64,000 nucleotides of DNA from Chloroflexota bacterium (GTDB lineage: Bacteria; Chloroflexota; Dehalococcoidia; Bin125). A program made the translations under genes and the position numbers. Location of the stretch: NCBI GenBank assembly GCA_028875225.1, contig JAPPFB010000012.1, positions 228,755 to 292,754 of the forward strand, in the 5' to 3' direction. Positions 1-64,000 of the stretch are shown piece by piece (within the stretch, counting starts at the first letter, position 1; each line of letters starts with the position of its first letter). The notes under the pieces are model-generated. The model had not been told where the DNA came from. It saw nothing but the letters and a program-made list of their open reading frames with translations, and did no database searches.

Positions 1-91
1 GCTTGGACCCGGCGGATTGCGCGGTGCGGTGGCTGTCGCCCCTGGCTCCGCTAGGGCTCAGCTGTGGGGGCGGGATCCCCGCGCCACGCGC

Positions 92-295
92 GGTAATCAC
101 GGGGTTGGGGTGGCGTTGGAGGCTTGGTGATGACGGGGTTGGGTTGGCAGTGCAGGCTTGGTGACGACGGGATTGGGGTGGAGTGTCGGACTCAAGGATC
201 GATGGGGTCGGGGACAGGGCAGCAGGCTCAGGGATTGACGGGGTGAGGCGGCGTGCCGGGATCGGGGGTGACGGGGCCGGGCGCGGGCTCGAAAG
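92..295. repeat. Degenerate 34-35 bp tandem repeat, about six units
   Basis: Six successive units begin near 92, 126, 160, 195, 230 and 265. Each carries a core close to GGTGATGACGGGGTTGGG followed by a G-rich half, and each is 34-35 bp except the last, which is shorter. The first three units are most alike and the last three drift. The block lies downstream of gyrA (which ends at 405 on the minus strand) with no convincing gene in it. The rest of 1-404 holds only the palindromes listed separately. Confidence 0.55.
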
Positions 296-331
296 GGAAG
301 AGATTAGTGGGCGCCCCCCTCTGCCTTCGGC

Positions 332-358
332 ATCTCCCCCCGCTGCGCGGGGGGAGAT
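332..358. repeat. 12-bp-stem palindrome downstream of gyrA
   Basis: ATCTCCCCCCGC (332-343) and its exact complement (347-358) flank a three-base loop. The stem is 46 bp beyond the gyrA stop codon and could act as its transcript end, but no T-run follows on the minus strand, so a classic intrinsic terminator is not supported. Similar C-run/G-run palindromes occur near 42960, 44490 and 57514. Confidence 0.6.
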
Positions 359-374
359 GGGATGTCCTAGCGGG

Positions 375-393
375 TCCCCGCGTGAAGCGGGGA
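375..393. repeat. Dispersed palindrome TCCCCGC-GTGAA-GCGGGGA, copy 1
   Basis: A 7-bp stem with loop GTGAA. The same palindrome recurs at 30725-30743 (opposite orientation) and 30803-30821. Copies 1 and 2 also share flanking bases (AGCGGG before, CTGG after), so this is a dispersed repeat and not a chance hairpin. Confidence 0.7.
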
Positions 394-404
394 CTGGGGT
401 GCAG

Positions 405-2876
405 CTAGGTCCGTTGGCCGAACTCTCGGCTGGTGTCGACGACGGCGATGGCGGCGATTCCTTCTTCGGAGGACATGACCTTGACTCCCTTGGAGGAGCG
501 GCCGACCTGGCGGATTTGTTGGATCTCAGTGCGCAGGATTTTTCCACCGGCGGAGATGACGACGAGCTCTTCATCGCCGCGGACGACGGCCATGCCGACG
601 ACGGGACCGGTTTCGTCGGAGACCTTGTGTCCGATCATGCCTTTGCCGCCGCGGCCTTTGATCGGGTATTCGGACTCGGGCGTGCGCTTGCCGAAGCCGA
701 TGGCCGTCACAGTCAACACCTCAGTGTCGGGATCGACCGTCTGTAGACCAATCAATGCGCCGGCGGCGGGAATGTTGATGCCTCGGACTCCACCGCTGAT
801 TCGCGACGCCTCGCGCAGGGAGTCGATGGCGAATCGTACGGTACGCCCGTCGGCGCCGGTGACGATCACGTCTTCGCCGGCTTTGGCGAAGGTCGCCTCG
901 ACCAACTCATCGTCGTCGCGCAGGTTGAACGCGAGCAGCCCGCTGCGACGGACGTTCATGAATCGCTTGAGCTCGGTCTTTTTCACGTAGCCCTGGCGCG
1001 TACCGAGGATGATGTAGTCGTCCTCGAATGACTGAACCGGGATGATCGTGGTGACGTGTTCGTCGAGCTGGAGTTCGACGACGTTACGGACGGGGAGGCC
1101 TCGCCACTCGCGGGAACGAGCTTCGACTTCGTGGGCCTGGAGTCCGTAGACGCGACCGCGCGAGGTGAACATGAGCAGGTGGTCGTGCGTGTCGCAGGCG
1201 ATCAGGCGGTGGGGCGCCTCGACCGAAGTGGTGCCATTCTTGCGCTCGATGCCCTTGACGCCCTTGCCGCCGCGGCGTTGCGAACGGAAGGCGTCGACCG
1301 GCTGGCGCTTGATGTAGCCGTGACGCGTCAGCGTGACGACCGAGGACTGGTGCGGGACGAGGTCAGCTGGACTGAAGTTGTCGACCGAGCGCTCGATCAC
1401 GCGCGTCTTGCGATCTTCGCCGTAGGTCTCGACCAGTTCGTCCATGTCCTCGGCGATCAGCCCGTCGATCTTCTTCTCATCGGCGAGCAGACCCTCGAGG
1501 TATTCGATCGTCTCGGTCAGCTCCTGGTATTCCTCTTCGAGCCTGGTCCGCTCGAGCTGGGCGAGGCGGCGGAGCTGCATCTCGAGCACGGCCTGGGCCT
1601 GGCGCTGGGACAGATCGAACGGATCCTCCTGGAGTCGATCGCGAGCGGCTTCGGCCGATTCGGCGGCTCGGATCGCGGCGATGATCGCGTCGATGTTGTC
1701 GATCGCCTTGAGCAGTCCTTCGACGATGTGATGCCGGTCGCGGGCCTTCTCCAGGTCGAACTCCGTCCGCCGCGTGATGATGTTGCGCCGGTGGCGAATG
1801 AACTCCTGTAGGAGCCTGTAGAGCGATATCGTCTGCGGACGATTGTCGATCAGAGCAACGAAGTTGCCGTTGTATGGCGTCTGCAGGGCTGTCGACTTGT
1901 AGAGCTGCGCCAGGATTGTCTGGTAGTGGCCGTCGCGAGTGAGCTCCACGACAAGACGCATGCCGTGACGGTCGGACTCGTCGCGCAGGTCGCGGATGCC
2001 CTCGATCTTCTTGTCGCGAACCTGCGCAGCGATCTGTTCGATGATCCGCACCTTGTTCGTCTGATATGGGATTTCGGTGAAGACGATCTGCATCCGGTTG
2101 CCAGTCGGCGTCTCTTCGAGGTGCTCCTTGGCGCGCATGGTGAAGCTGCCACGGCCGGAGTTATAGAGGTTCTTCAGGTGCTCATGATTCTCACCGGCGA
2201 AGATGCTGCCGGCGGTGGGGAAGTCGGGCCCCTTGATGTGCTGCATGATGTCGCCAAGCGTGGCGTCCTCGTTGGAAAGGATGGTCTTGACGGCGCCAGC
2301 GAGCTCCGTCAGGTTGTGCGGTGGAATGTCGCAGGCCATCGCCACGGCGATGCCGGTGGCGCCGTTGAGCAGCAGGTTGGGCGCGCGGCCGGGGAGCACG
2401 GTCGGTTCGTTGAGCGATTCATCGAAGTTGGGCGCGAAGTCGACCGTGTTCTTGTCGAGGTCGGCCAGCAGTTCCTCGGCGATGCGCGATAGCCGGGCTT
2501 CCGTATAACGCATCGCGGCGGGCGGATCGTTGTCAATTGATCCAAAGTTTCCCTGGCCGTCAACCAACATATGACGCAAGGAGAAGTCTTGCGCCATACG
2601 CACCATTGCGTCATATACGGGTTGGTCCGAATGTGGATGATACTTACCGAGTACTTCGCCAACAATACGAGCAGACTTACGATGCGGTTGGTTGGCCCGC
2701 ATGCCGAGATCGTCCATTGCGTAGAGAATGCGGCGCTGGACCGGTTTCAGCCCGTCGCGTACATCCGGTAGGGCGCGCGAGACGATGACGCTCATCGCGT
2801 AATCGAGGTATGAGGAACTCATCTCCTCGACGAGGGTACGGACGGGCTGATCGGGTGCGGTCTGTTCAGTAACCAA
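405..2876 (-). CDS. gyrA: DNA gyrase subunit A
   Basis: Breakage-reunion subunit of the type IIA topoisomerase that introduces negative supercoils; acts with GyrB on cytoplasmic DNA. The 823-residue length is normal. The catalytic tyrosine is Tyr124 in [10 protein letters not shown], and the C-terminal domain has the GyrA box QRRGGKG, which separates gyrase from topoisomerase IV. The quinolone-resistance region reads [13 protein letters not shown] (residues 78-90): the usual Gly, Ser and Ala (E. coli 81, 83, 84) are Ser83, Gln85 and Pro86 here. The same stretch (about 2545-2690) uses AT-ending codons (CGT, TAT, CAT, GTA, GTT) unlike the GC-ending codons around it. A hypothetical gene lies 35 bp upstream on the same strand; a weak -10-like CATAAT at 2906-2911 could give gyrA its own promoter. 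Confidence 0.98.
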
Positions 2877-2911
2877 GCGCGGGCTCCAGCAGTGATGCTC
2901 TGCTCATTATG

Positions 2912-3595
2912 CTAACAGATTTCGCTCATAATTTCTTCTGAAATCATCAATTCACCGGCCTCACGCGGGACCTCGATCCAGTCGCTGGGGAGAACGCTCG
3001 GCAGAGCCTGCGCATGCTCGACATCGGGCTGGGCTGGGGGACGATAGACATCCAGCCAGACCGGGGAGTCGTCGCGAGCGAGGACGGAGTCGAACCACCA
3101 GGCGAAGATCGCCCGCGGCCGACGCAGCTGATCGGGGATGTCGGCAGCGGCTGCGAGCGAGGCGCCGCCGACCAGCGCGTAGCGCGATCCCTCGGTGGCC
3201 GAAATGACGCTGAGTTGTTCGAACGTGAGCCACTGCAGCCAGGTGAGGCAGACCGCCCCGGGCCGCGAGGCCAGCGTGACCGGGATGTACACCTTGCGCG
3301 AGCGGACGGGGCAGTAGGCCACGTCGAAGTCGCGCAAGATCGCGGGCACGGTCGGTATTCCCTGGAGATCTGCGTGCGTCCCGGCCAGTTTGTCGGACAA
3401 TTGCCTGGGATAGGCGTTGCTGCCGACTGCCAGGACCGGGATCCTCGACGACGTATCAACGTGTCGGCGGAGCGGCCACGCCTTGCCGGCGCGATACAGG
3501 TACGGGCCTCGGTTGGTTCGATTGCGCGGGTCGGGATAGAGCGAGGGCAGCTCGGCCAGGCTCGGCCAGGTCGCGACGTGCGATGGTTTGGGCAT
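2912..3595 (-). CDS. Hypothetical protein, possibly gamma-glutamylcyclotransferase-like fold
   Basis: A 227-residue soluble protein with no signal peptide or membrane helix. VLAVGSNAYPRQL (about residues 54-66) resembles the YGSN substrate loop of the gamma-glutamylcyclotransferase-like fold. The later ATEGSRYALV resembles the segment carrying that fold's catalytic Glu. The match is by eye and weak, so function is unassigned. The gene ends 35 bp before gyrA on the same strand and may be co-transcribed with it. The start at 3595 has a GAGGT-type ribosome site upstream. Confidence 0.7.
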   Translation of the reverse strand: MPKPSHVATWPSLAELPSLYPDPRNRTNRGPYLYRAGKAWPLRRHVDTSSRIPVLAVGSNAYPRQLSDKLAGTHADLQGIPTVPAILRDFDVAYCPVRSRKVYIPVTLASRPGAVCLTWLQWLTFEQLSVISATEGSRYALVGGASLAAAADIPDQLRRPRAIFAWWFDSVLARDDSPVWLDVYRPPAQPDVEHAQALPSVLPSDWIEVPREAGELMISEEIMSEIC

Positions 3596-3676
3596 GGCAA
3601 GACTCTACCTCGCGACTGCCCCTAGTCCGAAGCGCCGGTAGCCTCAGTCGGAGAGGCTGAGAGGGGACGTTTGACG

Positions 3677-4675
3677 ATGATGCGATACCGCAAGCTGGGA
3701 CGGACGGGTCTGGTCGTGTCCGAGATCGGTCTGGGCGGCGGCGGGATCGGACACGTCTGGGGCGAAACGACGGACGAGGAGATCGCAGAGACTATCGCCT
3801 TCGCGATGGCGGAAGGGATCAACTTCTACGACGTCGCCCCGAGCTACGGCAATGGAGCGGCGGAACGCAACCTGGGACGGGCGTTGCTAGAAGCTCCGGA
3901 CGGCCGCGGGCAGGACATGCTGGTGGCGACGAAAGTCTCACTGAGCGAAGACGATCTGGCCGATATCCCCGGCGCCGTGGAGCGCGGGATTCACGAGTCG
4001 CTGGAGCGCCTGCGCCGTGAGCGAGTCGACCTGTTCCAGCTGCACAACACCATCACGCCGAATCGAGGCGATTACCGACGTTCAGTTTCGGTCGATGACG
4101 CAATGCTCGCCGTCGAAACGCTGCAACGACTCAAGCAGGACGACTTGACCAGATTCGTGGGTATCACCGGAATGGGCGACGGCGGCTCTGTCCGAACGGT
4201 ATTGCGCGAGGGCTCGCTGGACACCGTGCAGTGCTACTACAACCTGCTCAACGACTCGAACGCCAGGGCACTGCCGGAGGGATCGTCACTCCACGACCAC
4301 GGGCAGTTGCTGCCGCTGGCCGAGGAGCTGGGCATCGGTGTGATTGGCATTCGCAACCTTGCGGCCGGAGCGCTGAGCGACTCGATCGATCGCGCGGTGC
4401 CGTCGGACTCGCTCGTCGCCGCCGACTTCCAGCGCGCGCGTTTGCTGCGCTTCCTCGAGCGGGACGGTGTGCCGCTGTCGCGCTGGTCGGCCAGATTCGC
4501 ACTCCAGCAGCCGGCGATTTCGTCCGTGGTGCCGGGAGTCAAGAATCGGGCGGAACTCGAAGATCAGATTGCCGCCATCGATTTGCCCGATATGTCGGAC
4601 GCCGACGCGGACGCGCTGGAGACCCTGAGAGCCGACGATTTCGGGGTGCGCCAGGCCGACGATCGTGTGCTATAG
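3677..4675 (+). CDS. Aldo/keto reductase family oxidoreductase
   Basis: NAD(P)H-dependent TIM-barrel reductase of the aldo/keto reductase superfamily. It opens with RYRKLGRTGLVVSEIGLG, then shows the catalytic tetrad pattern: Asp and Tyr in NFYDVAPSYG, Lys in VATKVSL and His in FQLHN. Size (332 residues) is typical. ATG at 3677 is preferred because GAGGGGA at 3661-3667 lies nine bases upstream; an in-frame TTG at 3671 is too close to that site. Substrate is unknown. The gene is followed by rex about 100 bp downstream on the same strand. Confidence 0.9.
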   Translation: MMRYRKLGRTGLVVSEIGLGGGGIGHVWGETTDEEIAETIAFAMAEGINFYDVAPSYGNGAAERNLGRALLEAPDGRGQDMLVATKVSLSEDDLADIPGAVERGIHESLERLRRERVDLFQLHNTITPNRGDYRRSVSVDDAMLAVETLQRLKQDDLTRFVGITGMGDGGSVRTVLREGSLDTVQCYYNLLNDSNARALPEGSSLHDHGQLLPLAEELGIGVIGIRNLAAGALSDSIDRAVPSDSLVAADFQRARLLRFLERDGVPLSRWSARFALQQPAISSVVPGVKNRAELEDQIAAIDLPDMSDADADALETLRADDFGVRQADDRVL

Positions 4676-4775
4676 ATTTCAATTGACCGCAATCTGTTTG
4701 CAACCAAATGGAGGCCGACTTTTGGGCGGTCGGTTGTAGTCTGTTGCGCAAGCAATCATCAGCGAGAGTGGCCGC

Positions 4776-5450
4776 GTGAGCGAGATCGAGATCCCGGACA
4801 TCGTCATCCGTCGTCTGCCGCTCTACGCGCGCGAGCTCGGATTGCTCGCCGGTGAAGGCCGCGACTTCATCTCCTCACAGGAGCTGGGCCATCGGTTGGG
4901 CGTGACGCCGGCGCAGATTCGCAAGGACCTCTCCTACTTCGGACGCTTCGGCAAACGCGGACGCGGCTATGAGGTGCTGGGCCTGCGTGAACGGCTGCGC
5001 AGCATCCTGGGTCTCAACGGACGGGTCAAGGAAATGGTGCTGGTCGGGGTGGGGCAGCTGGGCCGCGCCGTGCTGGGCTATGGCGGATTTCGCCTCGGCG
5101 GTTTTGAGGTCGTGCGGGTCTTCGACTCTGATCCGAATCAGATCGGCCGCAAGGTCGACAATCACCAGGTCGATGACGTCGCCACGCTGCCGGAATATCT
5201 GCAGAAGACTCGTGTGTCGATGGGTATCGTGGCGGTCCCGGCCGAGGCCGCTCCTTCGGTGATCGACACCCTGGTGGACGGCGGCGTGCGGGCGATTCTC
5301 AGCTACGCACCGGTGACGATGAGCGTGCCCCATGGCGTACGTCTGCGGCAGATCGATCCCGTCATGGAACTCGAGAGCATGGCCTACTACCTTGAAGAGC
5401 CGTTCGACGGCTACATCGAAGATCACCAGGCCGACGTCACGACCAACTGA
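4776..5450 (+). CDS. rex: Redox-sensing transcriptional repressor Rex
   Basis: Dimeric repressor that senses the NADH/NAD+ ratio. An N-terminal winged helix (residues 1-80; LGVTPAQIRKDLSYFGRFGKRGRGY is its hallmark region) precedes a Rossmann domain with the dinucleotide loop GVGQLGRA near residue 92 and the acidic end of the next strand at VFDSDP. The C-terminal part has the domain-swap helix region (MELESMAYYL). GTG start at 4776. In many bacteria Rex controls fermentation and respiration genes. I find no TTGTGA-N6-TCACAA-type operator in the 100 bp upstream, so autoregulation is not supported from sequence. Confidence 0.96.
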   Translation: MSEIEIPDIVIRRLPLYARELGLLAGEGRDFISSQELGHRLGVTPAQIRKDLSYFGRFGKRGRGYEVLGLRERLRSILGLNGRVKEMVLVGVGQLGRAVLGYGGFRLGGFEVVRVFDSDPNQIGRKVDNHQVDDVATLPEYLQKTRVSMGIVAVPAEAAPSVIDTLVDGGVRAILSYAPVTMSVPHGVRLRQIDPVMELESMAYYLEEPFDGYIEDHQADVTTN

Positions 5451-5475
5451 GCGAGCCGGTTTCAGTCCGGCTCAG
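5447..5475. terminator. Hairpin between convergent rex and mreB-like genes
   Basis: GAGCCGG (5453-5459) and CCGGCTC (5467-5473) form a 7-bp stem with a 7-base loop; CTGAGC and GCTCAG at the edges can pair instead. It overlaps both stop codons' surroundings in a convergent arrangement, where a bidirectional transcript end is expected. No T-run follows, so the terminator role is inferred. Confidence 0.45.
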
Positions 5476-6518
5476 CGCGCCTCGGCCGCTCCCAGCACAC
5501 TTTCCTGAGCCAGCAGATTCGGCCCGACGATGTCGAGGTTGTCCAGCGCCTCCGCCGCGCCCAGGGCCACCGCGTCTTCCGCGTTGTCGGCAATCGTGAC
5601 GGGGATGCCGACTTCGTCGGCGAGGTAGGCGTCGATGCCCTGGAGTCGCGCCGCGGCGCCGGTGAGCAGCATGCCGCGGTCGATGATGTCGGCGGTCAGC
5701 TCGGGCGGCGTGCGTTCCAGCGTGCTGCGGGTGACCTCGACGAAGGTCTGCAGCACCTGCTGCACCGAGGGCACCAGTTCGTTTGAGGTGATGGTGACGC
5801 TGCGCGGCATCCCGCTGGACTGGTCGCGGCCTCGCACCTCGGCGCGGACCGGATCTTCCACCGGAATCGCCGTGGCGGCAGCGAATTTCAGCTCCTCGGC
5901 CGTCGGTTCACCGATCAGCAGGCTGTGACGTCGCTTGACGTGGTCGGCGATCACCTCAGTGACCACTTCTCCGCCGACGCGGGCCGATTCCCAGACGACC
6001 ACTCCGTACATCGAGAGCACGGCCGCCTCGGAGCGTCCCGCGCCCAGGTTGCCGATCAGAGCGCCGCGGGCGTCGCCCATTGGCACGCCGGCCCCGATCG
6101 CGGCGGCGAGCGGGTTCGCGATCAGGTGCGCCGGGCGTCGGGCGCCCGCTTGCTCGGCTGCATCGCGGACCGCTCGTTGTTCGACATTGGTCACGCCTGC
6201 GGGTGTTGCAATCATCACCTCAGGACGAACCAGGTTGAACCGTCCGACGACCAGTCCCATGTAGTAGCGCAGCAAGGCCTCGACAATCCGGTAGTCGTCG
6301 ATCACTCCCTCACGCATGGGATTGATCACGCTGACAGATTCGGGCGCGCGGCCGACCATGTTCGCGGCGTCGCTGCCGGCCGCCAGGACGGCGTTTTCCT
6401 GGGCCGACAGGGTGACCACCGTCGGCTCGTCAATGACGATCTGTCCGCCGCGCCCCGGCACGGCGATTCTGAGTCGGGAGGTACCGAGATCGATCCCAAG
6501 TCGTTTGGCGAAAAACAT
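5472..6518 (-). CDS. Divergent MreB-family actin-like protein with degenerate ATP site
   Basis: Actin-fold protein of the MreB/Mbl family (348 residues, normal length), which in rods organises wall synthesis at the membrane. Family signs: KRLGIDLGTS at the N-terminus, VINPMREGVIDDY, PEVMIATPAGVTNVEQRAV and LAAAIGAG. All nucleotide motifs are altered. Phosphate-1 reads DLGTSRLR instead of DLGTANT. The catalytic EEP becomes ANP (residues 134-136). Phosphate-2 DIGGGTT becomes NLGAGRS (157-163). The adenosine motif TGGGALL becomes TGAAARL. Fold retention with loss of catalytic residues suggests a non-hydrolysing scaffold, or a paralogue of a true MreB elsewhere. It lies just downstream of murA, likely in the same transcript. 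Confidence 0.85.
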   Translation of the reverse strand: MFFAKRLGIDLGTSRLRIAVPGRGGQIVIDEPTVVTLSAQENAVLAAGSDAANMVGRAPESVSVINPMREGVIDDYRIVEALLRYYMGLVVGRFNLVRPEVMIATPAGVTNVEQRAVRDAAEQAGARRPAHLIANPLAAAIGAGVPMGDARGALIGNLGAGRSEAAVLSMYGVVVWESARVGGEVVTEVIADHVKRRHSLLIGEPTAEELKFAAATAIPVEDPVRAEVRGRDQSSGMPRSVTITSNELVPSVQQVLQTFVEVTRSTLERTPPELTADIIDRGMLLTGAAARLQGIDAYLADEVGIPVTIADNAEDAVALGAAEALDNLDIVGPNLLAQESVLGAAEAR

Positions 6519-6554
6519 GATCTCCGCTTCGGTCGATCAGTGCATTCAGCGTAG

Positions 6555-7850
6555 TCAGTTGGTCAGTGTATCGGCGCTCCGGGCGAGCTCAATATCGGCG
6601 CCGAGCGCCTGCAACTGACCGGGCAGATCCGAGTAGCCGCGAGACAGGTGGCTGACCCCGAAAATGCGACTCGGGCCGTCGGCGGCCAGCGCCGCGACGA
6701 TCAGCGCCGCCGTCGCGCGGATGTCGGTTCCCCGAACGACCGCGCCGGAGAGCGGAGTCGGTCCGATCACGACCGGAGCCGCGCCGCCGGCAATGATGTT
6801 GGCCCCGAACTTGCGAAGCTCGTCCAGGTGTTGCATTCGATTCTCAAAGACTCGTTCGTGGACGACCGACGTGCCCTCGACCTGGGTGAGGAGCGCCGTC
6901 ATGACGGCCTGCAGATCGGTGGCGAATCCCGGGAATGGCAGCGCCTGCAGATTGGTCGCAACAAGCCGCGTGTGGTTCCCGACTTCAATGTCCAGTTGTC
7001 CGGGCTCTCGACGGATCACTGCGCCGATCTCGCTCAGCTTGCCTAGCAGCGATTCAAGATGATCGGGTTCGACGCCCTGGAGACAGGCCCGGCCGCGCGT
7101 CACCGCGGCAGCGATCAACAGGCTGCCGGTCTCGATTCTGTCCGGGATCAGCTCCTGATCCGCTCCACCGAGCCGCTCGACGCCGTCGATCGTGATCGTG
7201 TGCCCTCCGGCTCCTGAGATTCGCGCGCCCATGCGCCTCAACATCTGCGCCAGGCAGACGATCTCCGGCTCCATCGCCGCGTTGACCAGCCGTGTGCGTC
7301 CGCGGGCGAGTGTCGCAGCGAGCAAGAGATTCTCCGTGCCCAGAACGCTCGGATAGTCGAGCACGAATGTGGCGCCACGCAGGCCGTTCGCTGCGCGGGC
7401 GACGGTTCGACCGCCGACCGACTCGACTTCAGCGCCCAACGCCCGGAATCCTGCGAGATGGACGTCCAAGGGTCGCGCGCCGATCACGTCGCCGCCCGGC
7501 GTGCCGCAACTGGCCTGACCGGTCCGAACCAGCAGCGGCCCCATGACCAGGAACGAGGCCCGCAGCGCCGCCGCCAGGTTGTCAGGGGGACTGCCCGCGC
7601 AGACGCCGGACGGCCGCACCACGACTTCGTTCTCTTCGAACTCCGATTCAACGCCGAGGGCCGAGAGAATTTCCAGGAACCGGCGGACATCCTCGATGTC
7701 GGGTACGCGGCGCAAACGAGAGGGCTCGTCGGAGAGCAGCGATGCCGCCAGGCAAGGCAACGCGGCGTTCTTGGCGCCATTGACACGCAGCACGCCGTCG
7801 AGGCGTCGCAATCCGTTGATCCGGAAACAGGGCTCAGCGGCAGCGCTCAT
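6555..7850 (-). CDS. murA: UDP-N-acetylglucosamine 1-carboxyvinyltransferase
   Basis: First committed step of peptidoglycan precursor synthesis: transfers enolpyruvate from phosphoenolpyruvate to UDP-GlcNAc in the cytoplasm. The 431-residue EPSP-synthase fold is standard. Lys27-Asn28 in VNGAKNAALP are the conserved substrate residues. The active-site loop reads TPGGDVIGARPLD: the usual Cys (E. coli Cys115) is Asp121. Cys-to-Asp is known in mycobacterial and chlamydial MurA, which stay active but resist fosfomycin, so resistance is predicted here. The gene lies 38 bp after atpC and 36 bp before the mreB-like gene on the same strand. Confidence 0.97.
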   Translation of the reverse strand: MSAAAEPCFRINGLRRLDGVLRVNGAKNAALPCLAASLLSDEPSRLRRVPDIEDVRRFLEILSALGVESEFEENEVVVRPSGVCAGSPPDNLAAALRASFLVMGPLLVRTGQASCGTPGGDVIGARPLDVHLAGFRALGAEVESVGGRTVARAANGLRGATFVLDYPSVLGTENLLLAATLARGRTRLVNAAMEPEIVCLAQMLRRMGARISGAGGHTITIDGVERLGGADQELIPDRIETGSLLIAAAVTRGRACLQGVEPDHLESLLGKLSEIGAVIRREPGQLDIEVGNHTRLVATNLQALPFPGFATDLQAVMTALLTQVEGTSVVHERVFENRMQHLDELRKFGANIIAGGAAPVVIGPTPLSGAVVRGTDIRATAALIVAALAADGPSRIFGVSHLSRGYSDLPGQLQALGADIELARSADTLTN

Positions 7851-7888
7851 ACAGAGACTGTACCTGCCGAGCCGATTGGGCGATCCCC

Positions 7889-8332
7889 TTAGGCCGTGGG
7901 GCGCGACATGTCCCGGCCGCCGCCGCCTCGCCGACGTCGATGTTCGAGCACCCGGAGCCGCTGGAGCGATCGCGAGAGCGCTGCCTGGGCACGAGCGCGA
8001 TCGGCGTCGCTGGCCTGTTCCAGCCGTTCGACCGCCCGCTGGCGGGCTTCTTCAGCGCGCGCTGCGTCAATCTCCGAGCCATGTTCGGCGGCATCGGCGA
8101 GCACGGTCACTTCGTCGGAGTGAACTTCAAGAAACCCGCCGCTGACAAAGAACTCTTCCACGTCGTTGCCGGTTTTGACCCGCAGTTCACCAGGCACCAG
8201 CGAGGTGATCAATGGGGCGTGATTGGGCAGAATTCCGAGCTCGCCCAGCGAGCCCGGCGCGACGACCTCGTCGACATCTTCCTGGCGCAGCAGACGGCGC
8301 TCGCCGGTGATGATCTCAAGCGTGAGCGGCAT
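7889..8332 (-). CDS. atpC: F-type ATP synthase subunit epsilon
   Basis: Central-stalk subunit of F1. The N-terminal beta-sandwich (residues 1-85) carries VVAPGSLGELGILPNHAPLIT, the family signature. A two-helix C-terminal region (about 88-135) follows, and then a basic Arg/Gly-rich tail not usual for the family. Last gene of the atp operon; it is separated from atpD by 123 bp containing two hairpins, which is wide for this otherwise tightly packed operon. Confidence 0.96.
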   Translation of the reverse strand: MPLTLEIITGERRLLRQEDVDEVVAPGSLGELGILPNHAPLITSLVPGELRVKTGNDVEEFFVSGGFLEVHSDEVTVLADAAEHGSEIDAARAEEARQRAVERLEQASDADRARAQAALSRSLQRLRVLEHRRRRGGGGRDMSRPTA

Positions 8333-8362
8333 GGTGGCGTCCCCTTTGCCAGGTGCGTCATA

Positions 8363-8443
8363 CCCACGCTTGCCGTGGGCATCTCGAAGCGTTCGCGACG
8401 ACGTTGCTCCACTCTTCGCGATTGCCGAGGGAAGCTCGGCAAT
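8363..8443. repeat. Two hairpins in the atpD-atpC gap
   Basis: The first is CCCACG/CGTGGG (8363-8368/8374-8379). The second is a perfect 9-bp stem ATTGCCGAG/CTCGGCAAT (8421-8429/8435-8443) with a 5-base loop. On the minus strand they lie downstream of atpD and upstream of atpC, so they may be repeat insertions that also protect or attenuate the atpD transcript. No gene fits the gap (8333-8455). Confidence 0.55.
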
Positions 8444-8455
8444 GACGGTTCATTG

Positions 8456-9889
<1,434 letters not shown>

Positions 9890-10567
9890 CTAGGCCGCGC
9901 CGACCAAGTCGGCGGACGGCTTAGACAGCCACGTGAGTTTGAACTCGGTCAGGTCATTGACCTGCCAGTCGGATGTCAGATTGAGGTCCTGGGTGAGTTC
10001 GCTGCGCACCAGGACGACCTTCATCCCGGCGGCCTTGGCGGACTCGACGCCAGCGGGCGCGTCCTCGATCGCAATGCACTGCGCGGGGTCGAAACCCAGC
10101 TTGTCTGCGGCGTTGAGGTAGATCTCGGGGGAGGGCTTGCCCATCGAGACCTCATCGCCGGCAGTTGTGTGATCGAAGTACTCGCGCAGTCCGGCGCCAG
10201 ACAGCGCGGCGTCGACCCAGACCCGGTGCGACGAGCTGGCGACCGCGATCGGGACGCCGGCGTCTCGCAACTTCACCACAAGTTCACGCGCTCCGCGAAT
10301 CAAAGGTGCGCCGGCCAGGTACTGGTCCAGCACGTCGGAGTTGTAACGAGCCTCGAACTGTTCGAACGGCATCGAAATCGGATAGCGCTCGCAGAGGTCG
10401 TCCCAAGTGCTGGTCAGGGTCGTGCCCAGGTAGCGGAAGTAGTCCTCCAGCGGGAACTCAACGCCGTGTTCGGCGAGAAGTACGCGAACTGCTTCGTAGT
10501 GCAGCGGCTCGGAGTCGAGCAGGACGCCGTCCATGTCGAAGATTACTGCTGAAGCGCCGGTCGACAT
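9890..10567 (-). CDS. HAD-superfamily phosphatase inserted in the atp operon
   Basis: Haloacid-dehalogenase-like hydrolase of the beta-phosphoglucomutase/phosphatase subfamily (225 residues). Motif I is DMDGVLLDSEP with nucleophile Asp11 and acid/base Asp13. A helical cap follows (about 20-85), then motif II Ser/Thr in VASSSH, motif III Lys in GKPSPEIY and motif IV in AIEDAPAG. Likely acts on a small phosphorylated metabolite; the substrate cannot be read. It starts 3 bp after atpG ends and stops 24 bp before atpD starts, so it must be co-transcribed with the F1 genes. Confidence 0.93.
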   Translation of the reverse strand: MSTGASAVIFDMDGVLLDSEPLHYEAVRVLLAEHGVEFPLEDYFRYLGTTLTSTWDDLCERYPISMPFEQFEARYNSDVLDQYLAGAPLIRGARELVVKLRDAGVPIAVASSSHRVWVDAALSGAGLREYFDHTTAGDEVSMGKPSPEIYLNAADKLGFDPAQCIAIEDAPAGVESAKAAGMKVVLVRSELTQDLNLTSDWQVNDLTEFKLTWLSKPSADLVGAA

Positions 10568-10570
10568 GGG

Positions 10571-11449
10571 TTAGCCCTTGAGCGCCTCGACGCCGCCGGT
10601 GATATCGAGCAGCTCGGAGGTGATCTGCTCCTGGCGGGCCTTGTTGTAGACGAGCGTGAGGTCGGAGATCATATCGTTGGCGGCATCGGTCGCATTACGC
10701 ATTGCGACCATCCGCGCCGACTGTTCGGAGGCGGCCGCTTCGAGCACGGCCTGGTAGACGAGCAGGTCAACGTAGCGCGGCAACAGGTCGGCCAGCACCT
10801 CTTGCGGTGAGGGTTCGAAGATGTACTGCGTCTCACCCGAGGATTCCTCGTCGCTCGCGGGCGGCTCGACGGGCAGGATCGGCACGGTGACCGGGACCTG
10901 GGTCACGGTGTTGACGAAGGACGCGTAGACCAGCATTACCTGGTCAACCTTGCCGTCGGTATAGTCGTCAATCGCGATGCGCGAGATCGGCTGGGTCTCG
11001 GCCAGTCCGGGGTAGTCCCCCAGTTCCTGGAAGCTGGCCCGAAAGTCAATCCCGAAGCGCTGGAAATAGTCGCCGCCCTTGCGGCCAACCGGGATCATCG
11101 AGATGTCGCCGGAACCGCCGGCATCGGGGCCGAGCACGATCTCGCCCGTGTGCCGCTCCAGGTTGGCAATCAGACCGCCGCAGAGACCGCGATCGGGTGT
11201 GATCAGAATCACGGTCGTCTCGTTGACATCGCGCCGTTCGAGCAGTGGATGCGCGGTCTCCGGTTCGCCCGCGACGCCGGACAGGTGGCCGAGTACGGTC
11301 TGCATCTTCTCGGCGTAGGGCCGCGCCTGCAGCGCGCGATCCTGGGCGCGACGCATCTTCGACGCGGCCACGAGCTGGATCGCGTTGGTGATCTTGGCCG
11401 TGTTCTCGACCGAGCGGATGCGCCGTCGGATTTCGCGGGTGTTGGCCAT
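10571..11449 (-). CDS. atpG: F-type ATP synthase subunit gamma
   Basis: Rotor shaft of F1 (292 residues). The N-terminal REIRRRIRSVENTAKITNAIQLVAASKMRRA and the C-terminal AMRNATDAANDMISDLTLVYNKARQ regions form the coiled-coil shaft, with the Rossmann-like domain (ITPDRGLCGGLIANL) between. An acidic stretch PPASDEESSGETQ near residue 210 is a small insertion in the globular domain. Lies 44 bp after atpA and 3 bp before the HAD gene. Confidence 0.97.
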   Translation of the reverse strand: MANTREIRRRIRSVENTAKITNAIQLVAASKMRRAQDRALQARPYAEKMQTVLGHLSGVAGEPETAHPLLERRDVNETTVILITPDRGLCGGLIANLERHTGEIVLGPDAGGSGDISMIPVGRKGGDYFQRFGIDFRASFQELGDYPGLAETQPISRIAIDDYTDGKVDQVMLVYASFVNTVTQVPVTVPILPVEPPASDEESSGETQYIFEPSPQEVLADLLPRYVDLLVYQAVLEAAASEQSARMVAMRNATDAANDMISDLTLVYNKARQEQITSELLDITGGVEALKG

Positions 11450-11493
11450 TGACCCCTACTGCTCTCAGTTGCTCTCTCAGGTGCCTGTGCCGC

Positions 11494-13020
<1,527 letters not shown>

Positions 13021-13042
13021 GATGCTGACTCCTTTGGTGTGA

Positions 13043-13582
13043 TTAACCCTGCGCCAACGAGCGACGCATGGTAGACAGGCGCGTGCGCACAGATCCGTCG
13101 ATGATGCGATCGCCGATCTTGACGACGGCGCCGCCGATGATCTCGCTGTCGACGGTCTCGCTGAGTCTGACGTCTGCGGCGCTGCTGTATCGTCGCACCG
13201 CTTCTTCGACAGCGGCTCGCGCGTCAGCGGACAGCGGCACCGCGGTGGTCACCGTCGCCTCGGCGATGCCGCGAACGCTGTTCAGGCGCTCGCGGAACGC
13301 TTCGATGATTTGCGGGGCGAGATTGGACCGGCGTTTGCGAACAAGCAACTTGGCGAAGTTGGCTGCGTTGGGTTGCACATCGGGCAGCGCATCGTCCAGG
13401 ACTCGTTCCTTCTCGGCCTGCGCCACGCGAGTCGAGACCAGGAACCCATAAACCGTGGGCTCAGCGAACAGCGCCGCGATGTCCTCGAGATCGGACAACC
13501 AGCGATCGTGAGACGCGGTGTCGTGCGCGATGCCGAATACCGCGTCGGCGTAGCGTCGTGCAGCGGGATCGCTCAGCGCCAC
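13043..13582 (-). CDS. atpH: F-type ATP synthase subunit delta
   Basis: Peripheral-stalk subunit linking F1 alpha to subunit b (179 residues). The N-terminal six-helix domain begins with [12 protein letters not shown] and the C-terminal region contains the family pattern [21 protein letters not shown]. Nine bases separate it from atpF. Confidence 0.95.
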
Positions 13583-13591
13583 AGGCCGCTC

Positions 13592-14092
13592 CTAGTTCTG
13601 CTGCCCACTTGAGGATTCGGCCAACACATCGGCGATCAGGCGCTGATGGTCGTCCTCGTCCAGCGATTGTTCAATCACGCGCTCGGCGGCCGCGATCGCC
13701 ATGCCGGCAAACTCGTTGCGCAGCTGTTGGACCGCCTGATCGCGTTCCTGCTCGATCTCCGAACGGGCACGCTCGATCAGTTGCTCGGCCTGGCCGACCG
13801 CGTTCTCGCGCGCTTCAGCCTCAATGCGCTGGGCAAGCTCCTGAGCCTGCGCGACCAGGCGCTGCGCCTCGTCGCGGCCCTGCTGGATCTCGGCGCGAGC
13901 TTCAGCGCGCGCCTCCTCGGCGGCCTCTTGGGCTCGTTCGGACGCCGTCAGGCCCTCTTCGATCCGCTTGCGCCGCTCGTCGAGCACGCGACCGAGCGGC
14001 TTGTAGAGCAGCACGATCAGCAAGGCGAACAGGATGCCGAAACTGATGAAATGCGTGATCAGTCCGGCCAGGTTGAGACCGAGAGCGTCCAT
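13592..14092 (-). CDS. atpF: F-type ATP synthase subunit b
   Basis: Peripheral-stalk subunit (166 residues): one N-terminal membrane helix (about residues 8-30, FISFGILFALLIVLLYKPLG) and a long charged helix rich in Ala, Glu and Arg that dimerises as a coiled coil. A single b gene is present, so a b2 homodimer is expected. Separated from atpE by 100 bp that hold a strong hairpin. Confidence 0.96.
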   Translation of the reverse strand: MDALGLNLAGLITHFISFGILFALLIVLLYKPLGRVLDERRKRIEEGLTASERAQEAAEEARAEARAEIQQGRDEAQRLVAQAQELAQRIEAEARENAVGQAEQLIERARSEIEQERDQAVQQLRNEFAGMAIAAAERVIEQSLDEDDHQRLIADVLAESSSGQQN

Positions 14093-14140
14093 ACCATCCT
14101 GCCAATCAGTCTGTTCCGTCCGCCAATCCGGTCAGCGGGG

Positions 14141-14175
14141 CCGCAGGACCTGCGTCCGGCGGTGGTCCGCTGCGG
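14141..14175. repeat. Stem-loop between atpE and atpF
   Basis: CCGCAGGACC (14141-14150) pairs with GGTCC-CTGCGG (14164-14175, one bulged base). In many atp operons the c-subunit gene is expressed far above its neighbours, and a stem-loop after atpE could protect or punctuate that message. The role is inferred; only the pairing is seen. Confidence 0.45.
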
Positions 14176-14192
14176 TGTCTGGCGGCGTCAGG

Positions 14193-14520
<328 letters not shown>

Positions 14521-14528
14521 GCTGTTCC

Positions 14529-16082
14529 CTAGTGCTCGGCCGCCTCGTCGTGGTGCTCCTCGTGGTCGCCGACCGCGGTCGATGCGAACACGAGCGTCAG
14601 CATGGCGAAGACGAACGCCTGGATGAAGCCGACGAAAACTTCCAGTCCGAAGAACACCGTCGGCACCACGAAGGCGACCAGGAACATCGAGATAAACAGC
14701 ACCACTTCACCGGCAAAGATGTTGCCGAAGAGACGGAAGGTGAAGGAGATCACGCGTCCGACCTCGGAAACGATTTCCAAGATTCCGACGAACACCCCCA
14801 TCGGCCCCTTGACAATCGCGTGCGAGCCAACGCCGATGTACTTGCCGAAGTTCGCACCGATCCCGACTCCGCGCATGCCGAAATACTGCACCGCAAGGAA
14901 CGACCAGAGCGCGAGTGCCAGGGGCAGGTTCACGTCGGACGCCAGGGCCCGGAAGATTGGGAAAATGTGGCCGACCGTGCCGGTCGTCTCACCGGTCTCT
15001 GCGTCGACGTAGCCCTTCTCTTCCATCCTCAGGATGAAGCCGAGATGCGCCGTATTGACCGTGGTGGGCACGACGGCCGGATCGTGGTCGCCAATTGCGG
15101 TTTCGCATTCGATCAGGCAGAGCTGCGCGACGCTGCCGTCGGCGCCCGGCTCGATCACCAGCGGCTCCGCGAACGCGTCGTAGGAGAAGTCGCGCGTCTC
15201 GGCGAACAACGTGCGCGGCGGGATGATTTTGAATCCGTCGCCGGACAGGATCGGTCCGGTCGCCTTGACCAGTTCGGCGTCGCCGGCCACGATCGGCAGG
15301 TTGAAGACCATCGCGTACTCGAGCTCGTGGTGGCCCTCGTCGACAATCCCGCCCGCCTCCAGCCGCGACTCGATTTCGTGAACCAGGTCTTCGCCGTCGG
15401 TGCCATACGGAATCGGGTTGGTCCAGAACTCGCTGCGGACCGCAAACTCGGTGTCTGTCAGGTGGTGCTTGCGGATTTTGTGGATGATTTCGTCCGACTT
15501 GTCCTGCTTGTCGACCTTGAACGGGATCGGCTCGAAGAACGCGTTGCCGAATGCGTCATTGATCGCGTCGACTTCACCATCCGACAAGCTGCGCTCGCCT
15601 GCCTCAAGGTCTTCGACCACCTCCATCACTGAGACTTCCATCTCGTGCAGGTAGTGGTAGCGGTAGTTCTCAACTGGGCCGATGACGTTGTTCCAGGGGA
15701 ACAGCGCGAACCAGTTGCCGATCAACAGGAAGATGAAGATGGTGAAGACGAAGGGGAAGAACTTCTTGCCGTTGCGCTCGCCGCCGACCTGCTGGGAAAT
15801 GCCGAGGAAGGCTTCGTAGATCGCCTCGACCAGATTCTGGAAGCCGGAAGGAACCAGCGCCGACTCCACGTCTCGGGTCCGTCGCCAGACCACGAATGCG
15901 GCAATCACCAGGAGCAGGATGACCACCCAGGCGGACAGGATGGTGTTGGTCAACTCCATGAAGCCAAGGTCGGCGACCGGCTCGGCGGCGAGGGCGATCA
16001 CCGGCGCGGGAGCGCGGACGACGAAGAAACCGAAGACCGCGAAGGCAAGTGTGGCGAAGATGATCAGGCGTCTTCGGCTCAC
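14529..16082 (-). CDS. atpB: F-type ATP synthase subunit a with a ~235-residue extra loop domain
   Basis: Proton-channel stator subunit. Family landmarks: membrane segments near 48-66 and 111-130, SDVNLPLALALWSF (382-395), the essential Arg450 in SFTFRLFGNIFAGEV, and a final helix near 480-503. The usual length is 230-300 residues; this one is 517. The excess is one block, about residues 139-375, between the second membrane helix and the SDVNLPLAL helix. It is soluble, acidic and without membrane helices. In the five-helix topology this loop faces outside. The sequence also has an extra N-terminal hydrophobic segment (6-33) and a His/Glu-rich tail. Start overlaps the atpI/Z-like stop by 4 bp. 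Confidence 0.95.
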   Translation of the reverse strand: MSRRRLIIFATLAFAVFGFFVVRAPAPVIALAAEPVADLGFMELTNTILSAWVVILLLVIAAFVVWRRTRDVESALVPSGFQNLVEAIYEAFLGISQQVGGERNGKKFFPFVFTIFIFLLIGNWFALFPWNNVIGPVENYRYHYLHEMEVSVMEVVEDLEAGERSLSDGEVDAINDAFGNAFFEPIPFKVDKQDKSDEIIHKIRKHHLTDTEFAVRSEFWTNPIPYGTDGEDLVHEIESRLEAGGIVDEGHHELEYAMVFNLPIVAGDAELVKATGPILSGDGFKIIPPRTLFAETRDFSYDAFAEPLVIEPGADGSVAQLCLIECETAIGDHDPAVVPTTVNTAHLGFILRMEEKGYVDAETGETTGTVGHIFPIFRALASDVNLPLALALWSFLAVQYFGMRGVGIGANFGKYIGVGSHAIVKGPMGVFVGILEIVSEVGRVISFTFRLFGNIFAGEVVLFISMFLVAFVVPTVFFGLEVFVGFIQAFVFAMLTLVFASTAVGDHEEHHDEAAEH

Positions 16083-16399
16083 GCGCGATCCTCCTCGTCC
16101 TGTTCATCGTCCACCGGCGCGTCGTTACTGTGAGGGCGCCGCTCTGCCTGGTCTTGTCGTTGCCGCGCTTGAGCGGCGTCTTCACGCTGTTTCGCTTGCG
16201 CAGCGAACATATCTTGCAACATCCGGTACCCGCCCCAGCCGGCCGACGCCAGGCCAAGCGCGAGCCCGACGAGCGTGAGCGCGAATCCCGTGCCCAACTC
16301 GTCATCCAGCAGGACCCCGCCGACAACGCCCAGCACGATGCACGTGGCCACGTACCAGCCGATGCCCATGAGTTGCATGGCCGGCGGCCACTGTCTCAC
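16079..16399 (-). CDS. AtpI/AtpZ-like ATP synthase accessory membrane protein
   Basis: A 106-residue protein with two membrane segments (about 8-28 and 36-57), the pattern GGVLLDDELGTGFALTLVGLALGL seen in small AtpI/AtpZ-type proteins, and a charged Gln/Arg/Glu-rich cytoplasmic tail. Such proteins sit at the head of atp operons and help c-ring assembly or Mg/Ca supply. GTG start; 4-bp overlap with atpB. First gene of the operon, with a 114-bp gap upstream in which I see no strong promoter. Confidence 0.8.
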   Translation of the reverse strand: MRQWPPAMQLMGIGWYVATCIVLGVVGGVLLDDELGTGFALTLVGLALGLASAGWGGYRMLQDMFAAQAKQREDAAQARQRQDQAERRPHSNDAPVDDEQDEEDRA

Positions 16400-16513
16400 G
16401 GGGATACCCCCTGCCGGAGCAATGTGAAGGCTATCACAGACACCAGTTGCGACAAGACACCGCTGCCCCGGCCTGAACCGATTCCAGACCCGACAACCGC
16501 TGTGTATTGCGGG

Positions 16514-17035
16514 TTACTCGAAGTCGTCCATGTCGAGCGACTCGATGAAATCGCGGAAGGCCGACATCTTCTCCAGCTCCTCCGGCTTCACCGGCTCCGG
16601 CCGGCCTTCTTCGTCCGTCGACACCAGCCCCTCGTCGTCCAGCAGCACACCGGCCTGGTCGATTACCTCATCCTCGACGAAGATCGGCGCCTCGGCCCGA
16701 ACCGCCAGCGCAATCGCATCCGACGGCCGCGAGTCGATCTCCACTTGCTCGTTGTTCACATCCAGGAACACTCGCGCGTAGTAGGTGTCGTTGCGGACCT
16801 CGGTGACCACGACTCGGGTCACGTTGGCGCCCAGCTCCTGCATTACGTTGGTCATCAGGTCGTGGGTCATCGGCCGCTGAACGGACACGTTCTGCAGGCG
16901 GATCGCAATCGCATCGGCCTCGGCCGCGCCGATGTAGATCGTCAGGTAACGGTCAGCGTCCTTCTCCTTGAGCACCACAACCCGGTTGTAGTTCATCAGG
17001 GAGACGCGCAGCGCTTCGATCGTGACTTCTTTCAT
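16514..17035 (-). CDS. Bifunctional nuclease domain (DUF151) protein
   Basis: Small cytoplasmic protein (173 residues) of the BFN/DUF151 family. The domain covers about residues 1-130 and shows YLTIYIGAAEADAIAIRLQ, RPMTHDLMTNVMQELGA and the hallmark SRPSDAIALAVRAEAPIFV. Family members have been reported with nuclease activity on DNA and RNA, though the physiological role in bacteria is unclear. The acidic C-terminal 40 residues are outside the domain. Confidence 0.92.
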   Translation of the reverse strand: MKEVTIEALRVSLMNYNRVVVLKEKDADRYLTIYIGAAEADAIAIRLQNVSVQRPMTHDLMTNVMQELGANVTRVVVTEVRNDTYYARVFLDVNNEQVEIDSRPSDAIALAVRAEAPIFVEDEVIDQAGVLLDDEGLVSTDEEGRPEPVKPEELEKMSAFRDFIESLDMDDFE

Positions 17036-17144
17036 GTCGCGTGTCCCTTCTAACTCCGCCGGTTCGCCGCTCCGCGGACGCTGCCCTGTCAGATTAGCGT
17101 AGGCCGAGCGCCAGCTAGCGGAACAGATGGGGGACCGGACCGGT

Positions 17145-18479
17145 TCAATCGCGCGGCAGACCGGGCGGCGGTTGTGTCGGACCTCCGCGTCCCAGCCAGA
17201 GCGAGCCGAGCGCGATCACAAACAGGCCGCCGCCGAGCAGAAAGAGCCCCTGCCGCACGCCAGCGGCGTCCGACACCCCACCGACCAGCAACAGCGCCAG
17301 CATCGACACCGCGTTGGCCAGCATCATCTGGGCCGAAAACAGGCGGCCACGCATCTCGGGCGGCGAGCGCTCTTGTAGCAGCGTCTGCGCCGGGGCATTC
17401 ACCATCGCATAGGCCAATCCCAGCGGAAACGCCATGATCAGCGTCGCGGCGAGCAGCCAGTCCTGGGTCGAACCGGTTGATCGGAGGAAATCGAGCACCC
17501 CGAACATCGTCACGATCACCGTGATCACGCCCAAGCCAAACGAGGCCATCGTGTTCATCCGGATCCGCCGCCCGATGCGCGGCACAAAGACCAGCGCCAG
17601 CAGCGCGCCGAATCCGGTTGGCCAGAACACGAAGACCGCATCCTCCTCGGCCCGGCCGAGCACATCGTGGACGAACTGCGGGACCAGCACGGCGAACATG
17701 AACAGCATCATCACGCCCGAGATCAGCTGAACCAGCGCCAGCGCGGTCAATCGGTCGCGCCAGACCAGATCGCCCGCCGAGCGAATGTCGTGCAACGTGG
17801 TCGCGAACGCCGCCCTGATCTGCCCGACATCCTCCGAGACCCGATGCGGCGTCCGGTCGAACGGCGGCAGCGACGGCAGGAATGCGAGCAGCAATGCCGA
17901 CAGCACCAGAGCGACCGCGCTGACGATGTAGGACGCGTCGTAGCCGATCACCTTGAGCATGATCGGCGCCAGCGCCACCAGGCCGATCAGCTGGGTCGAG
18001 GTCGTCGTGAATTGAAACGCGGAGTTGGCTGAGAGCAGTTGCGGCCGGGCCACGAATCGGGGCAGCGCCGCCGCGCCCGCCGGCACGGCAAACTGTCCGG
18101 CGAGCGCCGTCCCGAACGCGACCGCGTAGACCGCGCCGACCGAGACATTGTCGGCCACGAGCAGCAACGCCGTCAGTCCGGCCCGAACAATGACCGCGAC
18201 AATCATCACGCGACGCTTGTCCAGCCGATCGAGGAGCACCCCGGCGACGGCGCCGCTGACCACCGGCGGCGCGGCCAGACAGATCACCAGCAACGTTGAC
18301 GCGAACGGCGAACCGGTCTGCTCCAACACCCAGATCAACAGCACGAACTGGATCGCCGAGTTGACCGTCAGCTGGATCGCCGTCGCCGACCACAGCGCCA
18401 CGAACGGACGGTTGCGGAACAGCGGAGCGACGACCGGATCGCCGACCGATCCCTGGTCAACCCCTCGGTCGCTGGTCAC
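17145..18479 (-). CDS. MFS transporter (EntS-like / MFS_3 type)
   Basis: Membrane exporter of 444 residues with about 12 hydrophobic helices, starting FRNRPFVALWSATAIQLTVNSAIQFVLLIWV. The LLDRLDKRRVM loop after helix 2 corresponds to the MFS motif A position. Belongs to the broad drug/siderophore exporter group but is not one of the close paralogues at 33192-40115, as it lacks their conserved tail. Its start overlaps the pyrF stop by 4 bp, so the two are translationally coupled. Confidence 0.9.
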   Translation of the reverse strand: MTSDRGVDQGSVGDPVVAPLFRNRPFVALWSATAIQLTVNSAIQFVLLIWVLEQTGSPFASTLLVICLAAPPVVSGAVAGVLLDRLDKRRVMIVAVIVRAGLTALLLVADNVSVGAVYAVAFGTALAGQFAVPAGAAALPRFVARPQLLSANSAFQFTTTSTQLIGLVALAPIMLKVIGYDASYIVSAVALVLSALLLAFLPSLPPFDRTPHRVSEDVGQIRAAFATTLHDIRSAGDLVWRDRLTALALVQLISGVMMLFMFAVLVPQFVHDVLGRAEEDAVFVFWPTGFGALLALVFVPRIGRRIRMNTMASFGLGVITVIVTMFGVLDFLRSTGSTQDWLLAATLIMAFPLGLAYAMVNAPAQTLLQERSPPEMRGRLFSAQMMLANAVSMLALLLVGGVSDAAGVRQGLFLLGGGLFVIALGSLWLGRGGPTQPPPGLPRD

Positions 18480-19324
18480 AACGCCTCGCGGTGAGGTTTC
18501 GCTGCATTGGCTGCGGCGTGCAGCTTCGCTGTGTTGGCTGCGGCCCGCAGCCTGGACGCTTCCGCTCTTATCTCCTCTGCTTCACCCGCATAGATCACTG
18601 AGCGGGACGCCGAGACCAGCAACCCGCGTCCATCCGCATCAACGCCGGCAGCCACCGAAGCCTCAAGATCCCCGCCTTGCGCGCCAATGCCCGGCAACAG
18701 AATCGGCATCTCGGGACAGAGCGACCGCACCCGGCGGAGTTCTTCCGGCCACGTCGCCCCGACAACCAAACCCAGGTTCCTGTGGTGCGCCTCACCCCAA
18801 TCGCGAGCCCGCTCGGCGACGGTCAGGTACAACGGTTCGTTGTTCACTACAGGAAGCGACTGCAACTCAGCGGCTCCGGGATTCGAGGTGCGGCAGAGCG
18901 CGAACGCCCCGCGATCGGGTCGTTGCAGAAACGGCGCGACCGCGTCTCCGCCCAGATAGGGATTGATGGTCAATGCGTCGGCGTCGAACCAGTCGAAGGC
19001 ACTGGTGGCATAGGCCTCGGCGGTGTTGCCAATGTCGTTGCGCTTGGCGTCGAGAATGACGATCGCATCCGGCGAGATGCGCCGAACTGCCGCAATCGTC
19101 TCCTTCAGCGCCTGCCAACCGATGTCGCCGGCGACTTCGTAAAAGGCGGACTGCGGCTTGTACGCGCAGACCAGACCGGCCGTAGCCTCGATCACGCGGA
19201 TGTTGAAGTCGAGAATCTCTTCCGGCGCCGTGCGTTGGGGCTGTGGATCGAGCCCAACACAGATCAGCGAGCCGCTGACATCCATTGCCGCCGACAGCCG
19301 TTCCGTGAAGAGTGAAGCAGCCAT
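18476..19324 (-). CDS. pyrF: Orotidine 5'-phosphate decarboxylase
   Basis: Last step of UMP synthesis. The active-site signature LDAKRNDIGNTAEAY (Asp-x-Lys-x-x-Asp) and the opening FTERLSAAMD...ICVGLDPQ place it in the longer type-2 PyrF group (282 residues from ATG 19324). Longer upstream starts are possible but would overlap the divergent comB gene. The last 25 residues contain a ninefold-residue direct duplication of the form AAANxAKxH, a recent small repeat. Divergent from comB with 44 bp between starts. Confidence 0.95.
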   Translation of the reverse strand: MAASLFTERLSAAMDVSGSLICVGLDPQPQRTAPEEILDFNIRVIEATAGLVCAYKPQSAFYEVAGDIGWQALKETIAAVRRISPDAIVILDAKRNDIGNTAEAYATSAFDWFDADALTINPYLGGDAVAPFLQRPDRGAFALCRTSNPGAAELQSLPVVNNEPLYLTVAERARDWGEAHHRNLGLVVGATWPEELRRVRSLCPEMPILLPGIGAQGGDLEASVAAGVDADGRGLLVSASRSVIYAGEAEEIRAEASRLRAAANTAKLHAAANAAKPHREAL

Positions 19325-19368
19325 GTGGCAAGAGTATCCCCGCAACTGGTCGGTCGTAGGCTGCATGG

Positions 19369-20142
19369 GTGTCACTTCGAGATCCAGGTTCCGACCTCGA
19401 CATCCAGGTCTACTTCCAACCGCCGCCTGCATCTGTGCTTCGCGGCGCGGCTGTAGTCATTCTCGACATCCTGCGCGCCACGACCGTGCATGCCGCGCTG
19501 TTCGCCGGCGAGGCGGGCGCGGTCTACCCAGTCGCCGATTTCTCCGCCGGCATATCACTGCGCGATGCCATCCCTGACAGCCGGTTGATCGGCGAGGTCG
19601 GCGCCTTGCCACCACCTGAAGCCGACTATGGCAACTCGCCCACCGAGTTCGAGTCGCTTGATGTGCGTGGCTGGACGGTCGTGCACGTAACCAGCAACGG
19701 CACGCGAGCCCTGGTCAACGCCATAGATGCGGATCTCGCGCTCTCCGGCTGTCTGCGCAACAGGAGCGCTTCGATCGACTACCTGCTGTCTCGCAAATCG
19801 GAACGAATCGCCGTCGTCTGCAGCGGTGACCACAATGGGAGCGCACCGTCGGTCGAGGATTCGTTCGCGGCTGGGGCTTATGTCGACAGGCTCAGACGCC
19901 TGGTTCCTGATGCCAGGCTGCGGGGCGGCGCGCGCCTGGCGTTGAAACTGTTCCAGTCATACGCGCGGTCGCCTTCTCGCGCCTTCGCCGACTCACCCCA
20001 CGGCGACCATCTGCGCCAGCTTGGATTCCAGGCCGACTTCAAGTATGCGGGCGACATCGACGCCGACTCGACCGTCATCGTCCTGGCCGTCGATCGATCA
20101 GGTCGGCCCGTCCTTAAGCGAATCCCAGCTCTGCCGCATTGA
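19369..20142 (+). CDS. comB: Probable 2-phosphosulfolactate phosphatase
   Basis: ComB-family protein of 257 residues. Motifs include VVILDILRATTVHAALFAGEAG, the GEVGALPPPEADYGNSP loop, VTSNGTRAL and the acidic site around SVEDSFAAGAY. The founding enzyme removes phosphate from 2-phosphosulfolactate to give sulfolactate, a Mg-dependent step of coenzyme M synthesis in archaea; many bacteria carry homologues tied to sulfolactate or with unknown roles. No other coenzyme M gene is in the window. GTG start. The last 45 bp overlap the convergent DUF4129 gene. Confidence 0.88.
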   Translation: MSLRDPGSDLDIQVYFQPPPASVLRGAAVVILDILRATTVHAALFAGEAGAVYPVADFSAGISLRDAIPDSRLIGEVGALPPPEADYGNSPTEFESLDVRGWTVVHVTSNGTRALVNAIDADLALSGCLRNRSASIDYLLSRKSERIAVVCSGDHNGSAPSVEDSFAAGAYVDRLRRLVPDARLRGGARLALKLFQSYARSPSRAFADSPHGDHLRQLGFQADFKYAGDIDADSTVIVLAVDRSGRPVLKRIPALPH

Positions 20143-21561
20143 GTTCAGCTCCGCGTCGCTGGGTTGCCGACCTCCATAGCGGAAATTGCTGAACGCCCTC
20201 GAGATTCGTTTCGGCGTCGGACTGTGATAGGCGCGTTCGAGCGCGTCGGCAAACTGCAGCGGCGTCCGATGGACGGCCCGCGTCTGTCCTTTGGATTCGG
20301 CATGATTGAGCACATCGAAGTAGAGCTCTGCGATAGGCGCATCAGGAACGTGAACGTTCCGCTCCCGTCGGAACCGGTCGCGCAAGCCGCGCAAGGCGCC
20401 GAGCAGGTCACCAGCGACATCCGCTTCCGACCACAGCGATTCACGGACCTCCTCCAGCCGGGCCTCGCGCCTGGCGAATCGACGGAAGAGGTAGAAGGCC
20501 AGCACCGCGAAGACCAGCACCGCGCCAATCCCGCCAAACACCCGCGCCAGGACAATGCCCGGAGTCGCATCCGGCTCCGCTTCGACCGCTTCGCCGTCCT
20601 CCGGCGCTCCGCCGATTCCTTCGCCAAGCCGCTGGTTCTCCATGGGCGCCGGCTCGCCGATCCACTCCTTGGCCTGTTCGACCAACCAGAACAGCGGCCA
20701 GAGGATGTAGGTGATCGCCGTGATGATCGCCCTCATGGCCACGCCGAGCGCATCCAACACCGGCTCAACAACTCCGGATCCGGCGACCAGGCCCACGATG
20801 CCGGTCACCAACAACAGAAACAGTGCGACGCCGATCACCATCGCGACCAACGTGGCCGCCACGGAGGCGCCCGTTTGCGCCGCCCCCAGTCCCTGGATCT
20901 GGTCCGAGTTGGCAGCCGTCTTGAGGGCCACCGTGAGCAACCCGATCACGACCCAGAGGATCCCCAGTCCGCGGACATGGTCGACCACTCCTGCGTTGTC
21001 CGCCAACGCCAACGAAACCGCGATGATGACCAATCCCGATACGGCGTAGGCGGCAAACGGCCGCTCGACGAGATCAGCGTTCCCCAGCGCGACGCCGCGG
21101 AACCAGATCGGAATCAGCATGAAGGCGGCGAAGAGCTGGTCGATCTCGCCCGGCATCGTCGTCCCGTCGTCGAGCAACACGATTTCCCGCCAGACCGGAC
21201 TCGACGGACGGCCCAGCTCCAACAGCCAGGACATGTTCCAGATCCGGGCACTCTCCGACAGGTCGGCCGATCCGATGACCTGGAGGGCGAGCAGCGTGAT
21301 CAGCAGACCCCACCAGAAGCGCTGCTTCAACGAGAAATCCCGACCGCCCAACCAGCGCGAGACGAAGAAGCCCAGGCCGAGTGTCCCCGCGATCGCCCAG
21401 ATCGACAGCGTCTCTCCGGCGTCATAGGCGACCAGCCGAGGAATCAGCTTGGCCAGAATTATCAGGAGAATCGCCTCGCCGGCCAACAACGAAGCCGTAT
21501 AGACCAACTCGACCCGGCGACGCGGCGGCGACGCAGCGACCGCCAACTCGGCCACGCTCAT
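20098..21561 (-). CDS. Multi-pass membrane protein with C-terminal DUF4129
   Basis: A 487-residue integral membrane protein: roughly eight hydrophobic segments in residues 20-300, another near 335-355, then a cytoplasmic DUF4129 domain (RFRRERNVHVPDAPIAELYFDVL ... RTPLQFADAL). In MoxR operons this domain usually ends a TgpA-like transglutaminase; here no transglutaminase core (Cys-His-Asp) is visible, so it is a reduced version. It overlaps the DUF58 gene by 4 bp (ATGA) and the convergent comB by 45 bp. Confidence 0.88.
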   Translation of the reverse strand: MSVAELAVAASPPRRRVELVYTASLLAGEAILLIILAKLIPRLVAYDAGETLSIWAIAGTLGLGFFVSRWLGGRDFSLKQRFWWGLLITLLALQVIGSADLSESARIWNMSWLLELGRPSSPVWREIVLLDDGTTMPGEIDQLFAAFMLIPIWFRGVALGNADLVERPFAAYAVSGLVIIAVSLALADNAGVVDHVRGLGILWVVIGLLTVALKTAANSDQIQGLGAAQTGASVAATLVAMVIGVALFLLLVTGIVGLVAGSGVVEPVLDALGVAMRAIITAITYILWPLFWLVEQAKEWIGEPAPMENQRLGEGIGGAPEDGEAVEAEPDATPGIVLARVFGGIGAVLVFAVLAFYLFRRFARREARLEEVRESLWSEADVAGDLLGALRGLRDRFRRERNVHVPDAPIAELYFDVLNHAESKGQTRAVHRTPLQFADALERAYHSPTPKRISRAFSNFRYGGRQPSDAELNSMRQSWDSLKDGPT

Positions 21562-23096
21562 GACGGTCGCTCCGGTCGTGCCCAGGGACTGTGCGGATCG
21601 CGCGCCGCATGCGGCGGCGCCTCAGCCACCGCCACGGGACCATCGTTGACGTCCGACTCAATCGACGTAGGTTCTTCGCCGCCCACGAACGTCGGCAGAC
21701 TCACCTCTTCCGTCGGTTCCGCGGGTCGCCGACTGGCGTACAGGCGGTCGGTCCGCGCCCACGGCCCAGCTTCGCCGACGCGTTCGTAGTGCAGACCCTC
21801 CAGCGCGCTGCGGATGTCGTAGACGGGAGATTCGGCAAACGTTGCTGGCGGATCTTCGATGCCGACGTAGATCAAGCCAACCTGCGCGCCGTGCCGCTTG
21901 AGCCGGACCAGTGACGACTCCAACGCCGGGGTCAGCACCGCAGTGACCAGGGCCAGAGTTGAGCCGTATGTCAGCCGCTCCTCGCTCAACATCCGCTCAA
22001 TTCGCACCAGCGTGAACACGTCGGCCATGGCCAGCGCCTCGAGAATGCGGGTCATCTGTCCGGGAGCTCGCGACGGCGGCACCCGGATCGCCGTGTCGTG
22101 ACCCGGCCAGGTGCAGTTGGCCAGCAGCCCTACGGGCACGCGGTCCTGCGAGAAGTCGCTGGCCAGCGAGGCTGCCACCGAAACCGCCCGCTCGAAGATG
22201 TCGCCGAAGAAGCCCTGCCAGGCATGCGGCAGCGTCGAGACGTTGAGCGCGACCATCGCAATCAAGTCGCTGGACGGGTCATACACGCGCGACTGCAATG
22301 CCTGGCGCCGAGCCGTCGCCTTCCAGTCGACCTTCTTCAACGGATCGCCGGGCCGATAGTCACGGATCGTTTGCAATCGGGTTGGGTCTTCAAACAGCCG
22401 CTGTCCCCCCCGCCGCTCACCCTGCGGCCGCAGCTGCGGCAGCCCGAGGCGATCCAGCGCGATCACTTCCGGATACACCCAGAGCGTGTGCTCCGCGTCG
22501 TCGGTCCGCTCCCTCCGGTAGACGCCGAACAGGTCGCCCGACTTCAGGTCGACCCGGGCAAGCTGGAAGTGTCCGCGAGTGATCAGTGGAATCTGGAAAT
22601 CCCAGATCAGGCGCTCGTACCAGCGCAACGAAGTTGAGCGGACAACCACGCCTTCCTGCGGAGCCGATTCGTGCAACCTGCTGAATGGCTCGTTCGAAGG
22701 CTCGAGGATCTCCGGCAAGTTGATCCGCACCTGCAGTGCGGTCAGTGGCAGAATCTTGCGATTCTCAATTCGCAGGGTCAGACCCAGCGTCTCGCCGACG
22801 AAGGCATGACTCTGGGACACGTCAACCGAGCTCTCCAGCCGATGCAGCGCATAGCGAGTCCAGGCCCACGCGGCCCAACCGGCGACCAATACCGTCGCCG
22901 CCACCAGCGAAACAATGATCTCGCCTGTTGCGACGCCGAGCAGGACGACGAACACCGTCGCCGGAGCCCAGATTGCTCGAATGATCCGATTGTCGTGGCG
23001 GAAGCCCCAGTCGCCCGAGGCGACCTTCGCCTCACGCTCTTCCATCCGCCGCTGCGCTTCGAACTCGCCGAGCGCCCCGCCGCCCAGGATCGACAT
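21558..23096 (-). CDS. DUF58 domain membrane protein
   Basis: A 512-residue protein with two membrane helices near residues 40-85, a beta-rich middle region, and the DUF58 signature RDYRPGDPLKKVDWKATARRQ near residue 250. A von Willebrand A-like domain follows. DUF58 proteins are standard partners of MoxR ATPases and are thought to help metal insertion or assembly of protein complexes. A Pro/Asp-rich tail follows the domain. Sits 38 bp downstream of moxR. Confidence 0.93.
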   Translation of the reverse strand: MSILGGGALGEFEAQRRMEEREAKVASGDWGFRHDNRIIRAIWAPATVFVVLLGVATGEIIVSLVAATVLVAGWAAWAWTRYALHRLESSVDVSQSHAFVGETLGLTLRIENRKILPLTALQVRINLPEILEPSNEPFSRLHESAPQEGVVVRSTSLRWYERLIWDFQIPLITRGHFQLARVDLKSGDLFGVYRRERTDDAEHTLWVYPEVIALDRLGLPQLRPQGERRGGQRLFEDPTRLQTIRDYRPGDPLKKVDWKATARRQALQSRVYDPSSDLIAMVALNVSTLPHAWQGFFGDIFERAVSVAASLASDFSQDRVPVGLLANCTWPGHDTAIRVPPSRAPGQMTRILEALAMADVFTLVRIERMLSEERLTYGSTLALVTAVLTPALESSLVRLKRHGAQVGLIYVGIEDPPATFAESPVYDIRSALEGLHYERVGEAGPWARTDRLYASRRPAEPTEEVSLPTFVGGEEPTSIESDVNDGPVAVAEAPPHAARDPHSPWARPERPS

Positions 23097-23134
23097 GGCG
23101 GACCCTCCGGAATCGCTGGTCCGGCTATCTGGAG

Positions 23135-24118
23135 CTAGCCGCCGGCGGCGGCAGCATCGATTGGAACTGGAACGCGGCTCAGCATCTGCTCAAGCAGCGA
23201 TTCGGGCGTTGACGAGCGCAGCCGCGCGTCTGCCGACAGCATTAGTCGGTGCGGCAACACCACGCGCGCCATCTCTTGCACGTCGTCGGGCAAGACAAAA
23301 TCTCGACCTCGAATCGCAGCCAGTGCTCGCGTTGTGCGCAGCAAGGCCAGCGACGCCCGTGGCGACGCGCCGAGCTCGAATGCCTTCTCTTCGCGAGATG
23401 CCTGAACGATCGCCACGATGTACCCGCGCACGGCCTCGCTGACGCGAACCTGCTCCACGGTCTCAACCATCAGACGCAGTCGCTCCGACTCCACCACCGG
23501 CTCTAGCTCTTCAAGTGGCTGGGCCCGCTCAAAGCGCAACAGAATGGCGTCTTCCTCGGCCGCGTCGGGATAACCCATGCGCAACCTGAGCAGGAACCGG
23601 TCGAGCTGCGCCTCGGGCAAAGGGAATGTGCCTTCGAGCTCAACCGGGTTCTGTGTGGCAATCACGAGAAACGGACGCGGCATCGCCATCGTCTCGCCCT
23701 CGACCGTGAGTTGCCGCTCTTCCATCGCTTCGAGCAGCGCCGCCTGGGTACGCGGCGAGGCGCGGTTGATCTCGTCGGCCAGCACGAGCTGGGCCAGCAG
23801 CGGCCCCGCCCGAAACTCGAACTCGCCCGATTTCTGGTTGTAGATATTGACGCCCGTCACATCAGACGGCAGCAGGTCTGGCGTGAACTGGATCCGTCGG
23901 AACGAGCAGCCGATCGAGCGGGCGAACGATTTGGCCAGCATCGTCTTGCCCAGCCCTGGCACGTCGTCGAGCAGGATGTGACCCTCGGAGAGGATCGCGG
24001 CCAGCGTGTAGTCGAGCACCTGCTCGCGCCCAACGATCACGCGGCCGACGTTCTCGCGCACTCGGGCGGCCATCTCCGCGACGTCAGAGAGCGTGGGGGA
24101 GGAAAGGGAAGTTGTCAT
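23135..24118 (-). CDS. MoxR-family AAA+ ATPase
   Basis: Cytoplasmic chaperone-type ATPase of 327 residues. Order of motifs: GREQVLDYTLAAILSEGHILLDDVPGLGKT (Walker A GLGKT), LVLADEINRASPRTQAALLEAMEE (Walker B plus MoxR signature), sensor 1 in VIATQNPVE, then PEAQLDRFLLRL. The open frame continues much further upstream, but that part is antisense to cinA; ATG at 24118 gives the normal MoxR length. Heads a moxR-DUF58-DUF4129 operon and diverges from cinA. Confidence 0.96.
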   Translation of the reverse strand: MTTSLSSPTLSDVAEMAARVRENVGRVIVGREQVLDYTLAAILSEGHILLDDVPGLGKTMLAKSFARSIGCSFRRIQFTPDLLPSDVTGVNIYNQKSGEFEFRAGPLLAQLVLADEINRASPRTQAALLEAMEERQLTVEGETMAMPRPFLVIATQNPVELEGTFPLPEAQLDRFLLRLRMGYPDAAEEDAILLRFERAQPLEELEPVVESERLRLMVETVEQVRVSEAVRGYIVAIVQASREEKAFELGASPRASLALLRTTRALAAIRGRDFVLPDDVQEMARVVLPHRLMLSADARLRSSTPESLLEQMLSRVPVPIDAAAAGG

Positions 24119-24159
24119 GGGCCACAAGGCTATCAGCAGGTCCGCGTCTGACGATTTGC

Positions 24160-24192
24160 GGAGGTATGAGGGAGGTATGAGGGAAGTTTGAG
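24160..24192. promoter_or_regulatory. Three 11-bp direct repeats in the moxR/cinA divergent promoter region
   Basis: GGAGGTATGAG occurs twice exactly (24160-24170, 24171-24181), followed by GGAAGTTTGAG (24182-24192). Eleven-base spacing places the copies on nearly the same face of the helix, as expected for an array of binding sites. Whether a protein binds here is not known; slippage of a simple sequence is the alternative. Confidence 0.4.
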
Positions 24193-24241
24193 GGAGGGCG
24201 TTTAACATCGGACTGACGACACACAGCGAGGGGAGCGCGAC

Positions 24242-25507
24242 ATGCGCGCGGAAATCATCAGCATCGGCACCGAAATCCTGATGGGCGAGATCCTCGACAC
24301 CAACGCCAACTACATGGCCCAGCGACTCCCCGCGATGGGCATCGACCTCTTCTTCATGCACCAGATCGGCGACAACAAGGAGCGGTTGGTCGAGCTGATT
24401 CAGACCGCGAGAAGCCGATCCGATGTCGTCATTCTCACGGGAGGATTGGGTCCGACCGAGGACGACATCACCCGCGACGCGATCGCCGAGTCGGTCGGCG
24501 AGGAGCCGTACGTCGTTCCGGAGCTCGAAGCCCACCTGCGCAACTTCTTCGAACGCCGCGGCGGCCGCATGCCCGAGCAGAACGTCAAGCAGGCCACGAT
24601 CATCCCTTCGGGTGAGTCCATCCCCAACCCGCGCGGGACCGCGCCAGGCTGGTGGGTCGAGAAGGACGGCGCCATCATCATTGCGATGCCCGGACCGCCG
24701 GCCGAAATGACCGGCATGTGGGAGAACGACATCGCCCCACGGCTGACGGCCCGGTCCGACGGAGGCGTGCTCATCTCCCGCACGCTCAAGACCACCGGCC
24801 TGGGCGAGTCGATGCTGGACGAACTGCTCGGCGACCTGCGCCACGCCGAAGATCCGACCGTCGGCGTCTACCACAAGGCCGACGGCGTCCACGTGCGCCT
24901 CGCATCGAAGGCGATGTATGAAGACATCGCCCGCGATCGAATCGCCCCCGTCGAGCAGGAGATCCGCTCCATGCTGGGCGACGCGATCTGGGGCTCCGAC
25001 GAAGACACCTTCCAGGAAGCGGTTGCCGGGCTGCTCAAGGAGCGTGGCATGTCGATCGCCGTGATGGAGTCGTGCACCGGCGGACTGCTCGCCAGCACGA
25101 TCACCGACGTCCCCGGCGCCAGCGGCTACTTCCGCGGTGGACTCGTCACCTACACGGCGGAGGCCAAGATCCAGTACGGCGTCGACGCGTCGATCATTGA
25201 CGAGCACGGCGTCGTCTCCAACGAGACCGCTGCCGCCATGGCCGGCGCCGTGCGCCGCCAGTTCGACGCCGACATCGGCGTCGGCATCACCGGCGTCGCC
25301 GGTCCCGAGCCGCACGGCGGCCAGCCAGTCGGCGCCGTCTGCCTCGGTATCGAGACCCAGGATGAGAGCTACGCCACCGGCTACACCTTCGCCCAGACGC
25401 GCGCCGCCATCAAAGCCCGCGCCGTGACCTCCGCCCTCACCCTTATCCGACGAGCCACCCTCGGCGAACTCATGACCGGCTCCTCAGGCGTCTACCGCCG
25501 GTTATAG
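24242..25507 (+). CDS. cinA: CinA-family protein (nicotinamide-nucleotide amidase)
   Basis: Full-length two-domain CinA (421 residues). The N-terminal MoCF/COG1058 domain (1-170; IISIGTEILMGEILDTNANY, VVILTGGLGPTEDD) is associated with ADP-ribose pyrophosphatase activity. The C-terminal PncC domain (about 255-415; VMESCTGGLLASTITDVPGAS, GITGVAGPEP) deamidates NMN for NAD recycling. ATG at 24242 is preceded by GAGGGGAGCG. Divergent from moxR. Confidence 0.96.
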   Translation: MRAEIISIGTEILMGEILDTNANYMAQRLPAMGIDLFFMHQIGDNKERLVELIQTARSRSDVVILTGGLGPTEDDITRDAIAESVGEEPYVVPELEAHLRNFFERRGGRMPEQNVKQATIIPSGESIPNPRGTAPGWWVEKDGAIIIAMPGPPAEMTGMWENDIAPRLTARSDGGVLISRTLKTTGLGESMLDELLGDLRHAEDPTVGVYHKADGVHVRLASKAMYEDIARDRIAPVEQEIRSMLGDAIWGSDEDTFQEAVAGLLKERGMSIAVMESCTGGLLASTITDVPGASGYFRGGLVTYTAEAKIQYGVDASIIDEHGVVSNETAAAMAGAVRRQFDADIGVGITGVAGPEPHGGQPVGAVCLGIETQDESYATGYTFAQTRAAIKARAVTSALTLIRRATLGELMTGSSGVYRRL

Positions 25508-25656
25508 GTCGTTTGTCTTGGATCTCGAACAGCTAGCCAAGAGCTTTCCGACGGGAACCGGAGGCGCGGCGCTCCGGGCTGCTGCTTGGCATCTGCAAAC
25601 GATCTTGTTGGCAATCGGTGGAACGGACAGCAAGGTGAAGTTCCTTACCGCCCTCA

Positions 25657-26022
25657 ATGCAGCCGGCTTTGAGCGCACTCGTCGGCATCGTCATCACCTC
25701 TTCACCGGCGCTGTGGTTGTCTGTACTCGGATTCGCGACCTTGGGTCTGTGCGTCGTAATCGGTCTTGGAAGACTTTGGGCTGCCGAAGTGCCTCAGTTC
25801 CCAAGCCCGGATCAGGTATGGGAAGCATCGACCCGCGTCGGTGAAGGAGCCGACTGGCTGCAATGGCAGCTCTTCTTGGTAGTCCGCGGGGCAGTGGGTC
25901 AAGCCGACGACTGGCTGAAACGCAGCACGCTGACCATGAGGGTCACGCTTGCGCTCACGCCGATGTCGTTGGCCTTGGTCGTAGCTGCGGCGCTGACCGC
26001 GATTCAAAAGACAACCGCCTAG
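25657..26022 (+). CDS. Small hypothetical membrane protein, possibly frameshifted
   Basis: A 121-residue frame with one long hydrophobic segment at about residues 6-40 and a second at about 98-117, separated by a soluble middle containing FPSPDQVWEASTR. No family recognised. An open frame in a different register from TTG 25518 encodes MDLEQLAKSFPTG and continues to about 25670, just where this protein's hydrophobic part begins. A single-base frameshift could therefore have split one gene of about 165 residues. Ends overlapping by 4 bp a small convergent gene. Confidence 0.45.
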   Translation: MQPALSALVGIVITSSPALWLSVLGFATLGLCVVIGLGRLWAAEVPQFPSPDQVWEASTRVGEGADWLQWQLFLVVRGAVGQADDWLKRSTLTMRVTLALTPMSLALVVAAALTAIQKTTA

Positions 26023-26159
26023 AGAATGGTGCGGCCGGGTTTCGGGTAAGGAGGGAGCTTTGCTCTATCCTCCGCCCACTGCTGCTTCATCTTGTTCGTC
26101 GGACGACCCAGCCAGTACCACAGCACCACTTCAACCGCGTTCTTCAACCAGGCCTTCAT
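26019..26159 (-). CDS. 46-residue small basic protein
   Basis: Short frame with a strong ribosome site: GGAGGACGAG ends directly before the ATG at 26159. The product begins MKAWLKNAVEVVLWYWLGRP and is Trp-rich at the N-terminus (an amphipathic or short membrane helix) and Lys/Pro-rich at the C-terminus. It starts 15 bp after the stop of the metallo-beta-lactamase-fold gene on the same strand, so it probably is the last cistron of that operon. No family recognised. Confidence 0.55.
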   Translation of the reverse strand: MKAWLKNAVEVVLWYWLGRPTNKMKQQWAEDRAKLPPYPKPGRTIL

Positions 26160-26174
26160 CTCGTCCTCCGATAC

Positions 26175-27221
26175 TCAGGATAACCGAATCTGCAGCAGGC
26201 CATCCGCCTCAACCTCCACGGCCTCACCGCGGACTACGAGCGCGTCGATGTGACCCGTCACCTCCGCCATCGCCTGCCACAACCGACGATCCGGCAGCCG
26301 TTTGAACATCGTCGTCAGCAACTCGTAGGGCGTCATTGGACCGTCAGCCAGCATCTCCCGTAACTGCCCTTGCCGCTTCCGATGGTGCCGCCGGACCCGC
26401 TCAATCTCTTCCGCTACCTCGTCCGAAGGCTCGCGGTGCCCCGGGTACAAGTGCTGGACGTTGAGCGCCTCGATCCGATCAAGGGAATCGGCGAACGCAG
26501 GAAGGCTGCGAAACCGCTCTGGCGGCTCCACCGAGATATCCCAGTGCCATCCGGGATTGGAGTTCAGGCCCGGAATGATCTGATCGCCGCTGAACAGGGC
26601 GCCCGTCTCTGGCTCAAGGAACACGCAGTTGCCGGGCGTGTGCCCCGGCGCCGAGACCAGCACCACCCGCCGGTCGCCCAGCCTGATCTCGGACCCATCC
26701 GCCAACTCTTCGTCGGCCCGGAACGGCGTACCCCGGATCAGGCCAGGCCAACGCTCACGGCGCACGCCGCCGCCGGTGTTGTCGCCCGACCGGAATGCCT
26801 GTCGCATCCGTTCGCGGGACTCTATGAACCCGGCAATTCGCTCCTCCGGCACACCGACGTGCCGCATGTGATCGAAGACGTACTGCGTCTGATAGCCAAT
26901 GATGTTGCGCCCGTGCAGGAACGACTGCGCCTCCAGTTGGGAAGCCACAACCGGCACACCTTCGGCTTGCCAGCGGAAGGCGAGCCCGCAATGGTCGATG
27001 TGAGCGTGCGTAATCGCGACGCATTTGACGTCACCGATATGCAGACCGGCCGCGTCGAGTTGGGCCGCCAACGCATCCCACGCGCCGTCGTAGTCCGGCC
27101 CGGCGTCAATCATGATTACGCCGTCCGTTGTCGGCAAGGCATACGCCCAGTTGTCCCCCAGCGCAATCGGCAGAACGCCGTGCTCGGTGATCATTGAATC
27201 TCGATTGCCAGGCTCGGGCAC
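26175..27221 (-). CDS. Metallo-beta-lactamase-fold hydrolase
   Basis: A 348-residue hydrolase. The metal motif is THAHIDHCG, further metal ligands lie in SAPGHTPGN and LYPGHRE, and the strand IMIDAGPDYD precedes them. A C-terminal winged-helix-like extension (after about 265, RRHHRKRQGQLREML...TPYELLTTMF) is the kind found in LACTB2-like members. Start could be GTG 27221, 3 bp after the upstream stop, or ATG 27194. The upstream neighbour is an LLM oxidoreductase, the same pairing as at 29899-31852. Confidence 0.9.
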   Translation of the reverse strand: MPEPGNRDSMITEHGVLPIALGDNWAYALPTTDGVIMIDAGPDYDGAWDALAAQLDAAGLHIGDVKCVAITHAHIDHCGLAFRWQAEGVPVVASQLEAQSFLHGRNIIGYQTQYVFDHMRHVGVPEERIAGFIESRERMRQAFRSGDNTGGGVRRERWPGLIRGTPFRADEELADGSEIRLGDRRVVLVSAPGHTPGNCVFLEPETGALFSGDQIIPGLNSNPGWHWDISVEPPERFRSLPAFADSLDRIEALNVQHLYPGHREPSDEVAEEIERVRRHHRKRQGQLREMLADGPMTPYELLTTMFKRLPDRRLWQAMAEVTGHIDALVVRGEAVEVEADGLLQIRLS

Positions 27222-27224
27222 GGC

Positions 27225-28151
27225 CTAGTCGTCCTGGCCCGTCTCGGCCCGGATGGCGTCGTGGAGCACGCCGAGCTGCTCGATCATCGCGTCGATCGAG
27301 CGGGCGCCTGCGACGAACACTCCGGTCACGTTGACGGCCGCCCAGCCGAAGCCGGCCTCCTGTGCGGCGGCCGCGGTCGCAGCGACGTCAGCAGTCCGCG
27401 CCCAATACTCGCGGGTAGAGGGATCGCCAGCCCGCGGCGGCGTTGCCAACTGGCACTGGAAGCCGAGCGCGTCGGGGTCGCGGCCCGCCTCCTCTGCCTC
27501 ACGCTTCACTTCGGCAATCGCCTCGGCTCCCTGTGAGCCCAGCATGCCCGAGGCCATCCAACCGTCGCCGACCCGACCGGCCCGCCGCAGCGCCGCCTTG
27601 GAGCCTCCGCCGATCCACAGCGGGATCCCACCGCCCTGAGGCGGCTTCGGTTCCATCGCCATCGATTCGGCGCTGAAGTGATCGCCGGCAAACTCGATCG
27701 TCTCGTCGCGCCAGCACGCCTGCATCAACGCAATTGCCTCGTCCATCGCCCGTCCGCGCGTGTGGAAGTCCATGCCCAACGCGTCGTACTCCGACTCCTG
27801 CCAGCCCACGCCCACCCCGACCCGCAGCCGTCCGCCCGACAATGTGTCGATCGTGCTGAACTGCTTGGCTGCCAACACGGGCTGACGCTGCGGCAGCACC
27901 AGGACCTCGGTGCCCAGTCCGACGCGCTCGGTCACGGCGGCGATGTAGCCCAGCGTGACCAACGCCTCCAACAGAGGCATCGTCGCCGGATACGGCGCTG
28001 GTTCCCGGCCTTCAATCGGATATCCGTTGATGACGTGGTCGAAAATGTCAATCTCGTCGTAGCCCATCTCCTCGATCGCTACCGCCAACCGAGCGATTTC
28101 GGCGGGACCGTCACGATGGACGACAGAAGGAAACTCAACAGTCAACTTCAT
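27225..28151 (-). CDS. LLM-class (luciferase-like) F420/FMN-dependent oxidoreductase
   Basis: Bacterial-luciferase-like TIM barrel of 308 residues. KLTVEFPSVV opens the barrel; LSGGRLRVGVGVGWQESEYDALG and PLWIGGGSKAALRRAGRVGDGW are classic LLM/F420-dependent segments. Likely an F420- or FMN-using reductase or monooxygenase; cofactor choice is not provable here. ATG 28151 is chosen because GAGGAG lies eight bases upstream. Followed directly by the metallo-beta-lactamase-fold gene. Confidence 0.92.
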   Translation of the reverse strand: MKLTVEFPSVVHRDGPAEIARLAVAIEEMGYDEIDIFDHVINGYPIEGREPAPYPATMPLLEALVTLGYIAAVTERVGLGTEVLVLPQRQPVLAAKQFSTIDTLSGGRLRVGVGVGWQESEYDALGMDFHTRGRAMDEAIALMQACWRDETIEFAGDHFSAESMAMEPKPPQGGGIPLWIGGGSKAALRRAGRVGDGWMASGMLGSQGAEAIAEVKREAEEAGRDPDALGFQCQLATPPRAGDPSTREYWARTADVAATAAAAQEAGFGWAAVNVTGVFVAGARSIDAMIEQLGVLHDAIRAETGQDD

Positions 28152-28247
28152 GGACGATGCTCCTCGATTCACGCGTCGAGTACGGCGATTATGCTAACCG
28201 TGACGACCAGTCATCCAGAGCAGACAGCTTGAGCATCGGAGAGCGCC

Positions 28248-28451
28248 ATGGCGGAAATCACGATCAACGCAAACGGACCGATTCTGATCTCGACCGAGGA
28301 TCTGACCCTCAAGGCGAATGACGGATCCGTCATTCCCAATCCCAAAGGCACGATGGTCGCCCTCTGTCGCTGCGGACAGTCTGACATGAAGCCGTTCTGC
28401 GACGGCTCGCACAAATCCTGCGGCTTCGAACACAACCCCTCAACGGCATAA
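28248..28451 (+). CDS. CDGSH iron-sulfur domain protein
   Basis: A 67-residue protein with the complete [2Fe-2S] site CRCGQSDMKPFCDGSH (three Cys and one His, pattern C-x-C-x8-CDGSH). MitoNEET-type clusters are redox- and pH-labile and can be transferred. No membrane anchor, so soluble. A GGAG site precedes ATG 28248. It diverges from the LLM gene; the 97-bp gap is the likely shared promoter region. Confidence 0.95.
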   Translation: MAEITINANGPILISTEDLTLKANDGSVIPNPKGTMVALCRCGQSDMKPFCDGSHKSCGFEHNPSTA

Positions 28452-28493
28452 CGCTCGAGGACTCACCCATCCGGCAGGGTTCGAACCAGTAGG

Positions 28494-28514
28494 GGCGACC
28501 CTCGTGGTCGCCCT
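28494..28514. repeat. Palindrome GGGCGACC-CTCGT-GGTCGCCC
   Basis: Perfect 8-bp stem with a 5-base loop in the 164-bp gap between the CDGSH and MscS genes. It could act as a transcript end for the CDGSH gene, but no T-run follows. It has the look of a mobile intergenic palindrome; a second copy was not found in this window. Confidence 0.5.
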
Positions 28515-28615
28515 GTTCGTATGTCGGCACGCGTTGTTTCTCGCGGGGTGCCGCCGGTATCGCCCTACGCTGTGAGCTGACGATCTTATTCACCGCCGAC
28601 ACCCTGGAATCTGCC

Positions 28616-29824
28616 ATGACTGCCCGTCTCGTCCTCAACTGGCTCAACGAGTCGGTGATTGGCATCGAGATCTGGCAGTTCATCGGTCTCGGCGTGATGG
28701 CGCTGATCATCGTCGTCGCGCGATTCGCCATAATCTTCGCGCTCAACCAGGCCATCAGGCGACGCACCGCGCCCGAGCGGCACGAGTTCTGGCAGTTCGA
28801 GCTCAAGCGCATGCAGCGCCCGCTGCTACTGTTGCTGGGCGCCATCACCCTGGCCATCGGCTTTCCCGTTCTCGACTTCGACTCCGACGTCGAACACGTC
28901 GTCGAAATCTTCGCCAACTTCGCCTCGACCTTTGCCGGAGTGCTGGTTGGCTTCAGACTGGTCGATGCAGCAGCCGACTACTGGCAAGAGATTGCCAACG
29001 AGACCGACTCCAAGCTCGACGATCAACTGGTCCCCCTGGCCCGCACGGCCGGCAAGATCTTCGTCGGCGCGATCGGCGCGGTCTTCATCCTGCAAAACCT
29101 CGACGTCAACATCACCTCGCTGATCGCCGGTCTCGGCCTGGGGGGCCTGGCCGTCGCTCTCGCCGCGCAAGACACCCTCAAGAACCTCCTCGGCGGCGCC
29201 ACGATCCTCGCCGACAAACCGTTCCAGGTTGGAGACTGGGTGATCCTCGACGACATCGAAGGAACCGTCGAACAGGTCGGCTTCCGCTCCACCCGCATCC
29301 GCACCTTCGCCGATTCCCTGATCACCGTCCCCAACGCGCGCATGACCGACACCGCGGTCAACAACATGGGACAGCGCACCTGGCGTCGCTACTACACGAC
29401 CGTCGGCATCGCCTACCACACCGACCCCGACCGCATCCAGGCCTTCGTCGAGGGCATCCGCGCAATCGTGCGCTCCAACGCGAACATGCGACACGACTAC
29501 TACATCGTCGAGCTGCACAGCTTCGGCTCGTCCTCGCTCAACATCATGGTTTACACCTTCATCGGCGCCTCCAATTGGAACGAAGAGCTGCGCACGCGCC
29601 ACGTCTTCAACCTCGACATCATTCGCCTCGCCAGTGAGCTCCAGGTCGAATTCGCCTTCCCGACGCAAACCCTCCACCTGGCCAGCCGTGTCGACGGCGC
29701 GCAGGAGATTCCCGCGCCGCGAGAACGAAGCGACCTCGCCCGGACCGTCGACGACTTCGCCCCCGACGGCGAGGCCGGCCAGCGCTCCGACGATCCGATC
29801 ACGAAGGGCTACGACAACGGCTAG
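28616..29824 (+). CDS. MscS-family mechanosensitive channel
   Basis: Osmotic safety-valve channel of 402 residues. N-terminal membrane helices lie at about 20-42, 62-78 and 95-118. The pore helix and the start of the beta domain follow in GLGLGGLAVALAAQDTLKNLLGG (about 174-196), with the MscS signature FQVGDWVILDDIEGTVEQVGFRSTRIRT after that. The C-terminal alpha/beta vestibule ends in an Asp-rich tail. Starts at ATG 28616 with a weak ribosome site. Confidence 0.94.
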   Translation: MTARLVLNWLNESVIGIEIWQFIGLGVMALIIVVARFAIIFALNQAIRRRTAPERHEFWQFELKRMQRPLLLLLGAITLAIGFPVLDFDSDVEHVVEIFANFASTFAGVLVGFRLVDAAADYWQEIANETDSKLDDQLVPLARTAGKIFVGAIGAVFILQNLDVNITSLIAGLGLGGLAVALAAQDTLKNLLGGATILADKPFQVGDWVILDDIEGTVEQVGFRSTRIRTFADSLITVPNARMTDTAVNNMGQRTWRRYYTTVGIAYHTDPDRIQAFVEGIRAIVRSNANMRHDYYIVELHSFGSSSLNIMVYTFIGASNWNEELRTRHVFNLDIIRLASELQVEFAFPTQTLHLASRVDGAQEIPAPRERSDLARTVDDFAPDGEAGQRSDDPITKGYDNG

Positions 29825-29898
29825 CGTGGCGCTCAGATAACGAACGGAGCGCCACCACGGGCATCAAGATCTACGGACTCCAACTCGGAACCTTCCCC

Positions 29899-30699
29899 AT
29901 GCCGATGGCAGCGCTCTTCGATCCGTCGCTCGGACGTGAACCGCAGCGCTTCGAAGGGGACGTCGTCGACGGCATGTACCAATGCCCCGCCCTCTCCTAC
30001 GTGATCGACCATCCCGACGCCGGCCTGATCCTCTTCGAGACCGGCATCGCTCCCACCTGGGCCTCCGAGTGGCTGCCCGAATGGCTGCAGATGCTCAACC
30101 TCGACGCGATCACGCCTGAAGTCTGCCTCGAAGCCGTCCTCCAACAGCGCAACCTCGGACCCGAGGACTTCTCCCACGTCATCCAGGGACACCTGCACGC
30201 CGACCACGCGGGCGGACTCAGGCTGTTCGAGGATGCCGGAGCCACCATCGTCGTCCACGAAGACGAGTGGCGCCACGTCGTCACCAACGTCGCCGACGCC
30301 GACGAGTTTTTCATCCGCGCCGACTGGAACTTCGTCTCCCGAGCCCCGCAGATGCTGATGTACGGCGACCAGGAGATCGCCCGAGACCTCTGGTGCATTT
30401 CGCTGCCCGGACACACTCCCGGCACGATGGGCATCCTCGCACGCCTCGACCAGACCGGCTGGGTCCTCCTCACTTCCGACGCCATGTTCTTCCACGACAC
30501 CCTCGGACCGCCGCCGGCCAACTCGCCCATCGACATGGACACCGAAGCCTGGAACACGTCAATCGCCAAGATCGCCGCGATCGCCGCCGACCGCGACGCC
30601 TTCCTGCTCCCCGGACACGACACCACCGGCGCCCAGTTCGTCGACGGCGTTTGCGGCGCGAAACAAATCGAGTTCGCTCCCGGCTCGGCGTACGAATAG
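29899..30699 (+). CDS. Metallo-beta-lactamase-fold hydrolase, N-acyl-homoserine-lactonase-like
   Basis: Cytoplasmic zinc hydrolase. The metal site is QGHLHADHAGG, with later ligands in LPGHTPG, SDAMFF and LLPGHD; overall order matches the AHL-lactonase (AiiA) group, so lactone opening is plausible but unproven. The reading frame upstream of ATG 29899 stays open and encodes IKIYGLQLGTF, the first strand of the fold, which suggests the true start is earlier at a non-standard codon (ACG 29857, seven bases after GGAG, or ATC 29863). Followed by an LLM oxidoreductase gene. Confidence 0.85.
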   Translation: MPMAALFDPSLGREPQRFEGDVVDGMYQCPALSYVIDHPDAGLILFETGIAPTWASEWLPEWLQMLNLDAITPEVCLEAVLQQRNLGPEDFSHVIQGHLHADHAGGLRLFEDAGATIVVHEDEWRHVVTNVADADEFFIRADWNFVSRAPQMLMYGDQEIARDLWCISLPGHTPGTMGILARLDQTGWVLLTSDAMFFHDTLGPPPANSPIDMDTEAWNTSIAKIAAIAADRDAFLLPGHDTTGAQFVDGVCGAKQIEFAPGSAYE

Positions 30700-30724
30700 G
30701 TCCGAGATTCCAGAAGGATTCCAG

Positions 30725-30743
30725 TCCCCGCTTCACGCGGGGA
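30725..30743. repeat. Dispersed palindrome TCCCCGC family, copy 2 (inverted)
   Basis: TCCCCGC and GCGGGGA flank loop TTCAC, the reverse complement of copy 1 at 375. With copy 3 at 30803 it makes an inverted pair about 60 bp apart in the gap between the lactonase-like and LLM genes. Confidence 0.7.
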
Positions 30744-30802
30744 CCCGCTCGGTCAGCGGCCGATATGGAGACAAGCAACATCAAACGGAGGCAAGGGGCT
30801 GA

Positions 30803-30821
30803 TCCCCGCGTGAAGCGGGGA
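30803..30821. repeat. Dispersed palindrome TCCCCGC family, copy 3
   Basis: Same stem and loop GTGAA as copy 1. Lies 57 bp upstream of the LLM oxidoreductase start. Copies 2 and 3 face opposite ways and could also pair with each other into one long hairpin. Confidence 0.7.
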
Positions 30822-30877
30822 GTGGGAGTATGCGTTTATGCTCGCTGGAGTCTTGTACTAATCACGGGAGCCCCAAC

Positions 30878-31852
30878 ATGCAGAACATGCGCATTGGCGT
30901 CCATATCGCCTTGCAGAACATCCAGATGATGAGTGCCCCGGCCCTGATCGACGGCATCGTCGCTGCCGACCGGGACGGACTCGACACCGCCTGGCTCACC
31001 GTCGGCGGACCCGCCCCCGACCCGTTCGCCGTTTTCGTCGGCGCCGCCCTCTCGGGCGCGGAGCGCATCACCTTTGGCACCTCGATCGTGCCCACCTACC
31101 CGCGCCACCCGATCTCCATGGTCCAGGGCGCAGCCTCCGTCGACCAGATGGCGCCGGGCCGGATGATTCTCGGGCTCGGACCGTCGCACAAGCCGGCGAT
31201 CGAAGGCACCTGGGGCATGCCCTTCCACAAGCCGCTCTCCCATCTGCGCGAATACGTCACCATCTGCCGCGCACTGCTCGAAGAGGGTGAAGTCAACCAC
31301 GAAGGCGAACTGATCACCGCCCGCGCCCAGCTCCCGGGCGGTCCGACCCAGGTGCAAACGATGATCTCCGCCCTCCGCGAAAAGGCCTGGTCCCTCTCCG
31401 GCGAGATCACCGCCGGCGGTATCTCCTGGATGTCGCCCCTGCCCTACATCCGCGATGTCGCCCTGCCCGCCCAGCAGGCCGGCGCCGACCTCGCCGGCCG
31501 CGACCGCCCACAGATGGTCGTCCACACGCCGATCATCCTCAGCGAGGACACCGAAGCCATCCACGCCGCCGCCCGACGCCAGTTCGGCTTCTACCAGCGC
31601 CTGCCCTACTACTCGCAGATGCTCCAGGACGCCGGCTACGACGAAGCCGCCGGCACAGACTTTACCGACCGCATGGCCGACGCCTTGATCATCTCCGGCT
31701 CAGAATCGGAAGTCGGTGACCGGGTCCGCACCATGCACGACGACTACGGGGTCGACGAACTCCTCGCCGCCATCGTCGTCCTCGTCGACGACGCCGAATC
31801 TCACATCACCCGAACCCGAGCCTTCCTCGGAGAACTCGCCCAGGCGGACTAG
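30878..31852 (+). CDS. LLM-class flavin-dependent oxidoreductase
   Basis: Luciferase-like TIM barrel of 324 residues. MRIGVHIALQNIQM, FGTSIVPTYPRHPISM and the substrate/phosphate region LGLGPSHKPAIEG follow the F420-dependent LLM layout. ATG 30878 is chosen over 30830 because GGGAG lies about eight bases upstream and the barrel begins there. Likely redox partner of the lactonase-like gene just upstream. Ends overlapping by 4 bp the convergent MFS gene. Confidence 0.9.
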   Translation: MQNMRIGVHIALQNIQMMSAPALIDGIVAADRDGLDTAWLTVGGPAPDPFAVFVGAALSGAERITFGTSIVPTYPRHPISMVQGAASVDQMAPGRMILGLGPSHKPAIEGTWGMPFHKPLSHLREYVTICRALLEEGEVNHEGELITARAQLPGGPTQVQTMISALREKAWSLSGEITAGGISWMSPLPYIRDVALPAQQAGADLAGRDRPQMVVHTPIILSEDTEAIHAAARRQFGFYQRLPYYSQMLQDAGYDEAAGTDFTDRMADALIISGSESEVGDRVRTMHDDYGVDELLAAIVVLVDDAESHITRTRAFLGELAQAD

Positions 31853-33195
31853 TCCAGCCGGGCAGTCTTTTGTGGTGCGGCAGCTTCGGCAAGGGACACT
31901 AGGGGATTCTGACGTTCCCGGACGTCAGGGTCCTCCGGCAGGCGCCGGAACTGTCTCCAGCGGCGCCAGAACCAGATCGCCAACAACAGCATCAGCGCCC
32001 CAAGTATCAGAATCGCCACACGCCCCTCAAACCTGTGATACACGTAGACCCTGATGAAGCCGGAGCCGAAGTTCAGCATACTTGTGCACAGGAGGAATAG
32101 AGCCGCCACCCGTCCAAAGTACCCAGAACGAGTCACAGACAACGCAAGAGCTATCGCACCCAACCCGACGACCGCTGCAGATCCCCCGAATGCAATGAAG
32201 ACTGCGATCAGCCAGCCCAAGTTCACACTGAACGCAACCAGCATCGCCGTCACACCTGACCCCACCGCCGCAGCTACAAACACCGTCCAGCGCCGGGAGC
32301 CGCTGATCACGAAGAACAGTCCAATCGTGGCCACCAGGGACGCCAGACCTCTAGCAATCATGGTCAATGCGTAGTTTGTCGATCCGATCTCATTCTCGAG
32401 CAATAGATGATCCAGAAATGCGGTCTGCAACAGGACGAGCAACACTCCCGCCGCAAAAGCATAGATCCAGAGTGACTTGAGTCGAGCATCTCGCCACATG
32501 AGGAACAGGGCATTCTTGAACATGACAAGCGATGAACGTTGGTCGATGCCTGTTGGATTTTGGTCTGGAACGAATCTGATCGATGCAGCACCCACCAGAT
32601 AAAGGGGAACAGCGATTGCCAGGTACCAGGTCGGTCCGCTCGAATCGCCCGGGAACAGCGCCACGGTCATACCGACGAGCAGTCCATGCGGCAGTGCAGT
32701 CAAACTCATCACCACCACTCCTCTACCGATCAAACGACGGGGCAAAAGATCGCCAAGCAGGCCGGGAACGACAGCGGTAGTGAATCCAGAGGCCATGCCA
32801 AACAGGGCGGCCACGATATAGAACCAGCCGGGTTCCATTCCGACGATCACTGCTAACAGCAAAGTAACAACCGTCATCGCAGCCATGAATAGAGCGGCGC
32901 TCCGAAACTGCCGCTTTTTCGAGCGCCGATCAGAGATGACACTGGCAATCATGTACCCAATAAGAATCCCCAGCCATCCAGCCAGCCCTATCAGGCCAAT
33001 GGTTGTCGAATCAAAGTCGATGGCGTCCCAGAACTCGGCTTGAGTCGACCATGTCAGACCGTATGCGCCGCTCAGCAGAAAGCTGGCGAACCATAGCGAA
33101 CGATATCCAGGTGTTCGCCACAATCCCGGAGTTGATGAGGGTTGTTCGGGCAACGGCGGTTGCCACGAAGTCGGCGCTTCAGTTGACTCGCTCAC
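31849..33195 (-). CDS. MFS transporter, last gene of the exporter array
   Basis: A 448-residue major-facilitator protein with about 12 helices, opening GLWRTPGYRSLWFASFLLSGAYGLTWSTQAEFW. It is the most divergent of the six in the array: it keeps GYFGRV where the others have EYFGRV, but lacks their shared C-terminal motif. Lower GC than its neighbours. GTG start at 33195 overlaps the preceding stop by 4 bp (GTGA); the longer open frame upstream is a shadow of that gene. Confidence 0.9.
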   Translation of the reverse strand: MSESTEAPTSWQPPLPEQPSSTPGLWRTPGYRSLWFASFLLSGAYGLTWSTQAEFWDAIDFDSTTIGLIGLAGWLGILIGYMIASVISDRRSKKRQFRSAALFMAAMTVVTLLLAVIVGMEPGWFYIVAALFGMASGFTTAVVPGLLGDLLPRRLIGRGVVVMSLTALPHGLLVGMTVALFPGDSSGPTWYLAIAVPLYLVGAASIRFVPDQNPTGIDQRSSLVMFKNALFLMWRDARLKSLWIYAFAAGVLLVLLQTAFLDHLLLENEIGSTNYALTMIARGLASLVATIGLFFVISGSRRWTVFVAAAVGSGVTAMLVAFSVNLGWLIAVFIAFGGSAAVVGLGAIALALSVTRSGYFGRVAALFLLCTSMLNFGSGFIRVYVYHRFEGRVAILILGALMLLLAIWFWRRWRQFRRLPEDPDVRERQNPLVSLAEAAAPQKTARLD

Positions 33196-34586
33196 CGAGG
33201 CTTTTGCCCCTCCATCAGCACCACCGGCGCCAGACGAGCCGCAAACAGCGGACTGATCGCCGGGCTCGGAGCGGTTCTCGGCTCGGACGGGACTGATCGA
33301 GGGTCCGGTTCCGGCGGTCGTTCGCCGCCGAAACCGGCGATCGAGTAGGCCGCCGTTCCTGGCTCCGGCGGAATTCGCCGCGTCCGCGCCCTCGACAATG
33401 CCATCAGGATCGTCCCCGCTACGACCACCAGGCCGACGATGTACAGCGTTTCCCGGCCGCCGATCGCGTCCGCCACGATCCCCCAGACCGGCGCCAGGAT
33501 GCCCTGCAACCCGAACGCCATGAACACCCAGCTGATCACCCGCCCGAAGTACTCGGGCCGCGTGTTGGTCATCATGATCGCCTGGTTCAGCAACATCACG
33601 GCCGATCGCGCCCCGCCGGCGATCGCCGAGACAATCAGCAGCACCGCGTAGACCGGCGACCAGGCAGTCAACCAGATCCCGCCGGCCAGCGCCAGCGCCG
33701 AGAGGAACAGCAGCGGCCAGGCCCAGCGTCCACCGACCATCCCGGCCAGCATGATGTTGATCGGCAACGCCGTCACCCCCCAGATCGTCCCGATGATCAG
33801 CGCCTCGCTCTCGGCCCGGCCGAACTCCTGGTCCAGCAAACCGGGGACCAGCGTCTGCAACGCGAAGCCGGTCACCACGATCAACGTCCAGAACAACCAC
33901 AGGCTGCGCAGTTGCGGACGACTGGTCAGATAGCGCAGTCCGGCCGCCATTTCATTGGCCATCGGCTTGCGTTCCTCGGGGGGCGTGGCCCGACCGCTGC
34001 CGCTGATCATCAGCGTCAGCGGGATCACGATCACGAACGGCACCGCCACGAGCATGTAGAGAATGCCCGAGTTCAGACCCATCGAGACCACCAGGATCGC
34101 GGCCAGGGCCGGCCCGATCACCGCCGCGATGTTGATCGACATGTTTTGCAGGGCCACCGCGTTCGGCAGCAGTCGCTGAGGCACGAGCTCCACGACCCAC
34201 GACTGACGCGCCGGACCCATCAACGAGAATGTCCCGCCCATCAGAAAGGTCGAGCCGAACAGCAACGGGATCGTGATGCTGTCGCTGACAATCAATATCC
34301 CGGTCACGACGATGATCGCGCAGGGAATGATCTGGCTGCCCAGCACCAGCGGTTTCTTCTTGTACCGGTCGGCGATCACGCCGCCAAACGGTCCCAGCAC
34401 CAGTTGGGCCACCATGCCCGCCTGCGCGAATCCCGACGCGGCGTAAGAGCCCGTGATCTCGTAGGCCACGATCGGCACCAGATAAAACGTGGTCATGAAG
34501 GCCGTCGTCGCCATCAACGACCCGATCCACAGCAGCCGGTAGTCCCGTACGGCGAGCGAGGCGAAGGTATCCCGAAGGCGATTCAT
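33192..34586 (-). CDS. MFS exporter paralogue A
   Basis: Membrane transporter of 464 residues (12 predicted helices) in the EntS/MFS_3 group. Opens MNRLRDTFASLAVRDYRLLW; motif A region FGGVIADRYKKKPLVLG; MGPARQSWVVELVP after helix 5; NTRPEYFGRV before helix 11. The Pro/Ser-rich cytoplasmic tail ends with FAARLAPVVLMEGQKPR, shared with paralogues B, D and E. Probably exports a hydrophobic or amphipathic compound. Ten bases after paralogue B, overlapping the next gene. Confidence 0.93.
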   Translation of the reverse strand: MNRLRDTFASLAVRDYRLLWIGSLMATTAFMTTFYLVPIVAYEITGSYAASGFAQAGMVAQLVLGPFGGVIADRYKKKPLVLGSQIIPCAIIVVTGILIVSDSITIPLLFGSTFLMGGTFSLMGPARQSWVVELVPQRLLPNAVALQNMSINIAAVIGPALAAILVVSMGLNSGILYMLVAVPFVIVIPLTLMISGSGRATPPEERKPMANEMAAGLRYLTSRPQLRSLWLFWTLIVVTGFALQTLVPGLLDQEFGRAESEALIIGTIWGVTALPINIMLAGMVGGRWAWPLLFLSALALAGGIWLTAWSPVYAVLLIVSAIAGGARSAVMLLNQAIMMTNTRPEYFGRVISWVFMAFGLQGILAPVWGIVADAIGGRETLYIVGLVVVAGTILMALSRARTRRIPPEPGTAAYSIAGFGGERPPEPDPRSVPSEPRTAPSPAISPLFAARLAPVVLMEGQKPR

Positions 34587-34596
34587 TAGCCTCAGG

Positions 34597-35976
34597 CTAA
34601 TCGCCGCCGGGAATAGCGACTCTCGGCTTCTGTCCCTCCATCAGCACAATCGGCGCAACCTGAGCGGCGAACAGCGGACTGTAGGCCGGACTGGGAGCGG
34701 TCCTGGGTGCAGGTTCCGGCGTCGCAGTCGCCACCGATGCCGCCGGTGTACCAACCTCCAGCGGCAGCCGCCGCGTCGCAATCCAGCCGAGGAACATCAA
34801 CGCCGTCGCCCCGACCACGATCACACCAACCAGAAACAACGTCTCCCGCCCGCCGATGATGTCGGCGATGATTCCCCAGCCCGGCGCGGTAATCGATTGC
34901 AATCCGAACGCCATCAACACATACGCCATCACCCGGCCGAAGTACTCGGGCTTCGTGTTCGACATCATGATCGCCTGATTGACGAGCATGACGCCCGAGC
35001 GCCCCGCTCCGGCCACCGCGCTCAGGATCAGCACCAGACCATACGTCGGTGCCCACGCCACCATCCACAGACCGACCGCCATCAGCACTGCCGTTGCCAG
35101 CAACAGCGGCCAGGCCAGCCGCCCGCCGACCAGTCCCGCCAGCGGCACATTGATCGCGAGCGCCGATATCCCGAAAATTGCATTGATCAGCACGGCTTCG
35201 TCGGATGACCGCGAGAACTCCTGGTCGAGAATGCCCGGCATCAGCGTCTGGATCGCGAAGCCGCAAATCACGATCACGAGCCAGAACACCCACAGAATCC
35301 GCAGGCGCGGATTCCGGCGCAGATAGTGGAAGCCGTCCGCCAGTTCGCGCCGTGGCGACCGCCGCTCAACGACCTTGGGCATCGTCCGAGGCAACATATG
35401 GTTGAGCGGAACCACGATCAGGAAGACCAGTGAAATCCCTAGGTACACGCCACCGGCATTCACATCGAATGCGACCACGGCCACCGAGGCCAACGTCGGC
35501 CCCAGCACCTGGGCGATGTTGATCCCCATCTGCTGCAACGCCACCGCGTTCGGCACCAGCCGACCCGGCACCAGCTCCGCCACCCACGACTGGCGCGCCG
35601 GCCCCGTCAGGGCGAAGGTCGCCCCGCTGAGCAACGTCGAGGCAAAGAGCAATGGAATCGTGATCAGATCGGCGGCAATCAGCACGCCGGTCCCGGCAAT
35701 CACGAACAACGTGGAGTACTGACCGATCAGCACAATCGGCTTCTTCGGGAACCGATCCGCCACCACCCCGCCCAGCGGCGTCAGGAACAGCATCCCGACG
35801 CCGTTGCCCATCGCCGCAAACCCCGAGGCCGCGTACGAGCCGGTCAGCTGGTACGCCACGATCGGCACCAGCACGAACGTCGTCATGAACGCCGTCGTCG
35901 CCAGCGTCGAGGCGATCCACTGCCGCCGGAAGTTCGGAACCGCAAGCGCCGCAAAGGTGACGCTGAGTCTGTTCAT
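34597..35976 (-). CDS. MFS exporter paralogue B
   Basis: Membrane transporter of 459 residues, close to paralogue A throughout: MNRLSVTFAALAVPNFRRQW, GGVVADRFPKKPIVL, LTGPARQSWVAELVPGRLVPNAVALQQM, NTKPEYFGRV. The tail has both array motifs, RRLPLEVGTPAA and FAAQVAPIVLMEGQKPR, followed by eight extra residues. Preceded by paralogue C (32-bp gap). Confidence 0.93.
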   Translation of the reverse strand: MNRLSVTFAALAVPNFRRQWIASTLATTAFMTTFVLVPIVAYQLTGSYAASGFAAMGNGVGMLFLTPLGGVVADRFPKKPIVLIGQYSTLFVIAGTGVLIAADLITIPLLFASTLLSGATFALTGPARQSWVAELVPGRLVPNAVALQQMGINIAQVLGPTLASVAVVAFDVNAGGVYLGISLVFLIVVPLNHMLPRTMPKVVERRSPRRELADGFHYLRRNPRLRILWVFWLVIVICGFAIQTLMPGILDQEFSRSSDEAVLINAIFGISALAINVPLAGLVGGRLAWPLLLATAVLMAVGLWMVAWAPTYGLVLILSAVAGAGRSGVMLVNQAIMMSNTKPEYFGRVMAYVLMAFGLQSITAPGWGIIADIIGGRETLFLVGVIVVGATALMFLGWIATRRLPLEVGTPAASVATATPEPAPRTAPSPAYSPLFAAQVAPIVLMEGQKPRVAIPGGD

Positions 35977-36008
35977 CTGTTGCTCGTCCAGCCCATCCGC
36001 AACGCAGC

Positions 36009-37283
36009 TTATTCGTCGCCGTCACCCGCGGGCGCCTCGGTCGCAGCCGCCGGCGTGCCCGCTTCGAGCGGCAAACGCTCGATCCGGCGCCACGCGGGCA
36101 ACATCAGAACGGCCGCGCCTACCACGATCGCGCCGACCAGCAGCAACGTCTCCCGCCCGCCGATCGCATCCGCAATCAACCCCCAGACCGGGGCGATCAC
36201 CGACTGCAGGGCAAACATGATGAGGATGAAGGACGTCACCCGTCCGAAGTACTCGGGCCGGGTGTGGGACATCATGATCGACTGATCAATCAATAGCGCC
36301 GCCGAGCGCCCCGCGCCCGCCAGGGCGCTGAACACCAGCAACAACCAGAACACCGGCGACCAGGCGACCAGCCAGAGGCCAACACCCATCAACACTGCCG
36401 CGCCAATCAGCAGGAGCCAGGCATGACGTCCGCCGACCAGCCCGGCCAGCGGCAGATTGATCGAGAGCGCCGCCACGCCCAGCACCGCATTGACCAGCAC
36501 CGCCTCATCCGCCGAGCGCGAAAACTCGCGAAACAGAATGCCCGGAATCAGGATCTGGATCGCGAAGCCGCAAATCACGATGACCAGCAGAAACAACAGC
36601 AGCGCCCGAATCCGCGGATTGCCCTTGGCGTACCGGAATCCGTCCTGCAGATCGCGCAGCGGAGTCCGCCGCGTTGCGGAACCCGGCGGCGTCCTCGGCA
36701 ACATCAGCGTCAGCGGGATCACTACGACGAACAGCAGCGCCACGCCGAGGTAAATCGACCCCGCGTCCACCCCGAACGCCAGCACCGCAATCGATGCCAC
36801 GGTTGGCCCCAGCACCTGGGCGATGTTCACGCCCATCTGCTGCAGTGCAATCGCGTTGGGCACCAGTTCCCCGGGCACCAGCTCCGCCACCCACGACTGC
36901 CGCGCCGGACCAGTCAGCGCGAAGGCGGAACCGCCGATCAGGGTCGACACGAACAGCAATGGAACAGTGATCAGGTCGGTGACAATCAGAATTCCCGAAC
37001 CGGCGATCACCAGACCCTCGGCGATATGGCTGATCAGCACCGTCGGCTTCTTCGAGAACCGATCCGCGATCACACCGCCATACGACGTCAGAATCAGTGT
37101 GCCGACGCCATTTCCCATCGCCGCCAGACCCGACGCGACATACGATTCCGAGAGCTCGAACGCGATGATCGGAACCAGCACGAACCGGGTCATGAACGCG
37201 GTCGTGCCCAGCGTGGACGCCACCCACTGCAAGCGAAAGTTGCGAACCGCCAGCGCCGCAAAGTTGGCGCGAAGCCGTCTCAT
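36009..37283 (-). CDS. MFS exporter paralogue C (short tail)
   Basis: Membrane transporter of 424 residues: MRRLRANFAALAVRNFRLQW, GGVIADRFSKKPTVL, LTGPARQSWVAELVPGELVPNAIALQQM, HTRPEYFGRV. It keeps the first tail motif (RLPLEAGTPAA) but stops soon after in an acidic GDGDE end, so it lacks the FAAQ-APVVLM motif of A, B, D and E. Closest to paralogue B by eye. Confidence 0.93.
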   Translation of the reverse strand: MRRLRANFAALAVRNFRLQWVASTLGTTAFMTRFVLVPIIAFELSESYVASGLAAMGNGVGTLILTSYGGVIADRFSKKPTVLISHIAEGLVIAGSGILIVTDLITVPLLFVSTLIGGSAFALTGPARQSWVAELVPGELVPNAIALQQMGVNIAQVLGPTVASIAVLAFGVDAGSIYLGVALLFVVVIPLTLMLPRTPPGSATRRTPLRDLQDGFRYAKGNPRIRALLLFLLVIVICGFAIQILIPGILFREFSRSADEAVLVNAVLGVAALSINLPLAGLVGGRHAWLLLIGAAVLMGVGLWLVAWSPVFWLLLVFSALAGAGRSAALLIDQSIMMSHTRPEYFGRVTSFILIMFALQSVIAPVWGLIADAIGGRETLLLVGAIVVGAAVLMLPAWRRIERLPLEAGTPAAATEAPAGDGDE

Positions 37284-37302
37284 GGCTCGAGACTACGCGC
37301 TC

Positions 37303-38721
37303 TCAGTCACCCCACGACGCCAATCGACCCAGATCACCCGCCCCGTGCGGCGGCTTCTGCGCTCCCATCAGCACGACCGGCGCAACCTGCGCCGCGAACG
37401 CCGGGATCGGCTGCCGTCTCAGCCGGGGACTGGATGCTCTGGCTCGCTCCGGCTCTTCGTCCGCAGCCGCTGTCCCGACCTCCAGCGGCAAATGCCGAGT
37501 CCGCAGCCAGCCAAACGTCATCAGCACCGTCGCGACCAACGCCACTACGCCGACCGCAATCAACGCCTCTCGACCGCCCAGCCACTCCGCCAGTCCGCCC
37601 CAGACCGGCGCCATCACCGACTGCATCCCGTAGCCCAGCATGATGAACGACATCACCCGCCCGAAGTACTCGGCCCGAGAGTTCGTCATCATCAGCGACA
37701 TATTGATCAACATCACACCCGACGTCGCCGCGCCCACCGGCAGAGCCAGCAGGATCAGCGTCTCGAACGTCGGCGCGATCGCAAACGCCCACAGCGTCAC
37801 TGACGAGGCCAGCCCGAAGATCAGCAGCAGCGGCCAGGCGAACCGACCGCTCATCAGCCCCGCCAGCGGAATGCTGATCAACACCGACGAAATTCCGAAC
37901 GGCAGGAAGACGATGAACGCCTCCTGCGCCGACCGCCCGAACTCCCGATCCATGATCCCCGGCGTCAGCGCGTTCACCGAGAACCCGCACACGACGATCA
38001 CCATCCAGTACAGCCACAGCAGCCGCAGACGCCGGTTCGACCGCAGGTAACCGAATCCGTGAACCAGATCGCCGAACGCCGAGCGGCGCGGCTGCCCATC
38101 CTTCTGCGCCGGCGGCCTGGTCCGAGGCAGCATCGTCGTCAGCGGCACGACGATCAGGAAGAAGCCCGCGACCGACAGGTACAGCGCCCCCGACGACACT
38201 CCAAAGAACACCGCGATCGAGCCCAGCATCGGGCCCAGCACCCGGGCCATGTTCTGCGACATCTGCTGCAGCGCCACCCCGTTGCCCAGCAGCCGTCGAG
38301 GAATCAGTTCGCCCAACCACGCCTGCCGAGCCGGACCCATCAGCGCGAACCCGAAGCCCATCGTCAACGTCGCCAAGAAGAGCAGCGGGATGGTGATTGA
38401 GCCGGTCACGATCAGGATGCCCGTGACAACGATCAGCAGCGCCGGGAAAATCTGACCCGCCAGCACCAGCGGCTTCTTCGGATACCGATCCGCGATCACG
38501 CCGCCCAGCGGTCCCAGGAAGAACATCGACAGCCCGCTGCCCATCTGCGCCAGCGTCGACAGCGCGTACGAGCCCGTGATCTCATAGCCGACGATCGGCA
38601 CCAGCAGGAACGTCGTCATGAACGCCGTCGTCGAGAGCAGCGAACCGCCCCACAGCAAGCGGTAGTTCCGGTGACCGAACGACTCGAACGCGCCGCCGAA
38701 GCGGCCCGCCTGCCGGCTCAT
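37303..38721 (-). CDS. MFS exporter paralogue D
   Basis: Membrane transporter of 472 residues: AFESFGHRNYRLLWGGSLLSTTAFMTTF, GGVIADRYPKKPLVL, MGPARQAWLGELIPRRLLGNGVALQQM, NSRAEYFGRV. Tail motifs RHLPLEVGTAAA and FAAQVAPVVLMGAQKP are present. Its start overlaps the stop of paralogue E by 4 bp, so the pair is translationally coupled. Confidence 0.93.
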   Translation of the reverse strand: MSRQAGRFGGAFESFGHRNYRLLWGGSLLSTTAFMTTFLLVPIVGYEITGSYALSTLAQMGSGLSMFFLGPLGGVIADRYPKKPLVLAGQIFPALLIVVTGILIVTGSITIPLLFLATLTMGFGFALMGPARQAWLGELIPRRLLGNGVALQQMSQNMARVLGPMLGSIAVFFGVSSGALYLSVAGFFLIVVPLTTMLPRTRPPAQKDGQPRRSAFGDLVHGFGYLRSNRRLRLLWLYWMVIVVCGFSVNALTPGIMDREFGRSAQEAFIVFLPFGISSVLISIPLAGLMSGRFAWPLLLIFGLASSVTLWAFAIAPTFETLILLALPVGAATSGVMLINMSLMMTNSRAEYFGRVMSFIMLGYGMQSVMAPVWGGLAEWLGGREALIAVGVVALVATVLMTFGWLRTRHLPLEVGTAAADEEPERARASSPRLRRQPIPAFAAQVAPVVLMGAQKPPHGAGDLGRLASWGD

Positions 38722-40115
38722 GACCGAGCCTTCTGCGGATCCATCAGCGCTACTGGCGCCAGCTGTGCGGCGAACGCCGGCTGCGCCTCGAGCCCGTTCG
38801 CCGAACCCGCCTCGGCCGGCGCTGGACGCTGAACCGACGTCCCGACTCGGCGTCCCATGCTGGCCGCTGCCGTCCCGGCCTCCAGCGGCAGGTGCCGCGT
38901 CCGTAGCCAGCCGAACAGAATCAGCACCGTCGCGCCCGCCGCGATCACGCCGATCAGCGCCATCGTCTGCGGACCGCCGATCGCGTCGGCAATCCCGCCC
39001 CAGACCGGGCCGAACAGCGCCTGGAACCCGAACGCCATCATCGCGAACGACATCACCCGTCCGAAATACTCCGGCCTGGTGTTTGCCATCATCAGCGACT
39101 GATTGACCAGCATCGTCCCCGACCGGCCCGCGCCGATGAACGCGCCCAGGATCAGGAATGCACCATAGGTTGGAGCGATCGCAACCACCCAGAAGCCGAT
39201 CGCCATCACCAGGCCCATGATCATCAGCAGCGGCCAGGCCCAGCGCCCCGACACCGCCCCCGCCAGCAGGACGTTAATCACCAGCGACGAGACACCGAAG
39301 ATCAGGAAGGTCGGACCCACGTCCGTCGGCGCCCGGCCAAACTCCTGGGCCAGCACTCCCGGCAGCAACGTCTGGAATCCCCATCCGCAGGCCACGATCA
39401 GCAGGAAGTACACCCACAGGATCCGCAGCCGCGGATTGCCCCGCAGGTAGCGCAGACCCTCCAGCAACTCCACCCGCATCGCGCGCCGCTCCGAGACCGG
39501 CTTGGCCGGGCCCTCGGTGCGGATCGACGCCGTCAGCGGCACCACGATCGCAAAGAACGACGCCACGATCAGGAACAGGATCCCCGTGTTCCTGCCCTCG
39601 AGCGCCATGAACAACCCGAACAGCGCGATCAACGTTGGGCCCAGCACCTGGCCGGTGTTCATCGACATCTGCTGCAGCGCCACCGCATTCGCCAGCAGCC
39701 GCCGCGGGACGATGAATCCGGTCCACGCCTGGCGCGCCGGCCCCATCAGCGAGAACCCCGCCCCCATCACCAGCGTCGCCACAACCAGCAGCGGCACCGA
39801 GATCAGATCCGTCACGATCAGCGTGCCCAGCGCCCCCAGCAGCACGCCCGGCATCGCCTGCCCCACCACCACCAGCGGTTTCTTTCGATAGCGATCGGCG
39901 ATTACCCCGCCAATCGGTCCCAGCAGGGTCTGCGAAATGCCCGACCCCAGCATCGCGATCCCGGCCGCCGTGTAGCTCCCCGTCAGCTCATAGGCGACCG
40001 ACGGAATCAGCGAGAACGACGTCATGAAGGCCGTCACCGACAGCAGCGACCCGCCCCACATGAAGCGGAAATCGCGCACCACGAAGGCCGCAAATGTCTG
40101 CCGAATTTGTCTCAT
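38718..40115 (-). CDS. MFS exporter paralogue E, first gene of the array
   Basis: Membrane transporter of 465 residues: MRQIRQTFAAFVVRDFRFMW, GGVIADRYRKKPLVV, MGPARQAWTGFIVPRRLLANAVALQQM, NTRPEYFGRV. The tail carries RHLPLEAGTAAAS and FAAQLAPVALMDPQK. ATG 40115 is chosen because it aligns exactly with the starts of paralogues A-C; an in-frame TTG at 40136 is less likely. The promoter should lie in the repeat-rich gap 40116-40782. Confidence 0.92.
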   Translation of the reverse strand: MRQIRQTFAAFVVRDFRFMWGGSLLSVTAFMTSFSLIPSVAYELTGSYTAAGIAMLGSGISQTLLGPIGGVIADRYRKKPLVVVGQAMPGVLLGALGTLIVTDLISVPLLVVATLVMGAGFSLMGPARQAWTGFIVPRRLLANAVALQQMSMNTGQVLGPTLIALFGLFMALEGRNTGILFLIVASFFAIVVPLTASIRTEGPAKPVSERRAMRVELLEGLRYLRGNPRLRILWVYFLLIVACGWGFQTLLPGVLAQEFGRAPTDVGPTFLIFGVSSLVINVLLAGAVSGRWAWPLLMIMGLVMAIGFWVVAIAPTYGAFLILGAFIGAGRSGTMLVNQSLMMANTRPEYFGRVMSFAMMAFGFQALFGPVWGGIADAIGGPQTMALIGVIAAGATVLILFGWLRTRHLPLEAGTAAASMGRRVGTSVQRPAPAEAGSANGLEAQPAFAAQLAPVALMDPQKARS

Positions 40116-40288
40116 ACGTCGTCTACCGCCAGGCAAGTCGCGAGCAACCGCACCCTCACTCCAACCGCAAACAGGCTACGACCCACCAACCCTTCGCGCT
40201 ACGCGAAACATCTCCTCCGCCACCCCACCCTCCGTCACCCACGACGCACACTCCCCCCAACCTCCGACGCCCCGCACTCGTTTCCGAT

Positions 40289-40309
40289 GCCCCGCACTTG
40301 ATGCGGGGC
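40289..40309. repeat. Palindrome GCCCCGCA-CTTGA-TGCGGGGC, copy 1
   Basis: Perfect 8-bp stem, 5-base loop. An identical copy, including the following CCCA, lies at 40581-40601. Confidence 0.7.
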
Positions 40310-40432
40310 CCAGACCACCCAAGCAAACACGCGAGACGCACCCCCTCACGCCTCAGCCGTTTCCACCCGATCCCCCGGACAGTATCCAAGCGTCGCATCA
40401 CAAACCTGCCGCGCTCGACGACCGAGGGCTGG

Positions 40433-40453
40433 CCCCCGCGTCAAGCGCGGGGG
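40433..40453. repeat. Palindrome CCCCCGCG-TCAAG-CGCGGGGG
   Basis: Perfect 8-bp stem; the loop TCAAG is the reverse complement of the CTTGA loop in the hairpins at 40289 and 40581, so it looks like a related element in opposite orientation. Confidence 0.65.
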
Positions 40454-40508
40454 ATCGGAAGGATGGATCGATGCCCCATAGCCCCCACTCGATCCCCTCC
40501 ACGGCCCT

Positions 40509-40603
40509 CCGATGCCCCCACGCTCTCTCTCCGATGCTCGGCACGCTTTCTCTCCCGATGCCCGCACGCTCTCTCCCGATGCCCCGCACTTGATGCGGGG
40601 CCC
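40509..40603. repeat. Four degenerate CCGATGC-led units ending in palindrome copy 2
   Basis: Units start at 40509, 40531, 40555 and 40576, each CCGATGC followed by a C-rich/CT-rich stretch of 21-24 bp; the fourth contains the perfect GCCCCGCA-CTTGA-TGCGGGGC hairpin (40581-40601). The first three look like decayed or half copies of the same element. Confidence 0.5.
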
Positions 40604-40782
40604 AGCCGACGAGCGCCAACTACCCATCAGTTCCCGCCTCGGAGCGAGAAACCTCCTCCGACCAACCAGGTTGACGCCAATCCATAGCGCGCAAACCGGC
40701 GATTCGCTACCCTGTCAACGGTTTCGTGCGAACCGGGTTGGTTCGTGCGCTCGCAGAGCTTCAAACATGAAGGAGATCACCC

Positions 40783-42897
40783 ATGGCTAATGTTCCTGGC
40801 GCGGAAAACGGCGACGCAGCGGAAACCGCTGACCCCTTCGCCGATCGCGAATGGAGCCCCGATGAGGTCGCCTACAACGGCAAAATCATCAACGTCCGCC
40901 TGAACGATGGCAGCGTCGAGCGCGAAGACATCCCCGAGCAGATGTACAAGGACTACCTCGGCGGCTACGGCATCGGCGCCCGACTGCTCTTCGACCGCAT
41001 CCCCGCCGGCGCCGACCCGCTCGGCCCCGACAACGTCCTGGGCCTCATGCCCGGTCTCCTCACCGGCACGCCGATCTTCGGCAACCGCTTCCAGGCCGTC
41101 TGCAAGTCGCCCTCCACCGGCGGCTGGGGCGACGCCAACTGCGGCGGCGACTTTGGTCCCTACCTCAAGTTCGCCGGCTGGGATGGCATCCTCTTCTACG
41201 GCCAGGCCGAGAACCCCGTCTACATCCTGATCGACGGCGACGACGTTTCCGTCGAGGACGCCTCCGAGTACTGGGGCATGGGCGCGATTGAAGTCGAGAA
41301 CGCCTTCAAGGAGAAGTACGGCAAGAAGACCTCCGTCGCCTGCATCGGCCCCTCCGGTGAGCAGCTCTCCTACCTCGCCGGCATCTGCAACGAGCACGGA
41401 CGACTCGCCGCACGCTCCGGCGTCGGCGCTGTCATGGGCTCCAAGAAGGTCAAGGCTGTCGTCGTCCGCGCCGGCGGTACTCCGCGCGAGAACATGCTCG
41501 GCCGCGACACCGGCGTCCGCGAACTCGCCCGCCAGTCGCGCAACGAGTTCATCGCGCCGCTGCGCGACTTCTTCGCCGGCTTCGGCACCACGGGCATCAG
41601 CACCGGCTCCGCCCACAATGGCGACTCCCCGGTTCGCAACTGGGGCGGCGTCGGCGTCGACGTCTTCCCCGAGGTCGACTCCATGTCCGGCATGGTCTTC
41701 AACGCCACCCGCATGACCCACGCCGAACTCGAAATCGACCCCGCCACCGGTATGCCACCGATCGATCCCGATCACTCGCCGGCCCCGCGCGCAGTCGACG
41801 TCAACGGCAAGGCGGTCCGCCACAAGAGCTACGGCTGCTGGCGCTGCCCCATGGCCTGCGGCGCCGAATCGATCGAATCGCCCTTCGGCACCGTCGCCTC
41901 CGGTCTGACCGAGGCCGAGCACGAAAAGGGCGTCTTCAAGTACCCGGTCGACACGCATCGCGCCGAGTACGAGACCGTCGCCTCCTTCGGCACCATGAAC
42001 CTCTCCGCCAACATCGACATGATGCAGGCGGCGAACCACTGGTGTAACGAGTACGGCCTCGACACCATCGGCGCCGGCACCACCATCTCCTTCGCCATCG
42101 AGTGCTTCGAGAACGGCCTGATCGACCTCGAAGACACAGGCGGCGTCGAGCTCACCTGGAGCAACGACGACGGCATCATGGAGATGCTCCACCTGATCGG
42201 CAAGCGCGAAGGCTTCGGCGACCTGCTCGCCGACGGCATGCAGGTCGCAGCCGCCAAGATCGACGAGAAGAACGGCGACAACCGGGCCCAGGAGTTCCGC
42301 ACCGACGTCGGCGGGCAGGAGCTGCCCATGCACGACGCGAAACTCCAGCCGGAGTACTGGACGACCTACAAGCTCGACCCGACCCCGGCGCGTCACACGC
42401 AGTACGAGGGCAACTCCCGCTACGGCGGTCCCGAGTACCCGACCGCGCCGCGCGACTTCAAGGACTACGAGAACCGCGGCGAGCACCACAAGGGCGCCTC
42501 GGAGTACATGCACATCACGAACTCGACCGGCATGTGCCAGTTCATCATGATGGCTGCTCCAACCGACCGCTTCCCGCAGTGGATCAACGCCGTCACCGGC
42601 TGGGACCTCAGCGGCGAAGACCTGCAGCTCGCCGGTGAGCGCATCTCCAACCTGCGCATGGCCTTCACCGTCCGCGAGGGCGACAACCCGCGTCAGCGCT
42701 TCGCGCCGCCGCGCCTCTGGGGCGGCGAAGACACCGTCCAGAAGACCGGCCCGTTGGCCGATGTCATCCTCGACATCGAAACCCTTGAGACCGACTTCCT
42801 CAACGCCTGCGACTGGGACACTGAGACCTGTCTCCCCAGCCGCGAAAAGCTTGAGTCCATCGGCCTCGCCGACGTCGCCGACGCGCTCGCCGTCTAA
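40783..42897 (+). CDS. Aldehyde ferredoxin oxidoreductase-family tungstoenzyme
   Basis: AOR-family oxidoreductase using a tungsten (or molybdenum) bis-pyranopterin and one [4Fe-4S] cluster; typically oxidises aldehydes to acids with ferredoxin. Cluster cysteines: Cys352, Cys355 and Cys359 in GCWRCPMACG and Cys585 in STGMCQF, the family pattern CxxCxxxC plus one distal Cys. The N-terminal domain has YKDYLGGYGIGARLLFD and STGGWGDANCGGDFGPYLKFAG. At 704 residues it is about 80-100 longer than the archaeal enzymes, with a 25-residue acidic N-terminal extension and extra C-terminal sequence. No signal peptide. Strong GGAG ribosome site before ATG 40783. No cofactor genes are nearby. Confidence 0.93.
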   Translation: MANVPGAENGDAAETADPFADREWSPDEVAYNGKIINVRLNDGSVEREDIPEQMYKDYLGGYGIGARLLFDRIPAGADPLGPDNVLGLMPGLLTGTPIFGNRFQAVCKSPSTGGWGDANCGGDFGPYLKFAGWDGILFYGQAENPVYILIDGDDVSVEDASEYWGMGAIEVENAFKEKYGKKTSVACIGPSGEQLSYLAGICNEHGRLAARSGVGAVMGSKKVKAVVVRAGGTPRENMLGRDTGVRELARQSRNEFIAPLRDFFAGFGTTGISTGSAHNGDSPVRNWGGVGVDVFPEVDSMSGMVFNATRMTHAELEIDPATGMPPIDPDHSPAPRAVDVNGKAVRHKSYGCWRCPMACGAESIESPFGTVASGLTEAEHEKGVFKYPVDTHRAEYETVASFGTMNLSANIDMMQAANHWCNEYGLDTIGAGTTISFAIECFENGLIDLEDTGGVELTWSNDDGIMEMLHLIGKREGFGDLLADGMQVAAAKIDEKNGDNRAQEFRTDVGGQELPMHDAKLQPEYWTTYKLDPTPARHTQYEGNSRYGGPEYPTAPRDFKDYENRGEHHKGASEYMHITNSTGMCQFIMMAAPTDRFPQWINAVTGWDLSGEDLQLAGERISNLRMAFTVREGDNPRQRFAPPRLWGGEDTVQKTGPLADVILDIETLETDFLNACDWDTETCLPSREKLESIGLADVADALAV

Positions 42898-42919
42898 CGG
42901 CGAAGTCCGCGAACCAACC

Positions 42920-42949
42920 AGAGAGGGCGGACTCCGGTCCGCCCTCTCT
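42920..42949. terminator. 13-bp-stem hairpin after the AOR gene
   Basis: AGAGAGGGCGGAC (42920-42932) and its exact complement (42937-42949) flank the tetraloop TCCG, 22 bp after the stop codon. The position and stability fit a transcript end, but there is no T-run afterwards. The stretch 42960-43007 continues with C-run/G-run and TCAC-GAA-GTGA palindromes of the dispersed type. Confidence 0.55.
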
Positions 42950-42959
42950 GCGTCAAAGA

Positions 42960-43007
42960 CCTCCCCTTCTGGGGGAGGTGTCACGAAGTGACGGAGGGGG
43001 CTCCCCC
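42960..43007. repeat. Compound palindrome cluster
   Basis: CCTCCCC-TTCT-GGGGGAGG, then TCAC-GAA-GTGA, then GGGGG-CT-CCCCC in 48 bp. Similar C-run/G-run elements lie near 332, 44488 and 57514, so this appears to be a mobile or proliferating intergenic repeat. Confidence 0.6.
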
Positions 43008-43039
43008 AAACGTCCACGGACAGGATCCAACGACCACCA

Positions 43040-43495
43040 GTGCGCAACCGACTCAGCGGCTACGCCTCGCGCCTCCTGATCATCCCCCTCGCCGGGATCG
43101 TCTTCGCCGCTGCGCTCGGCGCCGGCTTCCAGTGGGGCGCGCCCGAGCAGCAGGACATCGTCCGCGTCTACGAAGTCGACCAGCAGGGCCGCGTCGGCAG
43201 CGACGGCGCGCCCGCCGGCGACCTCAGCGGCTTCGTCACCGAACAATCGAATCTCGGCTGGGTCATCCGCGTCGGCGACTCACTGCAAACCATCCAGTTC
43301 AACGACGACTCGATTGTCGAAGCCATGCTGCCAATCTGGACCGACGACGTCCAGCCCGGCGACTACATCGTCGTCGGCGGCACCGACGACAACGTCAACA
43401 CCTTCATCACCACCGGCATCGTCATCATCCCCGAGTCTCAGGCCCAGCTCGGCGACGCCGTCGCCGACGCCATTCGAGCGGACGCCGTCCAATGA
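43040..43495 (+). CDS. Membrane-anchored small beta-rich protein 1
   Basis: A 151-residue protein with an N-terminal membrane anchor or signal (residues 10-30, RLLIIPLAGIVFAAALGAGF) and an exported beta-rich domain: GFVTEQSNLGWVIRVGDSLQTIQF, then DDVQPGDYIVVGG, reminiscent of DUF5666-like small barrels. No family assigned. GTG start. Overlaps the next gene by 4 bp, and the two proteins share the same layout, suggesting a pair that works together on the outer face of the membrane. Confidence 0.7.
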   Translation: MRNRLSGYASRLLIIPLAGIVFAAALGAGFQWGAPEQQDIVRVYEVDQQGRVGSDGAPAGDLSGFVTEQSNLGWVIRVGDSLQTIQFNDDSIVEAMLPIWTDDVQPGDYIVVGGTDDNVNTFITTGIVIIPESQAQLGDAVADAIRADAVQ

Positions 43496-44010
43496 GGCAA
43501 CGACTCGTCGGCTGGCTGGTCACACTGGGAGCGCTCGCCGCCGCCGGCCTCGGCGGCTGGTTCGTCGGCTCTGACATCGTCGCGCCCCAGCCGACGGCGG
43601 AAGAAATCGTGGTCGCCGAGAATGTCGTCGCCGGCCGACTGCAGGTCGACATCGACGAGGCCGCCCATCCGAACGAGAGTCTGATCCTCGGCGCCAGCGG
43701 CCTCAGCCCCTTCGGCAATGCCGAGGGCCTCCAGGGCCGCCAGGTCCTGACCGGCCGCGTCATCTCGATCTCCGGTGGCAAACTGATCCTGCTGACGCCC
43801 ACCGGCCGAGCCGAAATCCGTCTCACCGACGAAACCAGCTTCCTGCTCCGCCTCCAGCGGGTCGACCCCATGACCATCGGCTCCGGCGCCGCAGTCACCA
43901 TCATCCTCGACTCCGATGGCCAGACGGCCGTCTCCGCCATCGCCCTCCCCGCCACGTCGAGACCAACCCTGAACGCTCCGGAAGGACCGCAGGCGCCAGG
44001 AGGCGGCTAA
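43492..44010 (+). CDS. Membrane-anchored small beta-rich protein 2 (DUF5666-like)
   Basis: A 172-residue protein: N-terminal membrane helix (6-26), a linker, then a barrel-like stretch LTGRVISISGGKLILLTPTGRAEIRLTDET ... IGSGAAVTIILDSDGQTAVSAIALP, which resembles DUF5666-type domains. ATG 43492 overlaps the previous stop (ATGA), so the genes are coupled. Function unknown. Ends overlapping the convergent gene by 4 bp. Confidence 0.75.
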   Translation: MRQRLVGWLVTLGALAAAGLGGWFVGSDIVAPQPTAEEIVVAENVVAGRLQVDIDEAAHPNESLILGASGLSPFGNAEGLQGRQVLTGRVISISGGKLILLTPTGRAEIRLTDETSFLLRLQRVDPMTIGSGAAVTIILDSDGQTAVSAIALPATSRPTLNAPEGPQAPGGG

Positions 44011-44480
44011 CCGCTGCGCCGTTCGAACTCCGACCGAGCCTCGTCCAGCAGCCGATCCCGATCCGCAATCTCACCCTCGATCACGATGTGATCCTCGCCC
44101 GGCCCATCCAGGTACCAGCGCACGTTGCCCATCGTCTCCACCCGCCGCACGCTGCGCAACTCGTCCCACCCAATCGACTGTTGCTCAAGTCCCATGTGCA
44201 GCGCCGTCACCCCATCCTCATGCACGATCACGGCCGTCGTCTGCCGCTGCCAGGTAATGAACACCACTGGCAGCATCGCCCCGGTTACCACCAGGAAGAA
44301 GACCGCCGCGCCGCCCGCCTCGGCGCTCCCCGTCGCCAGCCACACAATCCCGGCAATGATCACCGCCATCAGCGGAAAGACAAACGTCGCGTTGTTGTAC
44401 CACGACGCCTGATACGTGTGAGCGCTCCGCACGCCCCGATAGCGCAACAACGCCTCCGCGTCCTTGCGGCGCAAATCCAC
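44007..44480 (-). CDS. Small two-helix membrane protein with PH-like tail
   Basis: A 157-residue protein with two adjacent membrane helices (about residues 32-50 and 55-76) and a soluble C-terminal part with TAVIVHEDGVTALHMGLEQQSIGWDEL, the strand pattern of bacterial PH-like domains. GTG 44480 is chosen because GGGGAGGAG lies seven bases upstream; the longer frame would translate a repeat palindrome. Function unknown. Confidence 0.7.
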   Translation of the reverse strand: MDLRRKDAEALLRYRGVRSAHTYQASWYNNATFVFPLMAVIIAGIVWLATGSAEAGGAAVFFLVVTGAMLPVVFITWQRQTTAVIVHEDGVTALHMGLEQQSIGWDELRSVRRVETMGNVRWYLDGPGEDHIVIEGEIADRDRLLDEARSEFERRSG

Positions 44481-44487
44481 TGCGCTC

Positions 44488-44505
44488 CTCCCCTCGCGGG
44501 GGGAG
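44488..44505. repeat. Palindrome whose arm is a ribosome-binding site
   Basis: CTCCCC (44488-44493) and GGGGAG (44500-44505) form a short stem; on the minus strand the arm at 44488-44493 reads GGGGAG and serves as the ribosome site for the gene starting at 44480. More G/C-run sequence continues to about 44540. Confidence 0.5.
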
Positions 44506-44556
44506 CTTCCCCACCCGGCTCGGGGATCAGGGGGGGCGCCCATCGCCCGCTCTCCG

Positions 44557-45039
44557 TTAGGCGTGCTCGAGGATCGCCACCGCCGAGGTCATCGCACAGG
44601 TCCCGGGGTTCTCCTCGGTCTGGAACGCCTTGACCACGCCGCCCTCGACCAGCATCGCGAAGCGGGTGCAGCGGAATCCAAGTCCCAGACCCGACAGGTC
44701 AAGCCCGATGTCCATCGCTCGGGTGATGTCGCCCGAGCCGTCGGCCAGCATCGTGATGTGTTCGGCGCCATGTGCGGCATTCCAGGCCTGCAGCACGAAA
44801 ATGTCGTTGGTCGACATGCAAATCGTCTGCTCGATCCCGGCGGCGTCTAGCTGAGCCTTGCCCACCGCAAAGGTCGGCAGATGATCGTTCGTGCAGGTCG
44901 GCGTAAACGCCCCCGGCACACCAAAGATCACCGTCTTCTTGTCTCCCACCAGCTCACGCACATTCACCGGTCCCGGCCGGCCGTCGGCAATCACGGTCCC
45001 GTTCACGTCGGGCAAAGAGTCTCCAGCAGCAATCGGCAT
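44557..45039 (-). CDS. Peroxiredoxin (Prx5 type)
   Basis: Thiol peroxidase of 160 residues reducing H2O2 and organic hydroperoxides. The peroxidatic site is GVPGAFTPTCT with Cys49; other cysteines are Cys74, Cys124 and Cys148, of which Cys148 is near the place of the resolving Cys in atypical two-Cys Prx5 enzymes. The segment MADGSGDITRAMD-like (100-110) and RCTRFAMLV also match. Cytoplasmic. ATG 45039. Confidence 0.95.
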   Translation of the reverse strand: MPIAAGDSLPDVNGTVIADGRPGPVNVRELVGDKKTVIFGVPGAFTPTCTNDHLPTFAVGKAQLDAAGIEQTICMSTNDIFVLQAWNAAHGAEHITMLADGSGDITRAMDIGLDLSGLGLGFRCTRFAMLVEGGVVKAFQTEENPGTCAMTSAVAILEHA

Positions 45040-45164
45040 GTTGCTCTCCTCAGAGTTGAGCGTTCAAGATCACACCTCGCAGCCTAACGGCAGGCTGCCC
45101 CGCGACACGGGACACAGACCTAGACTGGCCGCACACAACAGTTTGACCAAGAGGAGGCATGCCC

Positions 45165-45944
45165 ATGGCAATCGATCGACTTGAGGGACGCGTTGCGCTG
45201 ATTACCGGCGCCGGATCGGGCATCGGGCGCGCTTCGGCGCTGCGCATGGCGTCCGAAGGGGCCGCGGTGATGTGCGCCGACATCAATGCCGAGGGCGCGC
45301 AAACGACTGCCGCCCAGATCGCCGAGCACGGCGGCCGCTCGGCGACAATGGAGCTGGACGTCACCTCCGAGGATGCCGTCAAGGACGCCCTGGCGCAGAC
45401 CGTCCAGGTGCTTGGCGGCCTCGATGTGCTGTTCAACAACGCCGGCATCGGCGGCAGCCAGTACGGCTGGGACCGCACGATCGACGTCAACCTCAGCGGG
45501 GTCTACTACGGCACCTTCCACGGCGCCGCGACGCTGGCCGAGCGCGGCGGCGGATCGATCATCAACACCGCCTCGATCGCTGGACTCAACGGTCTGCTCA
45601 GCAGCGCCTCGACGCAGAACATCGACCTCGAAGTCGAGGAAGGCGCCGGAGCATACGTCGCCGCCAAGCACGGCGTGGTTGGGATCACCAGGCAGTTCGC
45701 CGTCACCTACGGCCCGCGCGGCGTCCGCGTCAACGCCGTCTGCCCCGGATACATCCACACGCCGATGACCGCCCAGATTCGCGAGATGGAAGGCGCGGAA
45801 GAGTTCCTCGCCTCCTTACACCCGATGGGCCGGCTGGGTCAGCCCGAGGAGATCGCCGCCGCAGCCGCATTCCTCGCTTCCGACGACGCCAGCTTCGTCA
45901 ACGGCGTCGCATTGCCGGTCGACGGCGGCTACACCGCTCGGTAG
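45165..45944 (+). CDS. Short-chain dehydrogenase/reductase
   Basis: NAD(P)-dependent Rossmann oxidoreductase of 259 residues. Cofactor loop TGAGSGIGRA, NNAG in FNNAGIGG, catalytic Ser in TASIAGLNG, Tyr-x3-Lys in YVAAKHG, and the C-terminal PVDGGYTAR. The acidic residue in CADINAEGA favours NAD. ATG 45165 is preferred over 45159 because GAGGAGG at 45151-45157 has a seven-base spacing to it. Followed 54 bp later by an alpha/beta hydrolase gene. Confidence 0.95.
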   Translation: MAIDRLEGRVALITGAGSGIGRASALRMASEGAAVMCADINAEGAQTTAAQIAEHGGRSATMELDVTSEDAVKDALAQTVQVLGGLDVLFNNAGIGGSQYGWDRTIDVNLSGVYYGTFHGAATLAERGGGSIINTASIAGLNGLLSSASTQNIDLEVEEGAGAYVAAKHGVVGITRQFAVTYGPRGVRVNAVCPGYIHTPMTAQIREMEGAEEFLASLHPMGRLGQPEEIAAAAAFLASDDASFVNGVALPVDGGYTAR

Positions 45945-45960
45945 GGGACCCTCACCCCAG

Positions 45961-45981
45961 CCCTCTCCCTGAAGGAGAGGG
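45961..45981. repeat. Palindrome CCCTCTCC-CTGAA-GGAGAGGG
   Basis: 8-bp stem in the gap between the SDR and alpha/beta hydrolase genes, 17 bp before the latter's start. It resembles the CTCTCCCT-type hairpin at 50408. Confidence 0.6.
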
Positions 45982-45998
45982 AGCAACTGGAGTTCACC

Positions 45999-46820
45999 AT
46001 GGCCATTGCGAACATCAACGGCGTCGACCTCTACTACGAGGACACCGGCATCGGCGACCCGATCATCTTCCAGCATGGTTACACCGCCTCGCACGACGGC
46101 TGGGCGCCGGTGATCGAGCGGATGAGCGCGAAGTACCGCTGCATCGCGATGGACTGTCGCGGCGCCGGCGACTCAGCCCATCCTGACGACGGCTACACGA
46201 TCGAGCAACTCGCCGCCGACGTCGTCGGCATGGCCGACTACCACGGCTTCGATCGCTTCCACTACGCCGGACAGAGCATGGGCGGATTAATCGGCTTCGA
46301 GCTGGGACTCTCATACCCGGACCGTCTGCTCAGCCTCTCGCTCTCCGCGCCTGCCCCGGCCGATGGAATCGCCTTTCCGCCCGAGGCACGTGCCGAAATG
46401 CGACGCCGCTGGGCCAACAAGGAGCGAGACCTGCTCATCCGCACTTCGTTGGCAGGAGTGCCGCGTGAGTCCGCCCACGCCGACGTACCGGCGCAGGTCG
46501 ACCGCCAGCTCTCGGTCTCGGTCGGGCACTACGACGGCTGCTGGGAGGCCATGGTCAACTACCACAAGGGCGATCGCCTCGGTGAGATCCAGACGCCGAC
46601 CCTGATCCTCGCCGGCGCCGCCGATTCACTCCTGACGCCCAACCTCAAAGACTTCGCCCGTCTGGGCAACGGCACGCTGCACGTCTTCAGCCGCGTCGGT
46701 CACGGAGTCCCGCGCGAAGTGCCCTCCGCCTACTCGAGAGTGATAACCGACTTCCTCGAACATGGCGTGGTCAACGCCCAGACCGTCGCCAAGGCGGTCG
46801 CCAAGGCGGCGCGGTCGTAG
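45999..46820 (+). CDS. Alpha/beta-fold hydrolase
   Basis: A 273-residue hydrolase. The oxyanion loop is FQHGYTASHDGW, nucleophile elbow GQSMGG (Ser near residue 93), acid Asp in LAGAADSLLTP and His in SRVGHGVPRE, so the catalytic triad is complete. Could be an esterase, lactonase or epoxide-type hydrolase. GGAG lies six bases before ATG 45999. Probably co-transcribed with the SDR. Confidence 0.92.
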   Translation: MAIANINGVDLYYEDTGIGDPIIFQHGYTASHDGWAPVIERMSAKYRCIAMDCRGAGDSAHPDDGYTIEQLAADVVGMADYHGFDRFHYAGQSMGGLIGFELGLSYPDRLLSLSLSAPAPADGIAFPPEARAEMRRRWANKERDLLIRTSLAGVPRESAHADVPAQVDRQLSVSVGHYDGCWEAMVNYHKGDRLGEIQTPTLILAGAADSLLTPNLKDFARLGNGTLHVFSRVGHGVPREVPSAYSRVITDFLEHGVVNAQTVAKAVAKAARS

Positions 46821-46830
46821 TGGGAATCAC

Positions 46831-47196
46831 TTACGACTGGCGCGGCAGAGGCCTGCGACGCACTCGTTCGGCGGTGACCGTCGTGAAGTAGTCAGACCAG
46901 TCGTCGCGTTCGTCCAACACCTCAAGCAGCCGCAAGGCGTGGCTCTCAATCGAGCCTGTCATACGAATCAGAATCACGCCGCGTTCCGACACCATGTCCC
47001 GGGCGAAGATCAGCTGGCCGAAATCAGTGTCGTGTGTGAGTAGCGTGCGATCCTGCTGGTTGGCCAGCGGCAAGATGTCGACATCGTCTGTACCAGGCGC
47101 GTCGAGCCTCATCCACGCCACGTCGTGCCCTGCGGCCCGAAGGGTATTGACGATGGTCAGGTGAATGTTCTCGTCGGCGAGGAAGCGCACAGCTAC
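46831..47196 (-). CDS. DUF5615 PIN-like protein (probable toxin)
   Basis: A 121-residue PIN-fold-like protein. It opens VRFLADENIHLTIVNTLRAAGHDVAWMRLDAPG and has THDTDFGQLIF, the conserved acidic residues of the DUF5615 group, which pairs with DUF433 proteins in VapBC-like toxin-antitoxin loci. GTG 47196 overlaps the DUF433 stop by 4 bp. Nuclease activity is expected from the family but not shown. Confidence 0.88.
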   Translation of the reverse strand, partial: VAVRFLADENIHLTIVNTLRAAGHDVAWMRLDAPGTDDVDILPLANQQDRTLLTHDTDFGQLIFARDMVSERGVILIRMTGSIESHALRLLEVLDERDDWSDYFTTVTAERVRRRPLPRQS

Positions 47197-47426
47197 CCGA
47201 CAAGCTTGCCTACGGCGTGCTCCTCGTGAATGAGCTCGCTCGCGAACAGCAAGCAAGCCAGAAAGTCCTCACGGCTCACTCCCGGATAGCCTTCGACCAG
47301 CTCTTCCATCGTCCAGCCGTTGCCGAGGCATTCGAGGACAAACTCGACCGAGATGCGCGTGTCCTTGATCACGGGCTTGCCGGTCAACACGCCGGGCTTG
47401 CGCTCGATTCGGTCTCGCCAGCACAT
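47193..47426 (-). CDS. DUF433 protein (probable antitoxin)
   Basis: A 77-residue DNA-binding-type protein with the family pattern PGVLTGKPVIKDTRISVEFVLECLGNGWTMEELVEGYPGVS (winged-helix-like). Usual antitoxin partner of DUF5615 nucleases; the gene pair is overlapping and in the usual order antitoxin-toxin. Such proteins normally repress their own promoter. Confidence 0.9.
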   Translation of the reverse strand: MCWRDRIERKPGVLTGKPVIKDTRISVEFVLECLGNGWTMEELVEGYPGVSREDFLACLLFASELIHEEHAVGKLVG

Positions 47427-47470
47427 TGCGCGACCCTCCCCGCCACTCAGTCAGCATAGCCAGATGGCGT

Positions 47471-48415
47471 CTAGTCGAACGTGATCACGAAGCGGCCCCG
47501 GTGGCCGCCCTGCTTGAACAGGCGGTGGGTCTCCGAGGCCTGCTCGGCCGGATAAGTGGAGTTAACACGCATCGTGACCTGACCGTCTTCGACCTGTTGA
47601 CGAATCTGGTCCAGCAGGTCGGCGCGACGGTCATAGGTGAACACCATGGTCACGTGGAACGTGATGTCCCGTTCCGGCTCGCCGCGCCAACCGCGAACGC
47701 TGGCGTACTGGCCGCCGTCCTTGATCGCGCCGACGGCAAGCTCGTTCTGCACGGCGCCGTCCGCCAGTCCATCGACCCCTTCTGGCACGACCTGGCGAAT
47801 CTGCTCGGAGATGTCGTCGCCGCGAGGAACAACAATGTCCGCGCCGAGATCCTTGACCAGTTGCACATCCCGATCGGACGCATCGCCGATCACGGTCAAC
47901 CCGTCCGCCTTACCCAGTTCAACCATGTATCCGCCGTAGCATCCGGCTGCGCCGGTCACGGCCAGGGTCTGCCCCGGCTGTAGTCCCATCTGATCCAGTG
48001 ACTGCCTCGCGGTCAGCGCGTTCATCGGCAGCGTCGAGGCCTCGGCATGGTTCGAGCCGGCCGGAGCACGCGTGACGGCGTCCGCCTTCAGCACGATGCT
48101 CTCGCGGTAGGCGCCGTGGCTGCCTCGCGGGATCACCATCGCCATCACCGCGTCGCCGACTTGCAGGTCGGTCTCCGTATCCGGTCCCACCTCGTCGATC
48201 ACGCCGGCGGCGTCCATGCCGGGGATGTACGGCGGTGGACCGGACTCGCGCAATGCGTCGGCGCGCGCGCCGCCGCGAATGAACGTGTCGGTCGGATTGA
48301 CTGTGGCCGCGTGGACACGGAGTCGGACTTCGCCCGGTCCGGCATGGACTTCCGGCAGGTCGACAATCTGAAGCGCCTCGGGACCACCGAATTCGATCAC
48401 TCCTACGCCGCGCAT
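47471..48415 (-). CDS. Zinc-independent MDR-family quinone oxidoreductase
   Basis: NADPH-dependent medium-chain reductase of 314 residues, quinone-oxidoreductase type. N-terminal GroES-like domain (MRGVGVIEFGGPEALQIVDLPEV, HAATVNPTDTFIRGG), Rossmann domain with TGAAGCYGGYMVELGKA (residues about 152-168). No catalytic or structural zinc Cys cluster is seen. AGGAG lies six bases before ATG 48415. Divergent from the binding-protein gene at 48562. Confidence 0.93.
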   Translation of the reverse strand: MRGVGVIEFGGPEALQIVDLPEVHAGPGEVRLRVHAATVNPTDTFIRGGARADALRESGPPPYIPGMDAAGVIDEVGPDTETDLQVGDAVMAMVIPRGSHGAYRESIVLKADAVTRAPAGSNHAEASTLPMNALTARQSLDQMGLQPGQTLAVTGAAGCYGGYMVELGKADGLTVIGDASDRDVQLVKDLGADIVVPRGDDISEQIRQVVPEGVDGLADGAVQNELAVGAIKDGGQYASVRGWRGEPERDITFHVTMVFTYDRRADLLDQIRQQVEDGQVTMRVNSTYPAEQASETHRLFKQGGHRGRFVITFD

Positions 48416-48561
48416 GTCGCACTCCTCCTATTGAATTGGATCATTCGCGCCCAATGTAGCCCAGCGGACCTCGTGGTTCGCGACAGTTGCGAACCCCAAT
48501 GCGTCTGGCCATAATGTCGATACGCACGGCCCCGGGACGGCCGTCTGGAAGCGAGACGAGT

Positions 48562-50352
48562 ATGAGCGGTAAGAGTTACTGGAAACGAATCCGGAAGCAA
48601 CAACTCAGTCGGCGACGATTGCTCCGTGCGGGCGGCCGCGCCGGACTCGGCGCCGCCGGTTTGGCGCTGATTGGTTGCGGCGACGATGCGGATCAGCAGC
48701 AGGCGGTCGCTCAGCAGCGTCAGCAGCAACAACAACAGCAGGCAATGGCCCAGCAGCAGGACCAACAGGACCAGCAGCAGGCGATGGCCCAGCAACAGGC
48801 GCAAGATCAGCAGCAGGACGCTCCCGCTCAGCAGCAACAGCAGGATCAAGCGCAGCAACAACAACAGCAGACCGTCGCAGCCGCGCCGGCCGACGACGCG
48901 CGTCGCGGCGGGGTGCTGCGCATCGGCTCCGACATCGGCCTGTCGACTTATCGCGCGCCGTATCTCTCTTCATCGGCGCACATTCCGCTCTACATCCCGT
49001 TCTGGGACACGCTGACCAAGTACTCCCCGGACGGTCTCGACCCGCAGCCGCACCTGGCCGAGAGCTGGGAACTGAACGACGACCAGACCATGCTGCAGGT
49101 CAAGCTCCGGCCCGGCCTGGAGTTCCACAACGGCAAGCCGCTCAATGCCACCGAGGTCAAGCGCAGCCTGGAGGCGATGGACGACGAAGGGGTCGCCAAC
49201 AACCAGGTCAAGGGGATCATGACGAAGTACGTCTCATCGGTCGACGTGATCGACGATGTGACCTTGCAGCTCAACCTGGCCTGGGGCGGCACGCTGGTCT
49301 ACGACGTCCTCAACTACGCCCAGATCCACGATGTCGACGACATCCCCAATCTGGACGGATACTCCTCCCTCAACGGCTCCGGCCCGTTCAAGTTCGACGC
49401 GTCCTCCTACCAGGTTGACCAGTACGCCGCCGGCGATCGGTTCGAGAACTTCTACGAACCGGCTCTGCTCGACGGCATCGAGCAATACCAGTTCCCCGAC
49501 GCCACCGCCATGTCGCTGGCGCTGGGCGCGGGCGAGATCGACCTGACCAACCGCCTGCCCAAGCCGGACTACGAACGCTTCAACTCCGACCCCGACTACA
49601 CCGTCGTGGTTGCCCCGCCCACGCTCGCCATCTGGGTGCTGGGCATGGTCATTCCGAACGAGAATGGCGGTCACCCGGCCTTCGCCGACCCCAAGGTGCG
49701 GCAGGCGCTCTACCGCTGTGTTGACCGCGAGCGCGTTGCGAACGAGACCTTCGAAGGCCTGGCGCAACCCAAGAACATCCTCTGGCCGCCGTTCTCGCCC
49801 GGCTACGACGAGGCCCGCGACCGCGACTACTTCGACCCCGAGGAGGCAGCCAGGTTGCTCGAAGAGGCCGGCTACGGACCCGGCGAGCTGACGATCGAGC
49901 TTGGACACGCCGGCGGCGAGGCCAACGAGATCGCGCAGGTGATCCAGGCCGGCGCGGCCGAAGCGGGCATCAACCTCAACATCCAGCTCTACGAGCCGGC
50001 CGTTGCGCGCGACCGCTTCCTCAACGCCAAGCACGAGTCCTACCTCTCGTCCTACGCGTTCTTCGCGCTGCACCCGCAGACTCTGCCGGTAATGAACTTC
50101 CAGATGCGGATCCCCAACTCCTGCGCCTACGGTCCGGACTACTACCAGGCGTTGATCGACAGCTTCGGCACTGCCGACTCGGACGCGCGCCGGAACGAGC
50201 TGCTCGAGGAATTCAACACGCTGCTGGATAACGAGCCCTGGATCGCCCCGATCGTCACCCGCAGCGACATCTGGGCCTGGTCGAGCAAGTTCACCGGCAT
50301 CGAATTCGACGTGCTCAGCATCCCCTCGATGCAGCGAATTCATCAGGTCTAG
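48562..50352 (+). CDS. Tat-exported lipoprotein, family 5 solute-binding protein with Q-rich linker
   Basis: Peptide/nickel-type ABC binding protein of 596 residues. The signal has a twin-arginine core (LSRRRLLRAGGRAG) and a lipobox ending in Cys39 (ALIGC), so it is exported folded and lipid-anchored. Residues 45-103 are a low-complexity linker with 39 Gln of 59. The family 5 domain follows (LAESWELNDDQTMLQVKLRPGLEFHNGKPLNATEVKRSLE). ATG 48562 fits the signal; the longer frame from 48487 would bury it. Followed by the DppB/DppC pair after 141 bp with a hairpin. Confidence 0.95.
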   Translation: MSGKSYWKRIRKQQLSRRRLLRAGGRAGLGAAGLALIGCGDDADQQQAVAQQRQQQQQQQAMAQQQDQQDQQQAMAQQQAQDQQQDAPAQQQQQDQAQQQQQQTVAAAPADDARRGGVLRIGSDIGLSTYRAPYLSSSAHIPLYIPFWDTLTKYSPDGLDPQPHLAESWELNDDQTMLQVKLRPGLEFHNGKPLNATEVKRSLEAMDDEGVANNQVKGIMTKYVSSVDVIDDVTLQLNLAWGGTLVYDVLNYAQIHDVDDIPNLDGYSSLNGSGPFKFDASSYQVDQYAAGDRFENFYEPALLDGIEQYQFPDATAMSLALGAGEIDLTNRLPKPDYERFNSDPDYTVVVAPPTLAIWVLGMVIPNENGGHPAFADPKVRQALYRCVDRERVANETFEGLAQPKNILWPPFSPGYDEARDRDYFDPEEAARLLEEAGYGPGELTIELGHAGGEANEIAQVIQAGAAEAGINLNIQLYEPAVARDRFLNAKHESYLSSYAFFALHPQTLPVMNFQMRIPNSCAYGPDYYQALIDSFGTADSDARRNELLEEFNTLLDNEPWIAPIVTRSDIWAWSSKFTGIEFDVLSIPSMQRIHQV

Positions 50353-50407
50353 CTGAGGAAGACGCCCGGCCAACTCGGTTGCAGGCTCGATCTCAGATCG
50401 AGATACT

Positions 50408-50447
50408 CTCTCCCTACTCCGCACTCTCGGGTGGGGAGTAGGGAGAG
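50408..50447. promoter_or_regulatory. 13-bp-stem hairpin between binding-protein and permease genes
   Basis: CTCTCCCTACTCC (50408-50420) pairs exactly with 50435-50447 across a 14-base loop. Hairpins between a binding-protein gene and its permease genes commonly stabilise the upstream message, giving more binding protein than permease; that role is inferred here. Confidence 0.6.
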
Positions 50448-50493
50448 GAACGCGCCAGAGGCCGATCAAGGCTGAGCGGGGAGGCGGCAGAGC

Positions 50494-51450
50494 GTGGGTC
50501 GATACCTGGTTCGGCGCTTCTTTGAAGGCATCCTGGTCGTCTTCCTGGCCAGCATCGTCATCTTCCTCATCATCCGCCTGATTCCTGGTGATCCGGCGCA
50601 GCAGCTGGCCGGAGACGATGCGACCCTTGAGGACATCGAGCAGATTCGTGAGCAGCTGGGGCTCAACGACCCCATCCTGTCGCAGTACGGGAACTGGATC
50701 AGCGGCGTCGTCCAGCTCGACTTCGGCAAGTCGTTCACCAAACGCGTGCCGGTTCGCGACCTGATCGCGCAATCCTTCCCGCCCACGATTGAGCTCGCCG
50801 TCGCGGCATACATCTTCGCGCTCGGCATCGGCGTTCCGCTCGGGGTAGCGGCGGCCGTCTGGGCCAAGAAGGCCCCCGACTATGGCGCCAGCGTGTTCAA
50901 CCTGTTCACGCTCGGCATTCCCAACTTCGTCCTCGGCATCATTCTGCTCTGGATTTTCGCCGTGGAGTTGGACCTGTTCCCCGTCTCCGGAAGAGTCAGT
51001 GTGTTCGACGACTTCGTCGCCGGGGTTCATCGGCTGGTTCTGCCCACGATTGCCGCCGGCTCGGTCATCGCGGCCGTGTTGGCACGCTTCGTGCGCACTT
51101 CGGTGGCCGAGGCGCTGGCCCAGGACTACGTGCGGACGGCGCACGCCAAGGGGTTGCAGGCGCGCAAGGTCGTGATCAATCACGCCCTGCGTAACGCGCT
51201 GATCCCAATCGTGACCATCGCCGCGCTGCAGATCGGCAACCTGCTGGCCGGCGCGATCGTGGTCGAGATCGTCTTCACCCGTCCCGGGTTCGGCTTCCTC
51301 ATCATCGACGGGATCAACGGCCGGGACTATCTGCTGATTCAGGCCATGCTGGCCATCCTCGTCTTCCTCTTCGTCGCCGCCAACACGATCGCCGACATCA
51401 CCTACGGCTATCTCGATCCACGGATCCGCGTCTCCGGATTAGCGAGCTGA
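50494..51450 (+). CDS. ABC transporter permease, DppB type
   Basis: Inner-membrane permease of 318 residues with six helices, starting GRYLVRRFFEGILVVFLASIVIFLIIRLIPGDP (family N-terminus). The EAA loop that contacts the ATPase is DYVRTAHAKGLQARKVVINHALRNALIPI. GTG 50494 after GGGGAGG. Followed three bases later by the DppC-type partner. No ATPase gene is present in the cluster. Confidence 0.96.
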   Translation: MGRYLVRRFFEGILVVFLASIVIFLIIRLIPGDPAQQLAGDDATLEDIEQIREQLGLNDPILSQYGNWISGVVQLDFGKSFTKRVPVRDLIAQSFPPTIELAVAAYIFALGIGVPLGVAAAVWAKKAPDYGASVFNLFTLGIPNFVLGIILLWIFAVELDLFPVSGRVSVFDDFVAGVHRLVLPTIAAGSVIAAVLARFVRTSVAEALAQDYVRTAHAKGLQARKVVINHALRNALIPIVTIAALQIGNLLAGAIVVEIVFTRPGFGFLIIDGINGRDYLLIQAMLAILVFLFVAANTIADITYGYLDPRIRVSGLAS

Positions 51451-51453
51451 CCG

Positions 51454-52362
51454 ATGGCCCGGACCGAATCCCAGTACGCGCCGCTTGAGCAGACCTGGCT
51501 GCGCCGTAAGCGCGATGAATCGTTGACCGTCGACGCCTTCTATCGAACCGTCACCAACCCCCAGGGCGCGATCGGCGCAGCCGTCTTCGGCCTGTTGATC
51601 TTCGTCGCGATTTTCGCCGACCTGTTGGCGCCCCACGGCGAGGCCGAGCAGATTCGCGGCGCGCGCCTCCTGGCGCCCTCCGGCGCGTACTGGTTCGGCA
51701 CCGACGATCTGTCACGCGACATCTTCAGCCGCATCCTGTTCGGTCTCAGGATCTCCCTGTATGTATCGGTCGCCGGCGTGCTCGGCGGCGGACTGGTCGG
51801 AACCATCGTGGGTTTCGTCTCGGGCTACGCAGGTGGCTGGCTCGAGGCGATCCTGATGCGCATCGTCGACACACTGCTCGCCTTCCCGTTCCTGCTGCTC
51901 GGCATCGCCGTGCTGGCAATCCTCGGGACTGGCACGTCGCAGGTCGCGCTGGCGCTGGGTATCGCGAACATTCCCGTGTTCGCGAGGATTGCGAGGGCGC
52001 AACTCCTCACAGAAAAAGAGCGCGACTATGTCCTGGCGGCTCGCTGCCTGGGAGCGTCGCCGCCGAGAATCATCGGGCGGCATATCGCGACTAACGCCCT
52101 GCCGCCGCTACTGGTGCAGGCCGCCCTGGCGATGGCCTTCGCCGTGATCGCCGAGGCGACGCTCAGCTTCCTCGGATTGGGCGCGTCGCCGCCGACGCCA
52201 ACGCTGGGCATCATCCTCAGCGACGGCCGACGCTGGCTGTTCGCCGGCAACTGGTGGTTTGTGCTCTTCCCCACTCTCGGCCTCTCGCTGATCCTGCTCT
52301 CACTCAACTTCCTCGCCGACTCCGTCGTCGAAGCGATCGACCCGCACCGCCGCCACCGCTGA
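51454..52362 (+). CDS. ABC transporter permease, DppC type
   Basis: Partner permease of 302 residues: a cytoplasmic N-terminus, then helix 1 (PQGAIGAAVFGLLIFVAIFADLLAPHG), the YWFGTDDLSRDIFSRILFG signature, and EAA loop ERDYVLAARCLGASPPRIIGRHIATNALPPLL. Forms the membrane channel with the gene just upstream. The second binding-protein gene starts 114 bp downstream. Confidence 0.96.
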   Translation: MARTESQYAPLEQTWLRRKRDESLTVDAFYRTVTNPQGAIGAAVFGLLIFVAIFADLLAPHGEAEQIRGARLLAPSGAYWFGTDDLSRDIFSRILFGLRISLYVSVAGVLGGGLVGTIVGFVSGYAGGWLEAILMRIVDTLLAFPFLLLGIAVLAILGTGTSQVALALGIANIPVFARIARAQLLTEKERDYVLAARCLGASPPRIIGRHIATNALPPLLVQAALAMAFAVIAEATLSFLGLGASPPTPTLGIILSDGRRWLFAGNWWFVLFPTLGLSLILLSLNFLADSVVEAIDPHRRHR

Positions 52363-52476
52363 TCGTTCCTCCCACTTCACAGCCTGTCTCTGCGAGACCG
52401 TTCGCATTTCGTTAGCTTCGGGCTAAAGGTCTCTACGGTCCGCGCCGGCGGGCCGAGTGTCCGAAGGGGTCCGAAC

Positions 52477-54315
52477 ATGAACGACAAGCACTGGAGCCGA
52501 ATCCGCAAGCAACGGCTGAGCCGTCGAAGCGTGCTCAAAGCGAGCGCCCGCGCCGGAGTCGGCGCGGCCGGCCTCGCCCTGGTCGGCTGCGGCGGAGACG
52601 ATGACGACGACGCCCAGCCGCAGGCGGTCGCTCAACCGGAGCAGCAACAAGAGCAGGCCATGCAGCAGCAGGCCGAGCAGCAAGCTCAGCAACAGGAGCA
52701 ACCCGAACCGCAGCAACAGCAGGCGATGCAGGAGGAGCAACAGCAACAGGCCGTCGCGCAGCAAGCACAACAACAGGAGCAAGAACAGCCGGCTGTCCAA
52801 CAGCAGGAGCAACAACAAGAGCAGCAAGCTGCTGCCGAAGCAGAGCCTGCCGGGCCGCCGCAAGGTGGCACGTTGCGACTGGGCATCGTCTACTCGCCGG
52901 CGAACTATGCCGCCCCCTACGCGGGAGATATCGCGTTCGGCCCGGCGATCTGGGAGTCCCTGACCAAGTACGGCGCAGATGGTCTGACTCCCGAGCCGCA
53001 TCTGGCCGAGAGCTGGGAATTCAACGACGACCAGACGGTCCTGACGATCACGCTGCGGTCGGACTTGACCTTCCACGATGGCAAGCCGATGACGGCGGAG
53101 GAAGTCAAGAAGAGCCTGGAGCGGATGGACGACGAGGATGTCGCCAACAGCCAGGTCAAGAGCATCTTCAACAAGTATGTGAGCGCTGTGACGGCGGTTG
53201 ACGAGACCACGCTGCAGCTCGACCTGGCCTGGCCGGGCGAGGCGATCTTCGACGCCCTGCACTTTGCCAACATCCACGACGCCGATGCGATCTCCGGACT
53301 TGAGGGCTACACACAGGTCAACGCCAGCGGCGCCTTCAGGTTCGATCCCGACTCGTACGAAGTGGATGTCTACGCCCGCGGCGACCGGTTCGAGAACTAC
53401 TACGACCCGGCCGCGCTGGACGCGGTCGAGTGGCGCTCGTTCCAGGACGCCGAATCGATGGCCCTGGCGCTCCAGGCCGGTGAGCTCGATATGGTCTACG
53501 ACCTGCCCAAGGCGTGGCACGCCAACTTCGCCGAGGACGACGGCTTCCAGGTGGAACTGGCCCCGCCGACCAGCTTACAGTGGGTGCTGGGCATGGTCGG
53601 GACGGGGCGCGGCGGCGGCCACGAGCTCATGGACGACCCGAAGGTGCGTCGAGCCATGTACCGGGTGATCGACCGCAAGCGGATCACAGCCGAGATCTTC
53701 GAGGGCCTGTCCGAAGAGAAGAACGTGCTCTGGCCGAAGTTCTCCCCGGGCTACGACGAGTCGCTGGACCGCGACTACTTCGACATCGACGAGGCCAGGG
53801 CGCTGATCACCGAAGCCGGCTACGCGGACGGAACGCCTCCGCTCAAGATCGCCTGCATCGCCTTCCAGCAGGAAGCGCTGCAGATGGCGCAGATCATCCA
53901 GCAGGACGCCGCCCAGGCCGGCATCAATGTCGAGCCGGAGGCGATGGAGTTCTCAACCTGGCTGGACGCATTCCTGGCCGGCACGCACGAGGGTCTCTAC
54001 ATGGCCCTCTTCTCGTTCTTCGCGATGCACCCGCAAACCCTGCCGGTGATGAACTACCAGATGCGGATCCCGAACTCCTGCGCCTACGACTCTCCCGAGT
54101 ACCAGGCGATGATCGACGGCTGGCCGACCGCCGACAGCGAGGACAAACGCCAAGCGCTGCTCGACGAGTTCAACAGAATCCTTGACGAAGAACCCTGGGT
54201 CGCGCCGATCTGCACCACGGTGTCGATCTGGGCCTCCCAGTCGAATGTCAAGGGATTCTGGCAAGACGTGGTCGGCCGTCCGCGGCTGCAGGACGTCTAC
54301 TTCGACGATGCCTAG
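52477..54315 (+). CDS. Second Tat-exported lipoprotein, family 5 solute-binding protein with Q-rich linker
   Basis: Paralogue of the gene at 48562 (612 residues). Twin-arginine SRRSVLKASARAG, lipobox Cys38 (ALVGC), an Asp run (41-45), then a Gln/Glu/Ala linker (47-117). The binding domain aligns along its length: LAESWEFNDDQTVLTITLRSDLTFHDGKPMTAEEVKKSLERMDDE, FSPGYDESLDRDYFD, HPQTLPVMNYQMRIPNSCAY. The last segment is nearly identical in the two, so ligands may be related. It probably shares the permeases upstream. Confidence 0.95.
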   Translation: MNDKHWSRIRKQRLSRRSVLKASARAGVGAAGLALVGCGGDDDDDAQPQAVAQPEQQQEQAMQQQAEQQAQQQEQPEPQQQQAMQEEQQQQAVAQQAQQQEQEQPAVQQQEQQQEQQAAAEAEPAGPPQGGTLRLGIVYSPANYAAPYAGDIAFGPAIWESLTKYGADGLTPEPHLAESWEFNDDQTVLTITLRSDLTFHDGKPMTAEEVKKSLERMDDEDVANSQVKSIFNKYVSAVTAVDETTLQLDLAWPGEAIFDALHFANIHDADAISGLEGYTQVNASGAFRFDPDSYEVDVYARGDRFENYYDPAALDAVEWRSFQDAESMALALQAGELDMVYDLPKAWHANFAEDDGFQVELAPPTSLQWVLGMVGTGRGGGHELMDDPKVRRAMYRVIDRKRITAEIFEGLSEEKNVLWPKFSPGYDESLDRDYFDIDEARALITEAGYADGTPPLKIACIAFQQEALQMAQIIQQDAAQAGINVEPEAMEFSTWLDAFLAGTHEGLYMALFSFFAMHPQTLPVMNYQMRIPNSCAYDSPEYQAMIDGWPTADSEDKRQALLDEFNRILDEEPWVAPICTTVSIWASQSNVKGFWQDVVGRPRLQDVYFDDA

Positions 54316-54338
54316 CGACTCATCGGCAAGCTCAACAG

Positions 54339-56612
54339 CTATTGGCTCGCCAGCTCGCGGCGTGCGCGTTCGCGGGCGACCCACTCGGCCGCGGGACCGT
54401 CGAACGGGGTGACGACCACGTCCACCTGCCGAATCTCACCCTCGAACTCGAACGGCGGCTCGTAGCGGTCGCCGACCGGCGAGCGGCGGTCGGCGCCGAT
54501 GTCGAACTCGCCGTGTCCGAACAGGTTCTGGCGTTGCAGCGTGGTGATCTGTCCGGTCGCGGCCGTGTCGCCGTCGATCGTGAGCGTCAGCGTTGCCGGG
54601 CCGCGTGGGCCGTCGCTCTGCAGCGAGACGCCGATTGCGACCTCTCCGCCGGGGACCGGCCCATCGCTCCGGAAACGGAACCAGTCGTCGTAGGCGTGAT
54701 AGTCGAAGTGGAGATGATTGTCCTGGATGTAGAGAGTGCAGCCGCTGTGGATCGAGCCACGGTTGAAGATCACGCCCTGCTGCTCGGTTGAAGCACGGGC
54801 GCACTGCGCGCTGACCGTCCAACTGCCGACATCCAGCGCCGGCGAGACGTCGCGCTGGAGATGGGTGATCGGCGGCGTGTAGCGGTAGCGGAAGTCGGTG
54901 TGCGGGCTGCCGGGCGCCTGCGAGGGCTGGTTGATCTCCAGGGTGCGATCGTCGAGCGGCAGCACGCCGTGTTTGCCCGCCTCGATCCACCAGCGGTCGA
55001 TCAGCGCCCGCAACCGCTCGGGCTCCTCTTCGGCCAGGTTGTTGGTTTCTGAGAAGTCCTCGTCGACGTGGTAAAGCTCCCACTCGTCGTCGGACCATTC
55101 GTTGCCCATGCGGTGCCAGGTGACGGCCTTCCAGCCGTTGTCCCAGAGTCCGCGATGTCCGAGCATCTCGAAGTACTGCGTGTCCTTCGTCGTGGCGGCG
55201 TCGGAGTCGTTGAAGGTGTACTGGAAGCTGGTTCCGGCGACCGGCAACTGGCTGCGGCCCTGGTAGGTATCGGGCGCCTCGGTGTCGAGGGTGTCCAGAA
55301 TGGTGGGCAGCACATCGGAGACGTGGTGGAACTGGCCTCGGATGCCGCCGCGCTCGTTGATGCCCTGCGGCCAGTGCGCGATCAGCGGCACGCGGACGCC
55401 GCCGCCGTGCGTGTTCTGCTTGTACCAGCGCAAGGGCGTGTTGCCCGCCTGGGCCCAGCCCCAGGGATAGTTCGAGGCCGAGCGCGGCCCGCCGATTTCA
55501 TGGAGGCGCGACTGCACCTCTTCCAGGTCGTCGCGCGGACCGAACAGACGCGGTTCGTCGGAGACGCCCGTCGGTCCGCCCTCCTGCGATGCGCCGTTGT
55601 CGGCCATCAGCAGAATCAGCGTGTTGTCGAGCTGGCCGGACTCTTCGAGGTGGTCGAAGAGGCGTCCGAGCTGCGCGTCGGTGTGCTCGAGAAAGCCGGC
55701 GAAGGCCTCCTGCAACGCAACCGCGAAGCGCTGCGTGTTCGGTTCCATCTCGTCCCAGGCCTCAACGCCGCGGTTGCGCGGCGCGAGCTGCGTGCCCTCG
55801 GGCACGATGCCCAGTTCCAGCTGCCGCGCGAAGACCTGCTCGCGGACGGCGTCCCAGCCGATGTCCCAGCGACCGCGCTGCCGCTCGGTGTATTCCTGCG
55901 GCGCCTGGTGCGGCGCGTGCGTCGCGCCCAGCGCGAAGTACATGAAGAATGGTTGATCGGGATAGATCGAGTGCTGGTCGCGCACGAACTGCTGCGCCTG
56001 ATCGACCAGGTCCTCGGTCAGGTGGTAGCCGTCCTCTGGTGAGCGAGGCGGCTCGATCAGCGTGTTGTCGCGGGTCAATTCGGGGTAGAACTGGTCGGTC
56101 TCGCCGGGCAGGAAGCCGTAGTAGCGGTCGAATCCGCGCTGCAGCGGCCAGTCGTGGTAGGGACCAGCCTGGCTCAGCTCCTCGCCCGGGCAGAGGTGCC
56201 ACTTGCCCAGGGCAAAGGTGGCGTAGTGCTCGTCGCGCAGCAGTTCGGCCATCGTCGCGGCGTGCTGCGTGATGCGTCCGCGCGTGTTCGGGTAACCGTT
56301 GTTGAAGTTGGTTACCGAGCGCATCCCCACCGTGTGGTGGTTGCGCCCGGTCAGCAGCGCCGCCCGCGTCGGCGAACAGAGCGGCGTGACGTGGAAATTC
56401 GTATAGCGCAGACCGTTCTGTGCCAGGCGGTCGATGTTCGGAGTCGGAGTGAGCCCGCCGTAGCAGTTGAGATGAGCGAACCCCAGATCGTCGAACAGCA
56501 CGATCAGCACGTTGGGCCGATCCTGCGGCGCGGTGGTCATCGGCGGCCACCACGGCTCCGACTCCCGAAACGTGCGGCCAATCTTGCCCTGGAATTGTTC
56601 GCCGGTGGTCAT
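54339..56612 (-). CDS. Sulfatase 1 (arylsulfatase family, 757 residues)
   Basis: Type I sulfatase hydrolysing sulfate esters. The formylglycine site is CSPTR with Cys79; calcium ligands are Asp41-Asp42 (FDDLG) and the MADNGASQEGG segment; GKWHL carries catalytic Lys/His. A C-terminal beta-rich domain of about 200 residues follows the catalytic core. No signal peptide: the N-terminus is MTTGEQFQGKIGRTF, so the enzyme should stay in the cytoplasm. ATG 56612 (GGAG seven bases upstream) matches exactly the start of sulfatase 2. Downstream of the formylglycine-generating enzyme gene. Confidence 0.95.
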   Translation of the reverse strand: MTTGEQFQGKIGRTFRESEPWWPPMTTAPQDRPNVLIVLFDDLGFAHLNCYGGLTPTPNIDRLAQNGLRYTNFHVTPLCSPTRAALLTGRNHHTVGMRSVTNFNNGYPNTRGRITQHAATMAELLRDEHYATFALGKWHLCPGEELSQAGPYHDWPLQRGFDRYYGFLPGETDQFYPELTRDNTLIEPPRSPEDGYHLTEDLVDQAQQFVRDQHSIYPDQPFFMYFALGATHAPHQAPQEYTERQRGRWDIGWDAVREQVFARQLELGIVPEGTQLAPRNRGVEAWDEMEPNTQRFAVALQEAFAGFLEHTDAQLGRLFDHLEESGQLDNTLILLMADNGASQEGGPTGVSDEPRLFGPRDDLEEVQSRLHEIGGPRSASNYPWGWAQAGNTPLRWYKQNTHGGGVRVPLIAHWPQGINERGGIRGQFHHVSDVLPTILDTLDTEAPDTYQGRSQLPVAGTSFQYTFNDSDAATTKDTQYFEMLGHRGLWDNGWKAVTWHRMGNEWSDDEWELYHVDEDFSETNNLAEEEPERLRALIDRWWIEAGKHGVLPLDDRTLEINQPSQAPGSPHTDFRYRYTPPITHLQRDVSPALDVGSWTVSAQCARASTEQQGVIFNRGSIHSGCTLYIQDNHLHFDYHAYDDWFRFRSDGPVPGGEVAIGVSLQSDGPRGPATLTLTIDGDTAATGQITTLQRQNLFGHGEFDIGADRRSPVGDRYEPPFEFEGEIRQVDVVVTPFDGPAAEWVARERARRELASQ

Positions 56613-56664
56613 CTGCGGACTCCGCTCGCTGCCGGTGCTTCCCGACATTGAACGAAGGCTACCG

Positions 56665-57501
56665 TCACACGGTGCGCACGCAGCGGAAGCCGGTGTTGCT
56701 CGTGGCGCTGTCAGGAGTGAGCGCCATCCGCGCCGCGGTCCGATAGCGCAAACAATAGCTTTCATGACACATGAAACTGCCGCCTTTGAGCACCTTCAGG
56801 TCGCCGTCAGGCGGTCCGGTCGGATCGGTGGGCGGCGCAGGATCGTGGAACACATCGAACCAGTCGCTGCACCATTCCCAGACGTTGCCCGTCGTGTTGA
56901 ACAGGCCGAATCCGTTAGGCGAGTATTCATCAACGGGACAGGTCGCGTACCAGCCGTCCTTATTCGAGTTCTCGGTTGGAAACACCCCCTGCCAGACGTT
57001 CATCCGGTGTTCGCCGCCCGGCGTCAGTTCGCCGCCCCAGGGATAGGGCTGTGATTCGAGCCCGCCGCGAGCGGCGCGCTCCCACTGGGCCTCGCTGGGC
57101 AATGACTTCCCGGCCCACTCCGCGTACGCCAAGGCGTCGTTCCAGCTGACATGCACGACCGGATGATCGAGCCGTTCGTCAATGCCCGTACTCGCCCCCT
57201 CTGGATGTCGCCACGACGCGCCTTCGACTGCTCGCCACCAGGGAGCGTCGGCGGCCCCTTGAGTCGGCGGAAAGTCATCGGGCAGCAACCCCGCAAAGAC
57301 GAACGACCAGCCGATCGACTCGGATTCGGTTCGGTAGCCCGTGGCATCGACGAAGGAAGCAAAGTCGGAGTTGGACACGGCGCAAGCGTCAATCTCGTAA
57401 GCCGACAGCTCAATCTCGCGCAACGGCCCTTCCCCGTCTCCGGGATAGGCAAGATCGTCGACCGCTCCCATCACGAACGTTCCACTGGGAATGGTTGCCA
57501 T
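56665..57501 (-). CDS. Formylglycine-generating enzyme
   Basis: Copper- and O2-dependent oxidase that converts the active-site Cys of type I sulfatases to formylglycine. The 278-residue domain runs from IPSGTFVMGAVDDL to NTGFRCVRTV. The catalytic pair Cys245/Cys250 in GGSFMCHESYCLRYRTAAR corresponds to Cys336/Cys341 of the human enzyme, so it is predicted active. ATG 57501 is chosen because the fold begins there; the longer frame translates repeat DNA. It lies between the two sulfatase genes on the same strand. Confidence 0.95.
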   Translation of the reverse strand: MATIPSGTFVMGAVDDLAYPGDGEGPLREIELSAYEIDACAVSNSDFASFVDATGYRTESESIGWSFVFAGLLPDDFPPTQGAADAPWWRAVEGASWRHPEGASTGIDERLDHPVVHVSWNDALAYAEWAGKSLPSEAQWERAARGGLESQPYPWGGELTPGGEHRMNVWQGVFPTENSNKDGWYATCPVDEYSPNGFGLFNTTGNVWEWCSDWFDVFHDPAPPTDPTGPPDGDLKVLKGGSFMCHESYCLRYRTAARMALTPDSATSNTGFRCVRTV

Positions 57502-57513
57502 CGACAAGTCTTT

Positions 57514-57635
57514 CCTCCCCCTCGGAGGGGGAGGTGCCCCGAAGGAGCCTGCCCCCGACTCGATCGGGGGGCGGAGGGGCTCCCTCGCGTGCGTTCGAAT
57601 GCCCTCTGCATCTCCCCCCTGAGGGCGGGGAGATG
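57514..57635. repeat. Palindrome cluster between formylglycine enzyme and sulfatase 2
   Basis: CCTCCCCC-TCGGA-GGGGGAGG (57514-57534), further C/G-run sequence, then CATCTCCCC ... GGGGAGATG (57609-57617/57627-57635). On the minus strand the arm at 57514-57521 reads GGGGGAGG twelve bases upstream of the formylglycine enzyme start, so the repeat probably supplies its ribosome site. Confidence 0.6.
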
Positions 57636-57688
57636 AAGCCCGCAACGCCCCGCAGCAGTCAGTCATGGCGTCAACTGTGCCAATCGAC

Positions 57689-59965
57689 CTACTGCTGAGC
57701 CATCAACAGCTTGAAGGCGTTGCGCGCGGCCTCGTATGCCGCGCCCGACTTCGGGTACGGCGTCACTTCCAGCGTCAGTTCGTGGATCGTGCCGTCGAAC
57801 TCGAACGGCGCCTCATACGAGGCGGTCACCGGCGACTTGCGATCGGAACCAATATCCGCGCCGCCGCGACCACCAAATCCGCCGCGTACGAGGAACGGGA
57901 TATCACCCTCTCCGACTCGCTCTCCATTGAGACGGATCGTGACGTGCCCCGGCGCCGAGGGCGCTTCGCCGTCCATGCTCATCCCGATCGTGCAGCGGCC
58001 GTCCGGAACCTCAGTCTCGGACACAACCTGCGTGACCTCGGTGAAGGCGTTGTAGTCGACTCGCAGGCGGTTGTCCTTGATATAGAAGCTGATCCCGCCC
58101 ATCACCGATCCACGCGCGAAGATCACGCCGTCGCCGAGGCCGTCACGCTCGATGTCCGCCTCCAGCGTCCACGAACCCATCCCGACCGCTGGCGCGATCT
58201 CCCCGGGCAAATGCGAGACCGGCGGCGTGTAGCGGTACTTGAGCCCGTTGTGCGGCCCGCCCGGTCGCTGCGTCGGTCCGCCGAGTTGGAAGCTGCGGTC
58301 ATCGAGCGGCAGCACGCCGTAGCGCCCGGCCTCGACCCACCAGCGATCGATTAGTTCGCGCAGCTTCTCCGGTTTCTCGGCAGCCAGGTTGTTGGACTCG
58401 GAGAAATCCTCGGCGACGTGATAGAGCTCCCACTCGTCGTCGCCCCAGGGATCGTTCTTCTGGTGCCGCGTGACGGCCTTCCAACCGTCGACCCAGATCC
58501 CGCGGTGGCCCAGCATCTCGAAGTACTGCGCCTCCTTGGCCGTGTCCGCATTGGGGTCGTCGAAGGCGTAGGCAAAGCTGGTGCCGCTGACCGGCATCTG
58601 GCGATGTCCGGCGTACTCCTCCGGCGCGGTCGCCTGGACCGATTCGAGCACCGTCGGCAGCACGTCGCTGACATGATGGAACTGGCGGCGGAAACTGCCG
58701 GTGTCCTTAATCCGGTCGGGCCAGTGGACGATCAGCGGGACGCGAACGCCGCCGCCGTGCGTGTTCTGCTTGTACCACTTGAGCGGCGTGTTGCCAGCCT
58801 GGGCCCAGCCCCAGGGATAGTTGGGCGAGCTGCGCGGACCGCCAATCTCGTGCAGCCGCGACTGCGCCTCGTCGACATCGTCCAGCAGCGGTTGACCGTA
58901 GCGCGCGGTATCCGAGACGCCCTGCGGTCCGCCCTCCTGGCTAGCGCCGTTATCGGCCATCAACATCAGGATCGTGTTGTCGAGCTGGCCGGAGTCGTCG
59001 AGATACGAGATCAGGCGGCCGATCTGCTCGTCGGTATGGGTCAGGAAGCCGGCGAACGCCTCCTGGAATGCGGCGAGGAAGCGCTTCATGTTCGGCGAGA
59101 AGTCGTCCCAGGGCTTGACCCCCGCATTGCGCGGCGCGAGCTCGGTCCCCTCGGGGATCACGCCGAGTTCCAGCTGTCGCGAGAACCACTCCTTGCGCAC
59201 CTCGTCCCAGCCCTGGTCGAACAGGCCCCGGTAGCGCTCGATGTACTCCGCCGGCGCCTGGTGCGGCGAGTGCGTCGCGCCCAGCGCGAAGTAGAGGAAG
59301 AACGGCTGACCCGGATAGACCGACTGGTGATCGCGCAGGAATCCGGTCGCCTGGTCGACGATGTCTTCGGTGAAGTGGTAGCCCTCTTCCGGAGTCCGCG
59401 GTGGATCGATTAGGTGATTGTCGTAGCAGAGATCGGGATAAAACTGGTCGGTCTCGCCCGAGAGGAAGCCGTAGTAGCGATCGAATCCGCGCTGCAGCGG
59501 CCAGTCGTGGAACGGTCCGGCCTGCGAGCAGGTCTCGGACGGATTCAGGTGCCACTTGCCCACCGCGAAGGTGGCGTAGTTCTCGTCGCGCAGCATCTCG
59601 GCCATCGTCGCCGCGTTGCGGCTGACCGCGCCGCGCATGTTGGGGTAGCCCGGGTCGTAGCTCGAAATCGAGCGCATCCCGACCGCGTGGTGGTTGCGCC
59701 CCGTCAGCAGCGAGGCCCGCGTCGGCGAACAGAGCGCTGTCACGTGAAAATTGGTAAACCTCAGGCCATTGGCGGCTAGCCGGTCGATGTTCGGCGTCGC
59801 AATCGTCGAGCCGTAACAGCCCAGATGCGAGAATCCGGTGTCGTCGAACAGGATGATGACCACGTTGGGCCGGTCCTGTGGCGCGGTCGGCAGCTCCGGC
59901 CACCACGGCTCCGACTCGCGGAACGTCCGTCCGATCACCCCACCGAACTCTTCTTGCTGATTCAT
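57689..59965 (-). CDS. Sulfatase 2 (arylsulfatase family, 758 residues)
   Basis: Close paralogue of sulfatase 1 with the same domain order: FDDTG metal site (Asp41-Asp42), CSPTR with Cys79, GKWHL, LMADNGASQEGG, and the same C-terminal beta-rich domain. Also without a signal peptide. ATG 59965 has GGAG six bases upstream and aligns with the paralogue's start (MNQQEEFGGVIGRTF versus MTTGEQFQGKIGRTF); an ATG at 59995 is rejected. First gene of the sulfatase-FGE-sulfatase unit, read leftward. Confidence 0.95.
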   Translation of the reverse strand: MNQQEEFGGVIGRTFRESEPWWPELPTAPQDRPNVVIILFDDTGFSHLGCYGSTIATPNIDRLAANGLRFTNFHVTALCSPTRASLLTGRNHHAVGMRSISSYDPGYPNMRGAVSRNAATMAEMLRDENYATFAVGKWHLNPSETCSQAGPFHDWPLQRGFDRYYGFLSGETDQFYPDLCYDNHLIDPPRTPEEGYHFTEDIVDQATGFLRDHQSVYPGQPFFLYFALGATHSPHQAPAEYIERYRGLFDQGWDEVRKEWFSRQLELGVIPEGTELAPRNAGVKPWDDFSPNMKRFLAAFQEAFAGFLTHTDEQIGRLISYLDDSGQLDNTILMLMADNGASQEGGPQGVSDTARYGQPLLDDVDEAQSRLHEIGGPRSSPNYPWGWAQAGNTPLKWYKQNTHGGGVRVPLIVHWPDRIKDTGSFRRQFHHVSDVLPTVLESVQATAPEEYAGHRQMPVSGTSFAYAFDDPNADTAKEAQYFEMLGHRGIWVDGWKAVTRHQKNDPWGDDEWELYHVAEDFSESNNLAAEKPEKLRELIDRWWVEAGRYGVLPLDDRSFQLGGPTQRPGGPHNGLKYRYTPPVSHLPGEIAPAVGMGSWTLEADIERDGLGDGVIFARGSVMGGISFYIKDNRLRVDYNAFTEVTQVVSETEVPDGRCTIGMSMDGEAPSAPGHVTIRLNGERVGEGDIPFLVRGGFGGRGGADIGSDRKSPVTASYEAPFEFDGTIHELTLEVTPYPKSGAAYEAARNAFKLLMAQQ

Positions 59966-60082
59966 CGCACGCTCCTGCTCTGCATTCGTCGTCAACGCTC
60001 GCCGCTCAAGATACGACGGCGTGACGACTAACTCGTAACACGAGCCAGCTCAGGCGACTTCGGAAGTCTTCGTACGGAAATC

Positions 60083-60829
60083 TCAGGGCAACTCGAGACC
60101 GCGCCGCTGAAACTCCTCGGCAACGGCCTTGACGACCAGACGGGCGTCGGCGACGGCTTTGACGGCATCGGCACTGGTGGGTAGCTCGCGGACTTCGGGA
60201 TAACGGGCGCTGACTGCCGATTTGCTCAGCCAATCGAGGTCGGCATCCAAGGCGTGCACCGGCCAACTCGGGGGCAACTGGGCGCGCAGATCGTTGACGT
60301 TGTGGAAGCGAGGATAGTCGTTATGTTCGAGCTCGAGGGCTGCCTTGAGAGCCTTTTCGGCGGCTTGCTGGGCATGGAAGCAGGAGTGGCGTGGCGGCTC
60401 GATCTCCGAGGTGGACATTCGCTCAGCGGTACCCAGGTCTTCCAATGCCAGTTGGATTTCATGTAAGGCTTCTTCGATCACCGGGTCGCCGCCCCCTCGC
60501 ACGTAGAGTATGCGACCGTCGATCAAGGCTTTGCGCTCTAGCGCACCGACCAGACAGGCGCGCTTCAGGAAGAGCGTGGGCGTAGTCACGACGACATCCG
60601 TAGGTGTTCCCAGCTTGCGCAGGGCGGCGCTGATCGCCGAACTCGACTTGTAGCGGTCTTCGCATTGGTCGAAGACGACCAGCAGATCGACATCGCTGTC
60701 GTCGTGGTAATCGCCTCGGGCGCGTGAGCCGAACAGGACGATCTGCAGCGGGTCCCAACCCTGCACGATGATCTCGACCATCTCGCCGATGGTAGTGTCA
60801 ATGTCCGTTGTGGTTTGGAGCGTCGTCAT
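60083..60829 (-). CDS. Minimal nucleotidyltransferase fused to a HEPN domain
   Basis: A 248-residue protein. The N-terminal MNT domain has GSRARGDYHDDSDVD (GS-x10-DxD, residues 34-48) and third Asp78 in DVVVTTP. The C-terminal HEPN domain (about 118-245) has CFHAQQAAEKALKAALE, the usual helix. In classic HEPN/MNT toxin-antitoxin modules these are two genes; here they are one frame. The Rx4-6H RNase motif is not clear in the HEPN part, so toxin activity is uncertain. ATG 60829 chosen; the frame upstream is antisense to the CoA-transferase gene. Confidence 0.88.
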   Translation of the reverse strand: MTTLQTTTDIDTTIGEMVEIIVQGWDPLQIVLFGSRARGDYHDDSDVDLLVVFDQCEDRYKSSSAISAALRKLGTPTDVVVTTPTLFLKRACLVGALERKALIDGRILYVRGGGDPVIEEALHEIQLALEDLGTAERMSTSEIEPPRHSCFHAQQAAEKALKAALELEHNDYPRFHNVNDLRAQLPPSWPVHALDADLDWLSKSAVSARYPEVRELPTSADAVKAVADARLVVKAVAEEFQRRGLELP

Positions 60830-60901
60830 GGATTTGATCGTAGCCAGTTCTTGCCGAGAGATCGCGCTCGTTAGCATTGACCGGAGGTTGGGAGCGAGGC
60901 T

Positions 60902-62167
60902 GTGTCGAACCAATCCGACGGCATCTTCTCGGGCGTCCGGGTGCTTGAGTTCGGCCTGTTCGTCGCCGGTCCGTACGCTGGCGAACTGCTGGCGCACGGC
61001 GGCGCCGACGTAATCAAGATCGAACCAACGACCGGCGACGCCACCCGCTGGAACAGCACAATCGTCCACGGCGAGGGCCGCCACTACATCATCAAGGCGC
61101 GTGGAAAGCGCGGCGTGCCGATCAACCTGCGTCATCCCGACGGCCTCGCGATCGTCCACGATCTCGCGCGGCGCAGTGACGTCATCATCTCCAACATGCG
61201 GCCCGGCGCGCTGGAGCGTCTGAGCCTCGACTATGAGTCGCTCAGCGCCGAGAACGAACGGATCATCGTGGCCGAGATCTCGGCCATGGGCGAGGACGGT
61301 CCCTACGGGATGCATCTCGGCGCCGACTTCCAGGCCGCCGCCGCGTCGGGCCTGGCGATGTCGACGGCCAACTTCGATGGCGACGAGCCCCGCATTCTCG
61401 ACGCCTACCTCTGCGACTTTCACGCCGGCACGCTGCTCTCATTCGGCATTGCCGGCGCGCTCTATCGTCGAGAGTTCACCGGCAAGGGACAACACGTCCG
61501 CACCTCGCTCTACCAGGCCGGACTGTCGCTGCAAACCGCGACCGCCAACCTGTTCGACGCCGTCGACGGCTGGAAGCGCGACTTCGCCGACTGGATGGAG
61601 CAGGAACGTCCCCACCCCAGGCTCGCCGCTCAGAGTCGCCGCGATCAGACCACGCTGATTGTCGGCGGCCTCTACGAGACGCGCGACGGTCACTGGATCA
61701 CCCTGGGCGCCGGACAGCTGGCCTTCAAACGACTGCTCGACGTCATTGGCATCGAAGACCCCAGCGCACACGATCCCGATTGGGAAATGCCCGACGATCC
61801 GCGCGATCACTTCACCTCGCTCCGCCAGCGCATCCGCGAGATCGCATTGCAGTACGACGGCGAGGAGTTGCGCGACCTGATGCAATCCGCCGGCGTCCCC
61901 TGCGCGCTGCTGAGTTCGCTCGAGGAAGCGCTGCTCAGCGAGCACGCCCGCGCCAACGACTACGTGCACGGCTTCGACCACCCGGCCGTCGGTCCTGTGC
62001 TGATGCCGCAGGCCCCGGTCAAGTTCAGCCGAGACCGCTACCGAGCGGCAGAGCGGACGCCCGCTTTCGGCGAGCACCTGCGTGATGTAATGGGCGAACT
62101 GGGCTACGACGACGCAGCCATCGAGCAACTGATCGAGAGCGGCGCGATTGCGGAAGAGCTGCCCTAG
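60902..62167 (+). CDS. CaiB/BaiF-family (type III) CoA-transferase
   Basis: Transfers CoA between carboxylic acids (421 residues). Family segments: VLEFGLFVAGPYAGELLAHGGADVIKIEP, RGKRGVPINLRHPDG, ISNMRPGALERL, and the catalytic Asp region ILDAYLCDFHAGTLLSFGIAGALYRREFTGKGQHV. Activates organic acids for breakdown; substrate unknown. GTG start at 60902, divergent from the MNT-HEPN gene with a 72-bp gap. Overlaps the convergent permease gene by 4 bp. Confidence 0.95.
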   Translation: MSNQSDGIFSGVRVLEFGLFVAGPYAGELLAHGGADVIKIEPTTGDATRWNSTIVHGEGRHYIIKARGKRGVPINLRHPDGLAIVHDLARRSDVIISNMRPGALERLSLDYESLSAENERIIVAEISAMGEDGPYGMHLGADFQAAAASGLAMSTANFDGDEPRILDAYLCDFHAGTLLSFGIAGALYRREFTGKGQHVRTSLYQAGLSLQTATANLFDAVDGWKRDFADWMEQERPHPRLAAQSRRDQTTLIVGGLYETRDGHWITLGAGQLAFKRLLDVIGIEDPSAHDPDWEMPDDPRDHFTSLRQRIREIALQYDGEELRDLMQSAGVPCALLSSLEEALLSEHARANDYVHGFDHPAVGPVLMPQAPVKFSRDRYRAAERTPAFGEHLRDVMGELGYDDAAIEQLIESGAIAEELP

Positions 62168-63069
62168 GCGCCGCGCAGGCGCGGATCGAAGATGTCGCGC
62201 ACCGAGTCGCCGACCAGGTTGAATCCGAGCACGGCGATCGTCATCGCGACCCCGGGGAAGATGCTCAGGTGCGGGTACTTCCAGAGCGTGCGAGCTTCGG
62301 TCAGCATCCGTCCCCAGGACGGTTCGGGCGGCGGTACGCCCAGGCCGAGGAAGGACAGCGCGCCCTCGAACAGGATCGCGCCGCCCAGCAGGGCGGTCAC
62401 GTAGATCAGCAGCGGTGGTCCCATGTTGGGCAGCACGTGCCGCCAGAGGATCCGGTAGGGCGACGCCCCGACCACGCGCGCGGCCTCGACGTAGGACTCG
62501 GCCAGCGTGGCGAGCGTGCTGGCGCGGACGATTCTGACCATGCTGACGGCAAAGATGATGCCCATGCCGAGCGCGACCGACTGCCAGCCGCGTCCAATCA
62601 CCTGGGTGAGCAGGAGCAGCAGAACCAGGCCGGGGAACGCGAGCATCATGTCGATCAGTCGCTGGAGCAGCAGATCCACCAGTCCCTTGGCGTAGGCCGA
62701 AACCATTCCCAGGACCAGCGCCGCACCAACCCCGATCGCCATCGCCCCGAGCGCCAGCGACATCGAGAGCCGCGCGCCGGCGATCACACGGGCCAGGTAG
62801 TCGCGCCCCAGCCGATCGGTGCCGAACCAGTACTCTCCGCTCGGGCCGGCCAGGATGTTGGGCGAGATCAGCTCGGAATCACCGGCGATGAGTGGACCGA
62901 CGGCCGCCAGGAACACGACGAAGATGACAACTACCATGCCGAACGCGCCCAGCGGATGCTGTCTCAGCAGCCTGAGCGCTCGTTGCCTCCAGGGAGCTTT
63001 CACGGGAAGCCCATACAGATCGAATTCGATCCGCGCTTCCGCCTCTGTGAATTCCGCGCTGCTGCTCAC
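62164..63069 (-). CDS. ABC transporter permease, DppC type (second system)
   Basis: Peptide/nickel-type permease of 301 residues. Helix 1 is HPLGAFGMVVVIFVVFLAAVGPLIA; YWFGTDRLGRDYLARVIAG and the EAA loop ESYVEAARVVGASPYRILWRHVLPNMGPPLL are diagnostic. Overlaps the upstream DppB-type gene by 4 bp, so they are coupled. Confidence 0.96.
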   Translation of the reverse strand: MSSSAEFTEAEARIEFDLYGLPVKAPWRQRALRLLRQHPLGAFGMVVVIFVVFLAAVGPLIAGDSELISPNILAGPSGEYWFGTDRLGRDYLARVIAGARLSMSLALGAMAIGVGAALVLGMVSAYAKGLVDLLLQRLIDMMLAFPGLVLLLLLTQVIGRGWQSVALGMGIIFAVSMVRIVRASTLATLAESYVEAARVVGASPYRILWRHVLPNMGPPLLIYVTALLGGAILFEGALSFLGLGVPPPEPSWGRMLTEARTLWKYPHLSIFPGVAMTIAVLGFNLVGDSVRDIFDPRLRGA

Positions 63070-64000
63070 TGGAACCGAATCCTTGGATCAAACATGCCGT
63101 AGCTGATATCGACCAGGAGGTTGACCAGGATGAAGGCGGCGCCAAAGATCAGCATCCAGACCTGAACAACCGGCAAGTCGTTCGTCAGCAACGATTGCAC
63201 CAGGTAGCGGCCCATGCCGGGAATCGCGAAAATCTGCTCAACGATCACGGCCCCGGCAATGCCGGTTGCGAAGACCAGCCCAATCAAGGTGATCAGCGGA
63301 ATCATGGTGTTGCGCAGCGCGTGACGCAAAATCACGACCCGGTCGGCCAGCCCCTTGGAATACGCCGTGCGCACATAGTCCTGGCGCAGAACTTCCAGCA
63401 TCTCGGAGCGCGCGACCCGTCCCAGCACCGCGGCCCCGGCCAGGGCAGCGATCGCAGCCGGCACGATCATCTGGACGATGTTGGTTTCAGGTTCCTCCCA
63501 GAGCTGCACGTACGGCACCGGGGGCGCATAGCCCCAGAGCACGAGCGGCACCACGATCACCAGGGTCGCCAACCAGAAATTCGGCACTGCGAGGAAGAGG
63601 ATCGTGACAAAGCGAATCCCGTAGTCGTCCGCCCGGTTCTGGCGAACGGCCGACCATACCCCCGTTCCAATTCCCAGCGGGATATAGATGATCAACGTCA
63701 GGAACAACAGTTCAATCGTCACCGGCATCCGTCGGCCGAAGTTGTCGAGGATGTCCTCCTTGGTCAGCCAGGACGTGCCGAAGTCGCCGCTGAACACCTG
63801 GCCAATCCAGTTCACGTATTGGACGTGAACCGGTTTGTCCAGACCGAAGTGCGCTTCCAGTTTTGCCCGGTCGTCGGCGTTCGCGGTCCCCGGGAAGCCT
63901 GCCGAGAGCCGAGCGTCAATCACCGATCCCGGAACCAACCGGATCAGGCCGAACACGAAGATCGACAGCAGGATCACCGTCACCGGCAAGAGCAGCAGGC
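63066..64000 (-). CDS. ABC transporter permease, DppB type (partial, runs off the window)
   Basis: Peptide/nickel-type permease; the N-terminus lies beyond base 64000 since the frame is still open and reads LLLLPVTVILLSIFVFGLIRLVPGSV, the usual first helix a few residues after the start. The EAA loop is DYVRTAYSKGLADRVVILRHALRNTMIPLITL. Partner of the DppC-type gene; binding protein and ATPases would lie outside the window. Confidence 0.94.
   Translation of the reverse strand, partial: LLLLPVTVILLSIFVFGLIRLVPGSVIDARLSAGFPGTANADDRAKLEAHFGLDKPVHVQYVNWIGQVFSGDFGTSWLTKEDILDNFGRRMPVTIELLFLTLIIYIPLGIGTGVWSAVRQNRADDYGIRFVTILFLAVPNFWLATLVIVVPLVLWGYAPPVPYVQLWEEPETNIVQMIVPAAIAALAGAAVLGRVARSEMLEVLRQDYVRTAYSKGLADRVVILRHALRNTMIPLITLIGLVFATGIAGAVIVEQIFAIPGMGRYLVQSLLTNDLPVVQVWMLIFGAAFILVNLLVDISYGMFDPRIRFQ

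Follow-up and report, generated by a model that had tools for sequence, protein, structure and literature searches.

A large extra domain of ATP synthase subunit a, exchanged between species of one Dehalococcoidia family and predicted to face outside the cell

The ATP synthase subunit a (AtpB) encoded in the window, the whole 64,000-nucleotide stretch of Chloroflexota DNA analyzed here, carries an extra block of about 237 of its 517 residues. This block is an exchangeable cassette, which has been swapped as a unit by recombination inside atpB, and the exchange is the strongest clue to its function. A preliminary description of the same DNA had recognized a soluble block in an intact core, placed it on the outer side of the membrane and not taken it for a phylum-wide feature; this part of its reading stood, while the exchange of block types and the class-wide extension of the loop had escaped it. 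It had also proposed comparing AtpB across Chloroflexota, predicting the structure of the block alone and searching databases with the insert alone, and all three were carried out.

The atpB gene (14529..16082, minus strand; ORF call, Pfam and homologue alignment) starts with GTG, contains no internal stop and overlaps the end of the upstream gene of the operon, which encodes an AtpI-like ATPase_gene1 protein (16079..16399, minus strand; PF09527). The operon has the ordinary order AtpI-B-E-F-H-A, with atpE (subunit c, 82 aa; 14193..14441), atpF (subunit b; 13592..14092) and atpH (subunit delta; 13043..13582), each assigned by Pfam and by matches to solved chains, and atpA (subunit alpha; 11494..13020), which was used for the species tree, all on the minus strand. 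PF00119, the Pfam family of subunit a, aligned to AtpB on either side of the extra block, as two segments (E 4e-42; 145 bits, cut-off 33.9). The channel arginine R450, in ISFTFRLFGN (14733..14735, minus strand), is invariant among 19 AtpB homologues, as are N454, E459, E481 and Q488, in agreement with the earlier statement that the core motifs are intact. The protein thus belongs to subunit a by its PF00119 score over the cut-off, by the channel arginine with the RLFGN and Q-A-F residues, and by its place before atpE-F-H-A. The frame had been described as clean, and the insert is carried in an open frame by 19 genomes from independent assemblies, so that it is not an assembly or frame error. 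Both PF00119 pieces came from a single candidate place in the genome, which thus has one F-type subunit a, together with one c subunit, and a search of the genome for subunit I of the V-type ATPase found none; judged from these gene counts, the enzyme with the long AtpB is presumably the working ATP synthase of the cell. At its C-terminus (14529-14567) AtpB ends in a His/Asp/Glu-rich tail, GDHEEHHDEAAEH, which is presumably cytoplasmic; similar tails are found in most class AtpB sequences seen and in the Chloroflexus chain.

The extra domain (residues 136-372; 14967..15677, minus strand) lies between TM2 and the SDVNLPLAL helix, and its bounds had been placed at 139-375, right to within about 3 residues. 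Compared with other PF00119 proteins, the window AtpB has the same core helices, channel arginine and operon place, with 237 additional residues in the TM2-TM3 loop; the matched NCBIfam models of subunit a span 217-352 positions, and the longest solved relative matched has 312. The block is hydrophilic, and the split Pfam match together with its composition (D+E 48 against K+R 16) bears out the earlier picture of a soluble, acidic block in a 517-residue AtpB. It contains no membrane helix, since its maximum Kyte-Doolittle score over 19 residues is 1.12, compared with 1.5-2.9 for membrane helices; the option that the block is made of ordinary membrane helices, raised in the preliminary description, is therefore not borne out. 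The only cysteines in the protein are the pair C322/C326 (15105..15119, minus strand; homologue alignment). Two genera keep a block cysteine pair, at variable spacing, in each of their 15 members, and in the other three genera the loop has neither cysteine; one family member has an extra inserted hairpin in the loop with a cysteine pair of its own. The loop has 0, 2 or 4 cysteines in every homologue and in every class or phylum loop measured, and these even counts fit disulphides and an extracytoplasmic side. From the lack of a hydrophobic helix, the acidity and the cysteine counts we infer that the block lies outside, as had been proposed, with a disulphide and a cap position near the proton inlet.

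The block is predicted to fold by itself. AlphaFold2, run on the block alone with 19 sequences, gave a pLDDT of 77 and a pTM of 0.80; the predicted fold comprises a helical region (block residues 5-126) and a smaller region that contains strands, and 23 block residues are invariant among the 19 sequences. Modelled at full length, AtpB showed high confidence in the block and poor confidence in the membrane core, owing to the shallow alignment, which makes the pose of the cap over the inlet conjectural. Residues 136-372 had no match in Pfam, NCBIfam or PDB sequences, and the predicted fold had no usable match among known folds (Foldseek best E 3.3 in the PDB and 1.4 in a viral set; VIA-align best Z 2.2). 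Compared with PDB structures, the full-length model retrieved just chains of subunit a and some unrelated proteins, most of them helical, and a search of the available literature for such an AtpB insert found no paper.

The nearest solved relative of subunits a, b and c is the ATP synthase of Chloroflexus aurantiacus (PDB 9itj and series), from the same phylum, whose subunit a has about 36 residues between the aligned halves at this site and no domain. Each of its PDB entries contains 2 a, 4 b and 10 c chains, and by this count the enzyme has two subunits a per complex. As the preliminary description had proposed, the block could be a structural brace or could serve proton access at the inlet; if this enzyme also has two subunits a, as in C. 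aurantiacus, the block might bridge them. The relation to the C. aurantiacus enzyme, the closest among solved chains for a, b and c alike, is in keeping with such a role, as is the net charge of the block, which stays between -28 and -39 in 19/19 family members although identity falls to 30%. The delta subunit, however, matches Chloroflexus delta weakly and other solved chains better, and an exchange of types among sister species is not what would be expected of a mechanical part or a proton device. In addition, the acid excess of the block (0.135 per residue) is near the mean of 0.099 in predicted exported lipoproteins of the same genome (n = 8, a rough estimate), compared with 0.043 in soluble cytoplasmic proteins, so the acidity says little for proton access. 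We regard a brace or proton device, to which no result here specifically points, as possible but decidedly unlikely, and the idea of the acidic block as a proton antenna was dropped because its charge is near that of these exported proteins.

The block is restricted to the family of the window. A block profile matched 19 of 393 Dehalococcoidia genomes, all of them in this family and spread over five genera, and none of 373 other Dehalococcoidia genomes; an insert common to the phylum, which the preliminary description had named as the finding that would speak against its reading, was rejected by the genome searches in class and phylum. Within the family, 19 of 20 genomes in all five genera have the insert. 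The exception, G002, gave no match for subunit c either; its assembly probably lacks the operon, which suggests that the missing block reflects an assembly gap. The named relatives are uncultured Dehalococcoidia known as metagenome-assembled genomes (MAGs); the names of several (bin125, SB0664, RHO2, IRC2, COS3) point to sponge metagenomes and suggest that the family is marine and mostly sponge-associated.

Long loops at the TM2-TM3 site are more widespread than the block. In a sample of 36 class families, each represented by one genome, the loop measured between fixed anchors has 10-157 residues in other families (median ~58), and the 228-258 residues in the family of the window are the extreme of this sample. 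Across the wider phylum, most loops at the site are short, and a few reach 86-180 residues. One further kind of loop, termed A3, occupies this site in 33 of 393 class genomes from many families; it is mostly acidic and often 100-165 residues long. The A3 profile matched no member of the family of the window at E 0.01, neither hmmsearch nor profile-profile comparison gave a significant sequence relation between A3 loops and the block, and the hhalign values (E 0.038, probability 1.4%) leave a common origin unsupported. Homology to other long loops of the class, considered on account of a shared pattern (IG-V-E...H, then GP-x-x-x-x-PP), was set aside as the pattern had no statistical support. 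Judging by these sequence surveys, enlarged outer loops appear to be a habit of the class, while the block domain appears specific to one family. Several other features of subunit a were seen during the survey. The AtpB loop of L115 (genome G381) contains tandem copies of about 15 residues, YLDDHGHLKDIPEGQ, and loops at this site can thus grow by repeat expansion. Three Chloroflexota genomes outside the class (G112, G282 and G303) have two subunit a genes each, one of ordinary length and one longer, and in six well-complete Dehalococcoidia genomes (G036, G185, G292, G331, G405 and G425) F-type subunit a was not detected.

Within the family, the block comes in two types, A and B, which are ~52-56% identical and alternate among sister species. 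Type A is found in six species, including that of the window, and type B in five, with L013 and L014 forming a related pair. When the window was compared over 25 residues at a time with species such as G004 (L007), the proteins were near-identical on both sides of the block and 32-59% identical over most of it. The sister pair L003 and L011 is mostly 80-98% identical across 5.6 kb, and 54-79% over the block and 70% in an N-terminal stretch. An operon scan, refined in 10-residue steps, delimited a tract (residues 151-370; 14973..15632, minus strand) in which insert type and not species sets similarity; at this resolution the switch begins at residue 151 and ends at residue 370 in both affected species groups.

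The trees gave the same result. Three core data sets served as species-tree loci, AtpE-F-H-A (2.8 kb), rpoB and recA, with the rpoB and recA ORFs chosen by motif anchors, and their trees were concordant in the resolved groups: all three recovered (L006,(L010,(L007,L009))), (window,L002) and (L004,L005), and (L003,L011) was recovered by the operon genes and rpoB. Types A and B are mixed within these resolved species groups. In the block tree, by contrast, the type A sequences fall together (support 100/99) and type B falls with L013/L014 (100/100). The core data sets reject type A as a clade (AU p 5e-8, 3e-61 and 4e-5 for AtpE-F-H-A, rpoB and recA, respectively) and likewise type B (6e-60, 1e-41 and 4e-4), and the insert tree in turn rejects the species groups (L003,L011) (p 1e-26) and (L006,L007,L009,L010) (p 5e-61). 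At least three switches between A and B are needed on the species tree. The atpB core outside the block rejects the block-supported grouping of B with L013/L014, but its shortness and high conservation keep it from resolving the species pairs, and how far the exchange extends into the core can be given only approximately. Segment comparison and trees point to a second variable segment near the N-terminus (residues 23-47; 15942..16016, minus strand), which is probably also outside. Here an ADLGFMEL variant is common to the window and G006, whereas the sister species of each have ISIGSYEI, and residues ~36-46 place the window with L003 and not with its sister L002.

A pattern of this kind might arise if metagenome contigs were chimeras fused within the conserved core, and the named relatives are indeed all metagenome-assembled. 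In DNA sequence, however, the swapped blocks are ~10-20% different from each potential donor in the set and are thus not copies of co-assembled species; moreover, the type pattern recurs in independent assemblies, and breaks fall at the block edges in two species groups. An assembly artefact is hardly credible in this light.

Within types, the block is under strong purifying selection. Between close species of type A its dN/dS is 0.04-0.09, like that of the core, whereas comparisons of A with B give 0.44, the block dN of 0.36 being approximately ten times the core dN of 0.035. The low values within types, set against 0.44 between them, indicate that each type is tightly held and that the A/B difference is old. 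These values bear on the view that the block is a tolerated insertion without a dedicated function, class loops growing and diverging freely and being moved by general recombination. The 10-165-residue loops at the site in other class families, and those of up to 180 residues elsewhere in the phylum, would be expected from it. Loops also outpace cores elsewhere in the class: in another family, cores are 87-96% and loops 54-84% identical, outer loops simply evolving faster, and one lipoprotein likewise comes in two types. A loop free of function would nevertheless not be held at the within-type dN/dS of the core, nor would it be expected to keep its invariant residues and a confident fold of its own, and we consider a tolerated insertion decidedly unlikely.

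The lipoprotein just mentioned, an exported protein used as a control (a single protein of presumed orthology), splits L003 and L011 into two old types and keeps (L006,L007,L009,L010) together, whereas no such split is seen in the three loci that are wholly or mostly cytoplasmic. The pattern may thus be common to outside-facing proteins of the genus, and the exchange not special to ATP synthase. The lipoprotein gene (L201:82-1311, minus strand) and its relatives L216-L229 form two types, ~73-75% and 92-97% identical to that of the window, which separate the sister species G006 and G014; exchange and paralogy are both possible origins of these types. Other predicted lipoproteins, at 48619-50349 and 52477-54312 (plus strand) of the window and in L207, L210 and L215, have a twin-arginine-like leader, a lipobox cysteine followed by a run of aspartates, and a glutamine-rich linker that is very long.

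The explanation that we favor, at a little short of even confidence, is that the block is an outside cap with a surface selected externally, either as a shield or as a recognition face. It would be a folded extracytoplasmic domain that interrupts subunit a between TM2 and TM3, with two flanking helices keeping it on the outer face beside the proton inlet. Evolution would act on the cap surface; at least two old types of the block have been exchanged through recombination within atpB, while the other operon genes track the species tree and the membrane core stays near-identical. The cap might cover the exposed part of an abundant and essential complex as a recognition or shielding surface, and a switch of type would then alter what an external agent can bind. 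Both the shield role and the selecting agent are hypothetical; phages, bacteriocins or other toxins, the sponge host and a variable envelope partner are candidates.

The strongest rival is a matched partner outside the cell. On this account the block would be a docking surface for a putative S-layer, wall or other respiratory complex, and the block types would follow the types of the partner. A matched partner would be expected to impose just the pattern seen, old types each kept by purifying selection, and the outside position fits as well. The neighbouring operon genes, however, do not track the A and B types, and both types are present in MAGs of one sample series (SB0664 bins 15 and 20); we consider docking unlikely. 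The boldest form of the external-selection reading, in which the rotary motor bears an exchangeable recognition domain under selection from outside and ATP synthase acts as a variable surface antigen or receptor, we hold to be rather doubtful. In mosaic surface proteins of other bacteria, such as antigens and phage receptors, an outside segment is exchanged between species and the anchor is conserved. AtpB would resemble them by pattern only, and here the carrier is an essential subunit of a rotary motor.

Few components of bioenergetics are as conserved as subunit a, the outer face of which is commonly regarded as no more than loops. Comparing whole genes conceals exchanges of single domains within housekeeping genes, as this case shows. 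If a folded 237-residue domain is swapped there as a unit, something outside the cell would see the outer face of the ATP synthase, and the two types on one core would offer a concrete handle for finding that outside agent.
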